Shown: piece by piece, positions 1-64,000 of the stretch
Position numbering within the stretch: position 1 is the stretch's first letter
Layout of the letters: every line of letters begins with the position of its first letter
Assembly: GCA_031270865.1 (NCBI GenBank)
Contig: JAISWI010000019.1
Location: 62,001-126,000 of the forward strand
Origin: Oscillospiraceae bacterium
GTDB lineage: Bacteria > Bacillota > Clostridia > Christensenellales > Aristaeellaceae
DNA: 64,000 nt
Reading direction: 5' to 3'
Notes under the pieces: generated by a model
Database searches by the model: none
What the model was told of the DNA's origin: nothing
What the model saw: only the letters and a program-made list of their open reading frames with translations
Position numbers and translations under genes: made by a program

Positions 1-186
1 GAGCTGCATCTGACCGCAAAGGAGATTGAGGACGCGACGGAGGTTGTGTGGCTGTCTATCAGGGACGCCTACACGCGGATTGACCGCAAGCGGCACGATA
101 GTTATCAATTTAGATATATACGCATGCGGGATATGATCGCTCTGAAGGAAGCAATGGACACATTGAATCCAAAAAATTTCTCTTGA
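1..186 (+). CDS. C-terminal fragment, possible Nudix hydrolase
   Basis: Sixty-one codons are open from the window edge to a TGA at 184-186; the start lies outside the window. The segment DSYQFRYIRMRD near the end resembles the conserved D-(S/T)-Y-Q ... RD tail of clostridial Nudix (ADP-ribose/NTP pyrophosphohydrolase) proteins as I remember them. The diagnostic Nudix box is not in the window, so this is a family guess only. The stop codon lies inside the -35 box of the next promoter, so the downstream symporter is a separate transcription unit. Confidence 0.45.
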   Translation, partial: ELHLTAKEIEDATEVVWLSIRDAYTRIDRKRHDSYQFRYIRMRDMIALKEAMDTLNPKNFS

Positions 187-211
187 CAGAATCCCTCAAG
201 TCGCATATACT
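183..211 (+). promoter_or_regulatory. Sigma-A promoter of the T-box leader
   Basis: TTGACA at 183-188, a 17-nt spacer and TATACT at 206-211 form a near-consensus housekeeping promoter. Transcription would start near 218, just ahead of the T-box leader. Confidence 0.85.
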
Positions 212-217
212 ACATCA

Positions 218-486
218 CATACATCAAAGACAATGAACGGGAGCCCAGTAGCGCTGGCTAGTCCCATCAAGAGAGCCGATGTCTGGTGCGAATCGGTTGG
301 GCGGTCAGGGTGAATTACATCCCGGGAGTTGTGGACTCGACCTGTTAGGGAGGGTTCGACGGTTGCGCCCGTTACAGCGCGGGGACGTGTTAGCGCCCGA
401 CAAGCGTACGCGCCGCGAGGCCGTACGGAATCAAGGTGGTACAGCGGGTTGTCCGCCCTTGGAGTTTGCTCCAAGGGCGTTTTGTT
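218..486 (+). promoter_or_regulatory. T-box leader (tRNA-sensing), probably tyrosine
   Basis: This is an untranslated leader of about 270 nt with T-box landmarks. A GAGAGCCGAT ... GGTGCGAATCGG arm lies at 271-295. The specifier region reads GAAT-TAC-A at 312-319. A T-box sequence AAGGTGGTACAGCGG lies at 433-447, and a strong terminator follows. By position the specifier codon is TAC at 316-318 (Tyr). The TGGT within the T-box would pair with a tRNA ending ACCA, which fits tRNA-Tyr. The canonical ACCGCG here reads ACAGCG. Known mechanism: uncharged tRNA stabilises an antiterminator and allows transcription of the downstream gene. The Tyr assignment is inferred; TTA (Leu) in a shifted register is the main alternative. 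Confidence 0.88.
453..486 (+). terminator. T-box attenuator terminator
   Basis: A stem of CGCCCTTGGA pairing with TCCAAGGGCG, followed by TTTTGTT. It lies between the T-box sequence and the symporter Shine-Dalgarno, as expected for T-box transcription attenuation. Confidence 0.88.
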
Positions 487-510
487 ATGTATAAACAAGG
501 AGGTATGGGC

Positions 511-2046
511 ATGCTCATCAAGGCAGGGCTGCTGGCGCTGTTCCTGGCTACATCGCTGGCTGTGGGGTTCGCGACGCGCTCGCGCAACCGCTCGGTTGAT
601 AGTTTCGTGCTGGGCGGACGGTCCGTGGGGCCGTGGCTGACCGCGTTCGCGTACGGTACCTCGTACTTCTCGGCGGTCGTGTTCGTCGGATACGCGGGCC
701 AGTTCGGCTGGCGGTTCGGGATATCGGCGGTATGGATCGGCCTGGGCAACGCGTTCATCGGCTCGCTGCTGGCGTGGGTGGTCCTCGCGCGGCGCACGCG
801 GCTGATCACTCACCATCTGGGCAGCGCGACGATGCCCGACTTCTTCGGCAAGCGGCTAAACTCCCCCAATCTTAAGCTGGCCGCGTCGGTCATCACGTTC
901 GTATTCCTGATCCCGTACACCGCCTCGCTGTATAACGGCCTGTCGCGGCTGTTCGAGATGGCGTACCACGTGGATTTCGTCGTGTGCATTGTGATCATGG
1001 CGGTTATAACGGGCGTTTACGTCATAATCGGCGGCTACACGGCTACGGCGGTCAATGACTTCATCCAGGGGATAATCATGCTGGCGGGCATCGTGATGGT
1101 GATAGGCGCGGCGCTGGGCGTTAACGGCGGCTTCATCGGCTCAATGAAGGCGCTGGCGAACGTCACCGATCCCGCGGCGGACGGCATGCCCGGCGCGTTC
1201 GCGTCGATGTTCGGGCCGAACCCGCTGGACCTGCTGGGCGTGGTCCTGCTGACCTCAGTAGGCACGTGGGGACTGCCGCAGATGGTCGCCAAGTACTACT
1301 CGATACGCTCCGAGAAGAACATCTCCACCGGGACCGTCATATCGACCGTGTTCGCGGTAATCGTGGCGGGCGGCTGTTACTTCCTGGGCGGGTTCGGGCG
1401 GCTGTTCCCGGTCGACGTGGCCGCCAGCGGCTACGACGCGGTGATCCCCTCGATGCTCAGCGGGTTCTCCGACTGGATGATAGGCATCGTGATCGTGCTG
1501 GTGTTCGCCGCCAGCATATCCACGCTCTCCTCGCTTGTAATGTCCAGCGCGTCCACGTTCACGCTGGATTTCCTAAGGGGCGGCCTCGTCAAGGACATGG
1601 ATGAGAAGAGGCAGCTGCTGACTATCCGCTGGCTGATCGCGGGATTCATCGCGGTCGCGTCGGCGATAGCGGTCATACAGTACAAGGGCGGGCTTTCGTT
1701 CATCGCGCAGATGATGGGCATATCATGGGGCGCGTTGGCCGGAGCGTTCCTCGCGCCGTTCCTGTACGGCTTGTACGCGCGGTGGATGACAAGCGCGGCG
1801 GTCTGGGCGAACTTTATCTTCGCCGCCTCCGTGATGATCCTTAACATATTCGTGCGCCCGGCGTTCCCGGCCATCATCCAGTCGCCGATAAACTGCGGCG
1901 CGTTCGTGATGCTGGCGGGGCTGGCGATCGTTCCCGCGGTCAGCCTGGTCACGCCGAAACTGGGACGCGGCCACCTGGATCGCGTGTTCTCGTGCATCGA
2001 GCCGAACACGGCGGGCACCGGGCGGCAGTTCCTCAAAGCGGAGTAG
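511..2046 (+). CDS. Sodium:solute symporter (SSS family)
   Basis: A 511-residue integral membrane transporter with about 13 hydrophobic segments and an SSS-like N-terminus (FVLGGRSVGPW, then TSYFSAVVFVGYAGQFGW). Such proteins import a solute, often an amino acid, with Na+. An AAGGAGG at 497-503 selects the ATG at 511 (7-nt spacing); the in-frame ATG at 505 is too close and the one at 487 lies upstream of the ribosome site. The gene is the only one behind the T-box leader, so expression should rise when the cognate tRNA (predicted Tyr) is uncharged. That makes an amino-acid, perhaps tyrosine, uptake role likely; the substrate is inferred from regulation, not from the protein. Confidence 0.85.
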   Translation: MLIKAGLLALFLATSLAVGFATRSRNRSVDSFVLGGRSVGPWLTAFAYGTSYFSAVVFVGYAGQFGWRFGISAVWIGLGNAFIGSLLAWVVLARRTRLITHHLGSATMPDFFGKRLNSPNLKLAASVITFVFLIPYTASLYNGLSRLFEMAYHVDFVVCIVIMAVITGVYVIIGGYTATAVNDFIQGIIMLAGIVMVIGAALGVNGGFIGSMKALANVTDPAADGMPGAFASMFGPNPLDLLGVVLLTSVGTWGLPQMVAKYYSIRSEKNISTGTVISTVFAVIVAGGCYFLGGFGRLFPVDVAASGYDAVIPSMLSGFSDWMIGIVIVLVFAASISTLSSLVMSSASTFTLDFLRGGLVKDMDEKRQLLTIRWLIAGFIAVASAIAVIQYKGGLSFIAQMMGISWGALAGAFLAPFLYGLYARWMTSAAVWANFIFAASVMILNIFVRPAFPAIIQSPINCGAFVMLAGLAIVPAVSLVTPKLGRGHLDRVFSCIEPNTAGTGRQFLKAE

Positions 2047-2068
2047 CCGGACATATCGGCCAGCACCG

Positions 2069-2108
2069 GTCAGGGACGGGCGCGTAACGAGCCCGTCCCT
2101 GACTTTTT
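2069..2108 (+). terminator. Intrinsic terminator after the symporter
   Basis: GTCAGGGACGGGC at 2069-2081 pairs with GCCCGTCCCTGAC at 2091-2103 and is followed by TTTTT. This is a strong rho-independent terminator 23 nt after the symporter stop. Confidence 0.9.
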
Positions 2109-2146
2109 ATGCCAAAGGCGATGATCGCGCGTTTATCCGCCAATAC

Positions 2147-2176
2147 TTGCGGCATACTGTCAGTGTATGTTACAAT
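2147..2176 (+). promoter_or_regulatory. Probable promoter of the CapA-like pair
   Basis: TTGCGG at 2147-2152, an 18-nt spacer and TACAAT at 2171-2176. It lies between the terminator at 2108 and the first CapA-like gene, 40 nt before its start codon. Confidence 0.5.
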
Positions 2177-2215
2177 TTGGTGAGCTCGATCGTTATATTA
2201 TAAAGGAGGCCGTCG

Positions 2216-3397
2216 ATGCTGCGCAGACTCGCCGCGGCGCTGGCCGCGCTGTTACTGACGCTGATCCCCGCCGGATGCGCCGCCGCGCTGACCGGGGAGG
2301 ATGAGGATATATCGTTCTTCACGGACGACGGGCCGCTAGCCACCGAACCGGACGGCGCGTCAAGCGCCGCGCCCAGGGCGACGTTCACGTCCGAACCCAT
2401 GCAAGTCCATCAGGAACCGCCGGAGCTGGCCGAACCGGTTCAAATACTGATCTCGGCGGTGGGCGACGTCACGCTGGGCGGGAACCGCAAGGGCAATCCC
2501 GCCAGCACGATCTACCTTAAGGAGTTCACGCGGAAGGGAAGCGATTATGCCTTCGCGTTCCGAAACGTGAAGGACATTTTCGCCTCGGACGACCTGACCA
2601 TCGCCAACTTCGAGGGCACACTCACGACCAGGACGCAGGGGAACGGCAATACATTCCAGTTCCGCGCCGACCCGGACCATGTGAGCGTGCTGACCTCGGG
2701 GGGCGTGGATATGGTCACCTTCGAGAATAACCACGCGCTGGACTTCGGCCAGGAAGGATTGGACGACACGGCCACCGCGCTTGACGGCGCGGGCATACCA
2801 TGGGCGCGGACGGGCTCACCCGCCATCCGCAGCGTGAACGGCGTTAAGGTCGGCATGCTGGCATACATGACCCTGAACAACCCTTACGAAAACGTAACCG
2901 CGCAGATGCAAGCGGACATCCCCGCGCTGCGCCAACTGTGCGATGTGGTGATAGTCTACTACCACTGGGGCGAGGAGTTGGACTACCTCCCGCACAGCAG
3001 GCAGCTGGCGCTGGGACGCGCGACCATCGACGCCGGGGCGGACCTGGTGCTCGGGGCGCACAGCCACCGCGTCAACCCCATCGAGTTGTACAACGACCGA
3101 TACATCGTATACTCGCTGGGCAACTTCTCCTTCTCGGGCAACTCGCTGCCGGAGGATATGGATACATTCATATTCCAGTTGAAGCTGACCGTCGGCGGCG
3201 GCTCGGTGACGACTGACGGCATGCGTATCATCCCGACGCGGATCAGCTCGCAAAGCGGCGTGAACGACTTCGCGCCGACGCCGTTCAAGGAGGGCTCAAC
3301 CCAATTCGACAGGGTGGTAACCAAGATGGTCAGCAACGGCAGGAACATGCTTTACGCGCTGCGGGATTACCCGACCGCGTGGACGGGCGGCGAGTGA
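2216..3397 (+). CDS. CapA family protein (lipoprotein-like)
   Basis: 393 residues. The N-terminus is a hydrophobic signal ending in a lipobox-like PAGC (Cys21), so the protein is probably exported and perhaps lipidated. A low-complexity spacer leads to a CapA/poly-gamma-glutamate-synthesis metallophosphatase-like fold. Its motifs are SAVGDVTLGG (80-89), NFEGTLT, ENNHALDFG, YYHWGEE and GAHSHRVNPIE-LY followed by YSLGNFSF. Relatives in Bacillus take part in capsular polyglutamate export; most clostridial homologues have no known role. The start is set by AAGGAGG at 2203-2209. Its stop overlaps the start of a paralogue, so the two are co-translated. Confidence 0.85.
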   Translation: MLRRLAAALAALLLTLIPAGCAAALTGEDEDISFFTDDGPLATEPDGASSAAPRATFTSEPMQVHQEPPELAEPVQILISAVGDVTLGGNRKGNPASTIYLKEFTRKGSDYAFAFRNVKDIFASDDLTIANFEGTLTTRTQGNGNTFQFRADPDHVSVLTSGGVDMVTFENNHALDFGQEGLDDTATALDGAGIPWARTGSPAIRSVNGVKVGMLAYMTLNNPYENVTAQMQADIPALRQLCDVVIVYYHWGEELDYLPHSRQLALGRATIDAGADLVLGAHSHRVNPIELYNDRYIVYSLGNFSFSGNSLPEDMDTFIFQLKLTVGGGSVTTDGMRIIPTRISSQSGVNDFAPTPFKEGSTQFDRVVTKMVSNGRNMLYALRDYPTAWTGGE

Positions 3398-4503
3398 TGG
3401 CCAGGCGGCCGCTACGGACTCTAGCGACTGCAGCGCTCGCGCTGGCGTGTTTGATCGCGCCAGCGCCCACGTACGGCGGCGCGGTGATCGTCGAGGAGGA
3501 CGTGATCATCGGCACGGAGATTCCAGCGGGCCCGCCGGAGGATCAGCCGGTGGACGATACGTCGGATCCTAACGACGCCATAACGATCGTGGTGACCGCA
3601 GGCGGCGACGTCACGCTCGGCAGCACTGACAGCCAGCGACGCGTGGGGGTAAGCTTCGACAGCGTCATCGATCGGAACGGGTACGACTGGCCGTTTTCCG
3701 GCGTAGCCGACTGCCTGAACTCGGACGACCTGACGCTGGTCAACTTCGAAGGGACATTGACCGAATCGAACGACAAACAGGAGAAGCTGTTCAACTTCAA
3801 GGGACCCGCCGATTACGCCGGCATACTCGCCCTTGCCAGCGTAGAGGCGGTCAACCTGGCCAACAACCACGCCTACGACTACGGCCAGGCTGGTTTTGAG
3901 GATACCATGGCCGCGCTAGACGCGTCGGGCATCGCATACTGCGCGAAGGGCAGAACGGCGGTGTTCACGGCCAAGGGCGTTAAGATCGGTTTGGTCGGCA
4001 ACACGTTCCCCTACGTGAACGGCAAGCGGGACATCCACGCGACGGTAAAGGAACTGCGCGATGAAGGCTGCGCCATCGTCGTCGCGTCGTTCCACTGGGG
4101 CAGCGAGTATGAGGCGGGATTCTCCGCCGAACAGCGCTCGATCGGACGCGCGGCCATCGACGCGGGCGCGGACGTTGTGGTCGGGCACCACCCGCACATC
4201 GTGCAGGGCGTGGAGCTGTACAAAGGAAAATACATCCTGTACAGCCTGGGCAACTTCGTATTCGGCGGGAACACCGATCCCGACGACCGCGACTCATACC
4301 TGGCGCGGCTGACGTTCACGGTGCGCGGCGGCGCGGCAGAGCCCGCGCTGTTCGAGATGGTTCCCATCCGCCTGACCGAACTGGACAAGGGCACCGACTT
4401 CCGGCCCGTACCGGCCATCGGGTCGGAAGCCGAGCGCATCCGAGACCGCGTGCTCAAACGCTCATACAAGATTGAGGAGATCGCCTTGGCGAGCATTCAA
4501 TAA
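3397..4503 (+). CDS. CapA family protein, second tandem copy
   Basis: 368 residues from the ATG at 3397, which overlaps the TGA of the upstream gene (TGATG), implying translational coupling; a GTG at 3379 is a less likely start. It has an N-terminal signal sequence (about 1-27) and then the same metallophosphatase-like fold as its neighbour: GGDVTLG (69-75), NFEGTLTES, ANNHAYDYGQ, FHWGSEYE, GHHPHIVQGVE-LY and YSLGNFVFGG. HH replaces the AHSH-type start of the His motif in the first copy. The pair looks like an old tandem duplication. Function unknown; exported and possibly cell-envelope linked. Confidence 0.85.
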   Translation: MARRPLRTLATAALALACLIAPAPTYGGAVIVEEDVIIGTEIPAGPPEDQPVDDTSDPNDAITIVVTAGGDVTLGSTDSQRRVGVSFDSVIDRNGYDWPFSGVADCLNSDDLTLVNFEGTLTESNDKQEKLFNFKGPADYAGILALASVEAVNLANNHAYDYGQAGFEDTMAALDASGIAYCAKGRTAVFTAKGVKIGLVGNTFPYVNGKRDIHATVKELRDEGCAIVVASFHWGSEYEAGFSAEQRSIGRAAIDAGADVVVGHHPHIVQGVELYKGKYILYSLGNFVFGGNTDPDDRDSYLARLTFTVRGGAAEPALFEMVPIRLTELDKGTDFRPVPAIGSEAERIRDRVLKRSYKIEEIALASIQ

Positions 4504-4519
4504 AGATAGGATTTGGTTT

Positions 4520-5506
4520 ATGACGTCTACACATTTCGCGATATTGGTCGACCTGGAGAACTGCGGCGCTAAGGCCGCGACGCTAAGCTACATCATCGAG
4601 CGCGTGAAGATACGCGGCGACATACTGTTGGGCCGCGTATACGGCTATACCGACCGCTACTCAGACCTGAAGGAGCTGCTGCTTAGCAATACCTTCAGCG
4701 TGACGCCTTCGTTGCGGTTCGGTCACCACCAGAAGAACAACCTGGACATCCAACTGGTCATCGACGCGCTGGAGATAGCGTACACCAACCCGCTGGTCGA
4801 CAGCTTCTGCATCGTCTCCGGCGACAGCGACTACACGCCGCTAGTCGGCAAGTTGAAGACTATGGGCAAGTTCGTGATAGGCATCTCCCGCAGCGAGGTC
4901 GCCAGCGGGATATTCATCAACGCGTGCAACGAGTTCCTCTTCCTGGAGTCGGTCACATCCCAGAAGCAGCCGCCCCAGCCCGTACAGCCCGCGAACAACG
5001 CGGAGCCGTTCGGCGACGCGGACCTGGCCAAGCTGATTGAAACCGTTCTGGAGGAAGCGGAGGAGGATGAGCTTTACGCTTCGGAACTCAAAGGCACCGT
5101 GTTGCGCCTGCGCCCCGACTTCAACGAGAAGGCGTACGGCTGCGCTTCGTTCGGCAAACTGCTCTCGAAGATTGAGAAGCAGTTCGGGACGATTCAGGTT
5201 GTCAACGACCATTATAACGTGATCGTAAGCCTCAAGCGGGACGAGACGGCAGCCGCCAAACAGCAGGTGAGCAAGGAGAACTTCATAGAGGTGTTCTCAT
5301 CGCTGCTCAAACGCTTCAAGGAGAACGGCTTCAACCGCATCAACCCGTCGATACTGAAGGCCACGATGCAGAACGACTATCCCGACTTCTCCGAGCGCGG
5401 CATCGGGTTCAAGAAGTTCAGCGACCTGATGAAGCGCCTGGAGAAGGACGGGCTCGTGAAGGTCGAGCTTGACGGCCAGAAGACAATGTTGATACACATA
5501 TTATAG
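4520..5506 (+). CDS. NYN-domain protein with LOTUS/OST-HTH domains
   Basis: 328 residues from the ATG at 4520; a longer in-frame start at 4472 would add 16 residues that do not resemble the family and overlap the previous gene. Residues 5-145 form an NYN (PIN-like) nuclease domain with the expected acidic residues: VDLEN (Asp11), LDIQLVIDALE (Asp76, Asp82) and SGDSDYTPL (Asp102, Asp104). Two LOTUS/OST-HTH-like winged-helix modules follow, at roughly 170-245 and 255-328; such modules bind RNA. The likely role is an RNA-directed nuclease or RNA-binding protein. The stop is 2 nt before the addA start, so the two are probably one transcript. Confidence 0.85.
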   Translation: MTSTHFAILVDLENCGAKAATLSYIIERVKIRGDILLGRVYGYTDRYSDLKELLLSNTFSVTPSLRFGHHQKNNLDIQLVIDALEIAYTNPLVDSFCIVSGDSDYTPLVGKLKTMGKFVIGISRSEVASGIFINACNEFLFLESVTSQKQPPQPVQPANNAEPFGDADLAKLIETVLEEAEEDELYASELKGTVLRLRPDFNEKAYGCASFGKLLSKIEKQFGTIQVVNDHYNVIVSLKRDETAAAKQQVSKENFIEVFSSLLKRFKENGFNRINPSILKATMQNDYPDFSERGIGFKKFSDLMKRLEKDGLVKVELDGQKTMLIHIL

Positions 5507-5508
5507 TT

Positions 5509-8500
5509 ATGGAAAAATCATTGCTGCTGGGCGAAAATCCCATCCAGCGTGACATTACCCCGATCCCGGCCAAACCCGCCGGGCGAAGCTGGACCGCCGC
5601 CCAACGCGCGGCAATCGTCACGCGCGGGAGAAACCTGCTGGTCTCCGCTTCAGCGGGTTCCGGCAAGACGGCTGTGCTGATTGAACGCGTACTGTCGCTT
5701 CTGCGGGAAGGCGCAGGGCTCGGCGAGATGCTGATAGTCACGTATACCCGCGCGGCGGCGTCGGAGATGCGCGAGCGGCTGTTCGACGCGCTGGCGGCGG
5801 CGGCAGAGGAGTCCGCGGGCGCGGACACTGAGCGCCTTCGCGACCAGGCCGCGTGGATCGAGACTGCCGACATACGCACGCTGCACAGCTTCTGCGGGCA
5901 GCTGCTGAAGTCATACTTCCAGGCGGCGGATGTCGATCCGTTGTACCGCGTGCTGGACTCCACGCAATCCGCCGCGCTTCGGGCGCAAGCGATGGACCAG
6001 GCGTTAATCGAGTGGTACGAGGTACATCGGGCCGCGTCCCCTGTCGGCGTGTTCGCGGTTGACGGCAAGGCCCGCGCGTTGACGGAATGCCTGTCGCCCA
6101 GCGAACTGGCAGCGTTGGCGTTCCAACTGTATGATTTCATAATGGCGCGCCCCGAGCCGTGGGAATGGCTGCGCAGTTCGCTGGACGCAATCCCGACCGA
6201 TGAGGAAGGGATCGCGTCCAGCGGGATCGCGCGGATACTGATGTCGACGGCGGCTGACAGCCTCGCCGCTTTGTTGGAACGCGCGAACAAACTGGCCGAT
6301 ACCTGCGCGCGGACGGAAGAATGGCGCGCGTTCGCCAAAACCGCGATAGCCGACGCGGACATGATATCAACCATAACTCAAGCCGCGCGTAAAGATTACA
6401 ACGAGTTTCGCGCCGCCATCAGGAACCGCAAGTGGGCTACAAGGGCCAAAGCGCCGAAGGACTCCGACAAGGCCGTTACCAAGGCGTATGACGATAAACG
6501 CGATAAATTAAAAGACGCGTTCCAGAAGGCGGCAAGCGTCAAACTGTTTTCCGCGTCACTCGCCGCGCACGCGCAGGACTGCCTCGCCATGCGCGATGAG
6601 TTGGAATCGTTGGCTGAATTAACACGCATGTTTAATAACCATTATGCAATGTTGAAGGATGAGCACAGCGCGTTGGACTACAGCGACCTTGAACAGCGCT
6701 CACTGCGAGCGTTGGGCGATCCCCTGACCGCCGAGAGCCTCCGCGCCAGATACGCTCACATATTCGTTGACGAGTACCAGGACAGCACGCCGCTCCAGGA
6801 AGCCCTGTTAACAAGGATTGCCCGTGGGAACAACCTGTTCTTCGTGGGCGACGTGAAGCAGAGCATATACCGCTTCAGGGACGCGGAGCCAGGATTATTT
6901 CTTGATAAATACAAACAATATGAATATATCGATACCGCTCCGCCCGACCGCTTGCCGCGCGGCGCGTCGTCAGAAACGTTAGGCGGCGCCCGTATCGACC
7001 TCGACCGCAACTTCCGCTCGTCCAAGGCGATTCTCCAAGCGGTCAACGACGTTTTTACGCGGATACAACGCGCCAGCGCGTTCGAAATCGACTACGATGA
7101 GCGGGCGCGGATGAAGCCCGGCCGCGACGATGAAGGCTGTATGGTCGAGGCGCACATACTGATTAAGGATCCGGAACCACGCGTTGAGCAGCCTGACAAT
7201 GATGAAGCCGAGCCGGAAGACAAAATCGCGCAGGAGGAGGAACGCCTCCTCAAAGACATTGAGAAGGAAGCGCGGTTGACCGCGCGGATGATCCAACGGT
7301 TAACACGCGCTGGCGTTGCGAAGTACGGCGACATGGTGATACTGCTGCGCTCGGCGGCGGGACGCGCGGTCAAGGCGCAGGACATCCTCCGCGAGTACGG
7401 CATACCCGCGCAGACCAGCGACGCGGAGGATTTTTTCGAGCAACTGGAGGTTCGCCAGGCCATCGACCTGCTGTCGGTGATCGACAACCCACGCCAGGAT
7501 GTGCCGCTGATCGGAGCGCTGCGAGGTCCGGCGGCTGGATTGGACGAGGCGCGGCTGGCGCGTATCCGGCTGGCTGATCCGGAAAATTTCTTCTATGACG
7601 CGCTGCTGGCGGCAAGCCGCGAACACGGCGAGCTTGGGGAAACGCTGCGATCATTCACCGGAATGATCGAGGACGCGCAGTTCCGCGCGAAGGTCCAACC
7701 CATCCACGAGTTGTTGAGCGGACTGCTGGACCAAACCAACCTTTACGCCACAGCCGGCGCGAAACCAAACGGCGCGGCCAGGCAAGCCAACCTGCGCCAA
7801 CTCCTGTCACGCGCGGAAACGTACCAGCGCGAGCGTGGCGGCAGCCTTCACTCGTTCCTGTCCGCGCTGGACGAACAGCGGGAGAGCGGCGGCACCCAAG
7901 CGCAAGACGAATCCACGCCAACTGACTGCGTAAGGATAATGACCATCCACAAGAGCAAGGGGCTGCAGTTCGGCACGGTATTCATACTGGGGCTGGGCGC
8001 GCGATTCAACCGAAAGGATGAGAACAAGCCGCTGCTGGCGCACTCGCGCCTGGGGCTGGGACTGCGCGTTTACAATCCAGACGAGATGACCGAACGCGCG
8101 CCCCTGGCGTCAAAGGCCATCCGCGCGGCGATCCAGCGCGAGTCGCTGGCGGAGGAAATGCGCATACTGTATGTCGGCATGACCCGGGCGCAGGAGCGGC
8201 TGATCCTGTGCGGCTCGACCGCGTGGGAGGACTGGATGGACGACGCGGGAATTGTCGAACCAACCGACGCCGAGTTACTGCAAGCCCCGACGCCGCTGCA
8301 CTGGCTGATACGCGGCATACCGCGCGTTGACGAGCCACGCGCCGCCGAGCCTGACGCGCCTTATGAGCTGCCCACTCGATACCCGTGGCGCGTGTTCACC
8401 CATGGCGCAAAGGACTTGCGCCCCGCCGCGCCCGATCTGACGCCAGCCGCGCAGGACCAGTCCGAAGCCATCCCAACCGAACCGGCGGACAGTTTTTTCC

Positions 8501-9126
8501 CGCGAATCCCGGAGATTGAGCTTATACCATACAAGCAGTCGGTAAGCCAGCGGGTACGCGCGGCGACCGCCAGCGAGCCGCCGCTTCCCGAACGCCCGCT
8601 GTTCATCCAGTCGAACGACAAACCCACCGCCACGGAGAGCGGTATCGCGCTGCACGCGATACTGGCGCATACCGACCTCGCGGCCATGCGGAGCCAGCCG
8701 ATCCTGAACGCGCTTATGGAGACCGTGGCGCGACTGGTCCGCAATGGAATCTTATCGGATCGGCAGGCGCAGTCAATCGCGCTGCAGCCACTGTACCTGT
8801 TCTACTCCAGCGACATAGGGAAGCGCCTGATCGCCGCGAAGGAAGTCCGCCGCGAATGGGCGTTCAACCTGCTGGATGAGAACCGCCGCGCGCTCGTGCA
8901 GGGCGTGGTAGACTGCGCGTTTATGACCGACGGCGGGTGGACGCTCATCGACTACAAGTCGGACCGCGCGGACGATCTGGACGCGCTGGCCAAACGCTAC
9001 GCGCCGCAGGTTAGGATGTACGCGGACGCGCTGCGCCGGATCACGGGCCGCCCCGTTTGCGAACAAGCGCTCTACATGCTATCATACAATAAGGCTTATA
9101 TGATAGACGGACGCGAGGATAATTGA
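5509..9126 (+). CDS. addA: ATP-dependent helicase/nuclease subunit A (AddA)
   Basis: 1205 residues, normal length for AddA, the UvrD-like helicase plus RecB-type nuclease subunit that resects double-strand breaks with AddB. Visible features: Walker A SASAGSGKT (46-54), Walker B VDEYQD (about 420-425), helicase motif TIHKSKGLQF, and a complete C-terminal nuclease site (Asp1135 in GVVDCAF, Asp1148 and Lys1150 in DYKSD). In most Firmicutes addB lies directly upstream; here that place is held by the NYN-LOTUS gene and no addB is in the window. The start at 5509 lacks a strong ribosome site and probably relies on read-through from the gene 2 nt upstream. Confidence 0.95.
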   Translation: MEKSLLLGENPIQRDITPIPAKPAGRSWTAAQRAAIVTRGRNLLVSASAGSGKTAVLIERVLSLLREGAGLGEMLIVTYTRAAASEMRERLFDALAAAAEESAGADTERLRDQAAWIETADIRTLHSFCGQLLKSYFQAADVDPLYRVLDSTQSAALRAQAMDQALIEWYEVHRAASPVGVFAVDGKARALTECLSPSELAALAFQLYDFIMARPEPWEWLRSSLDAIPTDEEGIASSGIARILMSTAADSLAALLERANKLADTCARTEEWRAFAKTAIADADMISTITQAARKDYNEFRAAIRNRKWATRAKAPKDSDKAVTKAYDDKRDKLKDAFQKAASVKLFSASLAAHAQDCLAMRDELESLAELTRMFNNHYAMLKDEHSALDYSDLEQRSLRALGDPLTAESLRARYAHIFVDEYQDSTPLQEALLTRIARGNNLFFVGDVKQSIYRFRDAEPGLFLDKYKQYEYIDTAPPDRLPRGASSETLGGARIDLDRNFRSSKAILQAVNDVFTRIQRASAFEIDYDERARMKPGRDDEGCMVEAHILIKDPEPRVEQPDNDEAEPEDKIAQEEERLLKDIEKEARLTARMIQRLTRAGVAKYGDMVILLRSAAGRAVKAQDILREYGIPAQTSDAEDFFEQLEVRQAIDLLSVIDNPRQDVPLIGALRGPAAGLDEARLARIRLADPENFFYDALLAASREHGELGETLRSFTGMIEDAQFRAKVQPIHELLSGLLDQTNLYATAGAKPNGAARQANLRQLLSRAETYQRERGGSLHSFLSALDEQRESGGTQAQDESTPTDCVRIMTIHKSKGLQFGTVFILGLGARFNRKDENKPLLAHSRLGLGLRVYNPDEMTERAPLASKAIRAAIQRESLAEEMRILYVGMTRAQERLILCGSTAWEDWMDDAGIVEPTDAELLQAPTPLHWLIRGIPRVDEPRAAEPDAPYELPTRYPWRVFTHGAKDLRPAAPDLTPAAQDQSEAIPTEPADSFFPRIPEIELIPYKQSVSQRVRAATASEPPLPERPLFIQSNDKPTATESGIALHAILAHTDLAAMRSQPILNALMETVARLVRNGILSDRQAQSIALQPLYLFYSSDIGKRLIAAKEVRREWAFNLLDENRRALVQGVVDCAFMTDGGWTLIDYKSDRADDLDALAKRYAPQVRMYADALRRITGRPVCEQALYMLSYNKAYMIDGREDN

Positions 9127-9944
9127 TGCGCTGCGATTACCACACGCACACCTGCCACTCGATGGACGGCCACCAGACCATCGCCGAACTGTGCGAGTCG
9201 GAGATTCGCGCCGGGTTCGATGAGGTTTGCCTGACAGAGCACTATGAACCGATGCATCCAACGCCCGGCGCGGACATACCGCCGAAGCTTGAATTCCTGC
9301 TGGCGGACTACCGCGCCGCGAAGAAGCTTTACCCACGCTTGAGCCTCCGCCTGGGCATTGAGATCGGCGACAACCCGCCCTACCACGATATGATAGCGCG
9401 ATGGCTGGACGAATGGCCGCTGGACTACCGCTTAATGTCGCTCCACCTTGTAGGCAAGCTCGACCCATACGACAGGGCGTATTTCTCGCAGTTCGACGAC
9501 CGCCGCGAGTTGGCTTACCCTGCCTACGCGCAAGCTATTCTGGATTCACTGCGGACATGGAATCCCGGCGAATACGACGCTCTTGCGCATCTAGGATACT
9601 GCGGACGTTACGCTCCATACCCCGACGAGCGCAAACCGCTCCTCCACAGCGACGCGCCAGACATCATCGACGATATCCTGCGCATACTGGCGCGGGACGG
9701 CAAGGCGCTGGAGATCAACACATCGAGGTTTAACAAGACCAAGCGCGTGATACCCGATCCATCCATAGTCAAGCGTTTCCGCGAGTTGGGCGGCGAGTTT
9801 ATCATGTTCGGCTCGGACGCGCACCGCCCGGAACAGGTCGGGCACGGCTTTGAGTACGCGTACCAGCTGGCGCGGGGATTTGGTTTCCAGTATACATGCC
9901 GCTTCGACCAGAGGCGCCGCGCTGTGATACCGATCCCAGATTAG
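9126..9944 (+). CDS. PHP-domain phosphatase, histidinol-phosphatase-like (HisK/HisJ type)
   Basis: 272 residues from the ATG at 9126, which overlaps the addA TGA. PHP metal-binding motifs are present: DYHTHTCHSMD at the N-terminus, LTEHYEP, HLGYCGRY and a C-terminal FGSDAHRPEQVGHGF. The architecture matches PHP histidinol-phosphate phosphatases, which make histidinol in histidine synthesis, but no other his gene is nearby. PHP proteins of this type also act on other phosphoesters, so the substrate is uncertain. Confidence 0.8.
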   Translation: MRCDYHTHTCHSMDGHQTIAELCESEIRAGFDEVCLTEHYEPMHPTPGADIPPKLEFLLADYRAAKKLYPRLSLRLGIEIGDNPPYHDMIARWLDEWPLDYRLMSLHLVGKLDPYDRAYFSQFDDRRELAYPAYAQAILDSLRTWNPGEYDALAHLGYCGRYAPYPDERKPLLHSDAPDIIDDILRILARDGKALEINTSRFNKTKRVIPDPSIVKRFRELGGEFIMFGSDAHRPEQVGHGFEYAYQLARGFGFQYTCRFDQRRRAVIPIPD

Positions 9945-9952
9945 ACAAATAT

Positions 9953-9968
9953 TGTTTCACGTGAAACA
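9953..9968. other. parS centromere-like site
   Basis: TGTTTCACGTGAAACA is a perfect 16-bp palindrome identical to the bacterial parS consensus bound by ParB/Spo0J. It sits between the PHP gene and rarA, about 13 kb from dnaA, where origin-proximal parS sites are expected. No other perfect copy was seen in the window. Confidence 0.93.
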
Positions 9969-9986
9969 TCGCGGTCGGAGGAATTC

Positions 9987-11312
9987 GTGGAAGACCTGTT
10001 CTCGCTGATGCCGAAACCTAAGCGCGACACGCCGCTCGCCGACCGCATGCGCCCGCGCTCGCTGGACGAGTTTATCGGCCAAACGCATCTTGTGGGGAAG
10101 GGCCGCTTGCTGCGGCGGGCGATTGAGGCGGATCGGCTGGGCAGCTCCATATTCTACGGCCCGCCGGGATGCGGCAAGACATCCCTAGCGTCGGTGATCG
10201 CGTCAAGGACGAGCAGCGCGTTCGTCAAGATGAACGCCGTCACCAGCGGCGTCGCGGATGTCCGCGTTGTTATCGAGGAGGCGAGGCGGCGGCTTGATTC
10301 CAGCGGCGCGGGCACGATCCTCCTGCTGGATGAGTGCCACCGCTGGAGCAAGGCGCAGAGTGACAGCGTACTGCCCGCGCTGGAAGAGGGTATCGTCAGG
10401 TTCATCGGCTCGACAACCGAGAATCCATTGATATCCATGACTCCGGCGATCGTCAGCCGGTGCAGGATATTCCACTTTATGCCCATTGGCGAGGAGGATA
10501 TAGCGCGCGGGATGCTCGCCGCGCTGTCCGACGCGGAGCGCGGGCTGGGCCACCTTGACATTCGGTGCGACCAGGACGCCCTCGCGCACCTAGCGCATAC
10601 GGCGGGCGGAGACGTCCGTTCCGCGCTGAACGCGCTGGAATTGGCCGCGCTCACCACCGATCCCTGCGCGGACGGCTCGATCCACATCACGCTGGCGATC
10701 GCGGAGGAATCCATCCAGAAACCCGCGCTCTATGTGGATGAAACGCTCTACTACGACATGCTGAGCGCGTTCTGCAAGAGCCTGCGCGGTTCGGACAGCG
10801 ACGCGGCGCTCGCGTGGTTCGCGCGTCTGGTTTACTCCGGCTGTGACCCCTGGTTGATCGTGCGCCGGGTTATCGCGCACGCCAGCGAGGATGTTGGGCT
10901 GGCGAATCCCAACGCGATGCTGACCGCCGCCGCCGCCGCGACCGCGCTGCAGCATGTCGGCATGCCCGAGGCTAAGCTGCCCATCGGCCAGGCCATCATC
11001 ACTGTTTGCGAAAGCCCGAAGTCCAACAGTGTGGTTTGCGCGATCGACGCGGCGTACGCGGACGCGGAGAAGGGTGATTTCGGCGCGGTGCCTGTCGCGC
11101 TGCGCGACACCAGCTATAAGGGCAGCGCGCGCCTGACGGACGAGCGCGGCGAGTCCCCGGGCGTAAACTACAAGTATCCACATAACTATCCCGGGCATTG
11201 GATAGAGCAGGAGTACATGCCTTCCGGTCTGGAGAACAGGGTGTACTACACGCCGTCCGGCCAGGGCGCGGAAGCCTCCATACGCAAAAAGAAATCCCCG
11301 CGGCCCGATTGA
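9987..11312 (+). CDS. rarA: Replication-associated recombination protein A (RarA/MgsA)
   Basis: 441 residues. AAA+ clamp-loader-like ATPase with PRSLDEFIGQTHLVG at the N-terminus, Walker A GPPGCGKTS, Walker B LLLDECH and sensor region STTENP. The C-terminal part carries the family signatures LVYSGCDPWLIVRR and a late YKYPHNYPGHW. RarA acts at stalled replication forks. The start is GTG at 9987 with GGAGG at 9977-9981. It converges on lepB, with a shared hairpin at the junction. Confidence 0.94.
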   Translation: MEDLFSLMPKPKRDTPLADRMRPRSLDEFIGQTHLVGKGRLLRRAIEADRLGSSIFYGPPGCGKTSLASVIASRTSSAFVKMNAVTSGVADVRVVIEEARRRLDSSGAGTILLLDECHRWSKAQSDSVLPALEEGIVRFIGSTTENPLISMTPAIVSRCRIFHFMPIGEEDIARGMLAALSDAERGLGHLDIRCDQDALAHLAHTAGGDVRSALNALELAALTTDPCADGSIHITLAIAEESIQKPALYVDETLYYDMLSAFCKSLRGSDSDAALAWFARLVYSGCDPWLIVRRVIAHASEDVGLANPNAMLTAAAAATALQHVGMPEAKLPIGQAIITVCESPKSNSVVCAIDAAYADAEKGDFGAVPVALRDTSYKGSARLTDERGESPGVNYKYPHNYPGHWIEQEYMPSGLENRVYYTPSGQGAEASIRKKKSPRPD

Positions 11313-11325
11313 CCGTGGGGATTTC
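11283..11325 (-). terminator. Terminator of lepB (hairpin shared with the rarA end)
   Basis: AAATCCCCGCGG pairs with CCGTGGGGATTT across 11290-11325. On the minus strand the hairpin is followed by TTTCTTTTTGC, a proper U-tract, so it terminates lepB. On the plus strand the T-tract is weak, although the hairpin overlaps the end of rarA. Confidence 0.8.
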
Positions 11326-11334
11326 TGGCAAGTG

Positions 11335-11937
11335 TTACTCAACAATCCTTATCTTATTCAGCGGCCATATCACGCACCGGACATGCCCGATGATCATCTC
11401 GCGCGTCAGCGGCCCGATGATGTGGCTATCGTTGGAATTCGGGCGATTGTCGCCCAGCACGAAGTACTCGTCCTCACCGAGCGTCCACGCCCCGGCGTAG
11501 CCTGGCCTGTTGGTCAGATATTCCTCCTCATACCGCTCACCGTTGACCCACAGGTAGCCGTCCATTATTTGCACCGTGTCGCCGGGCAGACCTACCAGTC
11601 GTTTCACGAAGCGTTCCGTCCGTCCGGGGAACTTGCATATGACCACGTCGAAGCGCGACAGGTTGCCCAGCAGGTAATCGAATTTGGTCGTGAAGGTGTA
11701 TTCGTTGTTCTCCAGGGTATGTATCATCGACTCGCCGTCCACGCGGATCGGCTCGAATATAAACGCGCGTATGGTCATCGCCAGCGCGACCGCGACAATG
11801 ATTGAAACCGCCCACTCGAATACCTCGCGGCCCACGGATTTTTTACCTTCCTTCTTGCCCTCGCCCTTGCCGTCCGCGAGCGGCTTAATGGATGGCGATA
11901 CGGGTTCGGTCAAGGTTCCCTCGACGACATTGCCCAT
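11335..11937 (-). CDS. lepB: Signal peptidase I
   Basis: 200 residues. Membrane-anchored serine protease that cleaves signal peptides from exported proteins. One N-terminal transmembrane segment (about 40-60) is followed by the catalytic Ser70 in DGESM and Lys112 in RFVKRLVGLPGD; the late GDNRPNSNDS motif is typical. A Lys/Gly-rich cytoplasmic tail of about 35 residues precedes the anchor. It lies just downstream of the DUF951 gene and is probably co-transcribed with it. Confidence 0.95.
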   Translation of the reverse strand: MGNVVEGTLTEPVSPSIKPLADGKGEGKKEGKKSVGREVFEWAVSIIVAVALAMTIRAFIFEPIRVDGESMIHTLENNEYTFTTKFDYLLGNLSRFDVVICKFPGRTERFVKRLVGLPGDTVQIMDGYLWVNGERYEEEYLTNRPGYAGAWTLGEDEYFVLGDNRPNSNDSHIIGPLTREMIIGHVRCVIWPLNKIRIVE

Positions 11938-11944
11938 AACGGCG

Positions 11945-12169
11945 TCACTCCCTCATCTTTAATAATAGCGCCAGCTCCGCCGGGTCAAGCCGGCTGACCA
12001 GCCGCTTCCTGCGCCTTAGAAATTCCGGGCGGTCCAGCATGACGATCCGGCCGCAGCCGTGGCACTTGATCTTCACGTCCGCGCCAACGCGTATGACCGT
12101 CCACTCGTCGCAGCCTTCCTCGCCGCATGGGTGGGGCTTTCGCATCGTGACGCGGTCGCCTAATTCCAC
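11945..12169 (-). CDS. DUF951 family small protein
   Basis: 74 residues from a GTG at 12169. The core ELGDRVTMRKPHPCG, RVGADVKIKCHGCGR and IVMLDRPEF is the DUF951 pattern, a small Firmicutes family of unknown function with a Cys motif that probably binds zinc. The GTG at 12229 gives a longer frame, but it lies almost at the predicted transcription start (TATAAT at 12234-12239), so the inner GTG is preferred. An additional Cys (CGEEGCDEW) and a longer tail than usual are present. Confidence 0.8.
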   Translation of the reverse strand: MELGDRVTMRKPHPCGEEGCDEWTVIRVGADVKIKCHGCGRIVMLDRPEFLRRRKRLVSRLDPAELALLLKMRE

Positions 12170-12233
12170 ATCGCCGCCAGCTTGCCGCCGCACCAATCCA
12201 CCCCGCGTCCTGTCAAAGTTAGCCCGCACACCA

Positions 12234-12261
12234 ATTATACCACAATTATCGGGAAATTCAA
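12234..12261 (-). promoter_or_regulatory. Promoter of the DUF951-lepB unit
   Basis: On the minus strand, TTGAAT (12256-12261), a 16-nt spacer and TATAAT (12234-12239). It is back-to-back with the leuS promoter. Confidence 0.7.
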
Positions 12262-12268
12262 TATCCGC

Positions 12269-12298
12269 TTGACAACAGCCGCCGCTTCACGTTAGAAT
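12269..12298 (+). promoter_or_regulatory. Promoter of leuS
   Basis: TTGACA at 12269-12274, an 18-nt spacer and TAGAAT at 12293-12298, 59 nt before the leuS ATG. No T-box leader is visible in the short space that follows. Confidence 0.75.
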
Positions 12299-12356
12299 AA
12301 TTTTTGGCTGATTTGGATATATCAATTAATAAATATATAAGGATGGCGGCGCGTAT

Positions 12357-14786
12357 ATGACCGTTCCCGAATACTCCCCGCGCGTGATCGAACCCAAATG
12401 GCAGCGGCGCTGGTCGCAGGCCCGGGCGTTCGAGGCTTCCAACGATTCTGACAGGCCTAAGTTCTTCGCCCTGGTAGAATTCCCCTATCCCTCCGGCGAA
12501 GGCTTGCACGCCGGGCACCCCAGGCCGTACACCGCGATGGATATCGTCGCGCGGAAGCGGCGCATGCAGGGATACAACGTGCTGTTCCCGATGGGCTGGG
12601 ACGCGTTCGGCCTGCCCACGGAGAACTACGCGATAAAGCACCGCGTCCACCCGCGCGTGGTCACCCAGCGGAACATCAGCCGCTTCCGCAAGCAGTGCCA
12701 GTCGATCGGTTTCTCATTCGACTGGACGCGCGAGGTCGACACCACCGATCCCAACTATTACCGCTGGACGCAGTGGATATTCCTCCAACTGTACAAGCGC
12801 GGGCTGGCGTACAAGTCGGAGATGCCGATCAACTACTGCACCAGCTGCAAGGTCGGGCTGGCAAACGAGGAGGTCGTCGGCGGCGTGTGTGAGCGCTGTG
12901 GCGGCGAGGTCGTGCGCCGGATCAAGAAGCAGTGGATGCTGAAGATCACCGCGTATGCCCAGACACTGCTGGACGGGCTGGACACGGTGGACTTCCTCGA
13001 CAAGATAAAGGCGCAGCAGCGCAACTGGATAGGACGATCGGAAGGCGCGGGCGTGGATTTCCAATTACTGGACGACACGACGGGTGAAGCGCTGGAGCCG
13101 CTGCGCGTGTTCACGACGCGGCCTGACACGCTGTTCGGCGCGACTTACATGGTCGTCGCTCCAGAACACCCGCTCATCGATGATTATGCTAATAGAATAA
13201 CAAACCTCGAGGCCGTTCGCGGATACAGGGACGCGTCCTCGCGCAAGAGCGACTTCGAGCGCACCGAGATCGCCAAGGATAAGACGGGCGTACCCATCGA
13301 AGGCGTGGCCGCCGTCAACCCCGCGACCGGGAAGCGGATACCCATCTGGGCCTCCGACTACGTTATGATGGGATATGGAACAGGCGCGATCATGGCCGTG
13401 CCCGCCCACGATGAGCGCGACTGGGAGTTTGCGAGACGTTTCGATCTTCCGATAGTTGAGGTTGTCGCGGGCGGCGACATCCAGTCGGCCGCGTATACCG
13501 ACGTCGAGGACGGCGAGCTAGTCAACTCCGGTTTCTTGGACGGTCTGCGCGTGCCGGACGCTAAGCGGAAGATCACCGCCTGGCTGGTCGAGCGTGGCTT
13601 GGGCGAGCCGAAGGTTCAATACAAACTGCGCGACTGGGTGTTCTCGCGCCAGCGGTATTGGGGCGAGCCGATCCCGATAGTGGATTGTCCGCGCTGCGGG
13701 CTGGTCCCGCTGCCGGAGGACCAGCTGCCGCTGTTGCTGCCCGAGGCGGACAACTACCTGCCGACCGACACGGGAGAATCCCCCTTGGCCGCGATGACGG
13801 ACTGGGTCAACACAACATGCCCATGCTGCGGCGGACCGGCCAAGCGCGAGACGGACACCATGCCGCAATGGGCGGGCTCGTCGTGGTACTTCCTGCGCTA
13901 CATGGATCCCCATAATGATGATGAGTTCGCCTCTAAAAAGGCGCTGGACTACTGGGGCATGGTGGACTGGTACAACGGCGGTATGGAGCATACCACGCTG
14001 CACCTGCTGTACAGCCGGTTTTGGCATCATTTCCTATATGATATAGGCGCGGCGCCATACGCCGAGCCTTACGCCAAGCGCACATCCCACGGCATGATCC
14101 TGGGCGCGAACGGCGAGAAGATGAGCAAGTCGCGCGGCAACGTCGTCAACCCTGACGATGTGATAGCGGAGTTCGGCGCGGACACGCTAAGGATGTACGA
14201 GATGTTCCTGGGCGCGTTCGACCAAGCGATACCGTGGTCTACGCAGGGCGTGGCGGGCTGCCGCAGGTTCCTGGACCGCGTGTGGCGCGTCCAGCAGTTC
14301 GCCGTCAGCGGCGAGGGTATCCCGGAAAAGATCCGCGCCGAGGTCCACGGGTGCGTTAAGAAGGTGACCGAGGACATCGAGCGGATGAAATTTAACACGG
14401 CCATTGCGTCAATGATGACCCTGGTCAACGTTATATATACAGAAGGCGTGGCGACGCGCGGGACGCTGCGGACGCTGCTGGCGCTGCTCAACCCGTTCGC
14501 GCCGCACATCACCGAGGAGATATGGGAACTGCAGGGCCTGGGCGAGCCGATATACGCTCAGCCGTGGCCCAAGTGGGATCCCGCCGCGCTGGTCAGGGAC
14601 GAGATCGAGATAGCGGTGCAGGTGGGAGGCAAAGTACGCGGGCGGGTCACGCTGCCGCTGAGCCTTAGCAAGGATGAGGCCGAGCGGACGCTGCCGGACC
14701 ACCCGGAGATACAGCGCCTCGCCAGCGGGCGGCCCATACGCAAGCTGATCTACGTGCCCGGCAAGATCGTTAATCTGGTGCTATAA
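12357..14786 (+). CDS. leuS: Leucyl-tRNA synthetase
   Basis: 809 residues, the usual bacterial size. Class I synthetase that charges tRNA-Leu. The HIGH signature appears as HAGH (51-54), preceded by FPYPSGEGL. The CP1 editing domain follows (for example TTRPDTLFGATYMV and later MAVPAHDERD). KMSKS is at 588-592, and a C-terminal anticodon-binding domain contains FAPHITEEIWE. A zinc-type CxxC ... CxxC lies near the connective region. ATG at 12357 follows AAGGATGG. Confidence 0.97.
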   Translation: MTVPEYSPRVIEPKWQRRWSQARAFEASNDSDRPKFFALVEFPYPSGEGLHAGHPRPYTAMDIVARKRRMQGYNVLFPMGWDAFGLPTENYAIKHRVHPRVVTQRNISRFRKQCQSIGFSFDWTREVDTTDPNYYRWTQWIFLQLYKRGLAYKSEMPINYCTSCKVGLANEEVVGGVCERCGGEVVRRIKKQWMLKITAYAQTLLDGLDTVDFLDKIKAQQRNWIGRSEGAGVDFQLLDDTTGEALEPLRVFTTRPDTLFGATYMVVAPEHPLIDDYANRITNLEAVRGYRDASSRKSDFERTEIAKDKTGVPIEGVAAVNPATGKRIPIWASDYVMMGYGTGAIMAVPAHDERDWEFARRFDLPIVEVVAGGDIQSAAYTDVEDGELVNSGFLDGLRVPDAKRKITAWLVERGLGEPKVQYKLRDWVFSRQRYWGEPIPIVDCPRCGLVPLPEDQLPLLLPEADNYLPTDTGESPLAAMTDWVNTTCPCCGGPAKRETDTMPQWAGSSWYFLRYMDPHNDDEFASKKALDYWGMVDWYNGGMEHTTLHLLYSRFWHHFLYDIGAAPYAEPYAKRTSHGMILGANGEKMSKSRGNVVNPDDVIAEFGADTLRMYEMFLGAFDQAIPWSTQGVAGCRRFLDRVWRVQQFAVSGEGIPEKIRAEVHGCVKKVTEDIERMKFNTAIASMMTLVNVIYTEGVATRGTLRTLLALLNPFAPHITEEIWELQGLGEPIYAQPWPKWDPAALVRDEIEIAVQVGGKVRGRVTLPLSLSKDEAERTLPDHPEIQRLASGRPIRKLIYVPGKIVNLVL

Positions 14787-14807
14787 CGTTTCGATGGGGG
14801 CGGTGCG

Positions 14808-15785
14808 ATGACGCGCAGGCATGGCGGCTATCACAAGCGGATATTCCCCGCTTGGGCGGTGGTTTGCCTGGATTTTACCATATTCGCGGCGGCGCTGGTG
14901 GTGTTCGCGCTGTTCCATCACGTGCTTCCGCAATCGATGGGACAACGCGCGGTGGTTATCACCGATCCAGCGGAATCAACCGCCATGTCCCGCGCCACCT
15001 CCGAGCCGATCGCCGAACAGCCGGGCCTAACCGCCATACCCGGCGACTTCTCCGCGTCGTTCCCCGCCGGGGATACCGGGGCTACGGCTATCCTCAGTTA
15101 CCAGTCAGACAGCGCGAGGGTGGCCGTCAAGAAGTACAAGGTGGGCGAGGCGGTGTGCTTCGTCGCGGACGTATGGGTCCGCGACATCCGCTCACTGCGG
15201 TCAGGATTGGCGAAAGACCAGGTGGGACAGGGTATCATAGACGATGTGGTGGATATGTCGCGCGCGCTTAACGCCGTCGCCGCTATCAACGGCGACTACT
15301 ACGGCGCCCGCGCCAAAGGCGTGGTGATCCGCAACGGCGTGCTCTACCGCGACAGCATGTATGATGACGTATGCGTGATATACGAGGACGGCGTGATGGA
15401 GACTTACACGAAGGATGAGTTCAGCATAAACGACGCCATCGCGCGGAAGGCGTGGCAGGCGTGGAGCTTCGGCCCGGAACTGCTGGACGGCGGCAAGGCG
15501 AAAACATCCTTCAACAGCTCTGTCGTGCCCGCGAACCCGCGCAGCGCGATCGGCTATTACGAGCCTGGCCACTACTGCCTCGTCGTCGTGGACGGGCGGC
15601 AGCAAGGCTACTCCCTGGGCCTGAACATGAAGGATCTGTCCTCATTCTTCGAAACGCTGGGCTGCCTGACCGCCTACAACCTGGACGGCGGCCAGTCCTC
15701 CATGATGACCTTCGAGGGCGAGCTGGTGAATCAGCCCTACAATGGCGGCAGGCCGTCCAGCGATATAGTATATATAACGCCATAA
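14808..15785 (+). CDS. Phosphodiester glycosidase family protein (NAGPA-like)
   Basis: 325 residues. One N-terminal membrane segment (about 13-36), then a roughly 60-residue spacer, then a NAGPA-type domain: AAINGDYYGARAKGVVIRNG in the middle and YNLDGGQSSMM near the end. Family members remove N-acetylglucosamine from phosphodiesters or act on wall glycans; many Firmicutes copies are uncharacterised. The catalytic domain should face outside the cell. It follows leuS by 21 nt and precedes a small membrane gene by 12 nt. Confidence 0.85.
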   Translation: MTRRHGGYHKRIFPAWAVVCLDFTIFAAALVVFALFHHVLPQSMGQRAVVITDPAESTAMSRATSEPIAEQPGLTAIPGDFSASFPAGDTGATAILSYQSDSARVAVKKYKVGEAVCFVADVWVRDIRSLRSGLAKDQVGQGIIDDVVDMSRALNAVAAINGDYYGARAKGVVIRNGVLYRDSMYDDVCVIYEDGVMETYTKDEFSINDAIARKAWQAWSFGPELLDGGKAKTSFNSSVVPANPRSAIGYYEPGHYCLVVVDGRQQGYSLGLNMKDLSSFFETLGCLTAYNLDGGQSSMMTFEGELVNQPYNGGRPSSDIVYITP

Positions 15786-15797
15786 GGAGCGTGTCCC

Positions 15798-16079
15798 TTG
15801 ACTTTCAGAAAATACCTGTCGCACGCCCTGGCGATACTGTCCGGCATGTTCATCGTTTTCTTCGCGCTGGACATCCGCAATCCCGCCATGGCGTGGATCG
15901 ATAACCGCATCACCAAGGCGCTGCTCATCATATACGCCGTGTCGACCATGACGCTGGCGGTCAGCGTCCTTAGGGGCGTCCGCCGCGCCGAGCGCCGCCA
16001 GTCGGAGCGCGGCGCGGGGCGTCGGTCAGGCGATATGCCCGAGCGCCAATCCCGCCTGAAGGAACGCTCCTATCGATAG
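15798..16079 (+). CDS. Small two-pass membrane protein
   Basis: 93 residues from a TTG at 15798, with AAGGAG at 15784-15789 giving good spacing. Two hydrophobic segments (about 8-25 and 40-58) are followed by an Arg-rich basic tail. No family recognised. Its last 54 nt overlap, tail to tail, the end of the M20 hydrolase gene on the other strand. It probably belongs to the transcript of the phosphodiester glycosidase. Confidence 0.6.
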   Translation: MTFRKYLSHALAILSGMFIVFFALDIRNPAMAWIDNRITKALLIIYAVSTMTLAVSVLRGVRRAERRQSERGAGRRSGDMPERQSRLKERSYR

Positions 16080-17228
16080 GCAACGCTCGTCAATGTCGAA
16101 TTCCGCCGTATGGATCTGCGGCGCGTCGTCTTCGGTCACGCAGCCCAAATCATAGTACAGTCCCGGCGCGACTGCCGTGAAATCTCCGAAACTGTCCACG
16201 CCCAGGCTGGGCGTCGGCTTCAGCAGCGCTTCCACGCCGATAGTCCCGGCCAGCGCGTTCAGCCGCGACACAAATTCCGGCGAGCACTCGACGGAGTGGT
16301 AGCCCTGGTTGATGGTGACTTCGCAATCGCCGCCATTTGCCACGCATACGCCTTTGACTAATTTTTCCAATTCCACCAACAGGCGCGAGTGTGTTTCCAC
16401 GCTCAACGCGCGTAGCGTGCCGTGCAGTCGCGCGCTCCGCGCGAGGATGTTAGGCGCGGTCCCGCCGTTGATCACGCCAAAGCTCAACGCCACGCTGTCC
16501 AGCGCGGACACGCGGCGGCTTATCAATGTTTGCATAGCCATAACCGTTTGCGCGGCGAGGACTATCGCGTCGATTCCGCGCTCCGGGTACGCGCCGTGGG
16601 CGCTCTGCCCGATTATCTCCAGTATAACCTCGCTGCTGGAGCCCGACATCGCGCCGGGACGCGTCTGCAGCTGTCCGATTTTCAGGCTGGGCTGCATGTG
16701 CAGGGCGAACACCGCGCTTACGCCGTCCAGCTTCCCCGCGTCAACCAGCGGCTGCGCCCCGCCTTCCGTTTCTTCCGCGGGCTCAAACAGCAGCCGCGCC
16801 TCGCCGTTGAAGGTATCGCGCCGTCCCATAAGCAGTTCAGCCGCGCCTAGCTGGATGGCGGTATGCGCGTCGTGGCCGCACGCGTGCATTACGCCCGGCA
16901 CAGTCGATCCGTACCCGCGCCCCGCGGCTTCCTGGATGGGCAGCGCGTCGATGTCCGCGCGAAGTCCCGCCGCCTTGCCGCCGCCCTTGCCGAATATCCT
17001 CCCGACGACCGCGCTCTGGCCGGGCACGATCTCCGCGTCGATGCCCATATTGGTAAGTATATCTAAAATTTTCCGCGCCGTTGGTCCTTCCGAGCCGCTG
17101 ACCGACGGGTTCATGTGGAAATACCGCCGCCATTCGCTAAGTTTCGGCGCGATGCTTAACGCGCCGCTCCATAACCCGCGCAGCAGCGGGTCGTCCGGCT
17201 CAACGCCCTTCCAATTGGGGACGCTCAT
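16026..17228 (-). CDS. M20 family amidohydrolase/peptidase
   Basis: 400 residues from the ATG at 17228, which has GGGAG upstream; an earlier in-frame ATG at 17252 overlaps the previous gene and lacks a ribosome site. Metal-binding motifs of the M20D (IAA-amino-acid hydrolase/HipO) branch are present: MHACGHDAHTA, FEPAEETEGGAQPLV and ALHMQPSLKIG. These two-zinc enzymes remove acyl groups from amino acids or cleave small peptides. Probably cytoplasmic. It is last in a run of minus-strand genes. Confidence 0.9.
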   Translation of the reverse strand: MSVPNWKGVEPDDPLLRGLWSGALSIAPKLSEWRRYFHMNPSVSGSEGPTARKILDILTNMGIDAEIVPGQSAVVGRIFGKGGGKAAGLRADIDALPIQEAAGRGYGSTVPGVMHACGHDAHTAIQLGAAELLMGRRDTFNGEARLLFEPAEETEGGAQPLVDAGKLDGVSAVFALHMQPSLKIGQLQTRPGAMSGSSSEVILEIIGQSAHGAYPERGIDAIVLAAQTVMAMQTLISRRVSALDSVALSFGVINGGTAPNILARSARLHGTLRALSVETHSRLLVELEKLVKGVCVANGGDCEVTINQGYHSVECSPEFVSRLNALAGTIGVEALLKPTPSLGVDSFGDFTAVAPGLYYDLGCVTEDDAPQIHTAEFDIDERCLSIGAFLQAGLALGHIA

Positions 17229-17244
17229 ATATACGCTCCCATAA

Positions 17245-18576
17245 TTATTCATCCATCGGATGGAACATCCAATACTGGCTGGCTCCCAGTTCCTGATAGA
17301 TCATCAGCCAGCCGCTCGGCAGCTTCCAACCCTTCAACCATTGCTGAATCCTCTCGTTATCTACCCTGAACCCGTCGAGCATGAACCACGATCCGCGCGT
17401 CGCGCTGTCCGCCAGCACAGCCTCCAACTCAACGCGGAAGGCGTCCTCGCTCATGACGCGCCGCAGTTCCGGAAACAGGCTGTTCCCGAAACCGTACATC
17501 CCGTCGAGCGACAGCGCGACCGGGCGGTACATCGCCTCATCCGCCCAGCGGTGGTTCGCGGCGAGCGTCCGCGCGTCAATATTGAAATACGCGTAACCCG
17601 TCGTAAATGGCGGGCTGTCCAGGTCGTCATACGTCACATCGCACATCAGCCACTCGCCGTTGACGCGGATCATGTTCCACGCGTGGCCGATCCACTCGCC
17701 CCTCTCGTTCGCGGCCTCGCCGATGATCGTGTCGCACTCGAACCCGGCCATCCTCGCCAGCATCAGGAACGCGTCGGCGTACGCCATGCAGTTGCCGCGC
17801 TTATCCTCGAACAGCCCTAGGGCGGTCTGGTAATCGCGCAGAACGCCGCCAGGGGCGTCCGTCCTGTCGTCGTAGTATTGCGCGGTCTCGCAGATGTAAT
17901 CGTGTATGGCCCGCTCGGTCAGCAGCGGGTTCGCTCCGAACGCGTTGCTTGAGCGCAGCCACGCCTCAGCGGAGGCTAGCGCGCGCTGCTCCGCCTCCGT
18001 CAGGAATCCAGCCGCGCCCTCTTTGTACGCGTGGGCGATCCTCGCGCCCGGCGTGTACACAAAGCTAACCAGCGCGCATAGATCGTCCGAGCCGCCCAGC
18101 GAGCCGTACGCGTATTCGATTGTCCCGTCGAATACGGCGAGTATCGCCCGGAAGTCATCCATCGTGATGGCCTTGCCAAGCCGCGCCGGGACCTGAGCCG
18201 TCAGTGTAGCCCGCGCTTCCAGCAGCGCCGCCTTCAGGCTTTCCCTGTCGTCATACCGCGCTGTGTTCATGAAGTCCACCTGCTCGAACAGCAGCGTCGG
18301 TTCTGGGGTGAACGGAACCGGCGTGGGTGTGGGCGCGGGCGTTGGGGTTGGTTCCGGCGTGGGGGCGGATGTGGCGGCCGGCGTTGGCGCCGGCGACGGT
18401 GTGGGAGCGGGCGTGGGCGTTGGTGTGGGCGGCGCGGTCGGAACCGGCGTGGGCGTCGGACCGCCGCCCAGCCAATCCCGGATGGGCAGCGGTTTATTGA
18501 ACAACAATCCCGCCAGCAGCGCCGCGCCTACAACTATCAATATTATCAACCATACGTATCCGCGCCGCTGTCTCAT
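17245..18576 (-). CDS. Membrane-anchored transglutaminase-like protein with Pro/Thr linker
   Basis: 443 residues. An N-terminal transmembrane anchor (about 8-26) is followed by a Pro/Thr/Ala-rich linker (40-93) that would span the cell wall, then a transglutaminase-like cysteine peptidase fold. The catalytic triad is visible: Cys263 in GNCMAYADA, His298 in IGHAWN and Asp313 in CDVTYDD. Extracellular transglutaminase-like domains in Firmicutes are usually proteases or wall-associated enzymes; the substrate is unknown. Overlap with the next gene's alternative start suggests co-transcription with the M20 gene. Confidence 0.88.
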   Translation of the reverse strand: MRQRRGYVWLIILIVVGAALLAGLLFNKPLPIRDWLGGGPTPTPVPTAPPTPTPTPAPTPSPAPTPAATSAPTPEPTPTPAPTPTPVPFTPEPTLLFEQVDFMNTARYDDRESLKAALLEARATLTAQVPARLGKAITMDDFRAILAVFDGTIEYAYGSLGGSDDLCALVSFVYTPGARIAHAYKEGAAGFLTEAEQRALASAEAWLRSSNAFGANPLLTERAIHDYICETAQYYDDRTDAPGGVLRDYQTALGLFEDKRGNCMAYADAFLMLARMAGFECDTIIGEAANERGEWIGHAWNMIRVNGEWLMCDVTYDDLDSPPFTTGYAYFNIDARTLAANHRWADEAMYRPVALSLDGMYGFGNSLFPELRRVMSEDAFRVELEAVLADSATRGSWFMLDGFRVDNERIQQWLKGWKLPSGWLMIYQELGASQYWMFHPMDE

Positions 18577-18661
18577 CGTCCAGGCTTACCTCCGTCCGGT
18601 TTGCGTTTGTATATCTAATGATCCGGCTGTTGGAATTATGCGTTCCATGCGCGGCGCGTCC

Positions 18662-19675
18662 TCACGCCAAACCGTCGGCGACGACCTCCAGCTCGTCGCA
18701 GTATTTATCGAATTCCGGATCGGGAACGGCCAGCTCCGGATGCTTCGCCAGATGCGCCAGCGCCATCTCAACGCCCTGGTCGAAGCGTATCGCGGCGGAC
18801 CAGCCCGGCGCGAGGCGCTTCGCCTTGCCCGAATCGAATACCGCGTTGTTCGACTTATCGCCGAACAGCGAGCCCGCGAAGTCATACCCGTACGCCTTGC
18901 CCCTCGCGTCCAGCAACCATGTCGGCATGTGCAGCGCGTTCAGCTCCACGCCCAACGCGCGGGCGATCGTTTCGTAAGCCTGGTTCCATGTCAGGCGCTC
19001 GTCGCTGGTGATGTGCGCGGCCTCGCCGATCGCCGCCGGATTCCTCAACAGCCCCACGAACGCGCCAGCGAAATCCCTGCTGTGGGTGAACGTCCACAGC
19101 GTCGCGCCGTCGCCCTGTATCGGCACGCGCTTGCCCTGGCGCATCCGCTCCAGTACCTGCCAGCTGCCCTTGTGACCGTGGACGGCCACGGGCGTCGACC
19201 ACTCCGAATACGTATGGCTGGGCCTCACTATAGTCACAGGGAAGCCGTCCTCCCGGTACGCCCTAAGCAGCGCGTCCTCGCAGGCGATCTTGTCCCGAGA
19301 GTACTGCCAGAACGGGTTGCGCAGCGGCGTATCCTCGCGGATCGGCTGGCTTGCCGGTGGCTTACTGTACGCGGACGCGGTACTTATGAAGATATATTGG
19401 CCCGCCGTGTCCTTGAACATCCCGATATCGCGCTCGACCTGCTCGGGCCTGAACGCGATGAACTGGCATACCGCGTCGAACGACATGCCTTTGAGCGCGG
19501 CCCGCGCCCCTTCCGGATCGGCGTTGATGTCCGCGTTAATCGCCCTCGCGCCCTCCGGAAGTCTTCCCGGCTGCCGCCCGCGGTTGAGCGCGTACACCTC
19601 ATACCCGCGCTCCAGCGACTGCCTCACGCATTCCGCGCTGATGGTCCCGGTCCCCCCAATGTACAGTACCCTCAT
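18662..19675 (-). CDS. NAD-dependent epimerase/dehydratase (extended SDR)
   Basis: 337 residues. Rossmann start MRVLYIGGTGTISAECV, an NADINAD region, FISTASAYS as the Ser motif, and a later YSRDKIACED that supplies the Tyr-x3-Lys catalytic pair. The family acts on nucleotide sugars or related polar substrates; this branch resembles the plant CSP41/UDP-glucose-epimerase-like group in which many members are uncharacterised. It stands alone between cvpA and the transglutaminase gene. Confidence 0.85.
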   Translation of the reverse strand: MRVLYIGGTGTISAECVRQSLERGYEVYALNRGRQPGRLPEGARAINADINADPEGARAALKGMSFDAVCQFIAFRPEQVERDIGMFKDTAGQYIFISTASAYSKPPASQPIREDTPLRNPFWQYSRDKIACEDALLRAYREDGFPVTIVRPSHTYSEWSTPVAVHGHKGSWQVLERMRQGKRVPIQGDGATLWTFTHSRDFAGAFVGLLRNPAAIGEAAHITSDERLTWNQAYETIARALGVELNALHMPTWLLDARGKAYGYDFAGSLFGDKSNNAVFDSGKAKRLAPGWSAAIRFDQGVEMALAHLAKHPELAVPDPEFDKYCDELEVVADGLA

Positions 19676-19706
19676 TCACGATCCTCCGTCCGTATTGGCG
19701 TTTATG

Positions 19707-20414
19707 TCACAGGCCTCCCTGCAGTATTGTTTGGATCATCTTGCCGCTTAGCAGCATATCGCCGAACTGGGAGTCCCTCACCGCCTCCGCCAGCTGTGGG
19801 AACGGCACGACGGTCATCAGTATCGGAGCGAGCGAGAACAGTATATACACTAAGAATATCCCGCGTACCGCGCCGAACGCGCCGCCCAGCAGCATGTCGA
19901 ACTGGCGCAGGACCGGGAAACGGAACACATAGTGCAAAAGGTTCACCAACAACGTCGCGGCGGCGTAAGCGGCGATGAACACCGCCACGTAGCTGACGAT
20001 CTTTATGATCGCCGATATAACCGTCTGGTTCAGGTACTCGGACACCGTCGCCTGGGGCAGCGCGGCGTATACCTGGCCAACCATGTTGTTCTCCAGCAGG
20101 ATATCGAACGGCGCGGGCAGCCCCGCCTGCGCGACGATGCTGACGATCTGGCTCTGGCTCAGCCCGGAGACCAGCGTGTTAGCGATGGTTACATCGCTCA
20201 TCCGGATCGACGCGTCGGTATAATACATCAGCGTGTCCAGCAGCGTCTGGTTCCCGCTGATCCACGCGACCAGGCGCGGCGAGAAAACGTACGCGGCGTA
20301 CATCGCGGCGAACAGCCCCAACAGCCCGACCACCGACCGTATGAAACCCTTATACAGCCCAAACAAAAGGCTGGCCAGCACTACGCCGATCACGGCGTAA
20401 TCAACAGCGTTCAC
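19707..20414 (-). CDS. CvpA family membrane protein
   Basis: 235 residues from a GTG at 20414 with GGGGAGG upstream. Starts with the CvpA signature NAVDYAVIGVVLASLLFGLYKG and has about four transmembrane segments, with GGAFGAVRGIFLVYILFSL near the C-terminus. CvpA proteins are linked to colicin V production and envelope homeostasis in enterobacteria; the Firmicutes role is unclear. The gene follows the DUF5711 gene on the same strand. Confidence 0.85.
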   Translation of the reverse strand: MNAVDYAVIGVVLASLLFGLYKGFIRSVVGLLGLFAAMYAAYVFSPRLVAWISGNQTLLDTLMYYTDASIRMSDVTIANTLVSGLSQSQIVSIVAQAGLPAPFDILLENNMVGQVYAALPQATVSEYLNQTVISAIIKIVSYVAVFIAAYAAATLLVNLLHYVFRFPVLRQFDMLLGGAFGAVRGIFLVYILFSLAPILMTVVPFPQLAEAVRDSQFGDMLLSGKMIQTILQGGL

Positions 20415-20492
20415 GCGTCAACCTCCCCAGCGCCCGGACAGCGTTATCCCCAATATATAAACGAACGCGGGCGGGGATTTATTGCGCGGGCG

Positions 20493-21617
20493 TCACATTG
20501 TTGGCAAATCCACCCAAAACACGTCGCTGCCCGACGCTAGGACCGCCCTATCGCCGTCCGTCACGCACAGCACGCGGTCTATCGGCGCCGGGAGGGTATG
20601 CGCCGTGAACGAGGTCGAGCCGTACCGCACGGTATACACGGTGTTCGCGGCGAAGGCGTACACGCCCCGCGAGCCCAGCCTCACGTCCAGGCATGGCGCG
20701 GGCAGGCGCAGCAGCGTATCTCCGTTCCCGGCGATCAGCCGCGCCTGGCGTATAGCCGCGCCAGTGTCATTCCCCGACGAGGCGGCGGGCGTGAACAGCG
20801 CGATGGAGTCGCCCGTAACGGCGCGGACGTCGCGGGCCTGCCAGCCGTACACCGTCACCGGCTTTATATCGGCGGAGGCGACGCAGCGGTAGTCGTAAGC
20901 CGTCGCCGACGCCGAGTTGATCATCATCAGGTTGTTCCCGCGCTGGAACACCTTGTACACTATCTGGTCATACAGCGTGACGTTGCCCGTCACCTCGTAG
21001 CGTTTGGGCTCGTAAGCGGTCGCCAGGCTAGCGGGAACCACCCCCTTCGCGTCGATGCCCACGGTCAGCAGGCGCAGGTCCTGCGGGCCGAAGAAGCTCA
21101 TGTCCAGCATGTCGGCTTCCCCGGCGTCGATCGTCCAGACCAGTGAACCGTTATGGGTTATGACATCTATGCGCTGTACGCCGTCCGCGCCGGTATACAG
21201 CGCGGCGGCGTACGACGCGCCTATCCGCGCGAACTGGATCGGCGCGTCCATCCTGTCGTTATACAGGATATCCCCGCCGGCGTCCAGTATGTATATCTGC
21301 ACGCCGCGCCAGGCCACGATCATCTGCCCGGACGCGTAGAACCGCCCGTCCTCGCCCAGCGGCAGCAGCGGCCGCGCGGCTCCCTTCGGGCTGACAAAGT
21401 TAAGCTGCCCGCCGGACAGGTACAGCAGCCCACCGCCGAAGGGCGCGTACGCGTCCCCGGGCGAGAACGCCAGCGCCTGCGGCCCCGACCCGCCTCGCGG
21501 TATCCTTAGGACCGCGTACACAGCCAGCAGCGCTATAGTTATAATTATAGCAATAATAATAAACCGTCGAAGCATCATCTGGGCGCGGCGGCGCGCGGAG
21601 CGCTTATCATTTCTCAT
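20493..21617 (-). CDS. DUF5711-like membrane-anchored beta-propeller protein
   Basis: 374 residues. A basic cytoplasmic start and one transmembrane segment (about 16-36) lead to an extracellular region rich in repeated beta-strand patterns (FSPGDAYAPFGGGLLYLSGGQL, then many GxxxxVxIxDAxG-like blades). This matches the DUF5711 family of clostridial membrane-anchored propeller proteins, whose function is unknown. The ATG overlaps the end of dnaA by 11 nt, so it is likely translated from the dnaA transcript. Confidence 0.7.
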   Translation of the reverse strand: MRNDKRSARRRAQMMLRRFIIIAIIITIALLAVYAVLRIPRGGSGPQALAFSPGDAYAPFGGGLLYLSGGQLNFVSPKGAARPLLPLGEDGRFYASGQMIVAWRGVQIYILDAGGDILYNDRMDAPIQFARIGASYAAALYTGADGVQRIDVITHNGSLVWTIDAGEADMLDMSFFGPQDLRLLTVGIDAKGVVPASLATAYEPKRYEVTGNVTLYDQIVYKVFQRGNNLMMINSASATAYDYRCVASADIKPVTVYGWQARDVRAVTGDSIALFTPAASSGNDTGAAIRQARLIAGNGDTLLRLPAPCLDVRLGSRGVYAFAANTVYTVRYGSTSFTAHTLPAPIDRVLCVTDGDRAVLASGSDVFWVDLPTM

Positions 21618-22935
21618 GGATTACCCGCCTGAGGTCCTCCACCATCAGCTTGACCGACGGATTCGTCGTCAGCTCCTCGGCAATCTTCTCGCACGCGTGG
21701 ATGACCGTGCTGTGGTCCCGGCCGCCGAACTCGTCGCCTATGCGCAGAAGCGAGTCGCCGGTCATCTCGCGCGTGAGGAACATGGCGATCTGGCGCGGCG
21801 CGGTGACGCCGCGGTTACGCTTGTTGCTCTTAAGGTCCTGGATAGTCACCGAGCAATACTCGGCTACGGCCTGCTGGATCAGGGAGCAGGTGATCCGCTT
21901 GGGGTCCTTCACCGTTGATATGTCGCGCAGCGCGTCCTGCGCCAATTGGGGCGTGATGGGCTTTCCGGCCAGCTGCGCGTAGGCGACCACGCGCGTCAGC
22001 GATCCCTCCAACTCTCGGATGTTGGAATCGATGCGCTCGGCTATCAGGTGGATGACCTCGTCCGTGACCTCTATCCGGTCCGTCTCCGCCTTCTTGCGCA
22101 GTATCGCGTTGCGCGTCTCAACGTCCGGCCTTTGCACGTCGGCTATCAGTCCCCACTGGAAGCGCGAGACCAGCCGCTCCTCCAGCCGCGCGATCTCGTT
22201 GGGCGGTCGGTCGGAGGATATGACGATCTGCTTATTCGCCGTGTGCAAGGCGTTGAAGGTGTGGAAGAATTCCTCCTGCGTCGAGTCGCGCCCGGCGATG
22301 AACTGGATGTCGTCGACCATCAGCACATCCACGTTGCGGAAGCGCTCGCGGAACTCCGCGTTCTTGTTCTTCTGGATCGCGCTGATCAGCTCGTTGGTGA
22401 ACGACTCCGAGCTGATGTACAGCAGCTGGGTGGACGGGGTCTGCTGCTGGATAAAGTGGCCGATAGCGTGCATCAGGTGAGTCTTACCCAACCCCACGCC
22501 GCCATATATGAACAGCGGGTTATACGCCTCCGTCGGGGCCTCGGCGACCGCCAGCGCGGCCGCGCGGGCGAACCTGTTCGAGTTGCCCACCACGAACGTG
22601 TCGAAGGTATAGCGCGGGTTGAGCGTCGTCATCGAGCCCGCCTTGCCCTCGGTTTGCGCGCGCTGGAGCCGGGCCGCCGCCTCCTTCTCGGTCAGGAACT
22701 GCAGGTTGACCCGCCGCCCGGCCGACACGTTGACCGCGCTGCCTATCAGCGTGACATACTTCGATACCATCGAGCGGTGCAGGGGTTCCTCCCCGCACTC
22801 CAGCAGCAGCGAGTCTCCGGTGAACTGGATAGGCCTCAGCGTCGTGATCCACGCGTCGAATGAAACCGGGCTCATCTCCGCCCTTAGCAGGTCGCTCGCC
22901 TTGTCCCATACCTCTATGTGTGTTTCCCGATCCAT
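21607..22935 (-). CDS. dnaA: Chromosomal replication initiator DnaA
   Basis: 442 residues, normal size. Domain I is at 1-80, followed by a short linker and an AAA+ domain with Walker A GGVGLGKT (145-152) and Walker B VDVLMVDDIQFIAG. The C-terminal domain IV has the DnaA-box recognition motif GGRDHSTVIHA. DnaA-ATP binds the boxes just upstream and opens the origin. No dnaN follows: the next gene is the DUF5711 gene, which overlaps it, and no rpmH-rnpA group lies upstream, so the usual Firmicutes origin gene order is broken here. Confidence 0.98.
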   Translation of the reverse strand: MDRETHIEVWDKASDLLRAEMSPVSFDAWITTLRPIQFTGDSLLLECGEEPLHRSMVSKYVTLIGSAVNVSAGRRVNLQFLTEKEAAARLQRAQTEGKAGSMTTLNPRYTFDTFVVGNSNRFARAAALAVAEAPTEAYNPLFIYGGVGLGKTHLMHAIGHFIQQQTPSTQLLYISSESFTNELISAIQKNKNAEFRERFRNVDVLMVDDIQFIAGRDSTQEEFFHTFNALHTANKQIVISSDRPPNEIARLEERLVSRFQWGLIADVQRPDVETRNAILRKKAETDRIEVTDEVIHLIAERIDSNIRELEGSLTRVVAYAQLAGKPITPQLAQDALRDISTVKDPKRITCSLIQQAVAEYCSVTIQDLKSNKRNRGVTAPRQIAMFLTREMTGDSLLRIGDEFGGRDHSTVIHACEKIAEELTTNPSVKLMVEDLRRVIHEK

Positions 22936-23279
22936 CCCGAAGCCCCTCCCTATTTGGAGCGGGGACCCGTCCCGCCGCCGCCTGTGGATAACCCGTCCGG
23001 TTAGCCGCGATTAACTTGGAATAATTGTGGATAAATCCGCATATATCCACAGGTTGTCCACAACCTTCCGGCTGGCCGGCGCGAATCATCCCCCAAAAAC
23101 AGCCATATGATAGCAAATTCTGAGCGTTCTGGCAAGGGCAGGCAGCGCTTTGGGAATATTCTCCACAATCGCGGCCAGGCGTTGTCCACACGCCGGGCTG
23201 TGGAAAACGTTCGCGCGGTTAGCTTATGTTTATATAGCTTAAAGAAGCGGGCCAGCGCCGCTTTCATGCCGATTCGTCA
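22936..23279. other. oriC-like region: DnaA-box cluster upstream of dnaA
   Basis: A 344-bp noncoding stretch holding seven DnaA-box-like 9-mers. TTATCCACA occurs twice on the minus strand (22983-22991, 23026-23034) and TTGTCCACA twice (23054-23062, 23182-23190). One-mismatch boxes are ATATCCACA (23043-23051), TTCTCCACA (23159-23167) and TTTTCCACA (minus, 23199-23207). An A+T-rich tract at about 23222-23245 could be the unwinding element. Position and composition fit a chromosomal replication origin. Confidence 0.85.
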
Positions 23280-24533
23280 TTAGTACGCCGCTTCCGACCT
23301 CAATCGCCGCGCCGCCGCCGTACCCGCCTGCCGCCCCGTCGAGAAGGCTATCTGCAGGTTGAATCCGCCCGTCAGCGCGTCCGCGTCCAGTGTCTCGCCC
23401 GCGAAGTACAGTCCCCTCGCCAGCTTGGATTCCATCGTCTTGGGGTTCACTTCCTTCAGGTTTACGCCGCCGCGCGTGATTACGGCCTCGTCGAAGCCGC
23501 GCGGGCCAGTGATCCGGACCGGCAGCGCCTTGACCATCCGCGCCAGGCGGAGCCGGTCCTCGCGCTTGACGTTCGCCGCCATCGTATCGGGGGCTATGCC
23601 GCACCGCTCGGGCAGCGCCCGCGCCAGGCGCTCGGGCGTCCATCCGGCAAGCAGTGTCACAAGCTGGCGGCGGGGGTTTTCGGTGATCTCACGCGCCAAG
23701 CGGGTGTTTACCTCCTCGGGGGCCATGCCGGGTTTCAGGTCGATAGACACGGATATATCGGGCCACGCCGCTCCGTCCGCGGCGCGGCTGGAGAGCGTCA
23801 GCGCGAGCGGCCCGGACAATCCGAAATGGGTGAACACCAGCTCGCCCTGCTCGTCGAAAAACCGCTTGTTATGGTACCGCGCGGTGAGCACCACGTTGCG
23901 CAGCGACAATCCCTGCAGACCGCGCGTCCAGGCCTCGTCCGACTCGAGCGGGACCAACCCTGGGCACAGCGGTGAGACCATGTGCCCCGCCGCTTCCGCG
24001 AAGCGATACCCGTCGCCCGTCGATCCGGTCAGCGGGTAAGCCATCCCACCCGTCGCGACTATCGCCGCGCCGCAATCCACGCGCGTCCCATCCCGCAGCG
24101 TTACGGAGGCGACCGCGCCCGACCTGAACTCCACGGACGCAACCCGCGCGTTCAACACAACCTCCACGCCAAGCCGCCCCAACTCCCCGGCCAACGCGCG
24201 GGTGACGTCGCTGGCCTTCTGGCTGGACGGGAACACGCGCCCGCCGCGCTCCTCGACCGTGGGCACGCCCAGCGAGTCCAGCCACTCCCGCAGCGCCCGC
24301 CAGTCGAACGCCGCAAGCGCGGACCGCAGGAACGAGCCGCCTCGCGGTATGCGCGACTGCGCGGCCGCCGGGTCTGCTGTGTTAGTGATATTACATCGGC
24401 CCTTGCCGGTAATATAGAGCTTCTTACCCAGTTTCTCGTTCCGCTCCAGCAGTATGACGTCCGCGCCTTCCTCCGCCGCGCATATTGCCGCCGACATACC
24501 GGCAGGCCCGCCGCCGATCACGACCGCGGTCAC
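23280..24533 (-). CDS. NAD(P)/FAD-dependent oxidoreductase, HI0933/BaiN-like
   Basis: 417 residues. FAD-binding start TAVVIGGGPAGMSAAICAAEEG; the family markers GKKLYITGKGRCNITN and, near the C-terminus, TRGGVNLKEVNPKTMESK and GLYFAGETLDADALTGGFN are clear. This is the HI0933/YhiN flavoprotein family, which includes the bile-acid enzyme BaiN; most members have unknown substrates. ATG overlaps the end of the RpiR regulator gene by 4 nt, so the two are one operon. Confidence 0.92.
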   Translation of the reverse strand: MTAVVIGGGPAGMSAAICAAEEGADVILLERNEKLGKKLYITGKGRCNITNTADPAAAQSRIPRGGSFLRSALAAFDWRALREWLDSLGVPTVEERGGRVFPSSQKASDVTRALAGELGRLGVEVVLNARVASVEFRSGAVASVTLRDGTRVDCGAAIVATGGMAYPLTGSTGDGYRFAEAAGHMVSPLCPGLVPLESDEAWTRGLQGLSLRNVVLTARYHNKRFFDEQGELVFTHFGLSGPLALTLSSRAADGAAWPDISVSIDLKPGMAPEEVNTRLAREITENPRRQLVTLLAGWTPERLARALPERCGIAPDTMAANVKREDRLRLARMVKALPVRITGPRGFDEAVITRGGVNLKEVNPKTMESKLARGLYFAGETLDADALTGGFNLQIAFSTGRQAGTAAARRLRSEAAY

Positions 24534-25438
24534 GCCCTGTCCTTCTCCGTATAGACGTGGTAAGCGTTCCAGATATCTTCCAGAAGCTGGAAGTGATGGC
24601 CCATCTCCTGCTTGCGGCTCAGGCCCAGCGCGACTATCAGCGCGTTGATCAGCGAGAGCGGCGCGGCCAGCGAGTCCACGAACGAGGCCATGTCGGTTCG
24701 CGCGTTCAGGCAGATCGACGCTATGTCCGCCAGCGGGGACATAGGCCCGTCCGTTATCGCGATGACCTGCGCCCCGCGCGACTTCGCGAACTCCATCGCC
24801 TCCAGCGTGCGCGTGGAGTACCTGGGGAAGCTGATCCCTATCAGCACGTCGCGCTCGTTTATGCGGGCGATGCCCTCGAACACGTCCAACGCGCCCGCCG
24901 CCGCCACGCGGACGTTGTCGAACAGGTAGCTCAGGTAATACCCCAGGAACGACGCCAGAGGCGCGGCGGACCGCACGCCCAGCACGTATATGTTCCGCGC
25001 GTTCAGTATCCGCGAGACGACCTCGTTGAACGCGCCCTCGTCGATCTCCTCGATGGTCTGTCGGATGTTGTTCATATCGGACTTGAGCACGGTCTGCAGC
25101 ACCTGCGAAGACTGCATCTCGGCCGACATCCCGTAGCGCTGCACGGCGGTGAGCCTGTGCCGCACGAGTTCCTGGAGCGAGCGCTGCAGCTGCGGATATC
25201 CCTCATACCCCAGCGCGGCCGCGAAACGCACGACGGTCGATTCGCTGATGCCCACCTGCTCGCCCAGCCTGGACGCGGTCATGAACACCGCGCGGTCGTA
25301 GTGCTCGACGATATATTCCGCGATCCGTCGGTGGCCCTTGCTCAGGCGCTTGCCGGATCGGTTCAGCTTGCGGATAAGGTCCTGCCGGGCGTTCGCGCCC
25401 GGCTGCGGTTCCTGCCGGGCGTCGGGGGACTGTTCCAT
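24530..25438 (-). CDS. MurR/RpiR family transcriptional regulator
   Basis: 302 residues from the ATG at 25438, preceded by AAGGAGG; the longer open frame upstream runs through the promoter and is not used. An N-terminal helix-turn-helix (ASRLGEQVGISESTVVRFAAALGY, about 56-79) is followed by a SIS sugar-phosphate-sensing domain (about 125-260) with a GVRSAAPLASFLGYYLSY stretch and IGISFPRYSTRTLE. Such regulators respond to phosphosugars. It is co-transcribed with the flavoprotein gene. Confidence 0.9.
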   Translation of the reverse strand: MEQSPDARQEPQPGANARQDLIRKLNRSGKRLSKGHRRIAEYIVEHYDRAVFMTASRLGEQVGISESTVVRFAAALGYEGYPQLQRSLQELVRHRLTAVQRYGMSAEMQSSQVLQTVLKSDMNNIRQTIEEIDEGAFNEVVSRILNARNIYVLGVRSAAPLASFLGYYLSYLFDNVRVAAAGALDVFEGIARINERDVLIGISFPRYSTRTLEAMEFAKSRGAQVIAITDGPMSPLADIASICLNARTDMASFVDSLAAPLSLINALIVALGLSRKQEMGHHFQLLEDIWNAYHVYTEKDRA

Positions 25439-25484
25439 CGGCGTGATGCCTCCTTGCGGATGACGCTGTCGGTCAACCTTATAG

Positions 25485-25513
25485 ATTATACCAGACAGCC
25501 GCGCATTCTGCAA
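25485..25513 (-). promoter_or_regulatory. Promoter of the RpiR-flavoprotein unit, with nearby operator-like repeat
   Basis: On the minus strand, TTGCAG (25508-25513), 17 nt and TATAAT (25485-25490). A CTG(N7)CAG inverted repeat, CTGCATTTTACAG, lies just upstream at 25529-25541 and could be an autoregulatory operator, which is speculative. Confidence 0.65.
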
Positions 25514-25550
25514 GGGCGGCGTGGTTTCCTGCATTTTACAGCAACAATCG

Positions 25551-26204
25551 TTACCCCAGCAGCCACTTGAACAGCGCGTCATGCTCCCCGTCCATGTACT
25601 CCGGGTGCCACTGTATGAGCAGGATGTTTTTCCCCTCCACAGCCTCGACGACGCCGTCCGGCGCGGTGGCGCAGACCGCCAGCCCATCGCCTGGCCTGTC
25701 GATCGCCTGGTGGTGGCTGGAGTTGACGCGTACCAGCCCCGCGCCCAGTATCGACGCCAGCATGGAACCTTCCGTTATCGATGCGTTATGCCTGCCGAGT
25801 ATGTTGTTCGCGTGCCACAGCACCGGGTCGAACGCGTCCGGCAGGTGCTGGTGGAGAGTGCCGCCCAGCCAGACGTTGACGGCCTGGCAGCCACGGCATA
25901 TGCCCGCTAACCGCTTACCGGCGGCGATAAACGCCCGCGCGATCCGCTCGTCGGACGCGTCGCGCAGCGGGTCGTCATACCTGTTGGAGCGGTGCGGCTC
26001 CTGGCCGAACCTCTCGGGTGGAATGTCGAACCCGCCGGTCAGTATCACCGCGTCGAACGCTTCCGCCAGCGCGGCGGCGTCCTGGCCGTTAAGCGCCGCG
26101 CCCACAGCGGGCACGCCGCCGACCGCGCTGATCCGCTCGATGAACCGCAGCGACTCCTGTACGTCCCCGCCCTTGATGTTGCCCGCGATGAGGATACGCT
26201 TCAT
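25551..26204 (-). CDS. Gamma-glutamyl-gamma-aminobutyrate hydrolase family (peptidase C26)
   Basis: 217 residues, class I glutamine-amidotransferase-like fold. Nucleophile Cys106 in AGICRGCQAVNVWLGG; the His-Glu pair is in LIQWHPEYMDG near the C-terminus. Family members hydrolyse gamma-glutamyl bonds (for example PuuD in putrescine breakdown). No polyamine genes are adjacent, so the substrate is not established. Confidence 0.88.
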   Translation of the reverse strand: MKRILIAGNIKGGDVQESLRFIERISAVGGVPAVGAALNGQDAAALAEAFDAVILTGGFDIPPERFGQEPHRSNRYDDPLRDASDERIARAFIAAGKRLAGICRGCQAVNVWLGGTLHQHLPDAFDPVLWHANNILGRHNASITEGSMLASILGAGLVRVNSSHHQAIDRPGDGLAVCATAPDGVVEAVEGKNILLIQWHPEYMDGEHDALFKWLLG

Positions 26205-26250
26205 AATAATGATTCACCCTTATATTTCGACTTTGTCTGCCGCGCTGTTA

Positions 26251-26279
26251 ACTGTACGTCGTCCGGCGGCGGTTGTCAA
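26251..26279 (-). promoter_or_regulatory. Promoter of the C26 peptidase gene
   Basis: Minus strand TTGACA (26274-26279), 17 nt and TACAGT (26251-26256), upstream of the start at 26204. Confidence 0.65.
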
Positions 26280-26340
26280 GGGGATGTCCAGCCATCGGCA
26301 ATCCCAAACCACGCGTCTGTTGCTTGTGCCATCATAACAA

Positions 26341-26369
26341 TTGACACCCCTGTCTGGTTCTGATATGAT
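26341..26369 (+). promoter_or_regulatory. Strong promoter of the Rpn-family gene
   Basis: TTGACA at 26341-26346, 17 nt and TATGAT at 26364-26369, 24 nt before the ATG of the Rpn gene. Near-consensus, so the gene should be well transcribed. Confidence 0.85.
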
Positions 26370-26393
26370 TAGCGTATCAAGGGGGCGGCAGGC

Positions 26394-27371
26394 ATGGCTG
26401 ACGAGTCGGCGGACCTCAAGCGTAGTTTCAAGGCTGGCTTCTTCGCGTCCCTGTTCAACGACAGGGAGCGCGGCCTAGAGTTGGTCAACGCTGTCCTAGG
26501 TGAAAACTACCCGCCGGGCACCAACGTGACCATTGAGACATTGTCCGGCGTTTTCTTTACGGGTATCCAGAACGACCTCGCGCTGCTGGTTGGCGATACG
26601 GCGCTGTTCCTGTGCGAGCACCAATCCTCAATCAACATGAATATGCCCATTCGCTTCGTCTCGTACTACGGGCGCGTACTGGAGGCGATGGTCGAGAAGC
26701 GGCTGGTCTTCAGGCAAGATGCGCTTCACTTGGCGCGGCCTGTCTTCGTTGTGCTCTATAACGGTATCGCCCCATATCCCGCCAGGGATATATTGAAACT
26801 ATCCCGGTCCTACGAAAATCCGGACGTTCAGCTAACGCGATTGGCAATGGACTCGTTTATCGAGCTGCGCGCGACGGTAATCAACATCCACGCGCCGGAA
26901 AACGCGGAGTTGGTTAGGAAGAGCCCGCACCTATACGCGTACGTTGAGGTCGTGCGGCTAAGCCGCGGGTTCCAGGCTTTAGGCATGGACGCGCGTGAAG
27001 CGGTGACTAAAGCTATACAAGAATGCGTCAATAGGGGCATAATCCCCGACTATTTTAGACAACACGCTCCGGAGGTGATTGGTATGTTGACTGAAGAGTT
27101 TAAGCTTGAAGACTATGTGTGGGCCAGGGAGACCGATGGGGAAGAACGCGGGTTGAAGAAAGGGAGACTGGAAGGACGGCAGGAAGGACGGTTGGAAGGG
27201 AGACTGGAAGGACGGTTGGAAGGCATCCAAATGGGTGAACAGCGCGGTATCCAGATGGGCATAGCTCAACATAACCAAGAGACGGTTCTCCGGATGCGGA
27301 AACTAGGCTGTGACACAGGTTTTATCGCCGCTGTCACAGGCTTAAGCGAAGATGAGATCCTTCGGCTGTGA
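26394..27371 (+). CDS. Rpn-family PD-(D/E)XK nuclease/putative transposase
   Basis: 325 residues. The N-terminal part (about 1-200) matches the Rpn (recombination-promoting nuclease, PDDEXK) family, with Asp61 and the E-x-Q motif Glu75/Gln77 in LCEHQSS. The C-terminal 95 residues hold a Gly/Glu/Arg repeat (several RLEG units, then IQMGEQRGIQMG) and a helical tail ending LSEDEILRL. Rpn proteins in enterobacteria are toxic DNases with anti-phage activity, restrained by a short protein translated from inside the same gene. An internal GGAGG and ATG (27084) are present here. The 3' end is duplicated immediately downstream. Confidence 0.85.
   Translation: MADESADLKRSFKAGFFASLFNDRERGLELVNAVLGENYPPGTNVTIETLSGVFFTGIQNDLALLVGDTALFLCEHQSSINMNMPIRFVSYYGRVLEAMVEKRLVFRQDALHLARPVFVVLYNGIAPYPARDILKLSRSYENPDVQLTRLAMDSFIELRATVINIHAPENAELVRKSPHLYAYVEVVRLSRGFQALGMDAREAVTKAIQECVNRGIIPDYFRQHAPEVIGMLTEEFKLEDYVWARETDGEERGLKKGRLEGRQEGRLEGRLEGRLEGIQMGEQRGIQMGIAQHNQETVLRMRKLGCDTGFIAAVTGLSEDEILRL
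27084..27371 (+). CDS. Possible internal-start short form of the Rpn protein
   Basis: The ATG at 27084 is in frame (residue 231 of the full protein) and preceded by GGAGG at 27071-27075 with 8-nt spacing, a better ribosome site than that of the full-length gene. It would give a 95-residue protein containing only the RLEG repeat and the tail. By analogy with RpnS fragments of enterobacterial Rpn proteins it could act as antitoxin. The initiation signal is seen; translation and role are inferred. Confidence 0.55.
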   Translation: MLTEEFKLEDYVWARETDGEERGLKKGRLEGRQEGRLEGRLEGRLEGIQMGEQRGIQMGIAQHNQETVLRMRKLGCDTGFIAAVTGLSEDEILRL

Positions 27372-27407
27372 CGACCGGATATAATCAATCCGCCGGAGGT
27401 GATTGGT

Positions 27408-27647
27408 ATGTTGACTGAAGAGTTTAAGCTTGAAGACTATGTGTGGGCCATGGAGACCGACGGGGAAGAACGCGGGTTGAAGAAAGGGAGACTGGAAGGC
27501 ATCCAAATGGGTGAACAACGCGGCATCCAGATGGGCATAGCTCAGCATAACAAGGAGACGGTTCTCCGGATGCGGAAACTAGGCTGTGACACAGGTTTTA
27601 TCGCCGCTGTCACAGGCTTAAGCGAAGATGAGATCCTCCGGCTGTGA
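27408..27647 (+). CDS. Stand-alone duplicate of the Rpn C-terminal fragment
   Basis: 79 residues from the ATG at 27408 with the same GGAGG ribosome site as the internal start of the neighbouring gene. Nearly identical to residues 231-325 of that protein, except that 16 residues (48 nt) of the RLEG repeat are missing, one Arg is Met and one Gln is Lys. The reading frame is intact, so selection may maintain it as a separate small protein. It has no nuclease domain and could be a free antitoxin or only a recent duplication remnant. Confidence 0.6.
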   Translation: MLTEEFKLEDYVWAMETDGEERGLKKGRLEGIQMGEQRGIQMGIAQHNKETVLRMRKLGCDTGFIAAVTGLSEDEILRL

Positions 27648-27715
27648 CGACCGGAATGACATGTATTGTCGGTTAACCCCAACAATTCCAAATTGGTTGA
27701 CTATAACAGCCAAAC

Positions 27716-27741
27716 GGCCGCCGGGCCTCAGCGCGGCGGCC
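27716..27741 (-). terminator. Terminator-like hairpin after the coat genes
   Basis: GGCCGCC at 27716-27722 pairs with GGCGGCC at 27735-27741. On the minus strand the hairpin is followed by GTTTGGCTGTT, a modest T-tract, 33 nt after the stop of the CotF-like gene. Confidence 0.6.
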
Positions 27742-27773
27742 ATTCGCGTTATTGGCGCGTGTCCCCGGGGCGG

Positions 27774-28088
27774 TTACATCATCTGGTTGCGGTGGTCGGT
27801 CTCGCGCTGCCTGGTGGAGTTGATGGCGTTCTGCTCGGCGGGCTGGGTCTGGTACCATCCGCGTTGCTGCATCTGTTGGAACAGGTTGAACTGGTCATGG
27901 CTGGTCTGGTCCAGGTGCTGGGCCATCAGCGTGCGCAATGGATGCTGGCTGCCCTCGACCATGTTGGTGGAGTACGCGCTGATCAGCTGCTTCTCCTGCA
28001 CGAGCAGGTCGCCTATCATGTCCTGGTCATTCCACTGCTGGTTTCCCTGGTTACCGCCCGTGTTCATGTTCGCGTTATAATTCGCCAT
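27774..28088 (-). CDS. CotF-like spore coat protein
   Basis: 104 residues, Gln/Asn-rich, with a start (NANMNTGGNQGNQQWND) and a core QDMIGDLLVQEKQLISAYST that match the CotF/coat_F family of Firmicutes; these small helical proteins are assembled into the spore coat. AAGGAGG precedes the ATG. It is second of two coat-type genes in one unit. Confidence 0.8.
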   Translation of the reverse strand: MANYNANMNTGGNQGNQQWNDQDMIGDLLVQEKQLISAYSTNMVEGSQHPLRTLMAQHLDQTSHDQFNLFQQMQQRGWYQTQPAEQNAINSTRQRETDHRNQMM

Positions 28089-28100
28089 TTGCGCGCCTCC

Positions 28101-28304
28101 TTAATTGTTGCCGCCGAGGAAGTTGTACAGCGCGTCAAACCTCGCGCGGTGATGCTGCGCCAGCGTGTTCGCGATGCCCTGCAGCGCCGGGTCCTGCAGC
28201 GTCTTCGCGTACGTGGACGCCTTTCGGTTGGCGCGGTACTCCGCGTCCATCTGGTCCTGGAGCACGGACAGATCCTTGGATGTCAAGCCGCCGTTTGCCT
28301 GCAT
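28101..28304 (-). CDS. Small CotF-related spore coat-like protein
   Basis: 67 residues from the ATG at 28304, which has AAAGGAGG upstream; the longer frame to 28355 has no ribosome site. Sequence such as LTSKDLSVLQDQMDAEYRAN and IANTLAQHHRARFDALYNFL resembles the helical hairpin of CotF-family proteins. It lies 12 nt before the larger CotF-like gene, so both were probably made together in sporulation. Confidence 0.7.
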   Translation of the reverse strand: MQANGGLTSKDLSVLQDQMDAEYRANRKASTYAKTLQDPALQGIANTLAQHHRARFDALYNFLGGNN

Positions 28305-28499
28305 GAGGGGTCCTCCTTTTGTTTTTGGTATTCGGTACAACCCTATTTTTCCCAAGCGGGGCGTGGTTATGCGGTCCGGACAAGATATTATAAAGGAATA
28401 TATTGGCGGCGAGAGCGGGCAGCTACATCCACCATTAACTATAAATATCGTGTAATTATTTTTTATTGACTATCATGAATTAAAATTTCTCAAAACCTC

Positions 28500-28528
28500 T
28501 TGACAAAGCCGCCGCCGCGTGATAGATT
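28500..28528 (+). promoter_or_regulatory. Sigma-A promoter of the hrcA-grpE-dnaK operon
   Basis: TTGACA at 28500-28505, 17 nt and TAGATT at 28523-28528, directly ahead of the CIRCE operator. Confidence 0.88.
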
Positions 28529-28531
28529 ATG

Positions 28532-28558
28532 TTAGCACTCTCTCTCGTTGAGTGCTAA
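28532..28558. promoter_or_regulatory. CIRCE operator (HrcA binding site)
   Basis: Perfect CIRCE inverted repeat: TTAGCACTC (28532-28540), 9-nt spacer, GAGTGCTAA (28550-28558). Placed at the transcription start, so HrcA binding would block initiation and heat shock would relieve it. Confidence 0.97.
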
Positions 28559-28613
28559 CGGACGCGGACGCGTAACGCGCTCGTGTCAGTCAAACTCGAT
28601 TGGAGGGCCGCGT

Positions 28614-29654
28614 GTGGACATCGACGAACGGAAACTGCGGATCCTTCACGCGATCATAGACGACTACATCATGACGGCCATACCCGTCGGGTCGCGGACG
28701 GTCTCGAAGAAATACAACGTGGGCGGGCTGTCGTCGGCCACGATCCGCAACGAGATGAGCGACCTTGAGGCGCTGGGCTACCTGGACCAGCCGCACACAT
28801 CGGCGGGGCGCGTGCCGTCGGCCAAGGCCTATCGGCTGTATGTGGAGTCGCTGCTGGACTCCGCGCCCAAGCTCACGCCCGGGGAGAGCGCAAAGCTGCG
28901 CGGCCAGCTCACCGCGAGGGAGCGGCAGCTGCGCGACCTGTTGGAACGCGCGGCTCGCGCGGTTGCCGAGGCGACCGGATACACGACAGTCGTCGCGGGT
29001 CCGGCGGCGCGGGAACAGCGCCTGCGGAGCATCCAGATCGTCCCGGTATCGGAACGCGCCGCGCTGCTGGTCATCGTAACGGACGCGGCGGTGTTCAAGG
29101 ATACCATGATGCGCACCGACGAGGACGCGTCAGCTGAGCAGCTGTTCTACATATCGCGCATGCTGACAGAGCACCTGCAGGGCCTGACGGTCGGGGAGAT
29201 CGGGCCTAGGCTTAAGATGATGCAGTCAAACCTGCGGGAGCACGCGCGGGTAGTGCGCTCGCTGATCGACGCGATGGGCCGGATCGGGCGCGAGGCCGCG
29301 GACACCCGGGAGATCGCGGTGGGCGGCGGGTCGAACATACTCCAGTTCCCGGAATACAGCGACGCGAACAAGGCCCGCGCGTTCCTGACGACGCTCGAGG
29401 CGCGGGAACATCTCCGGGCGCTGTTGGCGGCTGGGCAGGGCGGGACGCTCACGCTCAGAATCGGCGCCGAAACGGGGATGCCCGGGATGGAGGAGTGCGC
29501 GATGATCACCGCGTCATACACGGCGGCGGGCGAGCATCCCGGCGCGATCAGCGTGATCGGGCCTGTCCGGATGCGGTATGGCCACGTTTTGAGCGTGCTT
29601 GAGTTCATGACGCGCTGCCTGAGCGAGGCGCTGTTGATGTCGGTCGACCTATAG
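28614..29654 (+). CDS. hrcA: Heat-inducible transcription repressor HrcA
   Basis: 346 residues from the GTG at 28614 with GGAGG upstream; the ATG at 28548 lies within CIRCE and is not used. The winged-helix start VDIDERKLRILHAIIDDYI and the recognition segment GLSSATIRNEMSDLEALGYL are typical, as is PHTSAGRVPSAKAYRLYV. HrcA represses class I heat-shock genes through CIRCE and is folded into active form by GroE. First gene of the operon, so it is autoregulated. Confidence 0.97.
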   Translation: MDIDERKLRILHAIIDDYIMTAIPVGSRTVSKKYNVGGLSSATIRNEMSDLEALGYLDQPHTSAGRVPSAKAYRLYVESLLDSAPKLTPGESAKLRGQLTARERQLRDLLERAARAVAEATGYTTVVAGPAAREQRLRSIQIVPVSERAALLVIVTDAAVFKDTMMRTDEDASAEQLFYISRMLTEHLQGLTVGEIGPRLKMMQSNLREHARVVRSLIDAMGRIGREAADTREIAVGGGSNILQFPEYSDANKARAFLTTLEAREHLRALLAAGQGGTLTLRIGAETGMPGMEECAMITASYTAAGEHPGAISVIGPVRMRYGHVLSVLEFMTRCLSEALLMSVDL

Positions 29655-29718
29655 GACTGCCTTATAACGGTATATACAGGAAAAACCCGCCGCCGCGCGG
29701 ATACAAGGAGTGATGGGT

Positions 29719-32177
<2,459 letters not shown>

Positions 32178-32195
32178 GTGGGTTCAGTGAGCGGC

Positions 32196-32248
32196 GCCCT
32201 CCGCCGCTGGGGTGATTGGAAACGCCCTAGCTAACGCCTGCGGAGGGC
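32196..32248. repeat. Inverted repeat after dnaK
   Basis: GCCCTCCGC (32196-32204) pairs with GCGGAGGGC (32240-32248). It starts 19 nt after the dnaK stop; there is no T-tract, so it is not a classical terminator. It abuts a copy of the dispersed palindromic repeat. Confidence 0.6.
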
Positions 32249-32310
32249 TTCGCGTCGCCCCCTCTGCCGCTTCGGTGGCGTCTCCTCTAAAGGGGCGGCG
32301 CGAATCCCCC
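32249..32310 (+). repeat. Dispersed palindromic repeat, copy 1
   Basis: One copy of the family described in the findings: CGCCCCCTCTGCCGC, a short loop, GGTGGCGTCTCCTCTAAAGG, then GGCGGCG. Outer and inner arms can fold into a nested hairpin. Confidence 0.8.
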
Positions 32311-32354
32311 GACTAGTAACAGCAGGAAACCTCCGCGCCCCAAGGAGATAAACC

Positions 32355-33422
32355 ATGCGAAAACGCGTCATCCTGACTGGCGGCGGCACCGCGGGCCACG
32401 TCACGCCGCATCTCGCGCTGATCCCGCGCCTGAAAGCGGACGGCTGGGACATCCACTACATCGGCACAGCCGACGGCATAGAGCGCAAGCTCATCGCGCA
32501 AATCCCAGGCGTCGAGTATCATACCGTGCCCAGCGGGAAACTGCGCCGTTATTTTGACATAAAGAACCTCACCGACCCGTTTAAGGTGATTAGCGGCGTG
32601 GGCAAGGCGTTCGCGCTCGTCGGGAAGATAAAGCCGGGCATCGTGTTCAGCAAGGGCGGATTCGTGTCGGTGCCGGTTGTGTACGGCGCGTGGATGCGCC
32701 GCGTCCCTGTCGTGCTGCACGAGAGCGACATCACCCCGGGATTGGCCAACAGGATCACCGCGCCGTTCGCGAAAGCGGTATGCGCGACGTTCCCCGAGGC
32801 GGCGAAGGCCATCGGGCCTAAGGGCGTTTACACCGGTACGCCACTGCGCGAAACCCTGTTCGAGGGCAGCAGGAAGCGCGGCCTCGCGCTGGCCGGGTTC
32901 AACGGAACGAAGCCCGTCCTGCTGATGATGGGCGGGAGCACGGGCGCGGCCAGCGTCAACGCCGCGCTGCGCGAGTCCCTGCCCGGATTGCTGCCGAAGT
33001 TCGACATACTTCATATTGCGGGCAAGGGCAACATGGACGCGTCGCTGAACCGGACCGACGGCTACCGCCAGTTCGAGTATATGGACGCGCGGCTGCCCGA
33101 CGCGCTGGCGGCGGCGGATATCATGCTGTCACGCGCGGGAGCGAACACGCTAAGCGAGATTCTCGCGCTGCGCATACCGTCGCTGCTGGTACCGTACCCG
33201 CTGAGCGCGAGCCGGGGCGACCAGGTGCTCAACGCCAGGTCGTTCGAGGAACGGGGCTTCGCGATGGTTCTGGAACAGGAACGCATGACCGCTAAGACGT
33301 TGGTTATGGCGATAGAATCACTGTATGACAGGCGCGAGGCGATCGCCTCAAAGATGCGCGGGGAGCCAGTCAGCAACGGCATAGCGGGCGTTATAGAGCA
33401 GATAGAGAAGTACGCGCTGTAG
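32355..33422 (+). CDS. murG: Undecaprenyl-PP-MurNAc-pentapeptide GlcNAc transferase (MurG)
   Basis: 355 residues. Makes lipid II at the inner face of the membrane from lipid I and UDP-GlcNAc. GT-B glycosyltransferase with the N-terminal motif ILTGGGTAGHVTPHLAL and, in the second domain, a GG-S-x-G-A loop (MMGGSTGAASVN) and LSRAGANTLSEILALRIPSLLVPY. Usually part of the division/wall cluster; here it stands alone behind dnaK, with a repeat between them. Confidence 0.95.
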   Translation: MRKRVILTGGGTAGHVTPHLALIPRLKADGWDIHYIGTADGIERKLIAQIPGVEYHTVPSGKLRRYFDIKNLTDPFKVISGVGKAFALVGKIKPGIVFSKGGFVSVPVVYGAWMRRVPVVLHESDITPGLANRITAPFAKAVCATFPEAAKAIGPKGVYTGTPLRETLFEGSRKRGLALAGFNGTKPVLLMMGGSTGAASVNAALRESLPGLLPKFDILHIAGKGNMDASLNRTDGYRQFEYMDARLPDALAAADIMLSRAGANTLSEILALRIPSLLVPYPLSASRGDQVLNARSFEERGFAMVLEQERMTAKTLVMAIESLYDRREAIASKMRGEPVSNGIAGVIEQIEKYAL

Positions 33423-33444
33423 TCTTCTGGGATTGTAGGTATGT

Positions 33445-33464
33445 AGGGCGGCGCTTGCCGCCCT
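33445..33464 (+). terminator. GC-rich hairpin after murG
   Basis: AGGGCGGC-GCTT-GCCGCCCT is a perfect 8-bp hairpin lying between murG and the convergent membrane protein gene. It lacks a T-tract, so its terminator role is uncertain. Confidence 0.4.
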
Positions 33465-33483
33465 GTCGCGCCTCCCACGCCTG

Positions 33484-34182
33484 TTAATTCAGGAACCGCA
33501 TATTCGGGAACGCCGTCTTCATCACGCCGTCAGGGTAACGCAGGTCAATCCAACGCGCCCAGTCAGCGGCATTGGCTACGCCGCTTACGCGCTCGCGCCA
33601 GCGGATCATCGCGGCGACCGTCAGCCCAGCGTCAGCCAGCAGCAGCGCGGCAGCCACGACCGTAAACGTTATCCCCAACCAGGACGGCGTCCACCAGAAA
33701 ATCCGCTCGAAGAACGGCTGAGCGATCCACACCCACGTGACCGATAACGCGCCCCAGGCCACGAACGACCACAGGTATACCCTGCCGTCAATGTTCAACA
33801 GCCTCCGCGAATAATCCCACGACCGGGTGCCGAACGCGGTCTCTTGAAGCCACGACGCGCCGTATTCCAATGCGGAACAGGCTATAGCCCCGACCAGGAA
33901 TACCCCGGCGGCCTCGCGCCAGCCTTTGGGCGAGATCGTGAGCCAACCGAACAAAAGGTACAGCGCGACCGCGCCAACCCCGTATATCGTGTTGAATGGC
34001 CCGTAGAGCAGCCCGGCCCGGCGCGATAACTGGCCGTTGCGGATTAACTCCATCATCGTCTCAAATAAGCTTCCGAATATGGCTCCGATAACGAAATACC
34101 ATATGATTTTGCATAAGTGGCTTCGGGCGAACAGGTTTGTATTAGCTCGCCCAAGAGCCGCCGATGAGTTTAAGGGGGACAT
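33484..34182 (-). CDS. CmpB-like putative ABC transporter permease (DUF/PF06541 type)
   Basis: 232 residues from the ATG at 34182, with GGAGGGAGG upstream; the open frame extends far upstream but without a start signal. About five transmembrane segments, with FVIGAIFGSLFETM, GLLYGPFNTIYGVGAVALY and YGASWLQETAFGTRSWDYS as family signatures. Named after ABC_trans_CmpB, but its transport role is unproven and no ABC ATPase is adjacent. Confidence 0.8.
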   Translation of the reverse strand: MSPLNSSAALGRANTNLFARSHLCKIIWYFVIGAIFGSLFETMMELIRNGQLSRRAGLLYGPFNTIYGVGAVALYLLFGWLTISPKGWREAAGVFLVGAIACSALEYGASWLQETAFGTRSWDYSRRLLNIDGRVYLWSFVAWGALSVTWVWIAQPFFERIFWWTPSWLGITFTVVAAALLLADAGLTVAAMIRWRERVSGVANAADWARWIDLRYPDGVMKTAFPNMRFLN

Positions 34183-34613
34183 GGCTATCAGCCTCCCTCC
34201 GTATGTATCATACGCGGGGAGTTGATTGCCGTGACTGTATTCGGTTATGGCCAGGCTTTTAGAAGCGCGCCGCTTACGCCGCCACGAGGGTCCAGCGTCA
34301 CGCTGGTCAGGGGTCAAGGGGGGTGAAACCCCCTTGCGGGGTCTGGGGCAGCGCCCCAGCGTTCCCAACCCCCGCGCCACATTACCCGCATTCCCCGTTA
34401 GGTAAAAGGCGCAAGCGCGTTCGCTCCGCAGAGCGAACAGCGGGTAAGGCGACTGCCTTGTTAGCATTGACTCCGCGCTTGCCGCGCTCCGATGGTTCCG
34501 CGCCTGCTTCGCAATCATCGGCCCTCGCCCCCCTATCGCTGCGGCGGCATCCCCCCTAAAGGGGCGACAAGGGTGGGATGCCCCGCGCCTCTATCATTAA
34601 ACGGCCTACGCTT
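34183..34613. repeat. Intergenic repeat island (no gene seen)
   Basis: About 430 bp without a convincing gene. Near 34310-34375 are CAAGGGGGG-TGAA-CCCCCTTG and CTGGGGC-AGCG-CCCCAG-like inverted repeats. Further on, CGTTCGCTC/GAGCGAACAGCG arms lie at about 34420-34445. A degraded copy of the dispersed palindrome (copy 2) is at 34525-34577. This looks like an accumulation of palindromic repeats rather than coding sequence. Confidence 0.6.
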
Positions 34614-35639
34614 TTACCGCTGAACGCGGCCCGAGACGCTTCCGCCGGCCAGCGCCTTGACTTCGTCGACGGTTACGCGGTTGAAGTCGCCCTCGATGGT
34701 ATGTTTGAGCGCGGAGGCGGCCACGGCGAAGTTGATCGCGGAGGCGTTGTCGAAGCCGCTTAGCAGCGAGTATATCAATCCGCCGCCGAACGCGTCGCCG
34801 CCGCCCACGCGGTCGACGATCCGGACGCTGTACTTGCGTGAGCGCGCCGCCGAATCGGCCGCGCGGTCATAGAGCAGACCAGACCAATCGTTATCGTTAG
34901 CGGAGAAACTCTCCCGGAGAGTGAAGGCGACCTTCGCGCATCCGAACGTATCCGCAAGCCGTTTCGCCAACGCGCGGTAACCGGACTCGCTCAACTGTCC
35001 GCCCTCGATATCGCTGCCCTCGGCCGCGATCCCGAACACGTCCTGGCTATCCTCCTCGTTGGCGATCATCACATCGACATACTGGGCGAGCGCGGTCATG
35101 GTCTGCTTGGCCTTCTCGCGTGACCATAGGTTTTTCCTATAGTTGAGGTCACACGAGATGGTAAGGCCTTTAGCCTTTGCCGCCTGGCACGCCTCCAGCG
35201 TCACCGCGGTCGCGCTGTCGGAGAGCGCGGGGGTGATGCCCGTCCAGTGGAACCAATCCGCTCCGTCGAACGCGCTGTCCCAGTCGACCATACCCGGCTC
35301 GATGGTCGCGATGCTGGAATGCTTGCGGTCGTAGACGACCTTGGATGGGCGCATCGACGCGCCCTTCTCGACGAAGTAGATGCCGACGCGGTCGCCGCCC
35401 CGGGCGATATGGGCGGTATCGACATTCATTGAGCGCAGGGTCTGTATTGCCAGTTCGCCTATGGGATTATTGGGGAAGCGCGTGACAAACCGCGCGTCCA
35501 CGCCGTAATTGGCCAGCGACACGGCGACGTTGGCCTCCGCGCCGCCGAATGTCAGTTCCAGCCTGTCCGCCTGGCTGATACGCAGGTATCCCGGCGGAAC
35601 CAGCCGCATCATCAACTCGCCGAAACATACCGCTCTCAT
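34614..35639 (-). CDS. kdgK: 2-keto-3-deoxygluconate kinase (PfkB family)
   Basis: 341 residues from the ATG at 35639, which overlaps the uxuA stop (ATGA). PfkB sugar kinase with the substrate region FGGAEANVAVSLANYG and the ATP/catalytic motif DRVGGGDAFGGGLIY (base in GDAFG). It would phosphorylate KDG, the product of the mannonate dehydratase encoded directly upstream. That context supports KDG over other sugars. Confidence 0.85.
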   Translation of the reverse strand: MRAVCFGELMMRLVPPGYLRISQADRLELTFGGAEANVAVSLANYGVDARFVTRFPNNPIGELAIQTLRSMNVDTAHIARGGDRVGIYFVEKGASMRPSKVVYDRKHSSIATIEPGMVDWDSAFDGADWFHWTGITPALSDSATAVTLEACQAAKAKGLTISCDLNYRKNLWSREKAKQTMTALAQYVDVMIANEEDSQDVFGIAAEGSDIEGGQLSESGYRALAKRLADTFGCAKVAFTLRESFSANDNDWSGLLYDRAADSAARSRKYSVRIVDRVGGGDAFGGGLIYSLLSGFDNASAINFAVAASALKHTIEGDFNRVTVDEVKALAGGSVSGRVQR

Positions 35640-36673
35640 AAGCTCTTCACTATCCCTTCCCACAGTCCGGTAAGGTATGCCGCGCCCAACGCGCGGTCGT
35701 AGAGGCCGTAGCCCGGTTTACCCGTCTCGCCCCATATCATGCGCCCGTGGTCTGGCCGGACGTATCCGTCGAAGCCGTTAACGGCCAGCGCGCGCATAAT
35801 CCCGAACATGTCCAGCGAGCCGCAGTCGGTGGGGTGCGCGGCCTCGCGGAACTGGCGCTCGCCCGTTATCAGAATGTTGCGGGCGTGGACGAAATGGATC
35901 TTGCGCGGCCATTGGTTGATTATGCCGACGAGGTCGTTGGCGGGGTCCGCGCCCAGCGATCCCGCGCAAAGCGTGATACCGTTGCGGTCGGAGGGCTCAA
36001 GCGCGAACAGCCGCCCATAACCCTTCGCGCCCGTGATGATCCGCGGCAGACCGAACAAGCTCCACGGCGGGTCGTCGGGGTGGATGGCCATGCTGATGCC
36101 AACCTCATCGCACACGGGGATCACGGCGTGGAGGAACCGTCCGAGGTTTTCCCACAACCGCTCGGAGTCGACGCGCGAGTAAGCGGCCAGCAGCCCGCGC
36201 ATCTCCTCGCGGGTGTAGCTCTCGTCCCAGCCGGGCAGCGAAAGCTCGCTGAAGGATGGATCCATCGCGAGGACGGCGGCCTCGTCGTATGCCAGAGCGG
36301 TGGAGCCGTCGGGCAGCTGTTGGGCGAGTTCGCTGCGCAGCCAGTCGAACACGGGCATAAAGTTGTAGCAGACCACCTTCACGCCGACGGCAGCCAGGTG
36401 GCGCAGGTTTTCGGCGAACACGGCGGTCAGCGCGTCGGCGTCGGGAGCGCCCAGCTTGATATGCTCATGCACCGGGACGCTCTCGACCACCTCGAATGTC
36501 AGGCCGCGCCCATTGGCCCGCGCCTTCAGCGACTCGACGCGCTCGACAGGCCAGACTTCGCCAACGGGCACATCGTATACCGCGCTGACTATGCCGCGTA
36601 TGCCGGGGATCTGAGCGATCTTGTCCAGCGTCACGGGGTCATTGTCGCCATACCAACGGAATGTCATCTTCAT
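35636..36673 (-). CDS. uxuA: Mannonate dehydratase
   Basis: 345 residues from the ATG at 36673; a GTG at 36685 overlaps the previous stop and is an alternative that adds four residues. MKMTFRWYGDNDPVTLDKI at the start and a RPDHGRMIWGE motif near the C-terminus are characteristic. The enzyme converts D-mannonate to 2-keto-3-deoxygluconate in glucuronate breakdown. Overlaps both neighbours, so it sits inside a three-gene operon. Confidence 0.95.
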   Translation of the reverse strand: MKMTFRWYGDNDPVTLDKIAQIPGIRGIVSAVYDVPVGEVWPVERVESLKARANGRGLTFEVVESVPVHEHIKLGAPDADALTAVFAENLRHLAAVGVKVVCYNFMPVFDWLRSELAQQLPDGSTALAYDEAAVLAMDPSFSELSLPGWDESYTREEMRGLLAAYSRVDSERLWENLGRFLHAVIPVCDEVGISMAIHPDDPPWSLFGLPRIITGAKGYGRLFALEPSDRNGITLCAGSLGADPANDLVGIINQWPRKIHFVHARNILITGERQFREAAHPTDCGSLDMFGIMRALAVNGFDGYVRPDHGRMIWGETGKPGYGLYDRALGAAYLTGLWEGIVKSL

Positions 36674-36681
36674 GCCGCGCG

Positions 36682-37875
36682 TCACCCCTTGCCAGCGGAC
36701 TTTGAGCCGTAGGAGCCTTCGGTGGAGAGCGTCACGCCGACGTCCTCCTTATGGCGCGATATGGCCTGGCGTTTCCTCAATTCAGACAGGAATAATTCCT
36801 CGTCCAGCGGTAGCTCGACGGTCTTGCCCAGCCAGCTGGAAAGGTGCATCGCGTTTGAGATGGTCAGCCCGCGGATGCCCTCAACGCCCGGCGCGACAAG
36901 CGGCCCGCCGTTAAGGACAGCGTCGGCGAACCTGATCAACACGCCGATATGCTGCGGGTTCTCGCCGTCGGTTTCAACCTCGGTTTCAACATACTTAGGC
37001 TCACCGAATCCGCCCGTATACGTCCTGCTGAATTCCGGCTCCGGGGTCTCCAGGTCGTATCGGACCAGCTTCTCGCCGTCGCATACGAGCTTGCCGCCGT
37101 CCATGAGCACCTCGAAGCGGTTGGTGCCCGGGGTGTCTCCCGTTGAGGTGATGAATACGCCCGTCGCGCCGTTAGCGTACTCGACATACGCGGTCACGTC
37201 GTCCTCGACCTCGATGTCGTGCCACATGCCGTTATGCGTGAACGCGCGGACCCTGACGGGCATGCCGCATATCCACTGCCACAAGTCCAAGTTGTGCGGA
37301 CACTGGTTGAGCAGCACGCCGCCACCCTCGCCAGCCCACGTTGCGCGCCACGCGCCGCTATCGTAGTAGCTCTGCGAGCGGTACCAGCTGGTGATAAGCC
37401 AGTTGGTCCGGCGGATCCTGCCCATCTCCCCGCTTTGGACGATGTCATGCATCGCGCGGTAAACGCAGTTGGTGCGCTGGTTGAACATGATCGCGAAGAC
37501 CCTGCCGCTCTTCTCGGCGACGGCGTTCATCTCGCGCACGGCCTTCGTGTACACCCCGGCGGGCTTCTCGCACATCACGTGCAGTCCCGCGTTAAGCGCC
37601 TCGATAGCCAGAGGCGGGTGCTGGTAGTGCGGCACCGCGATCAGCACGGCGTCTACCGTCCCGCTATGGATCAGGTCGGAGGCCTCGGCGAACACGGCGA
37701 CATTGCCCGTATACGCCTTGTCCCGGAGCGTTTCGGCCAGCCACTCCAGCCGGGACTGCTTGCGGTCGGCCACGGCTGCCAGGACCATCCCGGGAACCTT
37801 GCCTTCCAACAGGCTTAATATATGGGAGGAACCCATGTTGCCCGCGCCCAGTATGCCCATACGCACTGCGTCCAT
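36682..37875 (-). CDS. Gfo/Idh/MocA family oxidoreductase
   Basis: 397 residues. Rossmann start GILGAGNMGSSHILSLLEG, the EKPAG motif (MCEKPAGVY) and a C-terminal alpha/beta domain give the family. First gene of the uronate operon with uxuA and kdgK, so it probably oxidises or reduces a sugar acid or its precursor. The exact substrate cannot be read from the sequence. Start ATG 37875 follows AAGGGG. Confidence 0.9.
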   Translation of the reverse strand: MDAVRMGILGAGNMGSSHILSLLEGKVPGMVLAAVADRKQSRLEWLAETLRDKAYTGNVAVFAEASDLIHSGTVDAVLIAVPHYQHPPLAIEALNAGLHVMCEKPAGVYTKAVREMNAVAEKSGRVFAIMFNQRTNCVYRAMHDIVQSGEMGRIRRTNWLITSWYRSQSYYDSGAWRATWAGEGGGVLLNQCPHNLDLWQWICGMPVRVRAFTHNGMWHDIEVEDDVTAYVEYANGATGVFITSTGDTPGTNRFEVLMDGGKLVCDGEKLVRYDLETPEPEFSRTYTGGFGEPKYVETEVETDGENPQHIGVLIRFADAVLNGGPLVAPGVEGIRGLTISNAMHLSSWLGKTVELPLDEELFLSELRKRQAISRHKEDVGVTLSTEGSYGSKSAGKG

Positions 37876-37923
37876 GATCGAGCCCCTTTCCGATCCATAA
37901 CTATCATATGGAATCCTGCCGGG

Positions 37924-38667
37924 TTACTTCGCCTTGCCCTGCGCGGCCACGGAGCTCATCTTCGCGGCGATGGCGTCGGCGTCGCCCAAGTAATACTTAG
38001 CCTTTACAGCGAAGCCGCTGTCAAACTCGTATACCAGCGGAACGCCCGTTGGGATGTTCACCTCCGCGATGTCCGCGTCGGAGATGTCGTCGAAGAACTT
38101 GACCAACGCGCGAAGCGAGTTGCCGTGCGCCGCGATGATAACGCGCTTGCCCGAAGCGATCCGAGGCCTGATCACCTCGTTATAGTAGGGCACTGTCCGG
38201 GCGATCGTGTCCTTCAGGCTCTCGGTCAGCGGCAGCGCGGCGTCGGTGTCGGCGCGGTACTGCGGTGAGAGCGCGGGGTTGCGCGTGTCCGCCGCTTCCA
38301 GCGCGGGCGGCTGTATGTCGAACGAGCGCCGCCAGACCTTCACCTGCGCCTCGCCGTACTGGGCGGCGGTCTCGGACTTGTTGAGCCCCTGCAACGCGCC
38401 GTAGTGCCGTTCGTTCAGCTTCCACGACTTGACCACGGGCAGCCACTCGCGGTCCATGCGCTCCAGGATATGGTTGAGCGTCTGGATCGCCCTCTTGAGG
38501 TAAGAGGTGTAGCACACGTCGAAGTCGCATCCAGACCGCGCCAGCAGGTCGCCCGCCTGCCGCGCCTCAGCCGCGCCCGTTTCGGACAGGCCGACGTCCG
38601 TCCAGCCCGTGAAGCGGTTTTCCTTATTCCATTCGCTCTCGCCGTGCCTCACCAGCACGAGTTTCAT
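37924..38667 (-). CDS. gpmA: 2,3-bisphosphoglycerate-dependent phosphoglycerate mutase
   Basis: 247 residues from the ATG at 38667; in-frame starts at 38685 and 38691 would add six or eight residues and cannot be excluded. Glycolytic interconversion of 3- and 2-phosphoglycerate. The phosphohistidine motif [10 protein letters not shown] is at the start, with [12 protein letters not shown] and [13 protein letters not shown] later. Confidence 0.95.
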
Positions 38668-38718
38668 TATCCCACTATTTCCCATTCCCACCTATGGTAT
38701 ACCCCCTTCTCATCCATT

Positions 38719-38747
38719 ATTATACCATAAGATGGAACACAGGTCAA
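38719..38747 (-). promoter_or_regulatory. Promoter of gpmA
   Basis: Minus strand TTGACC (38742-38747), 17 nt and TATAAT (38719-38724). Confidence 0.8.
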
Positions 38748-38782
38748 CCATCCAAACAGCCGCGCGATTTCGCAAATAGTTG

Positions 38783-38811
38783 TTGACAATCTCGTAATAA
38801 TATGTTACACT
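38783..38811 (+). promoter_or_regulatory. Promoter of the SpoIID-domain gene
   Basis: TTGACA at 38783-38788, 17 nt and TACACT at 38806-38811, 34 nt before the ATG. It diverges from the gpmA promoter. Housekeeping-type boxes suggest expression outside sporulation. Confidence 0.78.
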
Positions 38812-38844
38812 TTCGACATAACTTACGACAGGGAGGAAGCGCGG

Positions 38845-40917
38845 ATGCGGCGGCGGATCGCTTCGGTTATATGGGTGTTACTGATTCTCACCATGGCGGC
38901 TACGGCGCGGGCGGACGCGATACCGTTGGTGAACCGCTCAGCGTCGGAGAACGGCATGGTTCGCGTACGGCTGGACTCGATCGGCAAGCCGGGCGTGTAC
39001 AACCTCACGACAACTGGCGCGTACACGGCGGGAGGCGTTAGCGTCCCCGGCGGTTCAAGCGTGACCGTACGCGCGGGCGGCGGTTCGTTCAGCATGACCG
39101 TCGGCGGGACCACCCGCGAGATGGGCTCGTCGTTCTGGCTGGCCCGCGCGTCGAGCGGCTCGGGCGTAAAGATCGCGCAGGCCTCCACGCCGGGCAACGT
39201 ATACCCGGGCGACCTGCGCTTCTATTACTCCGGCGGCAGCGCGTACGTGGTGTGCCGCGCGTACATAGAGGATTACCTGCTGGGCGTGGTTGGTTATGAG
39301 ATGAGCAACTCCTTCCCGCTGGAGGCGTTGAAGGCGCAGGCGATCACCGCGCGGACATACGCTATGAAGCGCGTCGCCTCGAACGCCGACTACGACGTTA
39401 AGGATACCACGGCGGACCAGGTCTACAAGGGCACATCCAGCGGCGACAACGTCCGCGCGGCCGTCCAGTCCACCAACGGCATGGCGTTGATGTACAACAA
39501 CGCGTATTGCTCGGTGTACTACTCCTCATCCAACGGCGGGCAGACCGAATCCAACAAGAACGCGTGGGGCGGCGCCGCGCTGCCATACTACCGCCTGCAG
39601 GACGATCCGTACGACCTCGCCAACCCGAACTCCACAGCGCGTAAGGCGACCATATACGCTGAATTCACAAGGAATACCGCCGCGTTCCAGTCGCTTATTA
39701 TCAACAAGGCGGGAAGCGTTTCGCGGATCAACACGGTCGAGGCATCCGCGCCCAAGTTCGGCTCGCCCAGCAAGCTGTATACCCAGCTGCGCCTGGGCGT
39801 GACCAAGTCCAACGGCTCGGCCGCCACGTTAACGCTGGATCTGTTCGGCGGCGCGGCCTCCGCGCTCGGGATCAGCCTGTCTAACCTGAAGAACGAGCTG
39901 TTCACGGTCGAGGCTGTGTCCGGCGGCTTCACGCTGACCGCGAGACGCTACGGCCACGGCGTAGGGTTGAGCCAGTACGGGGCGCAGCAGATGGCCAACA
40001 CAGGGTATGATTATCTTAGTATAATGGGATTCTACTTCCCCGGCGCGACGCTGGTCAGGCACAGCTATACAGCCAGTTTGCTGAGCGGCGGCGCGGTCGC
40101 AGCCGCAAACGGCGCGTCGGCGGAATCCGCGGCGGCGGCGTCCAACTCAATATCGGCGGTCGTCTCGTTGAATGATCCAACCTCGCGGTTGAACCTGCGC
40201 AAGTCGCCCAAGCCAACCGCTGACGTATTGGCGAAGATACCCAACGGCAGCACGATCCAGGTTCAAAGCGCGGACACATCCGGCTGGCTCAAGGCGGCGT
40301 ACGGCGGCGCGACGGGCTATATCATGACACAATTCGTGAAATACTCGTCGGACGGCGCGGTATCTCTGCCGAACCCGGCGGCAGCGCCGGACGCCGATAC
40401 CACGGCGCAGGCCGCCGCGCCATCAACCGCCGCGCCGTCTCAGGTAATCGGCGTGGGCACCGTCACGCTGGAATCCACGACAGGCAACCTCAACGTCAGG
40501 CAGTCGCCGTCGGACAAGTCAATGATAGTGGCGAAGGTCCCGGCGGGATCGCGGGTGGAGGTCTACGCGCTTAGCGGCAGTTGGGCAGAGGTAAGGTACA
40601 ACGGGAAACGCGGCTACGCGGCGGCGCGGTATATCAACATGAAGGGCGCGGCCAGCGAGTCCGCGCCGGCTGCCACAGCGGTTACGGCATCGGCGTCGTC
40701 GGCCAGCGGGTCGGCCAGCAGCGCCGCCCGCGTGAACACAGAGAGCGGCGAGGGCAACGTTTATCTCCGGGCAAAGGCTAACAAGAACGCCACGATACTG
40801 GACAGGGTGCCCCATGGCTCACAGGTCGCCGTGTTGAACCGCGACGGCTCGTGGGCGAAGGTGACGTATAAGGGCAGAACGGGATATATCCTGGCGGATT
40901 ACTTGGTGTTTGTGTAG
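38845..40917 (+). CDS. Secreted SpoIID/LytB-domain protein with three SH3b repeats
   Basis: 690 residues. Signal peptide at 1-24 (ends TARADA). The SpoIID/LytB domain (about 105-410) contains YIEDYLLGVVGYEMSNSFPL-type sequence and GHGVGLSQYGAQQMA. Three bacterial SH3-like wall-binding repeats follow, near 440-495, 545-600 and 635-690, each with LNLRKSP/LNVRQSP/VYLRAKAN starts and separated by Ala/Ser-rich linkers. SpoIID cleaves peptidoglycan glycan strands; this longer, SH3-bearing form with a sigma-A promoter is more likely a vegetative or amidase-enhancer-type relative than the engulfment SpoIID itself. Confidence 0.88.
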   Translation: MRRRIASVIWVLLILTMAATARADAIPLVNRSASENGMVRVRLDSIGKPGVYNLTTTGAYTAGGVSVPGGSSVTVRAGGGSFSMTVGGTTREMGSSFWLARASSGSGVKIAQASTPGNVYPGDLRFYYSGGSAYVVCRAYIEDYLLGVVGYEMSNSFPLEALKAQAITARTYAMKRVASNADYDVKDTTADQVYKGTSSGDNVRAAVQSTNGMALMYNNAYCSVYYSSSNGGQTESNKNAWGGAALPYYRLQDDPYDLANPNSTARKATIYAEFTRNTAAFQSLIINKAGSVSRINTVEASAPKFGSPSKLYTQLRLGVTKSNGSAATLTLDLFGGAASALGISLSNLKNELFTVEAVSGGFTLTARRYGHGVGLSQYGAQQMANTGYDYLSIMGFYFPGATLVRHSYTASLLSGGAVAAANGASAESAAAASNSISAVVSLNDPTSRLNLRKSPKPTADVLAKIPNGSTIQVQSADTSGWLKAAYGGATGYIMTQFVKYSSDGAVSLPNPAAAPDADTTAQAAAPSTAAPSQVIGVGTVTLESTTGNLNVRQSPSDKSMIVAKVPAGSRVEVYALSGSWAEVRYNGKRGYAAARYINMKGAASESAPAATAVTASASSASGSASSAARVNTESGEGNVYLRAKANKNATILDRVPHGSQVAVLNRDGSWAKVTYKGRTGYILADYLVFV

Positions 40918-40920
40918 GGC

Positions 40921-40980
40921 GCGTTCCCCTCTGCCGCAGCGGTGGCGTCTCACCTAAAGGGGCGGCAAGGGGAACCGGCA
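40921..40980 (+). repeat. Dispersed palindromic repeat, copy 3
   Basis: CCCCTCTGCCGC-AGC-GGTGGCGTCTCACCTAAAGG then GGCGG, matching the copy after dnaK almost base for base. Lies between the SpoIID-domain and NlpC/P60 genes. Confidence 0.85.
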
Positions 40981-40998
40981 GGGAAGGAGGGATTATAT

Positions 40999-42060
40999 AT
41001 GAAACGCCTGTCACGGTTGGTTATACTGGCAATGGTATTGTCCGCCGCGCTCGGGCTGGCCGCGCCATGGGCCGCCGCGTCGTCGATCACCGCGCTGCGT
41101 CCCGGCGACGAGGGCGGCGCGGTCGAGGCGCTGCAGCAGGAATTGGCGCGTAAGGGGTTCTACACATACCCGCAGATTACCGGATACTACGGCGCGGAAA
41201 CCGAGATCGCCGTGCGGCAGTTCCAGCAATCGGTCAAGCTGGCGCGGGACGGCGTGGCGGGCAAGGTCACGCTAAAGACATTGTTCGGCAAGAGCCTATC
41301 CAGCGCGTTGGCTGGCGCGACGCTGGTTAGCGGCTCGCCGTCGCTGGCTCAGTCCGCTAAAAACGAGGAAAACACACCGGATAAGGTGACGCCGCGAGCC
41401 AGCTCAACCGCCTCAGCCAACGGCAGCGACAACGGAATATTAAAGAAAGGCGTTACCGGCTCGGATGTGCTGGACGCGCAGCGGGCGCTTGTCTCGCTGG
41501 GATACCTGGGAAGCGCGGACGGCGAGTTCGGCAGCCAGACGGAAAGCGCGGTCATGGCGTTCCAGATAGCCTCCGGGCTGGCGGCGGATGGACAGATAGG
41601 GCCGCGCACGCTGGCAGCCATGGCCTCGGTCAACGCGGTCACGGCGGACGACGCGCCGAAGCTGGCCTCGCCGAACGCGTCGCGGGCGGAACAGGCCGTG
41701 GCGATCGCCAAGCGGTTCCTCGGCGCGAAGTACGTGTACGCGACCGCCGGGCCTGCCACGTTCGACTGCTCGGGGCTGACGCTGTACGTGTTCAAGCAAT
41801 TGGGGATCGACCTTCCCCACACCACGCGGCTGCAGCGCAATATGGGGACTTATGTCGGATACGAAAGTTTACAAATGGGCGACCTCGTTTTCTTTGACAC
41901 GGTGCCGGGCAATGGGTTACAATATGACCATGTGGGCATATATATCGCGGACGGGCAGTTCATCCACGCGGCGTCCGGCAGCGCGGGCAAGGTGACCATC
42001 AGTTCCCTGTCCAGCGGGTACTACCGGAACGCTTTCACCAACGCGCGGCGTCTGTTGTAA
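40999..42060 (+). CDS. Secreted NlpC/P60 endopeptidase with two peptidoglycan-binding domains
   Basis: 353 residues from the ATG at 40999 (AAGGAGG at 40984-40990). Signal peptide at 1-27. Two PG_binding_1 modules (about 33-96 with GDEGGAVEALQQELARKGF, and about 148-208 with GSDVLDAQRALVSLGYLG). The C-terminal NlpC/P60 domain (about 230-353) has Cys257 in FDCSGLT, His311 in DHVGIYI and His323 in FIHAA. Cleaves peptide stems of the wall. Follows the SpoIID-domain gene and a repeat. Confidence 0.93.
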   Translation: MKRLSRLVILAMVLSAALGLAAPWAAASSITALRPGDEGGAVEALQQELARKGFYTYPQITGYYGAETEIAVRQFQQSVKLARDGVAGKVTLKTLFGKSLSSALAGATLVSGSPSLAQSAKNEENTPDKVTPRASSTASANGSDNGILKKGVTGSDVLDAQRALVSLGYLGSADGEFGSQTESAVMAFQIASGLAADGQIGPRTLAAMASVNAVTADDAPKLASPNASRAEQAVAIAKRFLGAKYVYATAGPATFDCSGLTLYVFKQLGIDLPHTTRLQRNMGTYVGYESLQMGDLVFFDTVPGNGLQYDHVGIYIADGQFIHAASGSAGKVTISSLSSGYYRNAFTNARRLL

Positions 42061-42125
42061 TATAAGTTAGAATTTGTCGGAACGAAACCGCAAAAGCATT
42101 CGTTTATTCTATGGAGGGATAGCAA

Positions 42126-42926
42126 ATGAATAACGCCAAAACGCGGCGTCTCATAGTTTATATCCTCGCCGCCGTGACGCTGGCCATGTGCGCAGCCCCG
42201 GCCAGCGCGGAGGAATGGATAGAGCCGGAGCAGACCATCGACCCGGACGCGTACCCGGAATACACGGAATCCTTTGAACAGGAGGCGCTCACGCAGACCA
42301 TACAGCCCGCTGGACAGGAAACGCCCGCCGAACCCGGGGAGGCTTACGCGGAGCCGCCGCTGGTGCTCGTGCCCGAGTCCACAGGCTATGCGGTGGGCGC
42401 GTTCAGCGAGGATTCGCGTCAGTCGGGCGGCACGACACGCGCGGACGTGCTGCCGTTCATGCTCAACGACCCCGCGCCGGATTTCCTGCTTCAAACCACG
42501 CTGGGCGACTTTCAAGGCCCCGGCTCGTACGGTGGCAATAATATAATAATAACTTTCTGGATCAGCTGGAAGGACGGTTGTCTGTCCTCGCTGTCCGCGT
42601 TGAGATCGGCGCAGCGCCGGTATCCGGATTTTTCCATATTGGCGGTGAACTCGCTGCCGGCGGAGAACAACAACGCGGCGTGGACGGAAGAAGCGTTCAT
42701 GGGTCACATCGGCTGGATCAATTCATATTTTGAGGAGAATGGGTTTGGATTCTCCGCGCTGCTGGACGTAAACGGGCAGGTCACCTCCGCGTATAGGGCG
42801 GAGCAGATACCCATGACCTACTTTATCGATAGGGATGGTATAATAAGGATAACATGGCCCGGCGTGTTGACAGGGGATACCCTTGATACGCTGCTGGGTA
42901 TGATGTCGGCGTTGGATAGGTTCTAG
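42126..42926 (+). CDS. Secreted thioredoxin-fold protein lacking the CxxC pair
   Basis: 266 residues. Signal peptide at 1-28, an acidic Glu/Pro-rich spacer (30-110), then a TlpA/AhpC-type thioredoxin fold: DPAPDFLLQTTLGDF, FWISWKDGCLSSL (143-155) and QIPMTYFIDRDGIIR. The position of the first active-site Cys holds Lys149 or nearby residues, and only Cys152 remains. It may work as a single-Cys redox protein or have lost redox function. Last of three secreted genes in the unit. Confidence 0.8.
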   Translation: MNNAKTRRLIVYILAAVTLAMCAAPASAEEWIEPEQTIDPDAYPEYTESFEQEALTQTIQPAGQETPAEPGEAYAEPPLVLVPESTGYAVGAFSEDSRQSGGTTRADVLPFMLNDPAPDFLLQTTLGDFQGPGSYGGNNIIITFWISWKDGCLSSLSALRSAQRRYPDFSILAVNSLPAENNNAAWTEEAFMGHIGWINSYFEENGFGFSALLDVNGQVTSAYRAEQIPMTYFIDRDGIIRITWPGVLTGDTLDTLLGMMSALDRF

Positions 42927-42932
42927 GTGGGA

Positions 42933-43200
42933 ACGCCCCCTCTACCGCTAAGGCGGTATCTCGCCTGAGGGGGCAACAAGAGAGTTGGAACCGTGGACAG
43001 CGTGTGTTGCCCGTTCCAACCCCTTTGTTGTCCACCCAGGCGAGATACCGCCTTAGCGGCAGAGGGGGCGACGCGAATTCCGTTGCAAGAATCCGGAGTG
43101 ATGCGCATAACCCGCTGCGGCGGCGCATCCAAACCTCTTGTCCCCCCCTTTAAGAGAGATGTCGCCCTCAGGCGACAGAGGGGCGACGCGAATCCGCTAG
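42933..43200. repeat. Repeat island: three copies of the dispersed palindrome
   Basis: Copy 4 (plus, 42933-42985) CGCCCCCTCTACCGCTAAGG then CGGTATCTCGCCTGAGGGGG. Copy 5 (minus, 43022-43079) and copy 6 (minus, 43130-43196) share GAATTCGCGTCGCCCC or GGATTCGCGTCGCCCC starts on the minus strand and end in ACAACAAAGG or GACAAGAGG. Copies 4 and 5 face each other as a large inverted repeat. No gene is seen here. Confidence 0.85.
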
Positions 43201-43230
43201 CACGGCAACATTAAGCACGTTCCATACCTC

Positions 43231-43321
43231 TTGCGGCTGTAAAGCCGACGTTCATTCACCTTCGCAACCGCAAAACCGACGTTCGCTTACCCTGCGGCTA
43301 CAAGGTCAGCACTCACTAACC
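43231..43321 (+). repeat. Three degenerate tandem 30-31-bp repeats
   Basis: Units 43231-43260, 43261-43291 and 43292-43321 share the pattern TGCGGCTNNAAAG or a variant, then CCGACGTTC, then a TCACC/TTACC/TAACC end. The last unit runs up to the recO stop. Divergence between units is high, and there are no spacers. Confidence 0.6.
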
Positions 43322-44038
43322 CCGCCGTGGCGATGTACGCGGCCTCCCGCCGTATCCCTCGAAGAATACCCTCAACAGATCCCCAGCCCCGGAAACAAAC
43401 GGCGGCAGTACGTCATCCAGCTCTGCCCGCTCCGCCGCGCGAAGCCACTCCAGCGTCTCTGCCCGAACCCTCCGGCCATACGGGGCGCAAGCCCCGCAGC
43501 ATATCCCTCCCTCGGGTACTGATACCCTTAATCCCGCCGCCGGGACGTCGTCCGTGATATCCTTACCGCACTTGGCGCACACGCGCACCGTCGGCGCGAT
43601 TCCCTCGCCACGCATCATCGTAAGCAGGAACCGCGCCAGCAGCTCGTCCCCATCGCGGTCGGTGTAGGCTAGCCGCCCCAGCGTCCCCAGCAGCAACGCG
43701 AACAGCTCCGGGTCAGGCGCGGACGGCTGTATCACCCGCCCGCACGCGTTCAGCGCGTACGCCGCCAGCGTCAACCGCCCGTAGTCCTCTCGCAGCGGGT
43801 AGAACCCCTCCGTAAGCTCAAACCCCGACAGCGTCGCGCGTCCGCCGCTTACAACCAGCGCGGCCTGCCCCGCCGCGAATGGCTCGCCCGCCGTCCTAAT
43901 ACGCGCCGACGGCCTGCGGATTCCACGCGCCACCGCGTCAATCAGCCCATAGTCTGGCGAAAACAGCGTCAGCATCCGGTCCCAGTCGCGGTAATTGCTG
44001 CGGCGCAGCACGATCGCGGAGGTTTCCAGTTCCGGCAT
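43316..44038 (-). CDS. recO: DNA repair protein RecO
   Basis: 240 residues. OB-fold start ETSAIVLRRSNYRDWDRMLTLFS and a C-terminal zinc site (CAKCGK ... CCGACAPYG). RecO, with RecF/RecR, loads RecA on gapped DNA. Last gene of the era cluster; starts 6 nt after era ends. Confidence 0.93.
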   Translation of the reverse strand: MPELETSAIVLRRSNYRDWDRMLTLFSPDYGLIDAVARGIRRPSARIRTAGEPFAAGQAALVVSGGRATLSGFELTEGFYPLREDYGRLTLAAYALNACGRVIQPSAPDPELFALLLGTLGRLAYTDRDGDELLARFLLTMMRGEGIAPTVRVCAKCGKDITDDVPAAGLRVSVPEGGICCGACAPYGRRVRAETLEWLRAAERAELDDVLPPFVSGAGDLLRVFFEGYGGRPRTSPRRG

Positions 44039-44044
44039 ATCAGG

Positions 44045-44956
44045 TCAGCCGCGCTCCCGGACATAGCCCAGCGTACGCAGGTCATCGGCGCGGTTGCGCC
44101 AGTCCTCGCGCACCTTCACCCATAATTGCAATGAGACGTGTGTCGCCAGCAGCTTCTCAATGTCCAAGCGGGCCTCCGTGCCGATCGCCCGCAGCATGCT
44201 CCCCTGCTTGCCCAGCACAATGCCCTTATGCGCGGCCCGCTCGACATATACATTCGCGTAGATCTCCGTCAGCCCGCCCGACAACTTCTCGACACGCTGG
44301 ATCTCCACGCCAATGCCGTGGGGCACCTCTTCCCGCAGACGCGCCAGCGCCTTCTCGCGGATCAACTCCGCGCACAGCATATACTCCGGCTGGTCAGTGA
44401 CCATGTCGTCAGGGAAGTAGCGCGGCCCCTCCGGCATGCGATCGAACAGCAGCGAGCGCAGCGTGTCAACGCCTCCGCCCGTCTTCGCGCTCATGGGCAG
44501 TATCGCGTCGTACTGGTCGTACGGCGGCGCGTTGAAGGACTGCAGGTCCCGGGCGACCACCTCGCGGGATGCGGCGTCGATCTTGTTAAGCACTAGTACT
44601 TTGGGCAGTTTGCGCTTAGAAAACTTCTCAATTACCGCGCGGTCTTTCGGCCCTACCGACCCTGCTGCGGCTACAATTATGATGGCGTCCGCCCCGGTAA
44701 GCGCGTCGTACGCGGCGGAGAGCATGTACTCGCCCAGCTTGTTCCGCGCCTCCGTCAGCCCGGGCGTGTCCAGGAACACGATCTGCCCCTGCGGCATCGA
44801 CATCACGCCCAGCACGCGGCCGCGCGTGGTCTGCGGCTTGTCGGATACGATCGCGACCTTCTCGCCCACCAGCGCGTTGAGCAGCGTGGACTTGCCGACG
44901 TTCGGCCTGCCCAGTATGGCCGCGAAGCCCGAACGGAAGACGGCATCCTCACTCAT
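44045..44956 (-). CDS. era: GTPase Era
   Basis: 303 residues. G1 GRPNVGKSTLLNAL, G3 DTPG, G4 NKID, then a C-terminal KH RNA-binding domain (VYVERAAHKGIVLGKQG). Assists 16S rRNA maturation and 30S assembly. The start overlaps the cdd stop by 8 nt. Confidence 0.97.
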   Translation of the reverse strand: MSEDAVFRSGFAAILGRPNVGKSTLLNALVGEKVAIVSDKPQTTRGRVLGVMSMPQGQIVFLDTPGLTEARNKLGEYMLSAAYDALTGADAIIIVAAAGSVGPKDRAVIEKFSKRKLPKVLVLNKIDAASREVVARDLQSFNAPPYDQYDAILPMSAKTGGGVDTLRSLLFDRMPEGPRYFPDDMVTDQPEYMLCAELIREKALARLREEVPHGIGVEIQRVEKLSGGLTEIYANVYVERAAHKGIVLGKQGSMLRAIGTEARLDIEKLLATHVSLQLWVKVREDWRNRADDLRTLGYVRERG

Positions 44957-45341
44957 CGGCTTTGTCCAATACGAACTTCGCGGGCAGCAGCGCTCCCAGC
45001 GTCGTCCGCTCCGTCCGCTTGCCGTCCGTCAGCATGATCTCCATCCCGTCCGAACCGAATTCCCGCAGGACCTGCAGGCACGCCCCGCACGGATACGGCA
45101 TGGCTCCCTCCGCCGCGACCGCTATCCGCGTGAACTCCATCGCCCCACGCGCCACGGCCTGTACAACCGCCGAGCGCTCCGCGCATATCGTCAGCCCGTA
45201 CGACGCGTTCTCCACGTTGCATCCCCTGAATCGCCGCCCGTCCCTCGATTCCAGGCACGCGCCCACCGCGTAACCCGAGTAGGGGCAGTAGGATTGCTCC
45301 CGGGCGGACTGCGCCTCCCTGAGCAGTATGCTCTCGTCCAT
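44949..45341 (-). CDS. cdd: Cytidine deaminase
   Basis: 130 residues. Zinc site VENASYGLTICAERSAV and PCGACLQVLREF. Deaminates cytidine and deoxycytidine in pyrimidine salvage. In Bacillus relatives dgkA lies between ybeY and cdd; here it is absent. Confidence 0.95.
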   Translation of the reverse strand: MDESILLREAQSAREQSYCPYSGYAVGACLESRDGRRFRGCNVENASYGLTICAERSAVVQAVARGAMEFTRIAVAAEGAMPYPCGACLQVLREFGSDGMEIMLTDGKRTERTTLGALLPAKFVLDKADE

Positions 45342-45353
45342 AGTGATACCTGC

Positions 45354-45896
45354 CTATTCAGTTATATCTTCATCACCGCAGCATTCGCTGTCACACTCGC
45401 AGTCGCGCGTGAGTCCGAGGTCGGACATCGCCATCTCCTCCAACGCCCGCATCGCCACGCGCTCCTTCTTCCCGCAGTGGTCATATCCTAGTAAATGGCA
45501 AACCCCGTGCGCGAACAGGTACCCAAGCTCCCGTTCCGGCGAGTGCCCGTACGCCCGCGCCTGCTCCTGTACCTTATCCAAACATATCAATATGTCACCG
45601 AGGGCGCGGTATCCCGTTTCCGGTTCCACCAGCCGCCGCAGCCGCTCCGGATGCTCCTTGGCCGTACCACCCGGGAACGCCTCCCCAGGGAATGACAGCA
45701 CGTCGGTCACCCGGTCCGCGCCGCGCTGCTCACGGTTCACCCGCCGGATGCCCGCCGCGTCCGCGAAACATACGTCCACCGCGTAACGGCCATCCAAACC
45801 TTCATGTCGCAATAACGACTCCGCTATCGATTCCAGCAATCCCATCGTTTGGGCCGACACGCCGTGCCCGCCCTCAACCCTTACCCTGACCGTCAT
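45354..45896 (-). CDS. ybeY: Endoribonuclease YbeY (16S rRNA maturation)
   Basis: 180 residues. Metal site HGVCHLLGYDH, preceded by TDVLSFPG. Acts in 16S rRNA 3'-end processing. The N-terminus is not long, but the protein ends with an acidic/Cys-rich tail that is unusual. The start overlaps the yqfF end by 23 nt. Confidence 0.94.
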   Translation of the reverse strand: MTVRVRVEGGHGVSAQTMGLLESIAESLLRHEGLDGRYAVDVCFADAAGIRRVNREQRGADRVTDVLSFPGEAFPGGTAKEHPERLRRLVEPETGYRALGDILICLDKVQEQARAYGHSPERELGYLFAHGVCHLLGYDHCGKKERVAMRALEEMAMSDLGLTRDCECDSECCGDEDITE

Positions 45897-48213
45897 CGGC
45901 TAGGCCCTCCTGTCCCGGCGGCAGCTCAGTTCCCGGTTTGCGCCCTGTCTCCAGCGCGGGATACTCTATCCGCTGGTGGTAAAGCCCAGCCAGCGCCTCG
46001 CAGAATACCTTGCATACCATGCTCACGTCCTTGAAGCGCAGCGGCGTCTCGTCCAGCTGCCCGTCCTGCGCCTTCTGCCTGACCACGGCCTGTATCGTCT
46101 GCTCGATCTTCTTCGCGGAGGGCTGGGGCGTTGCCCGCACCGCCGCTTCCACCGAATCCGCCAGCATCAGCACGGCGGCCTCCTTGGTCTGCGGGCGCGG
46201 ATAGTTATACCTGAAACGCGACAACTGGACCGCGTCGCCCTCGCGCTCCCGCGCTTTGTTGTAAAAGTAGAGCACAGGGGTGTCGCCGTGGTGCTGGGCT
46301 ATCATGTCGATGACCTGCCGGGGCAGGCGGTGCTGCTGCGCCAGCGCGATTCCCTCGGACACATGCGCGATGATCAATTGCGCGGAGGTATACGGCTCCA
46401 TCGTGTCGTGTGGGTTGTCGGCCAGCTGGTTTTCCTTGAAATACTGCGGATGGGGCAGTTTGCCGACGTCATGATAATATGCGCCGACCCGCACCAGCAG
46501 ACCGTTCGCGCCGATGGCGTCCGCCGCCGCCTCGCCTATGCTCGCGACCAACAGCGAGTGGTGGTATGTGCCGGGCGTCTCCATCATCAGCCGCTGGAGC
46601 AGCGGCTGGTTCGGGTTCGCCAGCTCTATGAGCTTGGCCGGGGTGACTACGTTGAACGCCCATTCCAACGCGGGCGAGAGCCCCAGCGCGGCCAGCGAAG
46701 CCAGCAGCCCGCCGCCGCACGCGAACAGCGCCTCGCGCAGTATCGTAGGCATGCTGTTATTGGTAATAAATCCCAGAGCGAACATGCTCACCATGTTGAA
46801 CAGCGCGACGTATGCCCCGGCGAACAGCGTCGTCACGCGCTTAGACCGCCCGGCCATCACGAATATGCCCAGCGTCCCGCCCAGCATCCCCTGCGTGATG
46901 ACCCGCAGCATCTGCTGCGCGTACGAGCCCGCGCCGCGCGGCAAGCACCCCAGCAGCACGCACAGGAACACGTTGAACGCGAAACCCACCTGCGGCGACA
47001 CCAACGTGGCGGCCAGCAGCGCCCCCAGAGCCAGCGGCGCGAGGTTGGGCGATATCCCCTGAAGCGCCAGCGTCGCGCCGATGGTTACAAGCGCCAGCGT
47101 GGACAGCAGCAGCAGCTGGCGGGGCTGGCCCAGCATCTGCCTGACGAACAACCGCAGGTACAGTATGAACACCATCATAGTCAGCCCTACCAGCAGGCAC
47201 ACCCCGCCCAGCAGCACCTTGTCAATGGGCCGCCCGCGCAGCATGCCCAGGTCGTTGAGCAGCTTTATCTGGTCGGCGGTAACGCGGTTCCCGGCGAGGA
47301 CTATGTTCTGGCCCTGCTTGTAGTAAACAGGCTCGACAGCCTGGCGGGCCTCCTCGCGCCGCTGCTCTATCTCCGCCTGGTTGAGCACCATGTTGGGTTG
47401 GATGCTGGCGCGGATGGCGGGCATCGCGATGTTGTAGCACACGTCCAGAGGCATGTTGACGCTCAACTGGCGCTGAATGCCGGCGATCGCGCTGTCCGTC
47501 TGCCCCTCGACGATCATGCTGTCCATGGCCTCCGACAACGCGCGGCGGGCCTGGTCCCGCGCGTCTATGAGCTCCTGGGACGACAGGCCCAGCAGTATCG
47601 TCGTCTGCCATGTGCTCAGGTTCAGCCCGGGTATGTATTGCGCGGCGGCGTCATAATGAGCGCGCTGGAGGACGCCGTCGGGGACGCGTGTCACGGCGGG
47701 ACGCGCGGTGGGCGGCGGCGCGGTCGGGGCGGCGGTCTCATCCGGATCGGGCTGGCCGGTCTCCTCGATGTTGGCCTGGCCGGTAGGGGCGGGTCCCGGC
47801 GCGGGCGGGGTATACGACTGCGAGAACAGTCCCGCGCCGTACTTCAACGCCTCGCCGAACGCGCGGGACTCCTCCATCTGCGCGAATATCGCGTCCAGCC
47901 GCGCCAGCGACTCCTCGCGAGCCCCGTCAGCCTCCATGTAACTGGGAGCGACGGAGGCTGCGGCCCGCTCACGGTTAGCGTTCGTGGTGGATTCGTCCAG
48001 TATGTCCTTCGTGGCGGCGATGGTCTGGGGCGCGATGTCCCCCGCGCGAAGGTCGAACTGTTTCGGCGAGGACGACAGCGCGACGACAGCGGTCATGGCG
48101 ATATACGCCGCAACGCCGATCGCCACGCATAGGACCGTGTTCCCGGTCAGCAGGCGTTTCAGCCCGCGCGATATGCCTGAACCGCCGTCATTGCCGCCGT
48201 TGCCCTCCGCCAC
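45874..48213 (-). CDS. yqfF: 7TM-HD family phosphodiesterase (YqfF/PgpH-like)
   Basis: 779 residues. One N-terminal transmembrane segment, an extracellular 7TMR-HDED region (about 55-330) with a TAPPPTARPA-like linker, about seven membrane helices (about 340-520) and a cytoplasmic HD domain with YYHDVGKLPHP. PgpH in Listeria degrades cyclic-di-AMP; the domain order here supports the same role. Part of the yqfD-phoH-yqfF-ybeY block. Confidence 0.9.
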   Translation of the reverse strand: MAEGNGGNDGGSGISRGLKRLLTGNTVLCVAIGVAAYIAMTAVVALSSSPKQFDLRAGDIAPQTIAATKDILDESTTNANRERAAASVAPSYMEADGAREESLARLDAIFAQMEESRAFGEALKYGAGLFSQSYTPPAPGPAPTGQANIEETGQPDPDETAAPTAPPPTARPAVTRVPDGVLQRAHYDAAAQYIPGLNLSTWQTTILLGLSSQELIDARDQARRALSEAMDSMIVEGQTDSAIAGIQRQLSVNMPLDVCYNIAMPAIRASIQPNMVLNQAEIEQRREEARQAVEPVYYKQGQNIVLAGNRVTADQIKLLNDLGMLRGRPIDKVLLGGVCLLVGLTMMVFILYLRLFVRQMLGQPRQLLLLSTLALVTIGATLALQGISPNLAPLALGALLAATLVSPQVGFAFNVFLCVLLGCLPRGAGSYAQQMLRVITQGMLGGTLGIFVMAGRSKRVTTLFAGAYVALFNMVSMFALGFITNNSMPTILREALFACGGGLLASLAALGLSPALEWAFNVVTPAKLIELANPNQPLLQRLMMETPGTYHHSLLVASIGEAAADAIGANGLLVRVGAYYHDVGKLPHPQYFKENQLADNPHDTMEPYTSAQLIIAHVSEGIALAQQHRLPRQVIDMIAQHHGDTPVLYFYNKAREREGDAVQLSRFRYNYPRPQTKEAAVLMLADSVEAAVRATPQPSAKKIEQTIQAVVRQKAQDGQLDETPLRFKDVSMVCKVFCEALAGLYHQRIEYPALETGRKPGTELPPGQEGLADDGQGKG

Positions 48214-48225
48214 GCCTGACCCCTC

Positions 48226-49215
48226 CTATCGCCGCCGCTCGTGTTTCTCGTATGCCTTGACTATGGCCTGTACCAGCTCATGCCGCACCACGTCCCTGTG
48301 GGTGAGGTACGATATCCCGATGCCCGGCACGCCGCGCAGCGTCTCCACGGCCTCCACCAGCCCGGACCGCTTCCCCGGCGGCAGGTCTATCTGGGTGACG
48401 TCACCCGTTATGACCATCCTTGAGCCGAAGCCCATGCGCGTTAAGAACATCTTCATCTGCTCGCCGGTCGTGTTCTGCGCCTCGTCCAGCACCACGAACG
48501 CGTCGCTCAGCGTGCGCCCGCGCATGTACGCCAGCGGCGCGACCTCGACCGCGCCGCGCTCGACCAGCTTCTGGTATGACTCCACGCCCATCAGGTCATA
48601 CATCGCGTCGTAGAGCGGGCGCAGATACGGGTCGACCTTCTGCGCCAGGTCGCCGGGCAGGAAGCCCAGCTTTTCCCCGGCTTCGACGGCTGGGCGGGTC
48701 AGTATGATCCGCTCGACCTCCTTGTTGCGCAGGGCCAGCGTCGCCATCGCCATGGCAAGGTATGTCTTGCCCGTCCCGGCCGGGCCTATCGCGAAGACCA
48801 TGCGCTGGCTTCGCATCAGCTGGACGTATTGCTTCTGCCCCAGCGTGCGGCTGGTTATAGGTTTGCCGCGATGGGTGATTGTTATGACATCGGACAGGAT
48901 CTCTTCCAGCCTGTCCAACTGGCCCTCACGGGCCAGCGACACCGCGTAGCGTATCCTCGCGCGGTCTATCACCTCGCGCCTGCGCTGCATCTCCAGCGCC
49001 TTGTCCAGCACCGATGAGGCCAGCCTCACCGCCTGTTCCGATCCGGTAAATGTCAGTTCCTCGCCGCGCAGGGCTATCGCCGCGCCGGTCTCCTGTTCCA
49101 GCGCTTGGATATTCTCATCGTTGACTCCGAACAGCTGGAGCGCGTGGTCCAGGCTGTCCACGTTCAGCTTCACGCTTAACGATTCGGGCAAAGCGTCCGC
49201 CTCCGCACCTTCCAT
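48226..49215 (-). CDS. phoH: PhoH-family ATPase
   Basis: 329 residues. N-terminal KH-like region, then Walker [14 protein letters not shown] and Walker [13 protein letters not shown], with a conserved [14 protein letters not shown] stretch. Probable nucleotide-driven RNA-related enzyme. Its place between yqfD and yqfF is the standard Firmicutes order. Confidence 0.95.
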
Positions 49216-49227
49216 GTATTCGAACGG

Positions 49228-50385
49228 TTATTTGGCGATATCTTCCAACACCTCTAATGTTAGACGCGCCTTCACGCCGGGACTCGTCCCTGCTCCAATG
49301 GTATTATCTATAATACTATATTCCACCCATTTGTCAACAATCGGCTTGTCGACACCCGCCGCTTCCCGCGCCAGCCTCAGCGCGGCCAGTCCGGCCTCAT
49401 GTTTGACCTCCTCCTCGTCGCGCGGCCTGCTTTCCAGCGTGACGGGCACGTATTCCTCCAGGCGCATCCACAGCGGCAGCGCCGCGCCGATCAACACGAC
49501 GCGGGCCTGCGCGTCCACGGCTTGCGCGTCCTCGAACAGGGGTATCCCTTCGGGCGACCACTCCCCCCACGGCGTGACGTATACCTTGCGCAGCGCGGAC
49601 TCGCCATCCGGTACGGATACCACCTCCGTTAGCGGCACGACGGCCTCAGCCGTGTACCACACGCGGGCCAGCGCCTCGCCCCTCGCCGCGACTTGGTTCA
49701 CCGCGCCGCCCCATGAGCGTTCTTCCCCCTTGATCAGCAGCTGCCCCTTGCGCACGGCGTCGCCCTGCTTGACCTGCGCGGTTCCGGCGGCCACGCGCAC
49801 AGACTCGATCACGCCGTCGCGCGAGGCGAAGATATCCCCAGGCTGGTCCGACAAATCCGACTCCACCCGCGGAACGCCCTGCACACAGTACACCTTCAGC
49901 CGCACCCCGTCCACCGACACGCTGACCCACGCCAGCCCGCTCAACCGCCTGGCCAGCAGCGCGCGCAGCTCCTCCACGTCAATGTTCATGCTGAACCGGC
50001 CCGGCGCGATATCGTTCTCCCTCAATACCTGCCTTACCTCGCCCAGGTACGGCCCCGCGCCATGGATCTGGATGGACCAGATACAGTTGCACATATACCA
50101 CGCCACGGCCAGGAATACCAACGCGCCCGCGACCAGCGCGGCCCGCCGCCACGCGAAATCGCGCAGCCTCGGCAGCCCGGTCACCTTGCGGACGGTCAGC
50201 TTCCAATCATATTTCTTAGCCAGGGCCTTTATATGCTTGAACTGTCCGCTGGACACCGCCGCAGTTATCACGCGCACGCGCGGACGCTGCACATCCGACA
50301 GTATCACGCCCATCTCGATACACTGGTTCAGCAGCCGCTCCAGCGACAATCCCTCCAGCGCGAAGCGCACCGTGCCGCCGTACAT
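49228..50385 (-). CDS. yqfD: Sporulation protein YqfD
   Basis: 385 residues. One transmembrane segment (about 95-112), a POTRA-like part with a following SQSxIFA-like region, and a family tail. YqfD is a conserved spore-former protein, part of the sigma-E regulon in Bacillus, needed for normal sporulation. Two genes (yqfC, yqfD) are adjacent in the same order as in Bacillus. Confidence 0.88.
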   Translation of the reverse strand: MYGGTVRFALEGLSLERLLNQCIEMGVILSDVQRPRVRVITAAVSSGQFKHIKALAKKYDWKLTVRKVTGLPRLRDFAWRRAALVAGALVFLAVAWYMCNCIWSIQIHGAGPYLGEVRQVLRENDIAPGRFSMNIDVEELRALLARRLSGLAWVSVSVDGVRLKVYCVQGVPRVESDLSDQPGDIFASRDGVIESVRVAAGTAQVKQGDAVRKGQLLIKGEERSWGGAVNQVAARGEALARVWYTAEAVVPLTEVVSVPDGESALRKVYVTPWGEWSPEGIPLFEDAQAVDAQARVVLIGAALPLWMRLEEYVPVTLESRPRDEEEVKHEAGLAALRLAREAAGVDKPIVDKWVEYSIIDNTIGAGTSPGVKARLTLEVLEDIAK

Positions 50386-50388
50386 ACC

Positions 50389-50694
50389 CTATCGCCCCTT
50401 ACCCGCGCCGGATTCGCTGGCGCCCTCGAAGTTGACGGACTGGATCTCGCCGCGCAGCATCATGTCATGGCGGCCCATCCGGGTCAGCGACATATCGCTG
50501 CCCAGTATGGTCAGCGTACCCAGAGAGGTGCGCATACGGATACGGGTTGAGCCGTATTCCAACGCGCCGTGGTGGTTCTCCAGCGTCATGCTGCTGTTCC
50601 CATGCAGCACCAGGCGCGGCAGGCCCAGCACAACGTCTTCCGGCAAACCCAGCTGCTGCGCGTGGCGGATAGTCCGCCGTTTCCCTATGCGCAT
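50389..50694 (-). CDS. yqfC: Sporulation protein YqfC
   Basis: 101 residues from the ATG at 50694 (GGGGGTG upstream); an ATG at 50709 adds five residues. YqfC signature: LGLPEDVVLGLPRLVLHG with LENHHGALEYG and ITG/LGSDMSLTRMGRHDMMLRG. Small protein conserved in spore formers; co-occurs with yqfD. Its presence is good evidence for sporulation ability. Confidence 0.85.
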   Translation of the reverse strand: MRIGKRRTIRHAQQLGLPEDVVLGLPRLVLHGNSSMTLENHHGALEYGSTRIRMRTSLGTLTILGSDMSLTRMGRHDMMLRGEIQSVNFEGASESGAGKGR

Positions 50695-50822
50695 GCCACG
50701 CACCCCCATACTTGCTCTGGATACTCTATGGCCGTTTTCCGAAAAGCATGTCAACGGATGCGCGGTCACCTTTGCGCGATGCCGTACATATATATAACCA
50801 TATTGCCATCGGAGGCGTTAGT

Positions 50823-51113
50823 ATGACCGCCGAACCCTTTGCCCCGCGCTGTTTGGACAGCCAATGCCCGCCGGAGGTCCCAGACCTGCTTTTACGGATC
50901 TTTGATGGATTCGCCGCGCTGCACAACGGCATGGCCTCTTACCTCTACGCGCTGGACTCCGCGCTGTCCTGCGGCCTGGCGTTCAGCGCGTCCGCCGACG
51001 ATACGCTCCTGCTGAACAACCTCGCCAGAGACGCGGCATCCCCCATGGCAGGCATGGCCTCCTCCGTCAGCGGCTCCATATGCTGTCTCACCCAATATAT
51101 TACAGATGTATGA
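50823..51113 (+). CDS. Hypothetical small protein beside the second DnaA-box cluster
   Basis: 96 residues from the ATG at 50823, with GGAGG at 50812-50816-type spacing. It has a Pro/Cys-containing start, then helix-forming stretches (DLLLRIFDGFAALHNGMASYLYALDSAL) and CC near the end. No family recognised. It is the only candidate gene between yqfC and the DnaA-box cluster. It reads as a real small gene by ribosome site, but codon evidence is thin. Confidence 0.45.
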   Translation: MTAEPFAPRCLDSQCPPEVPDLLLRIFDGFAALHNGMASYLYALDSALSCGLAFSASADDTLLLNNLARDAASPMAGMASSVSGSICCLTQYITDV

Positions 51114-51141
51114 CGGACAATGATAGTCTCTGAACGCTTAT

Positions 51142-51341
51142 TTATCAACAACTGCTGCTGGATTGTTGATAAGATTGTGGATAACGGTTCGTTTCCATTC
51201 ACATAACGCGGTTTGCTGTGCACAACCCGGTGGATACAGTGAAAAAAACCTTGTCGCAAGCCTGTTCTTAAAGCGAGTTATCCACAGCCGCCGGAGGCCG
51301 GGTTATCAACACGAAATGTGCGTCATATTTTCTTAAAATAT
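51142..51341. other. Second DnaA-box cluster with A+T-rich palindrome
   Basis: Boxes: TTATCCACA twice (minus 51176-51184; plus 51278-51286) and TTATCAACA three times (plus 51142-51150; minus 51164-51172; plus 51303-51311). A TGTGCACAA-like site lies at 51217-51225. ATATTTT-CTT-AAAATAT at 51325-51341 is an A+T-rich palindrome. Noncoding; 28 kb from the dnaA-side cluster. It could be a second part of the origin or a DnaA-titration/regulatory site. Confidence 0.75.
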
Positions 51342-51360
51342 TACCACGCAAAGCGCGATC

Positions 51361-51482
51361 GCGGGATGATTCTGTCGGACCGGCTCGTTTTATAGATGAA
51401 GTTTCAAACAACAGGCGATTGACCGCAAATCTCCCCCTTCCGAATAAGCGCGGCGGATTCCCCTCCCGCCGCGCGTTTTTTT
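51361..51482 (+). ncRNA. Leader-RNA-like element A with terminator (class unknown)
   Basis: Contains GCGGGATGA (51361-51369), CCGGC (51380-51384), CGTT (51386-51389), ATGAAGTTTC (51396-51405) and TGACCGC (51420-51426). It ends in a strong terminator: GCGCGGCGG (51448-51456), loop, CCGCCGCGC (51466-51474), then a T-run to 51482. The start and end can close a GCGG/CCGC stem. Upstream half of a tandem pair. Confidence 0.6.
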
Positions 51483-51510
51483 ACGGAATCAGTAAGTTTT
51501 TTTATTGGCG

Positions 51511-51619
51511 GCGGGATGAAAACCAAACGCGCCGGCGTTATATGAATGAAGTTTCTAAGACGCAGCGTGACCGCTGTAGAACCGGCGCGAACCCCTCCGC
51601 GCCGGTGTTTATCTTTTTT
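51511..51619 (+). ncRNA. Leader-RNA-like element B with terminator (class unknown)
   Basis: A second copy of the element: GCGGGATGA (51511-51519), CCGGC (51532-51536), CGTT (51536-51539), ATGAAGTTTC (51546-51555) and TGACCGC (51568-51574). GCGGGATGA-to-ATGAAGTTTC spacing is 35 nt in both copies. A terminator follows: ACCGGCGCG (51581-51589), CGCGCCGGT (51598-51606) and a T-rich tract to 51619. It ends 17 nt before the ferritin-like gene start, with the Shine-Dalgarno between. Confidence 0.6.
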
Positions 51620-51636
51620 GGGGGAGGAGACTGCGC

Positions 51637-52101
51637 ATGATGGATGGTAAGACCGGAGGGATCGTCAACGCCATGGCTGTGGCGAGCGAGATGGAAAAGC
51701 GCGGCATCGCCCTGTATAAACGCGCGGCGCGTATCGTCTCCGACGACAGGCTGAGAGGATTGCTGCTGCGCCTGTTGGATGAGGAGAATTCGCACCTGCG
51801 CTACTTTGAGTCGCTGCGCGGCGACACGCCGGGCGAGGACGAGATCGGCGGGTCGCTTTCAGCCGCGCTGGCCGCCGACGCGTTTATTCCGGGCGGGTTG
51901 ATGCAGATGGCCGGGGAAGGCGCGTTCGAATCAATGGAACGTATGCTGGACGCGGCAATCCAGGCGGAGAATGACTCCATCGATTATTATGGGAAGATGC
52001 TGGAAAACGCGTCCGGAGAGGTTAGGAATCAGTTGGAAGAGGTGCTTAGCCAGGAGCGTGGGCATCTATCCGAGTTGAATGGGTGGAGGTACGGGGAATA
52101 G
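51637..52101 (+). CDS. Ferritin-like/rubrerythrin-like protein
   Basis: 154 residues, all-helical. Conserved Glu/His pattern of a ferritin-like diiron fold: ASEMEKRGIALYKRAAR, EENSHLRYFE and, in the second half, AIQAENDSIDYYGKM and LSQERGHLSEL. Likely binds non-haem iron in oxidative-stress or iron handling. ATG 51637 follows GGGGGAGG. The only gene behind the tandem leader elements with two terminators, so it is probably controlled by termination/antitermination. Confidence 0.8.
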   Translation: MMDGKTGGIVNAMAVASEMEKRGIALYKRAARIVSDDRLRGLLLRLLDEENSHLRYFESLRGDTPGEDEIGGSLSAALAADAFIPGGLMQMAGEGAFESMERMLDAAIQAENDSIDYYGKMLENASGEVRNQLEEVLSQERGHLSELNGWRYGE

Positions 52102-52131
52102 GTTCGGGGGGAACGGGGTACGGTTCATACA

Positions 52132-52165
52132 AGGGTTTGTTGTAAGCGCGCTTACAACAAACCCT
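52132..52165. repeat. 34-bp perfect palindrome
   Basis: Arms AGGGTTTGTTGTAAGCG (52132-52148) and CGCTTACAACAAACCCT (52149-52165) pair without any mismatch. No T-tract on either strand, so it is not a normal intrinsic terminator. Lies between convergent genes. Confidence 0.9.
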
Positions 52166-52212
52166 GATTCCATTATGGGGCGTTTAGCGACCCGGCGTCA
52201 AGGTCGGGTAGT

Positions 52213-52260
52213 ATTTTCCGCAACGCATACCGGCCGGACACGGTCTGCGTTGTGGAAAAT
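52213..52260. repeat. 15-bp-arm inverted repeat
   Basis: ATTTTCCGCAACGCA (52213-52227) and TGCGTTGTGGAAAAT (52246-52260), one mismatch. Its A/T polarity is opposite to that of a bidirectional terminator (T-run on the 5' side, A-run on the 3' side). The 3' arm contains a DnaA-box-like TGTGGAAAA. Confidence 0.85.
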
Positions 52261-52310
52261 CTCCACCCTGCCCTTGACGACTGGATGGGACACGCTCCAG
52301 GCACGGGGAG

Positions 52311-53507
52311 TCAGCCGCTAGGCTCGGGCTTGTGGGGGAAGCGCTTTGACTTCCTGCGCGGCATGGTCAGGCGCGGGATCGTTATGACAATCTCAGGCTT
52401 GGCGTTGGGCTTCGGGCTTGGGGGATTCGTCAGGTAGGTTAGGACTGTCATTATCATCATAAGGAGGATCGGGCCAATGATCATGCCCGTCAGTCCAATC
52501 GCGCGGTAACTGGCATACATGCTCATCATCGTGGCCAGCGGGTGGAGGCCGATGCTGCGGCCTATAAGTCTAGGTTCAAGGGTTTGGCGGACGATGCCGA
52601 TGATTACGTAAAGCAGCAAGTAGCCCACGCCCCGGCGGAAGTCGGACGCGAAGAACCCCGCTATCGACATGGGTATCAGGAATAGGCCCGTGCCAATGAT
52701 CGGCAGCGCGTCCAGTATAGCGATGACCGCCGCCAACAGCATGATATACTCCATCTGGATCAGCGAGAAGCCGATCGACAGTTCCGTGAACGTTACCAAC
52801 AGCATGATCAGCTGCGCCCGAAGCTGACCGACCAGGCCCCGGAAGAGGTTGGCCTTGATCATCGCGCTTCCCTGGCGCGCGCCAGCCGGCATCAGCGAGC
52901 ACAGGAATTTGATGATCCGGTCCTTGTCGGCGCTCAGGTAGAATGTCCCCATGAACGCCAGCGTGGTAAACAGCAGCGCCTGGGGAACTGTGACGGTCGC
53001 GGTGTTCCATAACCCTCGCGCCAGCGACGAGGCGAACGCGCTGGCCGCGCTCGTGATCGAGCTGCCCAGCGTTATGATCAGCTGCCGTATCGCGGCGCGG
53101 GTCTCGTCGTCTATCAGGTCGATCTCTTCCAGACGCTCGTCAAGCCAGGCCATCGCGCTGGTGACCCCTCCCGCGACATTGCGCGGTAGGGTCAGCGCCA
53201 TGCCGCGCAGTTCGCTGAATACCCGCGTGGACAGCGCCAGCGCGGATAACAGTATCAACGCCAGCAGCAAGGCCGTGCATATGGCGGCGGCAACCGCGCG
53301 GCGCGTCTTCATTCGCCCGAACAGCCGCGACAGCAGCTTCACCAGCGGCTCGATGACAGCCGCCAGCGCCAGCGCGACGATAAACGGCGCGACGTACGGC
53401 AGCAGCAGGCTGATCACCGCGACAAGACCAAGCATCGCCAGCACTATCGCCGACTTGCGCAGCAGGTCGTTGGACCGATTATTCAGGCTCGACAACCGTT
53501 CCCACAT
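52311..53507 (-). CDS. AI-2E family transporter
   Basis: 398 residues with eight or so membrane segments and the AI-2E core (AFMGTFYLSADKDRIIKFL, then ALPIIGTGLFLIPMSI and IGLHPLATMMSMY). The family includes TqsA-like autoinducer exporters, sporulation YtvI and pore-like permeases. Spore-former context makes YtvI-like possible. Start ATG 53507. Confidence 0.88.
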   Translation of the reverse strand: MWERLSSLNNRSNDLLRKSAIVLAMLGLVAVISLLLPYVAPFIVALALAAVIEPLVKLLSRLFGRMKTRRAVAAAICTALLLALILLSALALSTRVFSELRGMALTLPRNVAGGVTSAMAWLDERLEEIDLIDDETRAAIRQLIITLGSSITSAASAFASSLARGLWNTATVTVPQALLFTTLAFMGTFYLSADKDRIIKFLCSLMPAGARQGSAMIKANLFRGLVGQLRAQLIMLLVTFTELSIGFSLIQMEYIMLLAAVIAILDALPIIGTGLFLIPMSIAGFFASDFRRGVGYLLLYVIIGIVRQTLEPRLIGRSIGLHPLATMMSMYASYRAIGLTGMIIGPILLMMIMTVLTYLTNPPSPKPNAKPEIVITIPRLTMPRRKSKRFPHKPEPSG

Positions 53508-53532
53508 GCCCGCCGATCGCCTCCTCGCGGCG

Positions 53533-54591
53533 TTACCACGCCTTGTAAATCCCTATGAACAGCATGCCCCGCCCGGCGTATGTCTCAAACATTATAGGAA
53601 AACTGTAATCGTTGCGGAAGCGAAGGTCGATCGCGGCGCTTCCGACAGCCGCGTCCACGCCGTGGGGCACGTATACCGCGCCGCTGGGACCATGCGCCCG
53701 CCGCAGCAGCACCGTTATCCCCCGCAGCGGGAGCAGCGCGTTGTAGAGTGTCGTGGATACCTGGCATGTGCCGCCGCCATAGCCGGGCATCGTCTTGCCA
53801 TCGAAGAGTATCGGAGCCTCCATGTATCCCCGCGCCCCGCTGTACGGCCCCACCCACTTGTTGAACGATATCTCCTCGCCCGGGAGCATAACCTGCCCCC
53901 GCATGTAGCCGCACACCACTTCTATGTTATTCATCCTGCCGATATTTAATTGATCCTCTTTCGTCTCGTAGGCTGTGGCGAAAGCGGCGATCAGCTGGCC
54001 GGGTTTGGCGGCCAGCGCGTCGGGCATGACGGGCTCCAGTTCCTTCAGGTGGGACATGTACACATAACCATACTGCCGGAAGTACAGCACCTTCGCCCAG
54101 CCGTTGTCTATGGATATGATGGCCACGCGCGATCCCTCGGGCAGGTTCATCAGCGTGGATGATCCGGTCGACGGGCCGTCATACAGCGGCGCGTCGTATA
54201 TCACGCGGGCCGCGTGTCTGGAGGGAACCGCGCCGTACGGCAGCGCGTCGGGATCAAGCTGCTTTGTGACGTTCACCAGGTGGCGCAGCACGTAACCCTC
54301 CGTCTCGCCGCCGCTGGATTTGCGCACGTAGAGCCACTCCGGCTCGACCTCCAGTATCCGAACAATGTCATTCGCCTCAAAGTACCCGACGGGGCTCGCG
54401 CCTCGGTCCCTTGTGGAGCGGATGGCCATGTTGGTCACCGCCTCGCCGATGTACACAGGCTCGGACGCGCTGGCGGCGTTAACGCATAATACCTGTATCA
54501 ATACAACTATAACCAGCGCGAGGGCGGCATGCCCGCCACGGGAGTCCCCCTTCCGGGGGATGCCTGGCCTGGTCCGGGCGGTTCGGGTCAT
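53533..54591 (-). CDS. VanW family protein with SH3-like domain
   Basis: 352 residues. Signal or anchor segment (about 21-43), SH3-like repeats (about 45-180) and a VanW domain at the C-terminus with SFNKWVGPYSGARGYMEAPI and GYGGGTCQVSTTLYNALL. VanW occurs beside vancomycin resistance genes, but its function is unclear, and no other van genes are here. Exported and wall-linked by architecture. Confidence 0.88.
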   Translation of the reverse strand: MTRTARTRPGIPRKGDSRGGHAALALVIVVLIQVLCVNAASASEPVYIGEAVTNMAIRSTRDRGASPVGYFEANDIVRILEVEPEWLYVRKSSGGETEGYVLRHLVNVTKQLDPDALPYGAVPSRHAARVIYDAPLYDGPSTGSSTLMNLPEGSRVAIISIDNGWAKVLYFRQYGYVYMSHLKELEPVMPDALAAKPGQLIAAFATAYETKEDQLNIGRMNNIEVVCGYMRGQVMLPGEEISFNKWVGPYSGARGYMEAPILFDGKTMPGYGGGTCQVSTTLYNALLPLRGITVLLRRAHGPSGAVYVPHGVDAAVGSAAIDLRFRNDYSFPIMFETYAGRGMLFIGIYKAW

Positions 54592-54641
54592 AGCGTTACC
54601 TTCCTTCGCGCCGCGCGTTCTGCGGGACGGCTCACGCGCAT

Positions 54642-56264
54642 ATGATATCCTCAGGTATAGTTGGACGAGTGGGGGTGGCGCGTACGGATACGGGGTACAA
54701 ACGCAGACTGCTGATGCTGCAGGGTGCGCAGGGACAAACCGGGTTCACGAACATCGAGCAGTCAGGCTCACGGATCATTATCCAGATGCAGGCGGTTGGC
54801 CTTGAGCGCACCGCGAGCGACATTCACGGCTACCTGGTATCCCTGCGCAAGCGCCGGAGGCTGGACTGCGGCCGCATCCGCGTGGACTCGCGAGGCCAGG
54901 GCGGGCTGCTACGCGAATACCGCGGGACCGACGAGCTTGACGACATGGAACTGGCTGACTTCGACGCGATAGCCATCACCGGATGCGGCGAGGTCCTGCT
55001 TGTTGGGAACCTCAACGCTGGCAGAGCGGACTGGGATGCCGTCCGCTCGGTATGCAAGCCGGAGCGTTACCAGCGCGCCGCCTCCGCGCCTCAGTATGAG
55101 CGCGTCGACGGCGTAGGCCTGTTTACCGCCGGTAAAACCGTGGAACCCGCCAGGTATGAACCCGCGCCCCGCGCCGCCGAAGCCATCATCGAGAGGATGC
55201 AGCCCAACACGCCCGAGCCAACGCCCGCCCCGGCTATAACCCCGGCAGCCGCGACTTCTCCCGAGCCGGTTGCCGAACCCACCATCGAGCCAGCAGCCCA
55301 ACCAGCCGCCAAGCCTGCCGAATCCATCCCCCAGCCGCTGGCAGACTTGATCTCATTGCTGGCTTCCGCGCCTATGGAGACGATCCTCGCCATGACCGAC
55401 GCGCTGAAGGCCGCGCGTCAACCCGCCGCTGGGAAGGTTACCGCCGTTGAGCAGATCCCGGCTGCTGGGCCGGTACTGGCTGCAGAACCGATCCCGGCTA
55501 CGGAACCGGTACTGACCGCAGAACCGATACTGACTACGGAACCGATACTGACTACGGAGCCGATCCCGGCTACGGAACCGATCCCGGCTACGGAACCGAT
55601 CCCGGCTACGGAACCGATTCTGGCTACGAAACCGATCCCGGCTACGGAACCGATTCTGGCTACGAAACCGATCCCGGCTACGGAACCGATTCTGGCCACG
55701 GAACCAATCCCGGTTGCGGAACCGATCCCGGCCGCCGAACCCATCCGTGAGGCCGTGCCCGCAGCCGCGCCGGATTCAACCGTGGAACCCGCCGCCGACA
55801 TCGGCGATGATACCGACATAATATTCCGCCAGCCAGCGATACCTGCAATGGGAAACGGCAAGCGGACAGCCAAACGCGGCTTCTTCCGCTCCGCCAGAGC
55901 CCCTGAACCCGAAGGGGATTGGCCGATATGGGGCGCGTACCGCAAACCCGTGTGGGATTGGCCGGAGGAGGCCTCCGACCTGCGCGAGGTATTCGAGCGC
56001 GGCGCCCCCAGCGACGACGTGAGCTTGCCGGGATGGCAGTTCGTCCGCTCCCCATGCGCGTTGAGCGGCGAGGAGAGCCTGTTGGGTGTTATGGTGGAGG
56101 GCGACCGCGTTACCAGGACTGCCGCGCTGTACAGGGGCGGCGACGGCGCGGAGCCTCCGGCCGGGCTTACTGGATACACCTTCGACCGGGGTCTGGGCGC
56201 CGGATACTGGGTGCGCTGGCGCGATTACGGCAGGACTGCCGCCGCCGCCCGGTCCGCCATTTGA
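54642..56264 (+). CDS. Hypothetical protein with a long TEP repeat linker
   Basis: 540 residues from the ATG at 54642; GTG at 54669 or 54675 also fit, and no clear ribosome site decides. An N-terminal globular part (about 15-150, YKRRLLMLQGAQGQTGFTNI ... ADFDAIAITGCGEVLLVGN) is followed by a Pro/Glu/Ala-rich linker (150-400). Within the linker, 269-365 is an in-frame tandem of a 6-residue ATEPIP-type unit. The C-terminal part (about 405-540) has many Trp and Gly residues. No signal peptide or membrane segment. No family recognised; divergent from vanW. Confidence 0.7.
   Translation: MISSGIVGRVGVARTDTGYKRRLLMLQGAQGQTGFTNIEQSGSRIIIQMQAVGLERTASDIHGYLVSLRKRRRLDCGRIRVDSRGQGGLLREYRGTDELDDMELADFDAIAITGCGEVLLVGNLNAGRADWDAVRSVCKPERYQRAASAPQYERVDGVGLFTAGKTVEPARYEPAPRAAEAIIERMQPNTPEPTPAPAITPAAATSPEPVAEPTIEPAAQPAAKPAESIPQPLADLISLLASAPMETILAMTDALKAARQPAAGKVTAVEQIPAAGPVLAAEPIPATEPVLTAEPILTTEPILTTEPIPATEPIPATEPIPATEPILATKPIPATEPILATKPIPATEPILATEPIPVAEPIPAAEPIREAVPAAAPDSTVEPAADIGDDTDIIFRQPAIPAMGNGKRTAKRGFFRSARAPEPEGDWPIWGAYRKPVWDWPEEASDLREVFERGAPSDDVSLPGWQFVRSPCALSGEESLLGVMVEGDRVTRTAALYRGGDGAEPPAGLTGYTFDRGLGAGYWVRWRDYGRTAAAARSAI
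55447..55735 (+). repeat. 18-bp tandem repeat (in-frame minisatellite)
   Basis: About 15 units of a CCGGCTACGGAACCGATC-type 18-mer encoding Pro-Ala-Thr-Glu-Pro-Ile, with variants such as ACTGACTACGGAACCGAT. In phase with the reading frame, so length can change without frameshift. It may vary between strains. Confidence 0.92.
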
Positions 56265-56305
56265 CGGAACCAACCCCACCGCGCTGACGGTGGGGTTGCG
56301 CCATG

Positions 56306-57412
56306 TTACGGCCTCTCGGGTGAGCCGCACACCGTGCACGGCTTGAGCTTGGAATACTTGTTATCCTTCAACTGCGAGAACGTGAACGAACTCATCTTCG
56401 ACCAGTACCTCTGCGCGATCGACGAGCAGTCCTTCTTCGTGTGGTACAGCGAGCCGCCGTCGCTGTTGTACCACAGCTTCAACGACGGGCTGACCGACGC
56501 CGCCGGCGTAGGCTTCGGCGTGGCGTTCGGGTCGGGCGACGGGGTCGGGTCGACCACCTGTATGGAACTCTTGAACGAGTTGGGATCGACATACCACTGG
56601 TCGCCGACGCGGTACAGCATCGCCTCGTGGCGGAACTTGAACGTGCCCGAATTGGTTGTCATATGCGTCAGCACCGGGATAGTTATGACCGTATCCATGT
56701 CGCTGAACGCGGGCATTGTGTACTCCCAGTCCTGAAGCTTTCTCTGGCTAAGGCTGGTGTACAGCGTGATCTGCGGATTCTCGATAGCCCGCCGCCATTC
56801 CGGCCAGGTGTATTCGATCATTCCCTCGATGTTGTTGCCCTGCTTCCACAGTTCCAGGTATGCCTCCAGCACCGTCTGCGCGGCGGACAGCGGCATCGCC
56901 TCGGGCTGGTTGCCCTGTACGGCCAACGCGCCGCCCTCGTCGTAATCCGTTAAGCCGTCGTCCTCCGTCTCGCTGGTCAACGCGCCCAACAGGTCGGAGG
57001 GATCGGTGATGTTGCTTCCTGTATTGTTACCCTGGTTAACGTCCGTTATCGGCAAAGCCATCGCCCCGTAGACGGCCAGCGCGACAAGCGCGGCCAGCAC
57101 GAGCGATATGGCGATCCTCGCCCTAGGCATGAAGCACCTAAGCGCCCACATCGTTAGCAGCGAGAGCGCCGCCGCCGCCGTGAATATCCACCTCATCGGC
57201 TGGAGCAGTATCGCGAACAGACCCAGTATCGGCAATACAAAGAACAGCAGCGCCAATACGGGCGTATCGCCGCGGCCTGTATTATCCTCATCCCTGTCCA
57301 GCGGCTCCAGGGCGTATGACCGCCCGTTGGCGCCCGCCGCCTGGAACTTGCCGGGCTTCGCGAACGAGCGGTTGTAGATCGCGGTGTATGTGTAATTGGT
57401 CCGTCCCGCCAT
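56306..57412 (-). CDS. Membrane protein with C-terminal His/Cys zinc-knuckle-like motif
   Basis: 368 residues from the ATG at 57412 (GGGGAGTGAG upstream). Three membrane segments (about 50-70, 75-92, 99-120), then an extracellular or cytoplasmic domain with an NTF2-like region (about 180-300), a Pro/Thr linker and a C-terminal motif LYHTKKDCSSIA ... LKPCTVCG. The Y-H-x4-C ... P-C-x2-C pattern is shared with the secreted protein encoded at 59240. Function unknown; zinc binding is inferred. Confidence 0.65.
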   Translation of the reverse strand: MAGRTNYTYTAIYNRSFAKPGKFQAAGANGRSYALEPLDRDEDNTGRGDTPVLALLFFVLPILGLFAILLQPMRWIFTAAAALSLLTMWALRCFMPRARIAISLVLAALVALAVYGAMALPITDVNQGNNTGSNITDPSDLLGALTSETEDDGLTDYDEGGALAVQGNQPEAMPLSAAQTVLEAYLELWKQGNNIEGMIEYTWPEWRRAIENPQITLYTSLSQRKLQDWEYTMPAFSDMDTVITIPVLTHMTTNSGTFKFRHEAMLYRVGDQWYVDPNSFKSSIQVVDPTPSPDPNATPKPTPAASVSPSLKLWYNSDGGSLYHTKKDCSSIAQRYWSKMSSFTFSQLKDNKYSKLKPCTVCGSPERP

Positions 57413-57491
57413 CAGCTCACTCCCCTTTCGCGTCCGTTTTGCGGCCGCGTACCGGACATTGCGGACCAACCCGCGAACCGATACGGCAACT

Positions 57492-57540
57492 CAATAATAA
57501 AACTCATGAACAGCGCTTTTTCGTGCGCCGCTCATGAGTT
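57492..57540 (-). terminator. Terminator after the esterase gene
   Basis: On the minus strand AACTCATGA ... TCATGAGTT arms (57501-57540) form a hairpin followed by TTTTATTATT. It follows the esterase stop (57625) and precedes the membrane-protein start (57412). Confidence 0.7.
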
Positions 57541-57624
57541 GTTCATATAATATAACACAATCTTCGGTTTTACGTAACGGGTTGTTAAAACATTAGCGGT
57601 AATACCGCATGCTTCCGCAACAGG

Positions 57625-58413
57625 TCAGCCCACGTGCCCGCGCAGGAATTGTATCGTGCGCTCGAACACCTCGTCGTGGTCCGCGCCTATCGTGCACACG
57701 TGGGGCGACTTGGTCAGCCACATCACCTCGCGGACCCGGCTGCTGATCCCGCCGCGCAGCGTCTCAGGCGCGTCGCGGTGAACCTGCTCGTCGAATCTGG
57801 ACTGGACGACGAGGGTGGGGCAATTGATCTTGCTAAGCTCCGGCAGCGTCATCCTCTGCAGCTTGATCAGGTCCTCCACCTTGGCCACTGGCAGGCCGAG
57901 GTAGCCGATGTTGTATTCCTTCATGAACCCCGGGTCGCGATGGCGGTCGTTCGTCTTCCATGACATATATGGGAACAGGTGCTTCACGGCTGGCGCGAGG
58001 TAGTTTATCCCGCGCTTGAACTTCAGCGCGGGCGCGTAACACAGCAGCCCGGCGACCGGGTACGTCTCCGCCAGCCGGCACGCTATCAAGCCGCCCATGC
58101 TCAATCCGCCGACCACCACCTTCTCGTGGGTATCCATCAGTTTCTTCAGCGCCTTCTCGGACGCGTCCAGCCACTCGGTATAGTCCGTTCGCGACATTGC
58201 GGCGACGGTCTCGGCGTGTCCGGGCAGGAGTATCCCCCGGACGGTATAGCCCGCGTCGCGCAGCGCCTCGCCCAGCGGCAGCATGTGCGCCGGGGAGCCA
58301 GTAAACCCGTGGATAAGCAGCGCGGCGATCGGCCCGCCCTCAAAGTAGAACGGCTTGCACTTCGCGTCCTTGAAGTCTGGGGCGCTGGTCTTCTTCGCTG
58401 GTTTATTCTCCAT
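57625..58413 (-). CDS. Alpha/beta hydrolase, carboxylesterase-like
   Basis: 262 residues. Oxyanion region ALLIHGFTGSP, nucleophile in GGLSMGGLI and a His near the C-terminus in IGADHDEVFERT. Close in pattern to small Firmicutes carboxylesterases (Est30-like). Starts 6 nt after upp ends, so it may be read with upp. The substrate is unknown. Confidence 0.88.
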   Translation of the reverse strand: MENKPAKKTSAPDFKDAKCKPFYFEGGPIAALLIHGFTGSPAHMLPLGEALRDAGYTVRGILLPGHAETVAAMSRTDYTEWLDASEKALKKLMDTHEKVVVGGLSMGGLIACRLAETYPVAGLLCYAPALKFKRGINYLAPAVKHLFPYMSWKTNDRHRDPGFMKEYNIGYLGLPVAKVEDLIKLQRMTLPELSKINCPTLVVQSRFDEQVHRDAPETLRGGISSRVREVMWLTKSPHVCTIGADHDEVFERTIQFLRGHVG

Positions 58414-58419
58414 ATGTCC

Positions 58420-59049
58420 TTACCTCGTTCCGAACAATCTATCGCCCGCGTCGCCCAGCCCTGGCACGATATAGCCATGCTCGTTGAGCCGCTCGTCCAG
58501 CGCCGCCACGAATATCTCCACGTCCGGGTGGTCGCGCTGTATCCTGGCCACGCCCTCCGGCGCCGCTATCAGGCATACCAGCGTGATGTTCTTCCCGCCC
58601 CGGTTCTTAACGAACGTGATGGCGGCGGAGGATGATCCTCCGGTCGCCAGCATCGGGTCCAGCACGAACAGGTCCCTTTCCTCTATGTCCGGCGGGAGTT
58701 TGCAATAATACTCCACCGGCTCCAGCGTGAGCGGGTCGCGGTACAGCCCGATATGCCCAATCCGCGCGTTGGGCATCATCCGCATTATCCCGTCCACCAT
58801 GCCCAGCCCCGCCCGCAGTATCGGCAGCAGCCCCAGCTTCTTCCCGCTGAGCACGTACGCGGTCGCCGGGCCTATAGGCGTTGTTATCTCAACCGGCTTG
58901 GTCGACAGCCCGCGCGTGACCTCATACACCATCAATGTGGATATCTCGTCCAGCAGTTCCCGGAAGTCCTTCGTGCACGTGTTCACGTCGCGCATTATGC
59001 CCAGCTTGTGCTGGATCAGCGGATGCTCCAGTACATGCAGTTCGCCCAT
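58420..59049 (-). CDS. upp: Uracil phosphoribosyltransferase
   Basis: 209 residues. PRPP loop region [14 protein letters not shown] and the uracil-binding C-terminal [17 protein letters not shown]. Makes UMP from uracil and PRPP. ATG 59049 preceded by AAAGGAG. Confidence 0.97.
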
Positions 59050-59239
59050 GCGTGTACTCCTTTCGGCCGCAGCGGTTTATGTTTACATTATACCATACCG
59101 GCGCTGTATGTGTAAACCGCCGGAATCGCGGTCCGTTGGCAATTATTGTCTTGTAATTATTTCCATTGATACCGTCGGCCAAACTGTGTTATCATTTGAC
59201 AAAACAGTAAATCCAATAATAGGCTGGAGGCGGATTCCC

Positions 59240-59872
59240 ATGCGTGGAAAGAGACGATTGGTATCATTATTATTAACACTCATTCTCGCGCTGGCTTGCG
59301 TGACCGCGTGGGCGGAGGAGGCCGGCGGCTTGCCGCCCATCCCGCTGGACGACAACGGGTTGATCGACCTGAACATGCTGGAGGTTCTCATCGGCACGAC
59401 CAACGCCGACGGCGTGGGCGTGTACTTCGAGCCGGGCGGCGAGGAACTGGCGGTCATCCCCAATACGGGCACGCTCGTATGCGTGTACGCGGCGGACGAC
59501 CCGCTGTCGCCGGGATGGTACCAGGCCGCGTTCGAGTCGGGGGACTATGTGTACAGCGGGTATATCGAGTCCGGAACGCTGGCCGTCGCGCCCGTCACCG
59601 ACGCGGAGAACCTGCTTGGCTCCGGCGCGTACGCGCTCGCGCTTAACAAGATGTACGACATGTCCCAGCCGCTGCCCGAACAGTTCCCCGAGGGACTGTA
59701 TGAGGCGATACTCGCCGCGCGGCCCGTGTACCTGAGCCGAACGGGTTCGAAATACCACTATAACCCCACGTGCTCCAACATGAGGAGTCCGCGCGAAACC
59801 ACGCTTAGCAGCGCGGTGGCGGCGGAGAAGGAACCGTGCTCAAGGTGCGTTAAGGACAATGGCAGTGTTTGA
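59240..59872 (+). CDS. Secreted protein with C-terminal His/Cys motif
   Basis: 210 residues from the ATG at 59240 (GGAGG at 59226-59230); the longer open frame crosses the upp promoter. Signal peptide at 1-25 (ends ACVTAWA). The body (30-150) has an SH3-like pattern (GVYFEPGGEELAVIPNTGTL, WYQAAFESGDYVYSGYIESG). C-terminal SKYHYNPTCSNMR ... KEPCSRCV matches the motif in the membrane protein at 56306-57412. Function unknown; read with recQ 31 nt downstream. Confidence 0.7.
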   Translation: MRGKRRLVSLLLTLILALACVTAWAEEAGGLPPIPLDDNGLIDLNMLEVLIGTTNADGVGVYFEPGGEELAVIPNTGTLVCVYAADDPLSPGWYQAAFESGDYVYSGYIESGTLAVAPVTDAENLLGSGAYALALNKMYDMSQPLPEQFPEGLYEAILAARPVYLSRTGSKYHYNPTCSNMRSPRETTLSSAVAAEKEPCSRCVKDNGSV

Positions 59873-59903
59873 CCCGCCGGGCAAAACCTGCTAACCTTAA
59901 CGC

Positions 59904-61430
59904 ATGCAGACAAAAGCCGACATACTGCGCGGCGTGTTCGGTTACGGGACGTTCCGGCCCGGTCAGGAGGCCATCATCGACGCGACGCTGGCCGGCCGCG
60001 ACGCGCTGGCCGTCATGCCCACGGGCGGCGGCAAGTCGCTGTGTTACCAGATACCTGCGCTGATGACGCAAGGCGCGACGTTCGTGGTATCGCCGCTGGT
60101 CTCGCTGATGAAGGACCAGGTGGGCGCGTTGAGGCAGAACGGCGTGGCCGCCGCGTTCCTCAACAGCGCCTTGACGCCCGGCCAGTACCGCCGCGCGTTG
60201 GACAACGCCGCGGCCGGGATGTACCGCGTCATATATATCGCGCCGGAACGGTTATCAAGCCCCGACTTCCGCGCGTTCACGGCGGAACATCCCCCGGCGC
60301 GGATCGCGGTGGACGAGGCGCACTGCGTCTCGCAATGGGGGCGCGACTTTAGGCCCAGCTACCTGGATATACGCCCGTTCGTTGAAGACCTGCCCTTCCG
60401 ACCCACTGTGGCCGCGTTCACGGCCACAGCCACCGCGCGGGTGCGGGCGGACATCGTCAACCTGCTCGGGCTGCGCGATCCCGTCCAAGCGGTCGGCACG
60501 TTCGACCGCCCGAACCTCTTCTTCGAGGTGATCAGAGGGAAGGGCGGGCACGCCCGCGACAGGCTCCTGCTGGCCATCCTCAACGAACAGCGCGGGCGCA
60601 GCGGCATCATATACTGCGCCACTCGCAAGACGGTCGACGCGGTCTGCGCCACGCTGCGCGGCCGCGGCTTTAACGCCGGACGCTACCACGCCGGAATGTC
60701 CGACGACGAGCGCCGCCAGAGCCAGGACGCGTTCGCCGTGGACGACACGCCCATACTCGTCGCGACCAACGCGTTCGGTATGGGTATCGATAAATCCAAC
60801 GTGTCCTTCATCATCCACTACAACATGCCCGGCGACCTTGAAAGCTACTACCAGGAGGCCGGACGCGCGGGACGCGACGGCTCGGACGCGCTGTGCCTGC
60901 TGCTGTTCGCGCCGGCTGATATAATGGTTCGCAAGAGCCTGATAGAGCGCGGCGACGACGCGCGTGATCCGGACGCGCTGTACCGCGCCAAGCAGCGCCT
61001 TGAGGCGATGATATCATACGCGACGGGCGGCGGATGCCTCCGCGCGAGGTTGCTGCGCTATTTCGGCGAGACCCCCCCCGTGCGGTGCGACGCGTGCGGC
61101 AGCTGCAAGGGACCTCGCGATCCCGCCGCCATCACTGCCGCCGCCGAAGCCGAGGCCGAACCCACCGCGAGGGCGCGTTTACCCAAACCCAGGCTGGCCA
61201 CGTCCGCCGCGCTCGACGGCGACCTGTTCGAGCGGCTGAAGGAACTGCGCCTGAGCCTGGCCAAGGAGCAGGGCATCCCGGCGTATATGGTCTTCAGCAA
61301 CGCGACGCTGGAAGACATGTGCCGCAAACGCCCGCAGACCCTCACCGCCATGCTGGGCGTGACGGGCGTGGGCGAACACAAGGTGCGGACGTACGGCGCG
61401 AGGTTCCTGGAGGCCCTGCTGGGTCAGTAA
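59904..61430 (+). CDS. recQ: RecQ-family DNA helicase, short form
   Basis: 508 residues. Helicase motifs: QEAIIDATLAGRDALAVMPT with GGGKSLCYQIPA, VDEAHCVSQWGRDF, TATATARVR and YYQEAGRAGRDG. The zinc cluster Cys residues are in RCDACGSCKG. A linker rich in Ala/Glu leads to an HRDC domain (LFERLKELRLSLAKEQGIPA). The winged-helix part of the RQC region seems missing: only about 35 residues lie between the zinc Cys cluster and HRDC, so the protein is about 100 residues shorter than E. coli RecQ. Follows the secreted protein gene. Confidence 0.93.
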   Translation: MQTKADILRGVFGYGTFRPGQEAIIDATLAGRDALAVMPTGGGKSLCYQIPALMTQGATFVVSPLVSLMKDQVGALRQNGVAAAFLNSALTPGQYRRALDNAAAGMYRVIYIAPERLSSPDFRAFTAEHPPARIAVDEAHCVSQWGRDFRPSYLDIRPFVEDLPFRPTVAAFTATATARVRADIVNLLGLRDPVQAVGTFDRPNLFFEVIRGKGGHARDRLLLAILNEQRGRSGIIYCATRKTVDAVCATLRGRGFNAGRYHAGMSDDERRQSQDAFAVDDTPILVATNAFGMGIDKSNVSFIIHYNMPGDLESYYQEAGRAGRDGSDALCLLLFAPADIMVRKSLIERGDDARDPDALYRAKQRLEAMISYATGGGCLRARLLRYFGETPPVRCDACGSCKGPRDPAAITAAAEAEAEPTARARLPKPRLATSAALDGDLFERLKELRLSLAKEQGIPAYMVFSNATLEDMCRKRPQTLTAMLGVTGVGEHKVRTYGARFLEALLGQ

Positions 61431-62284
61431 CTGAACCTGTACGGGAAACTCTCGATCAGCTGTTCCTGCTTGCGGTCGACCTCGCCTCCGTCGATCAAGT
61501 ACGACGCCCTTATCTCATCGGGCGTGGGCGGCGCCTCGTCGTCTAGGTTGAGCGGCTTCATGTCCAGCCCGTACGAGCCGTAATAGTCGAAGAATTTGTT
61601 ATCCCACCACTTCTCGCGGCTTTCCATCACGCACCAGCGGTTCGGGATCCCAAACGCGTCGGCGAACACCGCCCCGTGAAGGCTTGTGGTGATTACGGTC
61701 TCGCATCGGCGCAGCTGTTCCAGGAAGCCGCGCGGATCCATCTGGATATCCAGCACCCGCGCGTTCGGGTGGCGTTCCACGAACCCATCAAAGAACGGAA
61801 GGTACTTCTCCTGGTAATGCGGGATGACCCCTAGCGGGATATCCTTGCGGACGGGTGGCAGTCCCGGCAGCCGCGAGGCCAGCAGCCCCGGATCGGCCAG
61901 CGGGCAGTCGATCGCCTGGCCGGACGACGCCTCCAGCCGCGCCTTGGTCAGCGGACCGCGCAGCGCGAGAACGTCCAGCGGCCTTATCAGCGGCATTATG
62001 TACGGCTCGGAGCGCAGATACCCAGCCCCCCAAACATACAGCGGATCGTCGCGGATCGCGGAATGCTTGCGGTCGGTAGAGAAATGGTCCAGTATGCTGC
62101 CCACCGCGACGATGTCGGCCTGGCCCGTCGTGCTCCACAGCGCCTTCACGTTGAACAGCAGGTTCATCATCCATGGCGCGAACATGTCGCCCGCGTTCTG
62201 GTACCTATAGAAGTATAACTTGACGGTCCTGCGCAGGACCTGCGGACCGCGCGTCAATGTCTCCACGTAGGGTATCGCGCCCAC
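61424..62284 (-). CDS. Polysaccharide pyruvyl transferase family protein
   Basis: 286 residues from a GTG at 62284 (GGGAGG 8 nt upstream); a TTG at 62290 adds two residues. Features: VKLYFYRYQNAGDMFAPWMM, ADIVAVGSILDHF and CETVITTSLHGAVFADAFGIP, where the S-L-H-G motif is the family hallmark. CsaB-like enzymes add ketal pyruvate to wall polysaccharides; other members make capsules. Ends 7 nt inside the end of recQ on the other strand. Confidence 0.86.
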   Translation of the reverse strand: MGAIPYVETLTRGPQVLRRTVKLYFYRYQNAGDMFAPWMMNLLFNVKALWSTTGQADIVAVGSILDHFSTDRKHSAIRDDPLYVWGAGYLRSEPYIMPLIRPLDVLALRGPLTKARLEASSGQAIDCPLADPGLLASRLPGLPPVRKDIPLGVIPHYQEKYLPFFDGFVERHPNARVLDIQMDPRGFLEQLRRCETVITTSLHGAVFADAFGIPNRWCVMESREKWWDNKFFDYYGSYGLDMKPLNLDDEAPPTPDEIRASYLIDGGEVDRKQEQLIESFPYRFSY

Positions 62285-62358
62285 AGGCAAACCCTCCCAT
62301 CCCTATGAATTCTCACATGGACAGGATATGCTCCACCCCGCGCGTTATTAACCCGAAA

Positions 62359-63105
62359 TTATCCCAGCCGCGCCATAACGCAGGTGGCCTCGCTGCGATT
62401 GGCCCGAAGCTGCCGGATTCCCATGACCGCGTATGATTGCTTAAGCGCGTCGCGTGACCTGCCGATGATCCCAGGCCACGACGACGCGGCGTTCGAAGGC
62501 AATTTCAGCGTCATGACCGCCCAGCCGCCCGGTTCCAATATCGGGGCGTAGTCCAGTGTCACGTCGCATGAACGCCCTGGCTCCATCTTCATGTCGTTGA
62601 CCAGCAGCGCGGCGGAACCGCGCCCCGCCGTCTTTAGGAATTGCCCCGCTGTGGTCCGGACATGCTCGACGTTGGGATGTCCGGCGGCCAGTGGGCGCAG
62701 ATCACCAGGATCGACGGCGATGACGCGCATCCCGCGCGAGGCGAGTATGTACGACCATCCGCCCGGCGCGGCCCCAAGGTCGACGGCCAGCCCTCCGCGC
62801 GGGGTTGGTATACCGAACAGGCCGACAGCCTCCAGCAGTTTAAGCTCGGAGCGGCATATGGTATAGGCGTAACGCCTCAACCGCTCGCGCGGGAGGACGC
62901 CCTCCTCTATGGGCTGAATGTCGCGGACGAACACCGGGGGATCATCCGACAATATCCGATGAAGCTCGTCGAACGAACCATCCCACTCGACGATACGCGC
63001 TCCCGGCGCGATGGGATCGCCCGGGCGCAGCCCAGCGGCGCGGGCGGCCAGCTCACGCATCGCCAGCCGCTCAGCCGCCTCATGGAAAAACGCCAGCGCC
63101 TTCAC
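62359..63105 (-). CDS. FtsJ/RlmM-like SAM methyltransferase
   Basis: 248 residues from a GTG at 63105. SAM motif AVDLGAAPGGWSYILA, then VNDMKMEPG, TLKLPS and RSEATCVM give the K-D-K-E type residues of RrmJ/FtsJ-like 2'-O-methyltransferases. The N-terminal region resembles RlmM-like proteins, which modify 23S rRNA C2498. Target not certain. Lies just after asnS on the same strand. Confidence 0.8.
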   Translation of the reverse strand: MKALAFFHEAAERLAMRELAARAAGLRPGDPIAPGARIVEWDGSFDELHRILSDDPPVFVRDIQPIEEGVLPRERLRRYAYTICRSELKLLEAVGLFGIPTPRGGLAVDLGAAPGGWSYILASRGMRVIAVDPGDLRPLAAGHPNVEHVRTTAGQFLKTAGRGSAALLVNDMKMEPGRSCDVTLDYAPILEPGGWAVMTLKLPSNAASSWPGIIGRSRDALKQSYAVMGIRQLRANRSEATCVMARLG

Positions 63106-63111
63106 TCCCGG

Positions 63112-64000
63112 TCAGAATTCCGCCGAGCCGGTGGTGCGCGGGAACGGCAGCACGTCGCGGATATTCGACATGCCCGTCAGGAACATGATCAGCCGATCAA
63201 ACCCCAGCCCAAACCCCGCGTGCGGGACACTCCCATACTCGCGGAGGTCCAGGTACCATCGGTACGGTTCCAGTGGCATGCCCAGCTCCAGCATGCGGGC
63301 GGTCAGCGCGTCCATGCGCTCCTCGCGCTGGCTGCCCCCCACCAACTCGCCGATGCCCGGCGCGAGCAGGTCGGCCGCCGCGACGGTCCTGCCGTCGTCG
63401 TTCACGCGCATGTAGAACGCCTTGATACCCTTGGGGTAGTCATGGACAAACACGGGCCGCTTGAAGTATGTTTCAGCCAGATACTTCTCATGCTCGGTCT
63501 GCAGGTCCGCGCCCCATGACACCGGATACTCGAACGCCTGCCCCGATTTCTGGAGGATGCCTATCGCCTCGGTATACGTCACGCGAGCGAAACTGGACGA
63601 GGCCGCGTTCTCCAGCCGCTCGACCAGTCCCTTGTCGAACATCTGGTTGAGGAACCGCAGGTCGGGCATTGCCTCCTCCAGTATCGCGCCGACGAGATCC
63701 TTCACGAACGCCTCCGCCAGGTCCATGTCGGCGGCGAGGTCGGCGAAGGCAATCTCCGGCTCGATCATCCAGAACTCGGCGGCATGGCGCGGCGTGTAGC
63801 TGCGCTCCGCGCGGAACGTCGGGCCGAAGGTGTAGCAGTCCCGCAACGCGAGGCAGAACGCCTCGACGTTCAGCTGGCCTGACACGGTGAGCCCGGCGGC
63901 CTTGCCGAAGAAATCCCGCGCGAGGTCGGCTTTGCCGTCCGCTCCGCGCGGCGGGTTGTCGGGGTCCAGCACGGTCACGCGGAACATCTCGCCCGCGCCT
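63112..64000 (-). CDS. asnS: Asparaginyl-tRNA synthetase (3' part; 5' end outside window)
   Basis: About 296 codons of a class II synthetase run off the edge; the frame is open upstream to the end of the window ([12 protein letters not shown]). Motif 2 region [21 protein letters not shown] and motif 3 [21 protein letters not shown] are present with [13 protein letters not shown] at the C-terminus. The ATG at 63987 is internal. Confidence 0.95.

Follow-up and report, generated by a model that had tools for sequence, protein, structure and literature searches.

Tandem predicted ECF-sigma-driven, CU-rich small RNA genes ahead of a ferritin-like gene in a clostridial genus

Two related repeat units lie directly ahead of a ferritin-like gene in the window, the 64,000-nucleotide stretch of DNA that was analysed. 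The best explanation, to which we assign a probability of about 0.8, is that they are tandem genes for CU-rich small RNAs (sRNAs), driven by an ECF sigma factor and each ending at its own terminator, and that the RNAs act in trans while some transcription reads through into the ferritin-like gene. Sequence comparison establishes the identity and geometry of the predicted promoters, the conservation of the units, the predicted folding with covariation, and relatives in three genera that include a stand-alone copy. The RNA family is absent from Rfam. Sigma-dependent CU-rich sRNAs are a known kind of regulator, and the tandem layout leading into a ferritin-like gene is unusual.

The units are 150 bp apart and start at 51361 and 51511. 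The first-pass annotation had described paired copies sharing several blocks at a spacing of 35 nt, and this was confirmed: GCGGGATGA is found at 51361 and 51511 and ATGAAGTTTC at 51396 and 51546, with CGGGATGA, CGTT and TGAAGTTTC in identical register in both units. The window has just two instances of the pattern ATGAAGTTTC-N6-20-TGACC (0.00 expected from shuffles), and only two occurrences of ATGAAGTTTC-N4-24-TGACCG are present in the whole genome. Unit 1 is matched at an E-value of 2.9e-6 in the genome of the window (G000) by R3, a covariance model of the unit 2 type, so that the model treats it as related to unit 2 and the two units are homologous. The terminator ascribed to each copy was located at 51448-51482 (terminator 1) and 51581-51619 (terminator 2), the latter indeed ending just ahead of the Shine-Dalgarno sequence GGGGGAGGAG, which was read from the sequence at 51620-51629 on the + strand. 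The call of a ferritin-like target also held. The open reading frame at 51637-52101 (+ strand, 154 aa) is of the rubrerythrin/DUF2383 type, with agreeing matches to Pfam Rubrerythrin (2.2e-6) and also DUF2383, and to the ferritin-like diiron protein in PDB entry 1vjx (3.1e-5). Between this gene and a convergent AI-2E-type transporter gene there is a perfect inverted repeat, GGGTTTGTTGTAAGC GC GCTTACAACAAACCC (52133-52164), that does not have a T-run.

Conservation was examined in four genomes of the genus, namely G000 and three others reached via the ferritin-like protein, which are metagenome-assembled genomes of three further species. Both units were found at the same place in all four. The fixed part, which aligns without gaps in all eight copies, is CGGGAWGA-N16-CGTY-N7-TGAAGTTTC, and the sequence of the 16-nt interval varies. 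Some of the blocks first listed as shared therefore stand for the genus (CGGGAWGA, CGTY, TGAAGTTTC and the type of terminator loop are kept in the four genomes), while CCGGC and TGACCGC are not kept. Identity among the four copies of unit 2 was 0.40 in the spacer, 0.83-1.00 in the boxes and 0.83 in the 62 nt after TGAAGTTTC, and the mean column identity of its predicted transcript was 89%. For unit 1, TGAAGTTTC is identical in 4/4 genomes, and only the 5' end, the CU-rich stretch and the terminator are kept; neither the sequence nor the structure of its 5' hairpin is conserved. RNAalifold, run over the whole block including the boxes, returned 0 consensus pairs. Invariant boxes on either side of an interval that varies in sequence and is constant in length suggest that promoter elements in the DNA, and not pairing in an RNA, are what is conserved.

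CGGGAWGA-N16-CGTY is predicted to be an ECF-sigma promoter. Its two instances in the window, both on the + strand, are P1, with a -35 element (CGGGATGA) at 51362-51369 and a -10 element (CGTT) at 51386-51389, exactly 16 nt past the -35, and P2, with the same elements at 51512-51519 and 51536-51539, again 16 nt apart. P1 was assigned from the invariance of its -35 element in four genomes and from the occurrence of this type of motif before ECF orthologs, and P2 from motif conservation. A search of the four genus genomes yielded 30 sites, compared with 3 for the reversed control, and many of the sites are intergenic and oriented toward the start of a gene. The genus genes behind this promoter are the ECF sigma gene itself and those for an MreB homolog, a peptidoglycan transglycosylase, an SH3-domain secreted protein and a YhaM-like nuclease. 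In G000, six of the nine counted sites with CGGGATGA-N16-CGTY are intergenic and five lie within 250 nt before a gene start, whereas at other spacings (8 to 24) only 6/46 are intergenic and none falls within 200 nt before a gene start. The raw counts of CGGGATGA-N-CGTY, 17 at 16 nt versus 14 at 15 nt, are not decisive on their own, and the 16-nt spacing is set apart only by the intergenic test.

A homolog of the ECF gene was found in 66 of 80 family genomes, and the 260 nt upstream of the best 30 of these 66, which come from 21 genera, were scanned for the motif. GSAWGA-N16-CGTY was present upstream of 21/30 orthologs, while each of the other spacings between 8 and 24 gave 0-1/30 and the reverse strand at a spacing of 16 gave 0/30. 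The boxes are therefore the promoter type of the ECF sigma factor's own gene, as autoregulation predicts, and all eight units share its fixed geometry. The sigma gene of the window's genome is at G000:C27:9984-10481. The gene after it encodes a protein with one transmembrane segment, which could be the anti-sigma factor. Two of the ECF loci (L117 and L119) have tandem ECF-type promoters before the sigma gene, one of the GGGAWGA type and one of the TGCAAGA type. The motif also occurs at 1501-1528 of L095 (G000:C35:50570), with no obvious ORF after it, and at 1501-1528 of L096 (G003:C278), where only short ORFs follow. The upstream sequences of these two loci, from two species, are alike, and they may mark another non-coding RNA of the ECF regulon.

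It is highly improbable that the repeats are DNA operators or the ends of a mobile element instead of promoters of RNAs. Such sites typically combine a fixed spacing with a variable interior, and an array of DnaA boxes lies just upstream of the units. Against this, the blocks stand at the same place in four species, the part predicted to be transcribed is conserved with compensatory changes, and the motif precedes the ECF gene itself in the orthologs counted above. The array consists of five DnaA-box-like 9-mers of the TTATCAACA/TTATCCACA types within 51142-51311 (at 51142+, 51164-, 51176-, 51278+ and 51303+), in the same order and at nearly identical spacing in 4/4 species, and a conserved AT-rich stretch, GTCATATTTTCTTAAAATATTACC, lies between it and unit 1. 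We regard the array as origin-like or DnaA-regulatory; it is about 28 kb from dnaA, and GC skew gave no clear verdict on it as an origin. The apparent dnaA gene, judged by its N-terminal sequence, is on the minus strand at 21606-22935, and the intergenic region that precedes it contains two perfect DnaA boxes (22983-23034). Elsewhere in the window, an 18/36 bp tandem repeat within an ORF (55454-55732) encodes a Pro/Glu/Ala/Thr-rich repeat of the EPIPAT type.

Transcription from ECF promoters starts 6-8 nt past the -10 element. With CGTY as the -10, TGAAGTTTC would lie at about +1. The predicted +1 of unit 1 is at about 51395-51397, giving a 5' start of (A)UGAAGUUUC and a transcript of about 93 nt (51396-51489, + strand) that was delimited from the identity of TGAAGTTTC, the R3 match and the fold. 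Sequence and fold place in it a CU-rich, single-stranded stretch that resembles an anti-Shine-Dalgarno sequence, UCUCCCCCUUCC (51430-51441, + strand); in G003, unit 1 has a hairpin loop, GCUCCUCCU, in this region. Terminator 1, assigned by hairpin comparison, has the stem GCGCGGCGG/CCGCCGCGC, the loop AUUCCCCUC and a T-run. The predicted transcript of unit 2, supported by identity, covariation and fold, is about 74 nt long (51546-51619, + strand) and consists of a single-stranded 5' part, a short hairpin (GCAGCG UGAC CGCUGU, 51562-51577) seen from fold and covariation, and the terminator. Terminator 2, identified by covariation and hairpin comparison, has the stem ACCGGCGCG/CGCGCCGGU, the loop AACCCCUC and a T-run that reaches the Shine-Dalgarno sequence; both terminators are on the + strand.

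The fold z of the predicted RNAs ranged from -1.6 to -4.1, with -2.3 for unit 1 and -3.65 for unit 2. For the unit-2-type RNA, all 84 of the 84 pair cells hold over six sequences from three genera (14 pairs), and 5/14 pairs have compensatory changes on both sides, a value that was reached in 3/500 shuffles. The C-rich terminator loops AUUCCCCUC, AACCCCUC, AUCCCCUC and their relatives are conserved over the three genera. Among the 181 terminator-like hairpins identified in 608 kb of DNA from the family, only 11 have loops of this type, and 7 of the 11 belong to these units. The C-rich loops would fit Shine-Dalgarno regions in general. Among 123 genes compared, the local ferritin site ranked 8, 22 and 52, and it was not exceptional as a pairing partner of the C-rich motifs.

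Relatives beyond the genus were sought with two covariance models: R1, made from the genus sequences alone, and R3, rebuilt to include the sequences of G069 and G015 and applied to 308 genomes of the family and to a sample of 396 from the order. R1 had found these two relatives, each in another genus, at 5.5e-12 (G069) and 2.5e-7 (G015); R3, which contains both sequences, scores them at 4.1e-18 and 1.1e-16. Convincing R3 E-values were confined to six genomes, 6/308 in the family and none in the order sample, and the model also matched unit 1 in G000, G002 and G003. In G069 a single copy again stands upstream of a ferritin-like gene and adjoins an aconitase-type gene. In G015 (genus g13) the single copy stands alone beside an unrelated gene: a second terminator comes after it, and then a gene of the YetF type. 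Overall, a ferritin-like gene comes right after the terminator in 5/6 unit-2-type copies, G015 being the exception. No ferritin homolog was detected in the G015 genome, a draft that is without a close ECF ortholog (best match 3.8e-22, 34% identity). The -35 element is weaker in both relatives (GAAAGA in G015, GGACAG in G069), and both keep the 16-nt spacing. The units have the features by which an sRNA gene is recognised: their own predicted promoters and terminators, a conserved structured RNA and, from the stand-alone G015 copy, independence from the neighbouring gene.

Other searches added no further members. Matches of the covariance models in G153, G118, G263 and other families of the order (E 3e-4 to 7e-3) were rejected because those inspected looked like ordinary gene terminators or unrelated sequences without TGAAGTTTC. 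An exact pattern scan of 84,980 GTDB genomes gave only chance-like matches outside the genus, nearly all within ORFs, and a loose pattern of the whole element with 3 mismatches was too noisy. The element was not found in the 450 nt upstream of seven ferritin homologs of other genera, some of these loci being in the wrong orientation; its absence at the ferritin loci of other genera rests mainly on the whole-genome covariance search.

The first-pass annotation had read the layout as that of tandem riboswitches or antitermination leaders, with iron or redox as a tentative signal. On such a reading the shared blocks would make up an aptamer for iron, redox state or another signal and would turn each terminator on or off ahead of the ferritin-like gene. 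The duplicated units, the terminators just before a Shine-Dalgarno sequence and the ferritin-like gene that follows, in G069 as well, have the layout of such leaders, and UUCYGUCG in the unit 1 spacer can pair with an arm of terminator 1 in 4/4 genomes over 7-8 bp, several of them G-U. This reading was abandoned as very unlikely. The boxes GCGGGATGA and CGTT contain the -35 and -10 elements of a promoter that recurs before protein genes, so that the predicted transcript begins only after most of the putative aptamer. The lack of consensus pairs when the boxes are included and the stand-alone copy away from ferritin in G015 also speak against it, and no antiterminator of more than 6 bp that would compete with a terminator was found within the predicted transcripts. 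No aptamer fold was found in these units. A riboswitch or k-turn aptamer built from GCGG-GATGA...TGA-CCGC was considered and rejected, since the three other species do not keep TGACCGC and there are no consensus pairs. The units had been said to belong to no recognised class, and the Rfam search recommended at that time agreed: the window scan gave no match to the element at the gathering score, and an Rfam search with E-values up to 10 gave only sub-threshold sRNA terminators. The only hit of the window scan at the gathering score was a T-box leader at 224-463 on the + strand (RF00230, 104.9 bits).

A stronger competitor, although still unlikely, is that the units are ECF promoters with attenuating leaders only, with no role in trans and with read-through regulated by a protein or by translation. 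Terminator 2 abuts the Shine-Dalgarno sequence, so that in G000 and G001 a further promoter would not fit between them, the + strand before the ferritin-like gene showed no sigma-70-like promoter, and a purely cis role is conceivable in the five of six RNA-carrying genomes in which that gene comes next. Yet unit 1 would then be a redundant leader, the G015 copy leads only to a second terminator and an unrelated gene, and simple attenuation has no need for the conserved terminator loops and TGAAGTTTC.

We therefore favour tandem ECF-driven sRNA genes with read-through, which may work as follows. The ECF sigma factor would be released, probably by envelope stress, and P1 and P2 would be switched on jointly with the wall-synthesis genes and the sigma gene. 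Both RNAs, of about 74-93 nt, would accumulate, each ending at its intrinsic terminator. Their 5' end (A)UGAAGUUUC, C-rich loops and CU-rich stretches may pair with the G-rich ribosome-binding regions of target mRNAs and so block translation, as in Listeria LhrC. Some polymerases would pass terminator 2 and transcribe the ferritin-like gene; such read-through is suggested by the lack of any other visible promoter for the gene on the + strand, and it would bring the gene into the same regulon. More tentatively, the whole may be a dual-function element, in which an ECF-driven RNA acts in trans through its C-rich loops, as the repressing arm of an envelope-stress response, and regulated read-through of the terminator makes the ferritin-like protein in cis.

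The closest parallel is with LhrC1-5 of Listeria monocytogenes, related copies with their own promoters that are induced by cell-envelope stress. Each is a short RNA with a hairpin, a CU-rich single-stranded stretch and a CU-rich terminator loop, and LhrC5 is part of the ferritin operon and binds the ribosome-binding site of fri (PMC4132741; PMC13350326). The multiple related copies, own promoters, hairpin, and CU-rich stretch and loop are also present in our units. However, LhrC requires the two-component system LisRK whereas these units are predicted to be ECF-sigma-driven, and the ferritin-like protein encoded after them is a different one, in a bacterium of another order. With Rfam RF00616 they reach 19.7 bits, where the gathering score is 110, so they are not members by sequence. 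The sigma-E-dependent sRNAs MicA and RybB of enterobacteria (Salmonella) (PMC1804206) and FoxI and FoxJ of Fusobacterium, ECF-dependent sRNAs with a cytosine stretch as seed (PMC11005410), are likewise the non-coding component of a response governed by an ECF sigma factor. These repress mRNAs of outer-membrane proteins, while here the promoter set includes mreB, transglycosylase and yhaM genes and the sRNAs form a tandem duplicate ahead of a ferritin-like gene; a sequence relation is not established. Staphylococcal C-rich sRNAs, the sigma-B-dependent RsaA (PMC3961350) and the iron-sparing IsrR (PMC9410917), also carry C-rich sequences, which in their case pair with Shine-Dalgarno regions, and are either controlled by an alternative sigma factor (RsaA) or linked to iron (IsrR), but they depend on another sigma class or a repressor and have no sequence relation to these units. 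Riboswitch-terminator leaders also occur in tandem with terminators before a gene, and differ in that the boxes here lie upstream of the predicted +1.

The case illustrates that promoter boxes at a fixed spacing can pass for an RNA aptamer. Most of what is known of ECF-sigma sRNAs comes from Gram-negative bacteria. A case in Clostridia that converges with Listeria LhrC in connecting CU-rich RNAs to ferritin would therefore bear on whether such wiring has evolved more than once. The promoter consensus GSAWGA-N16-CGTY allows the ECF regulon to be read, and the units offer a testable sRNA arm for the response of a sigma factor whose gene is conserved over most genera of this Oscillospiraceae-type family. 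If the dual-function reading is true, Clostridia would have an sRNA arm of an ECF response that is convergent with LhrC5 and ferritin in Listeria and with FoxI/FoxJ in Fusobacterium.
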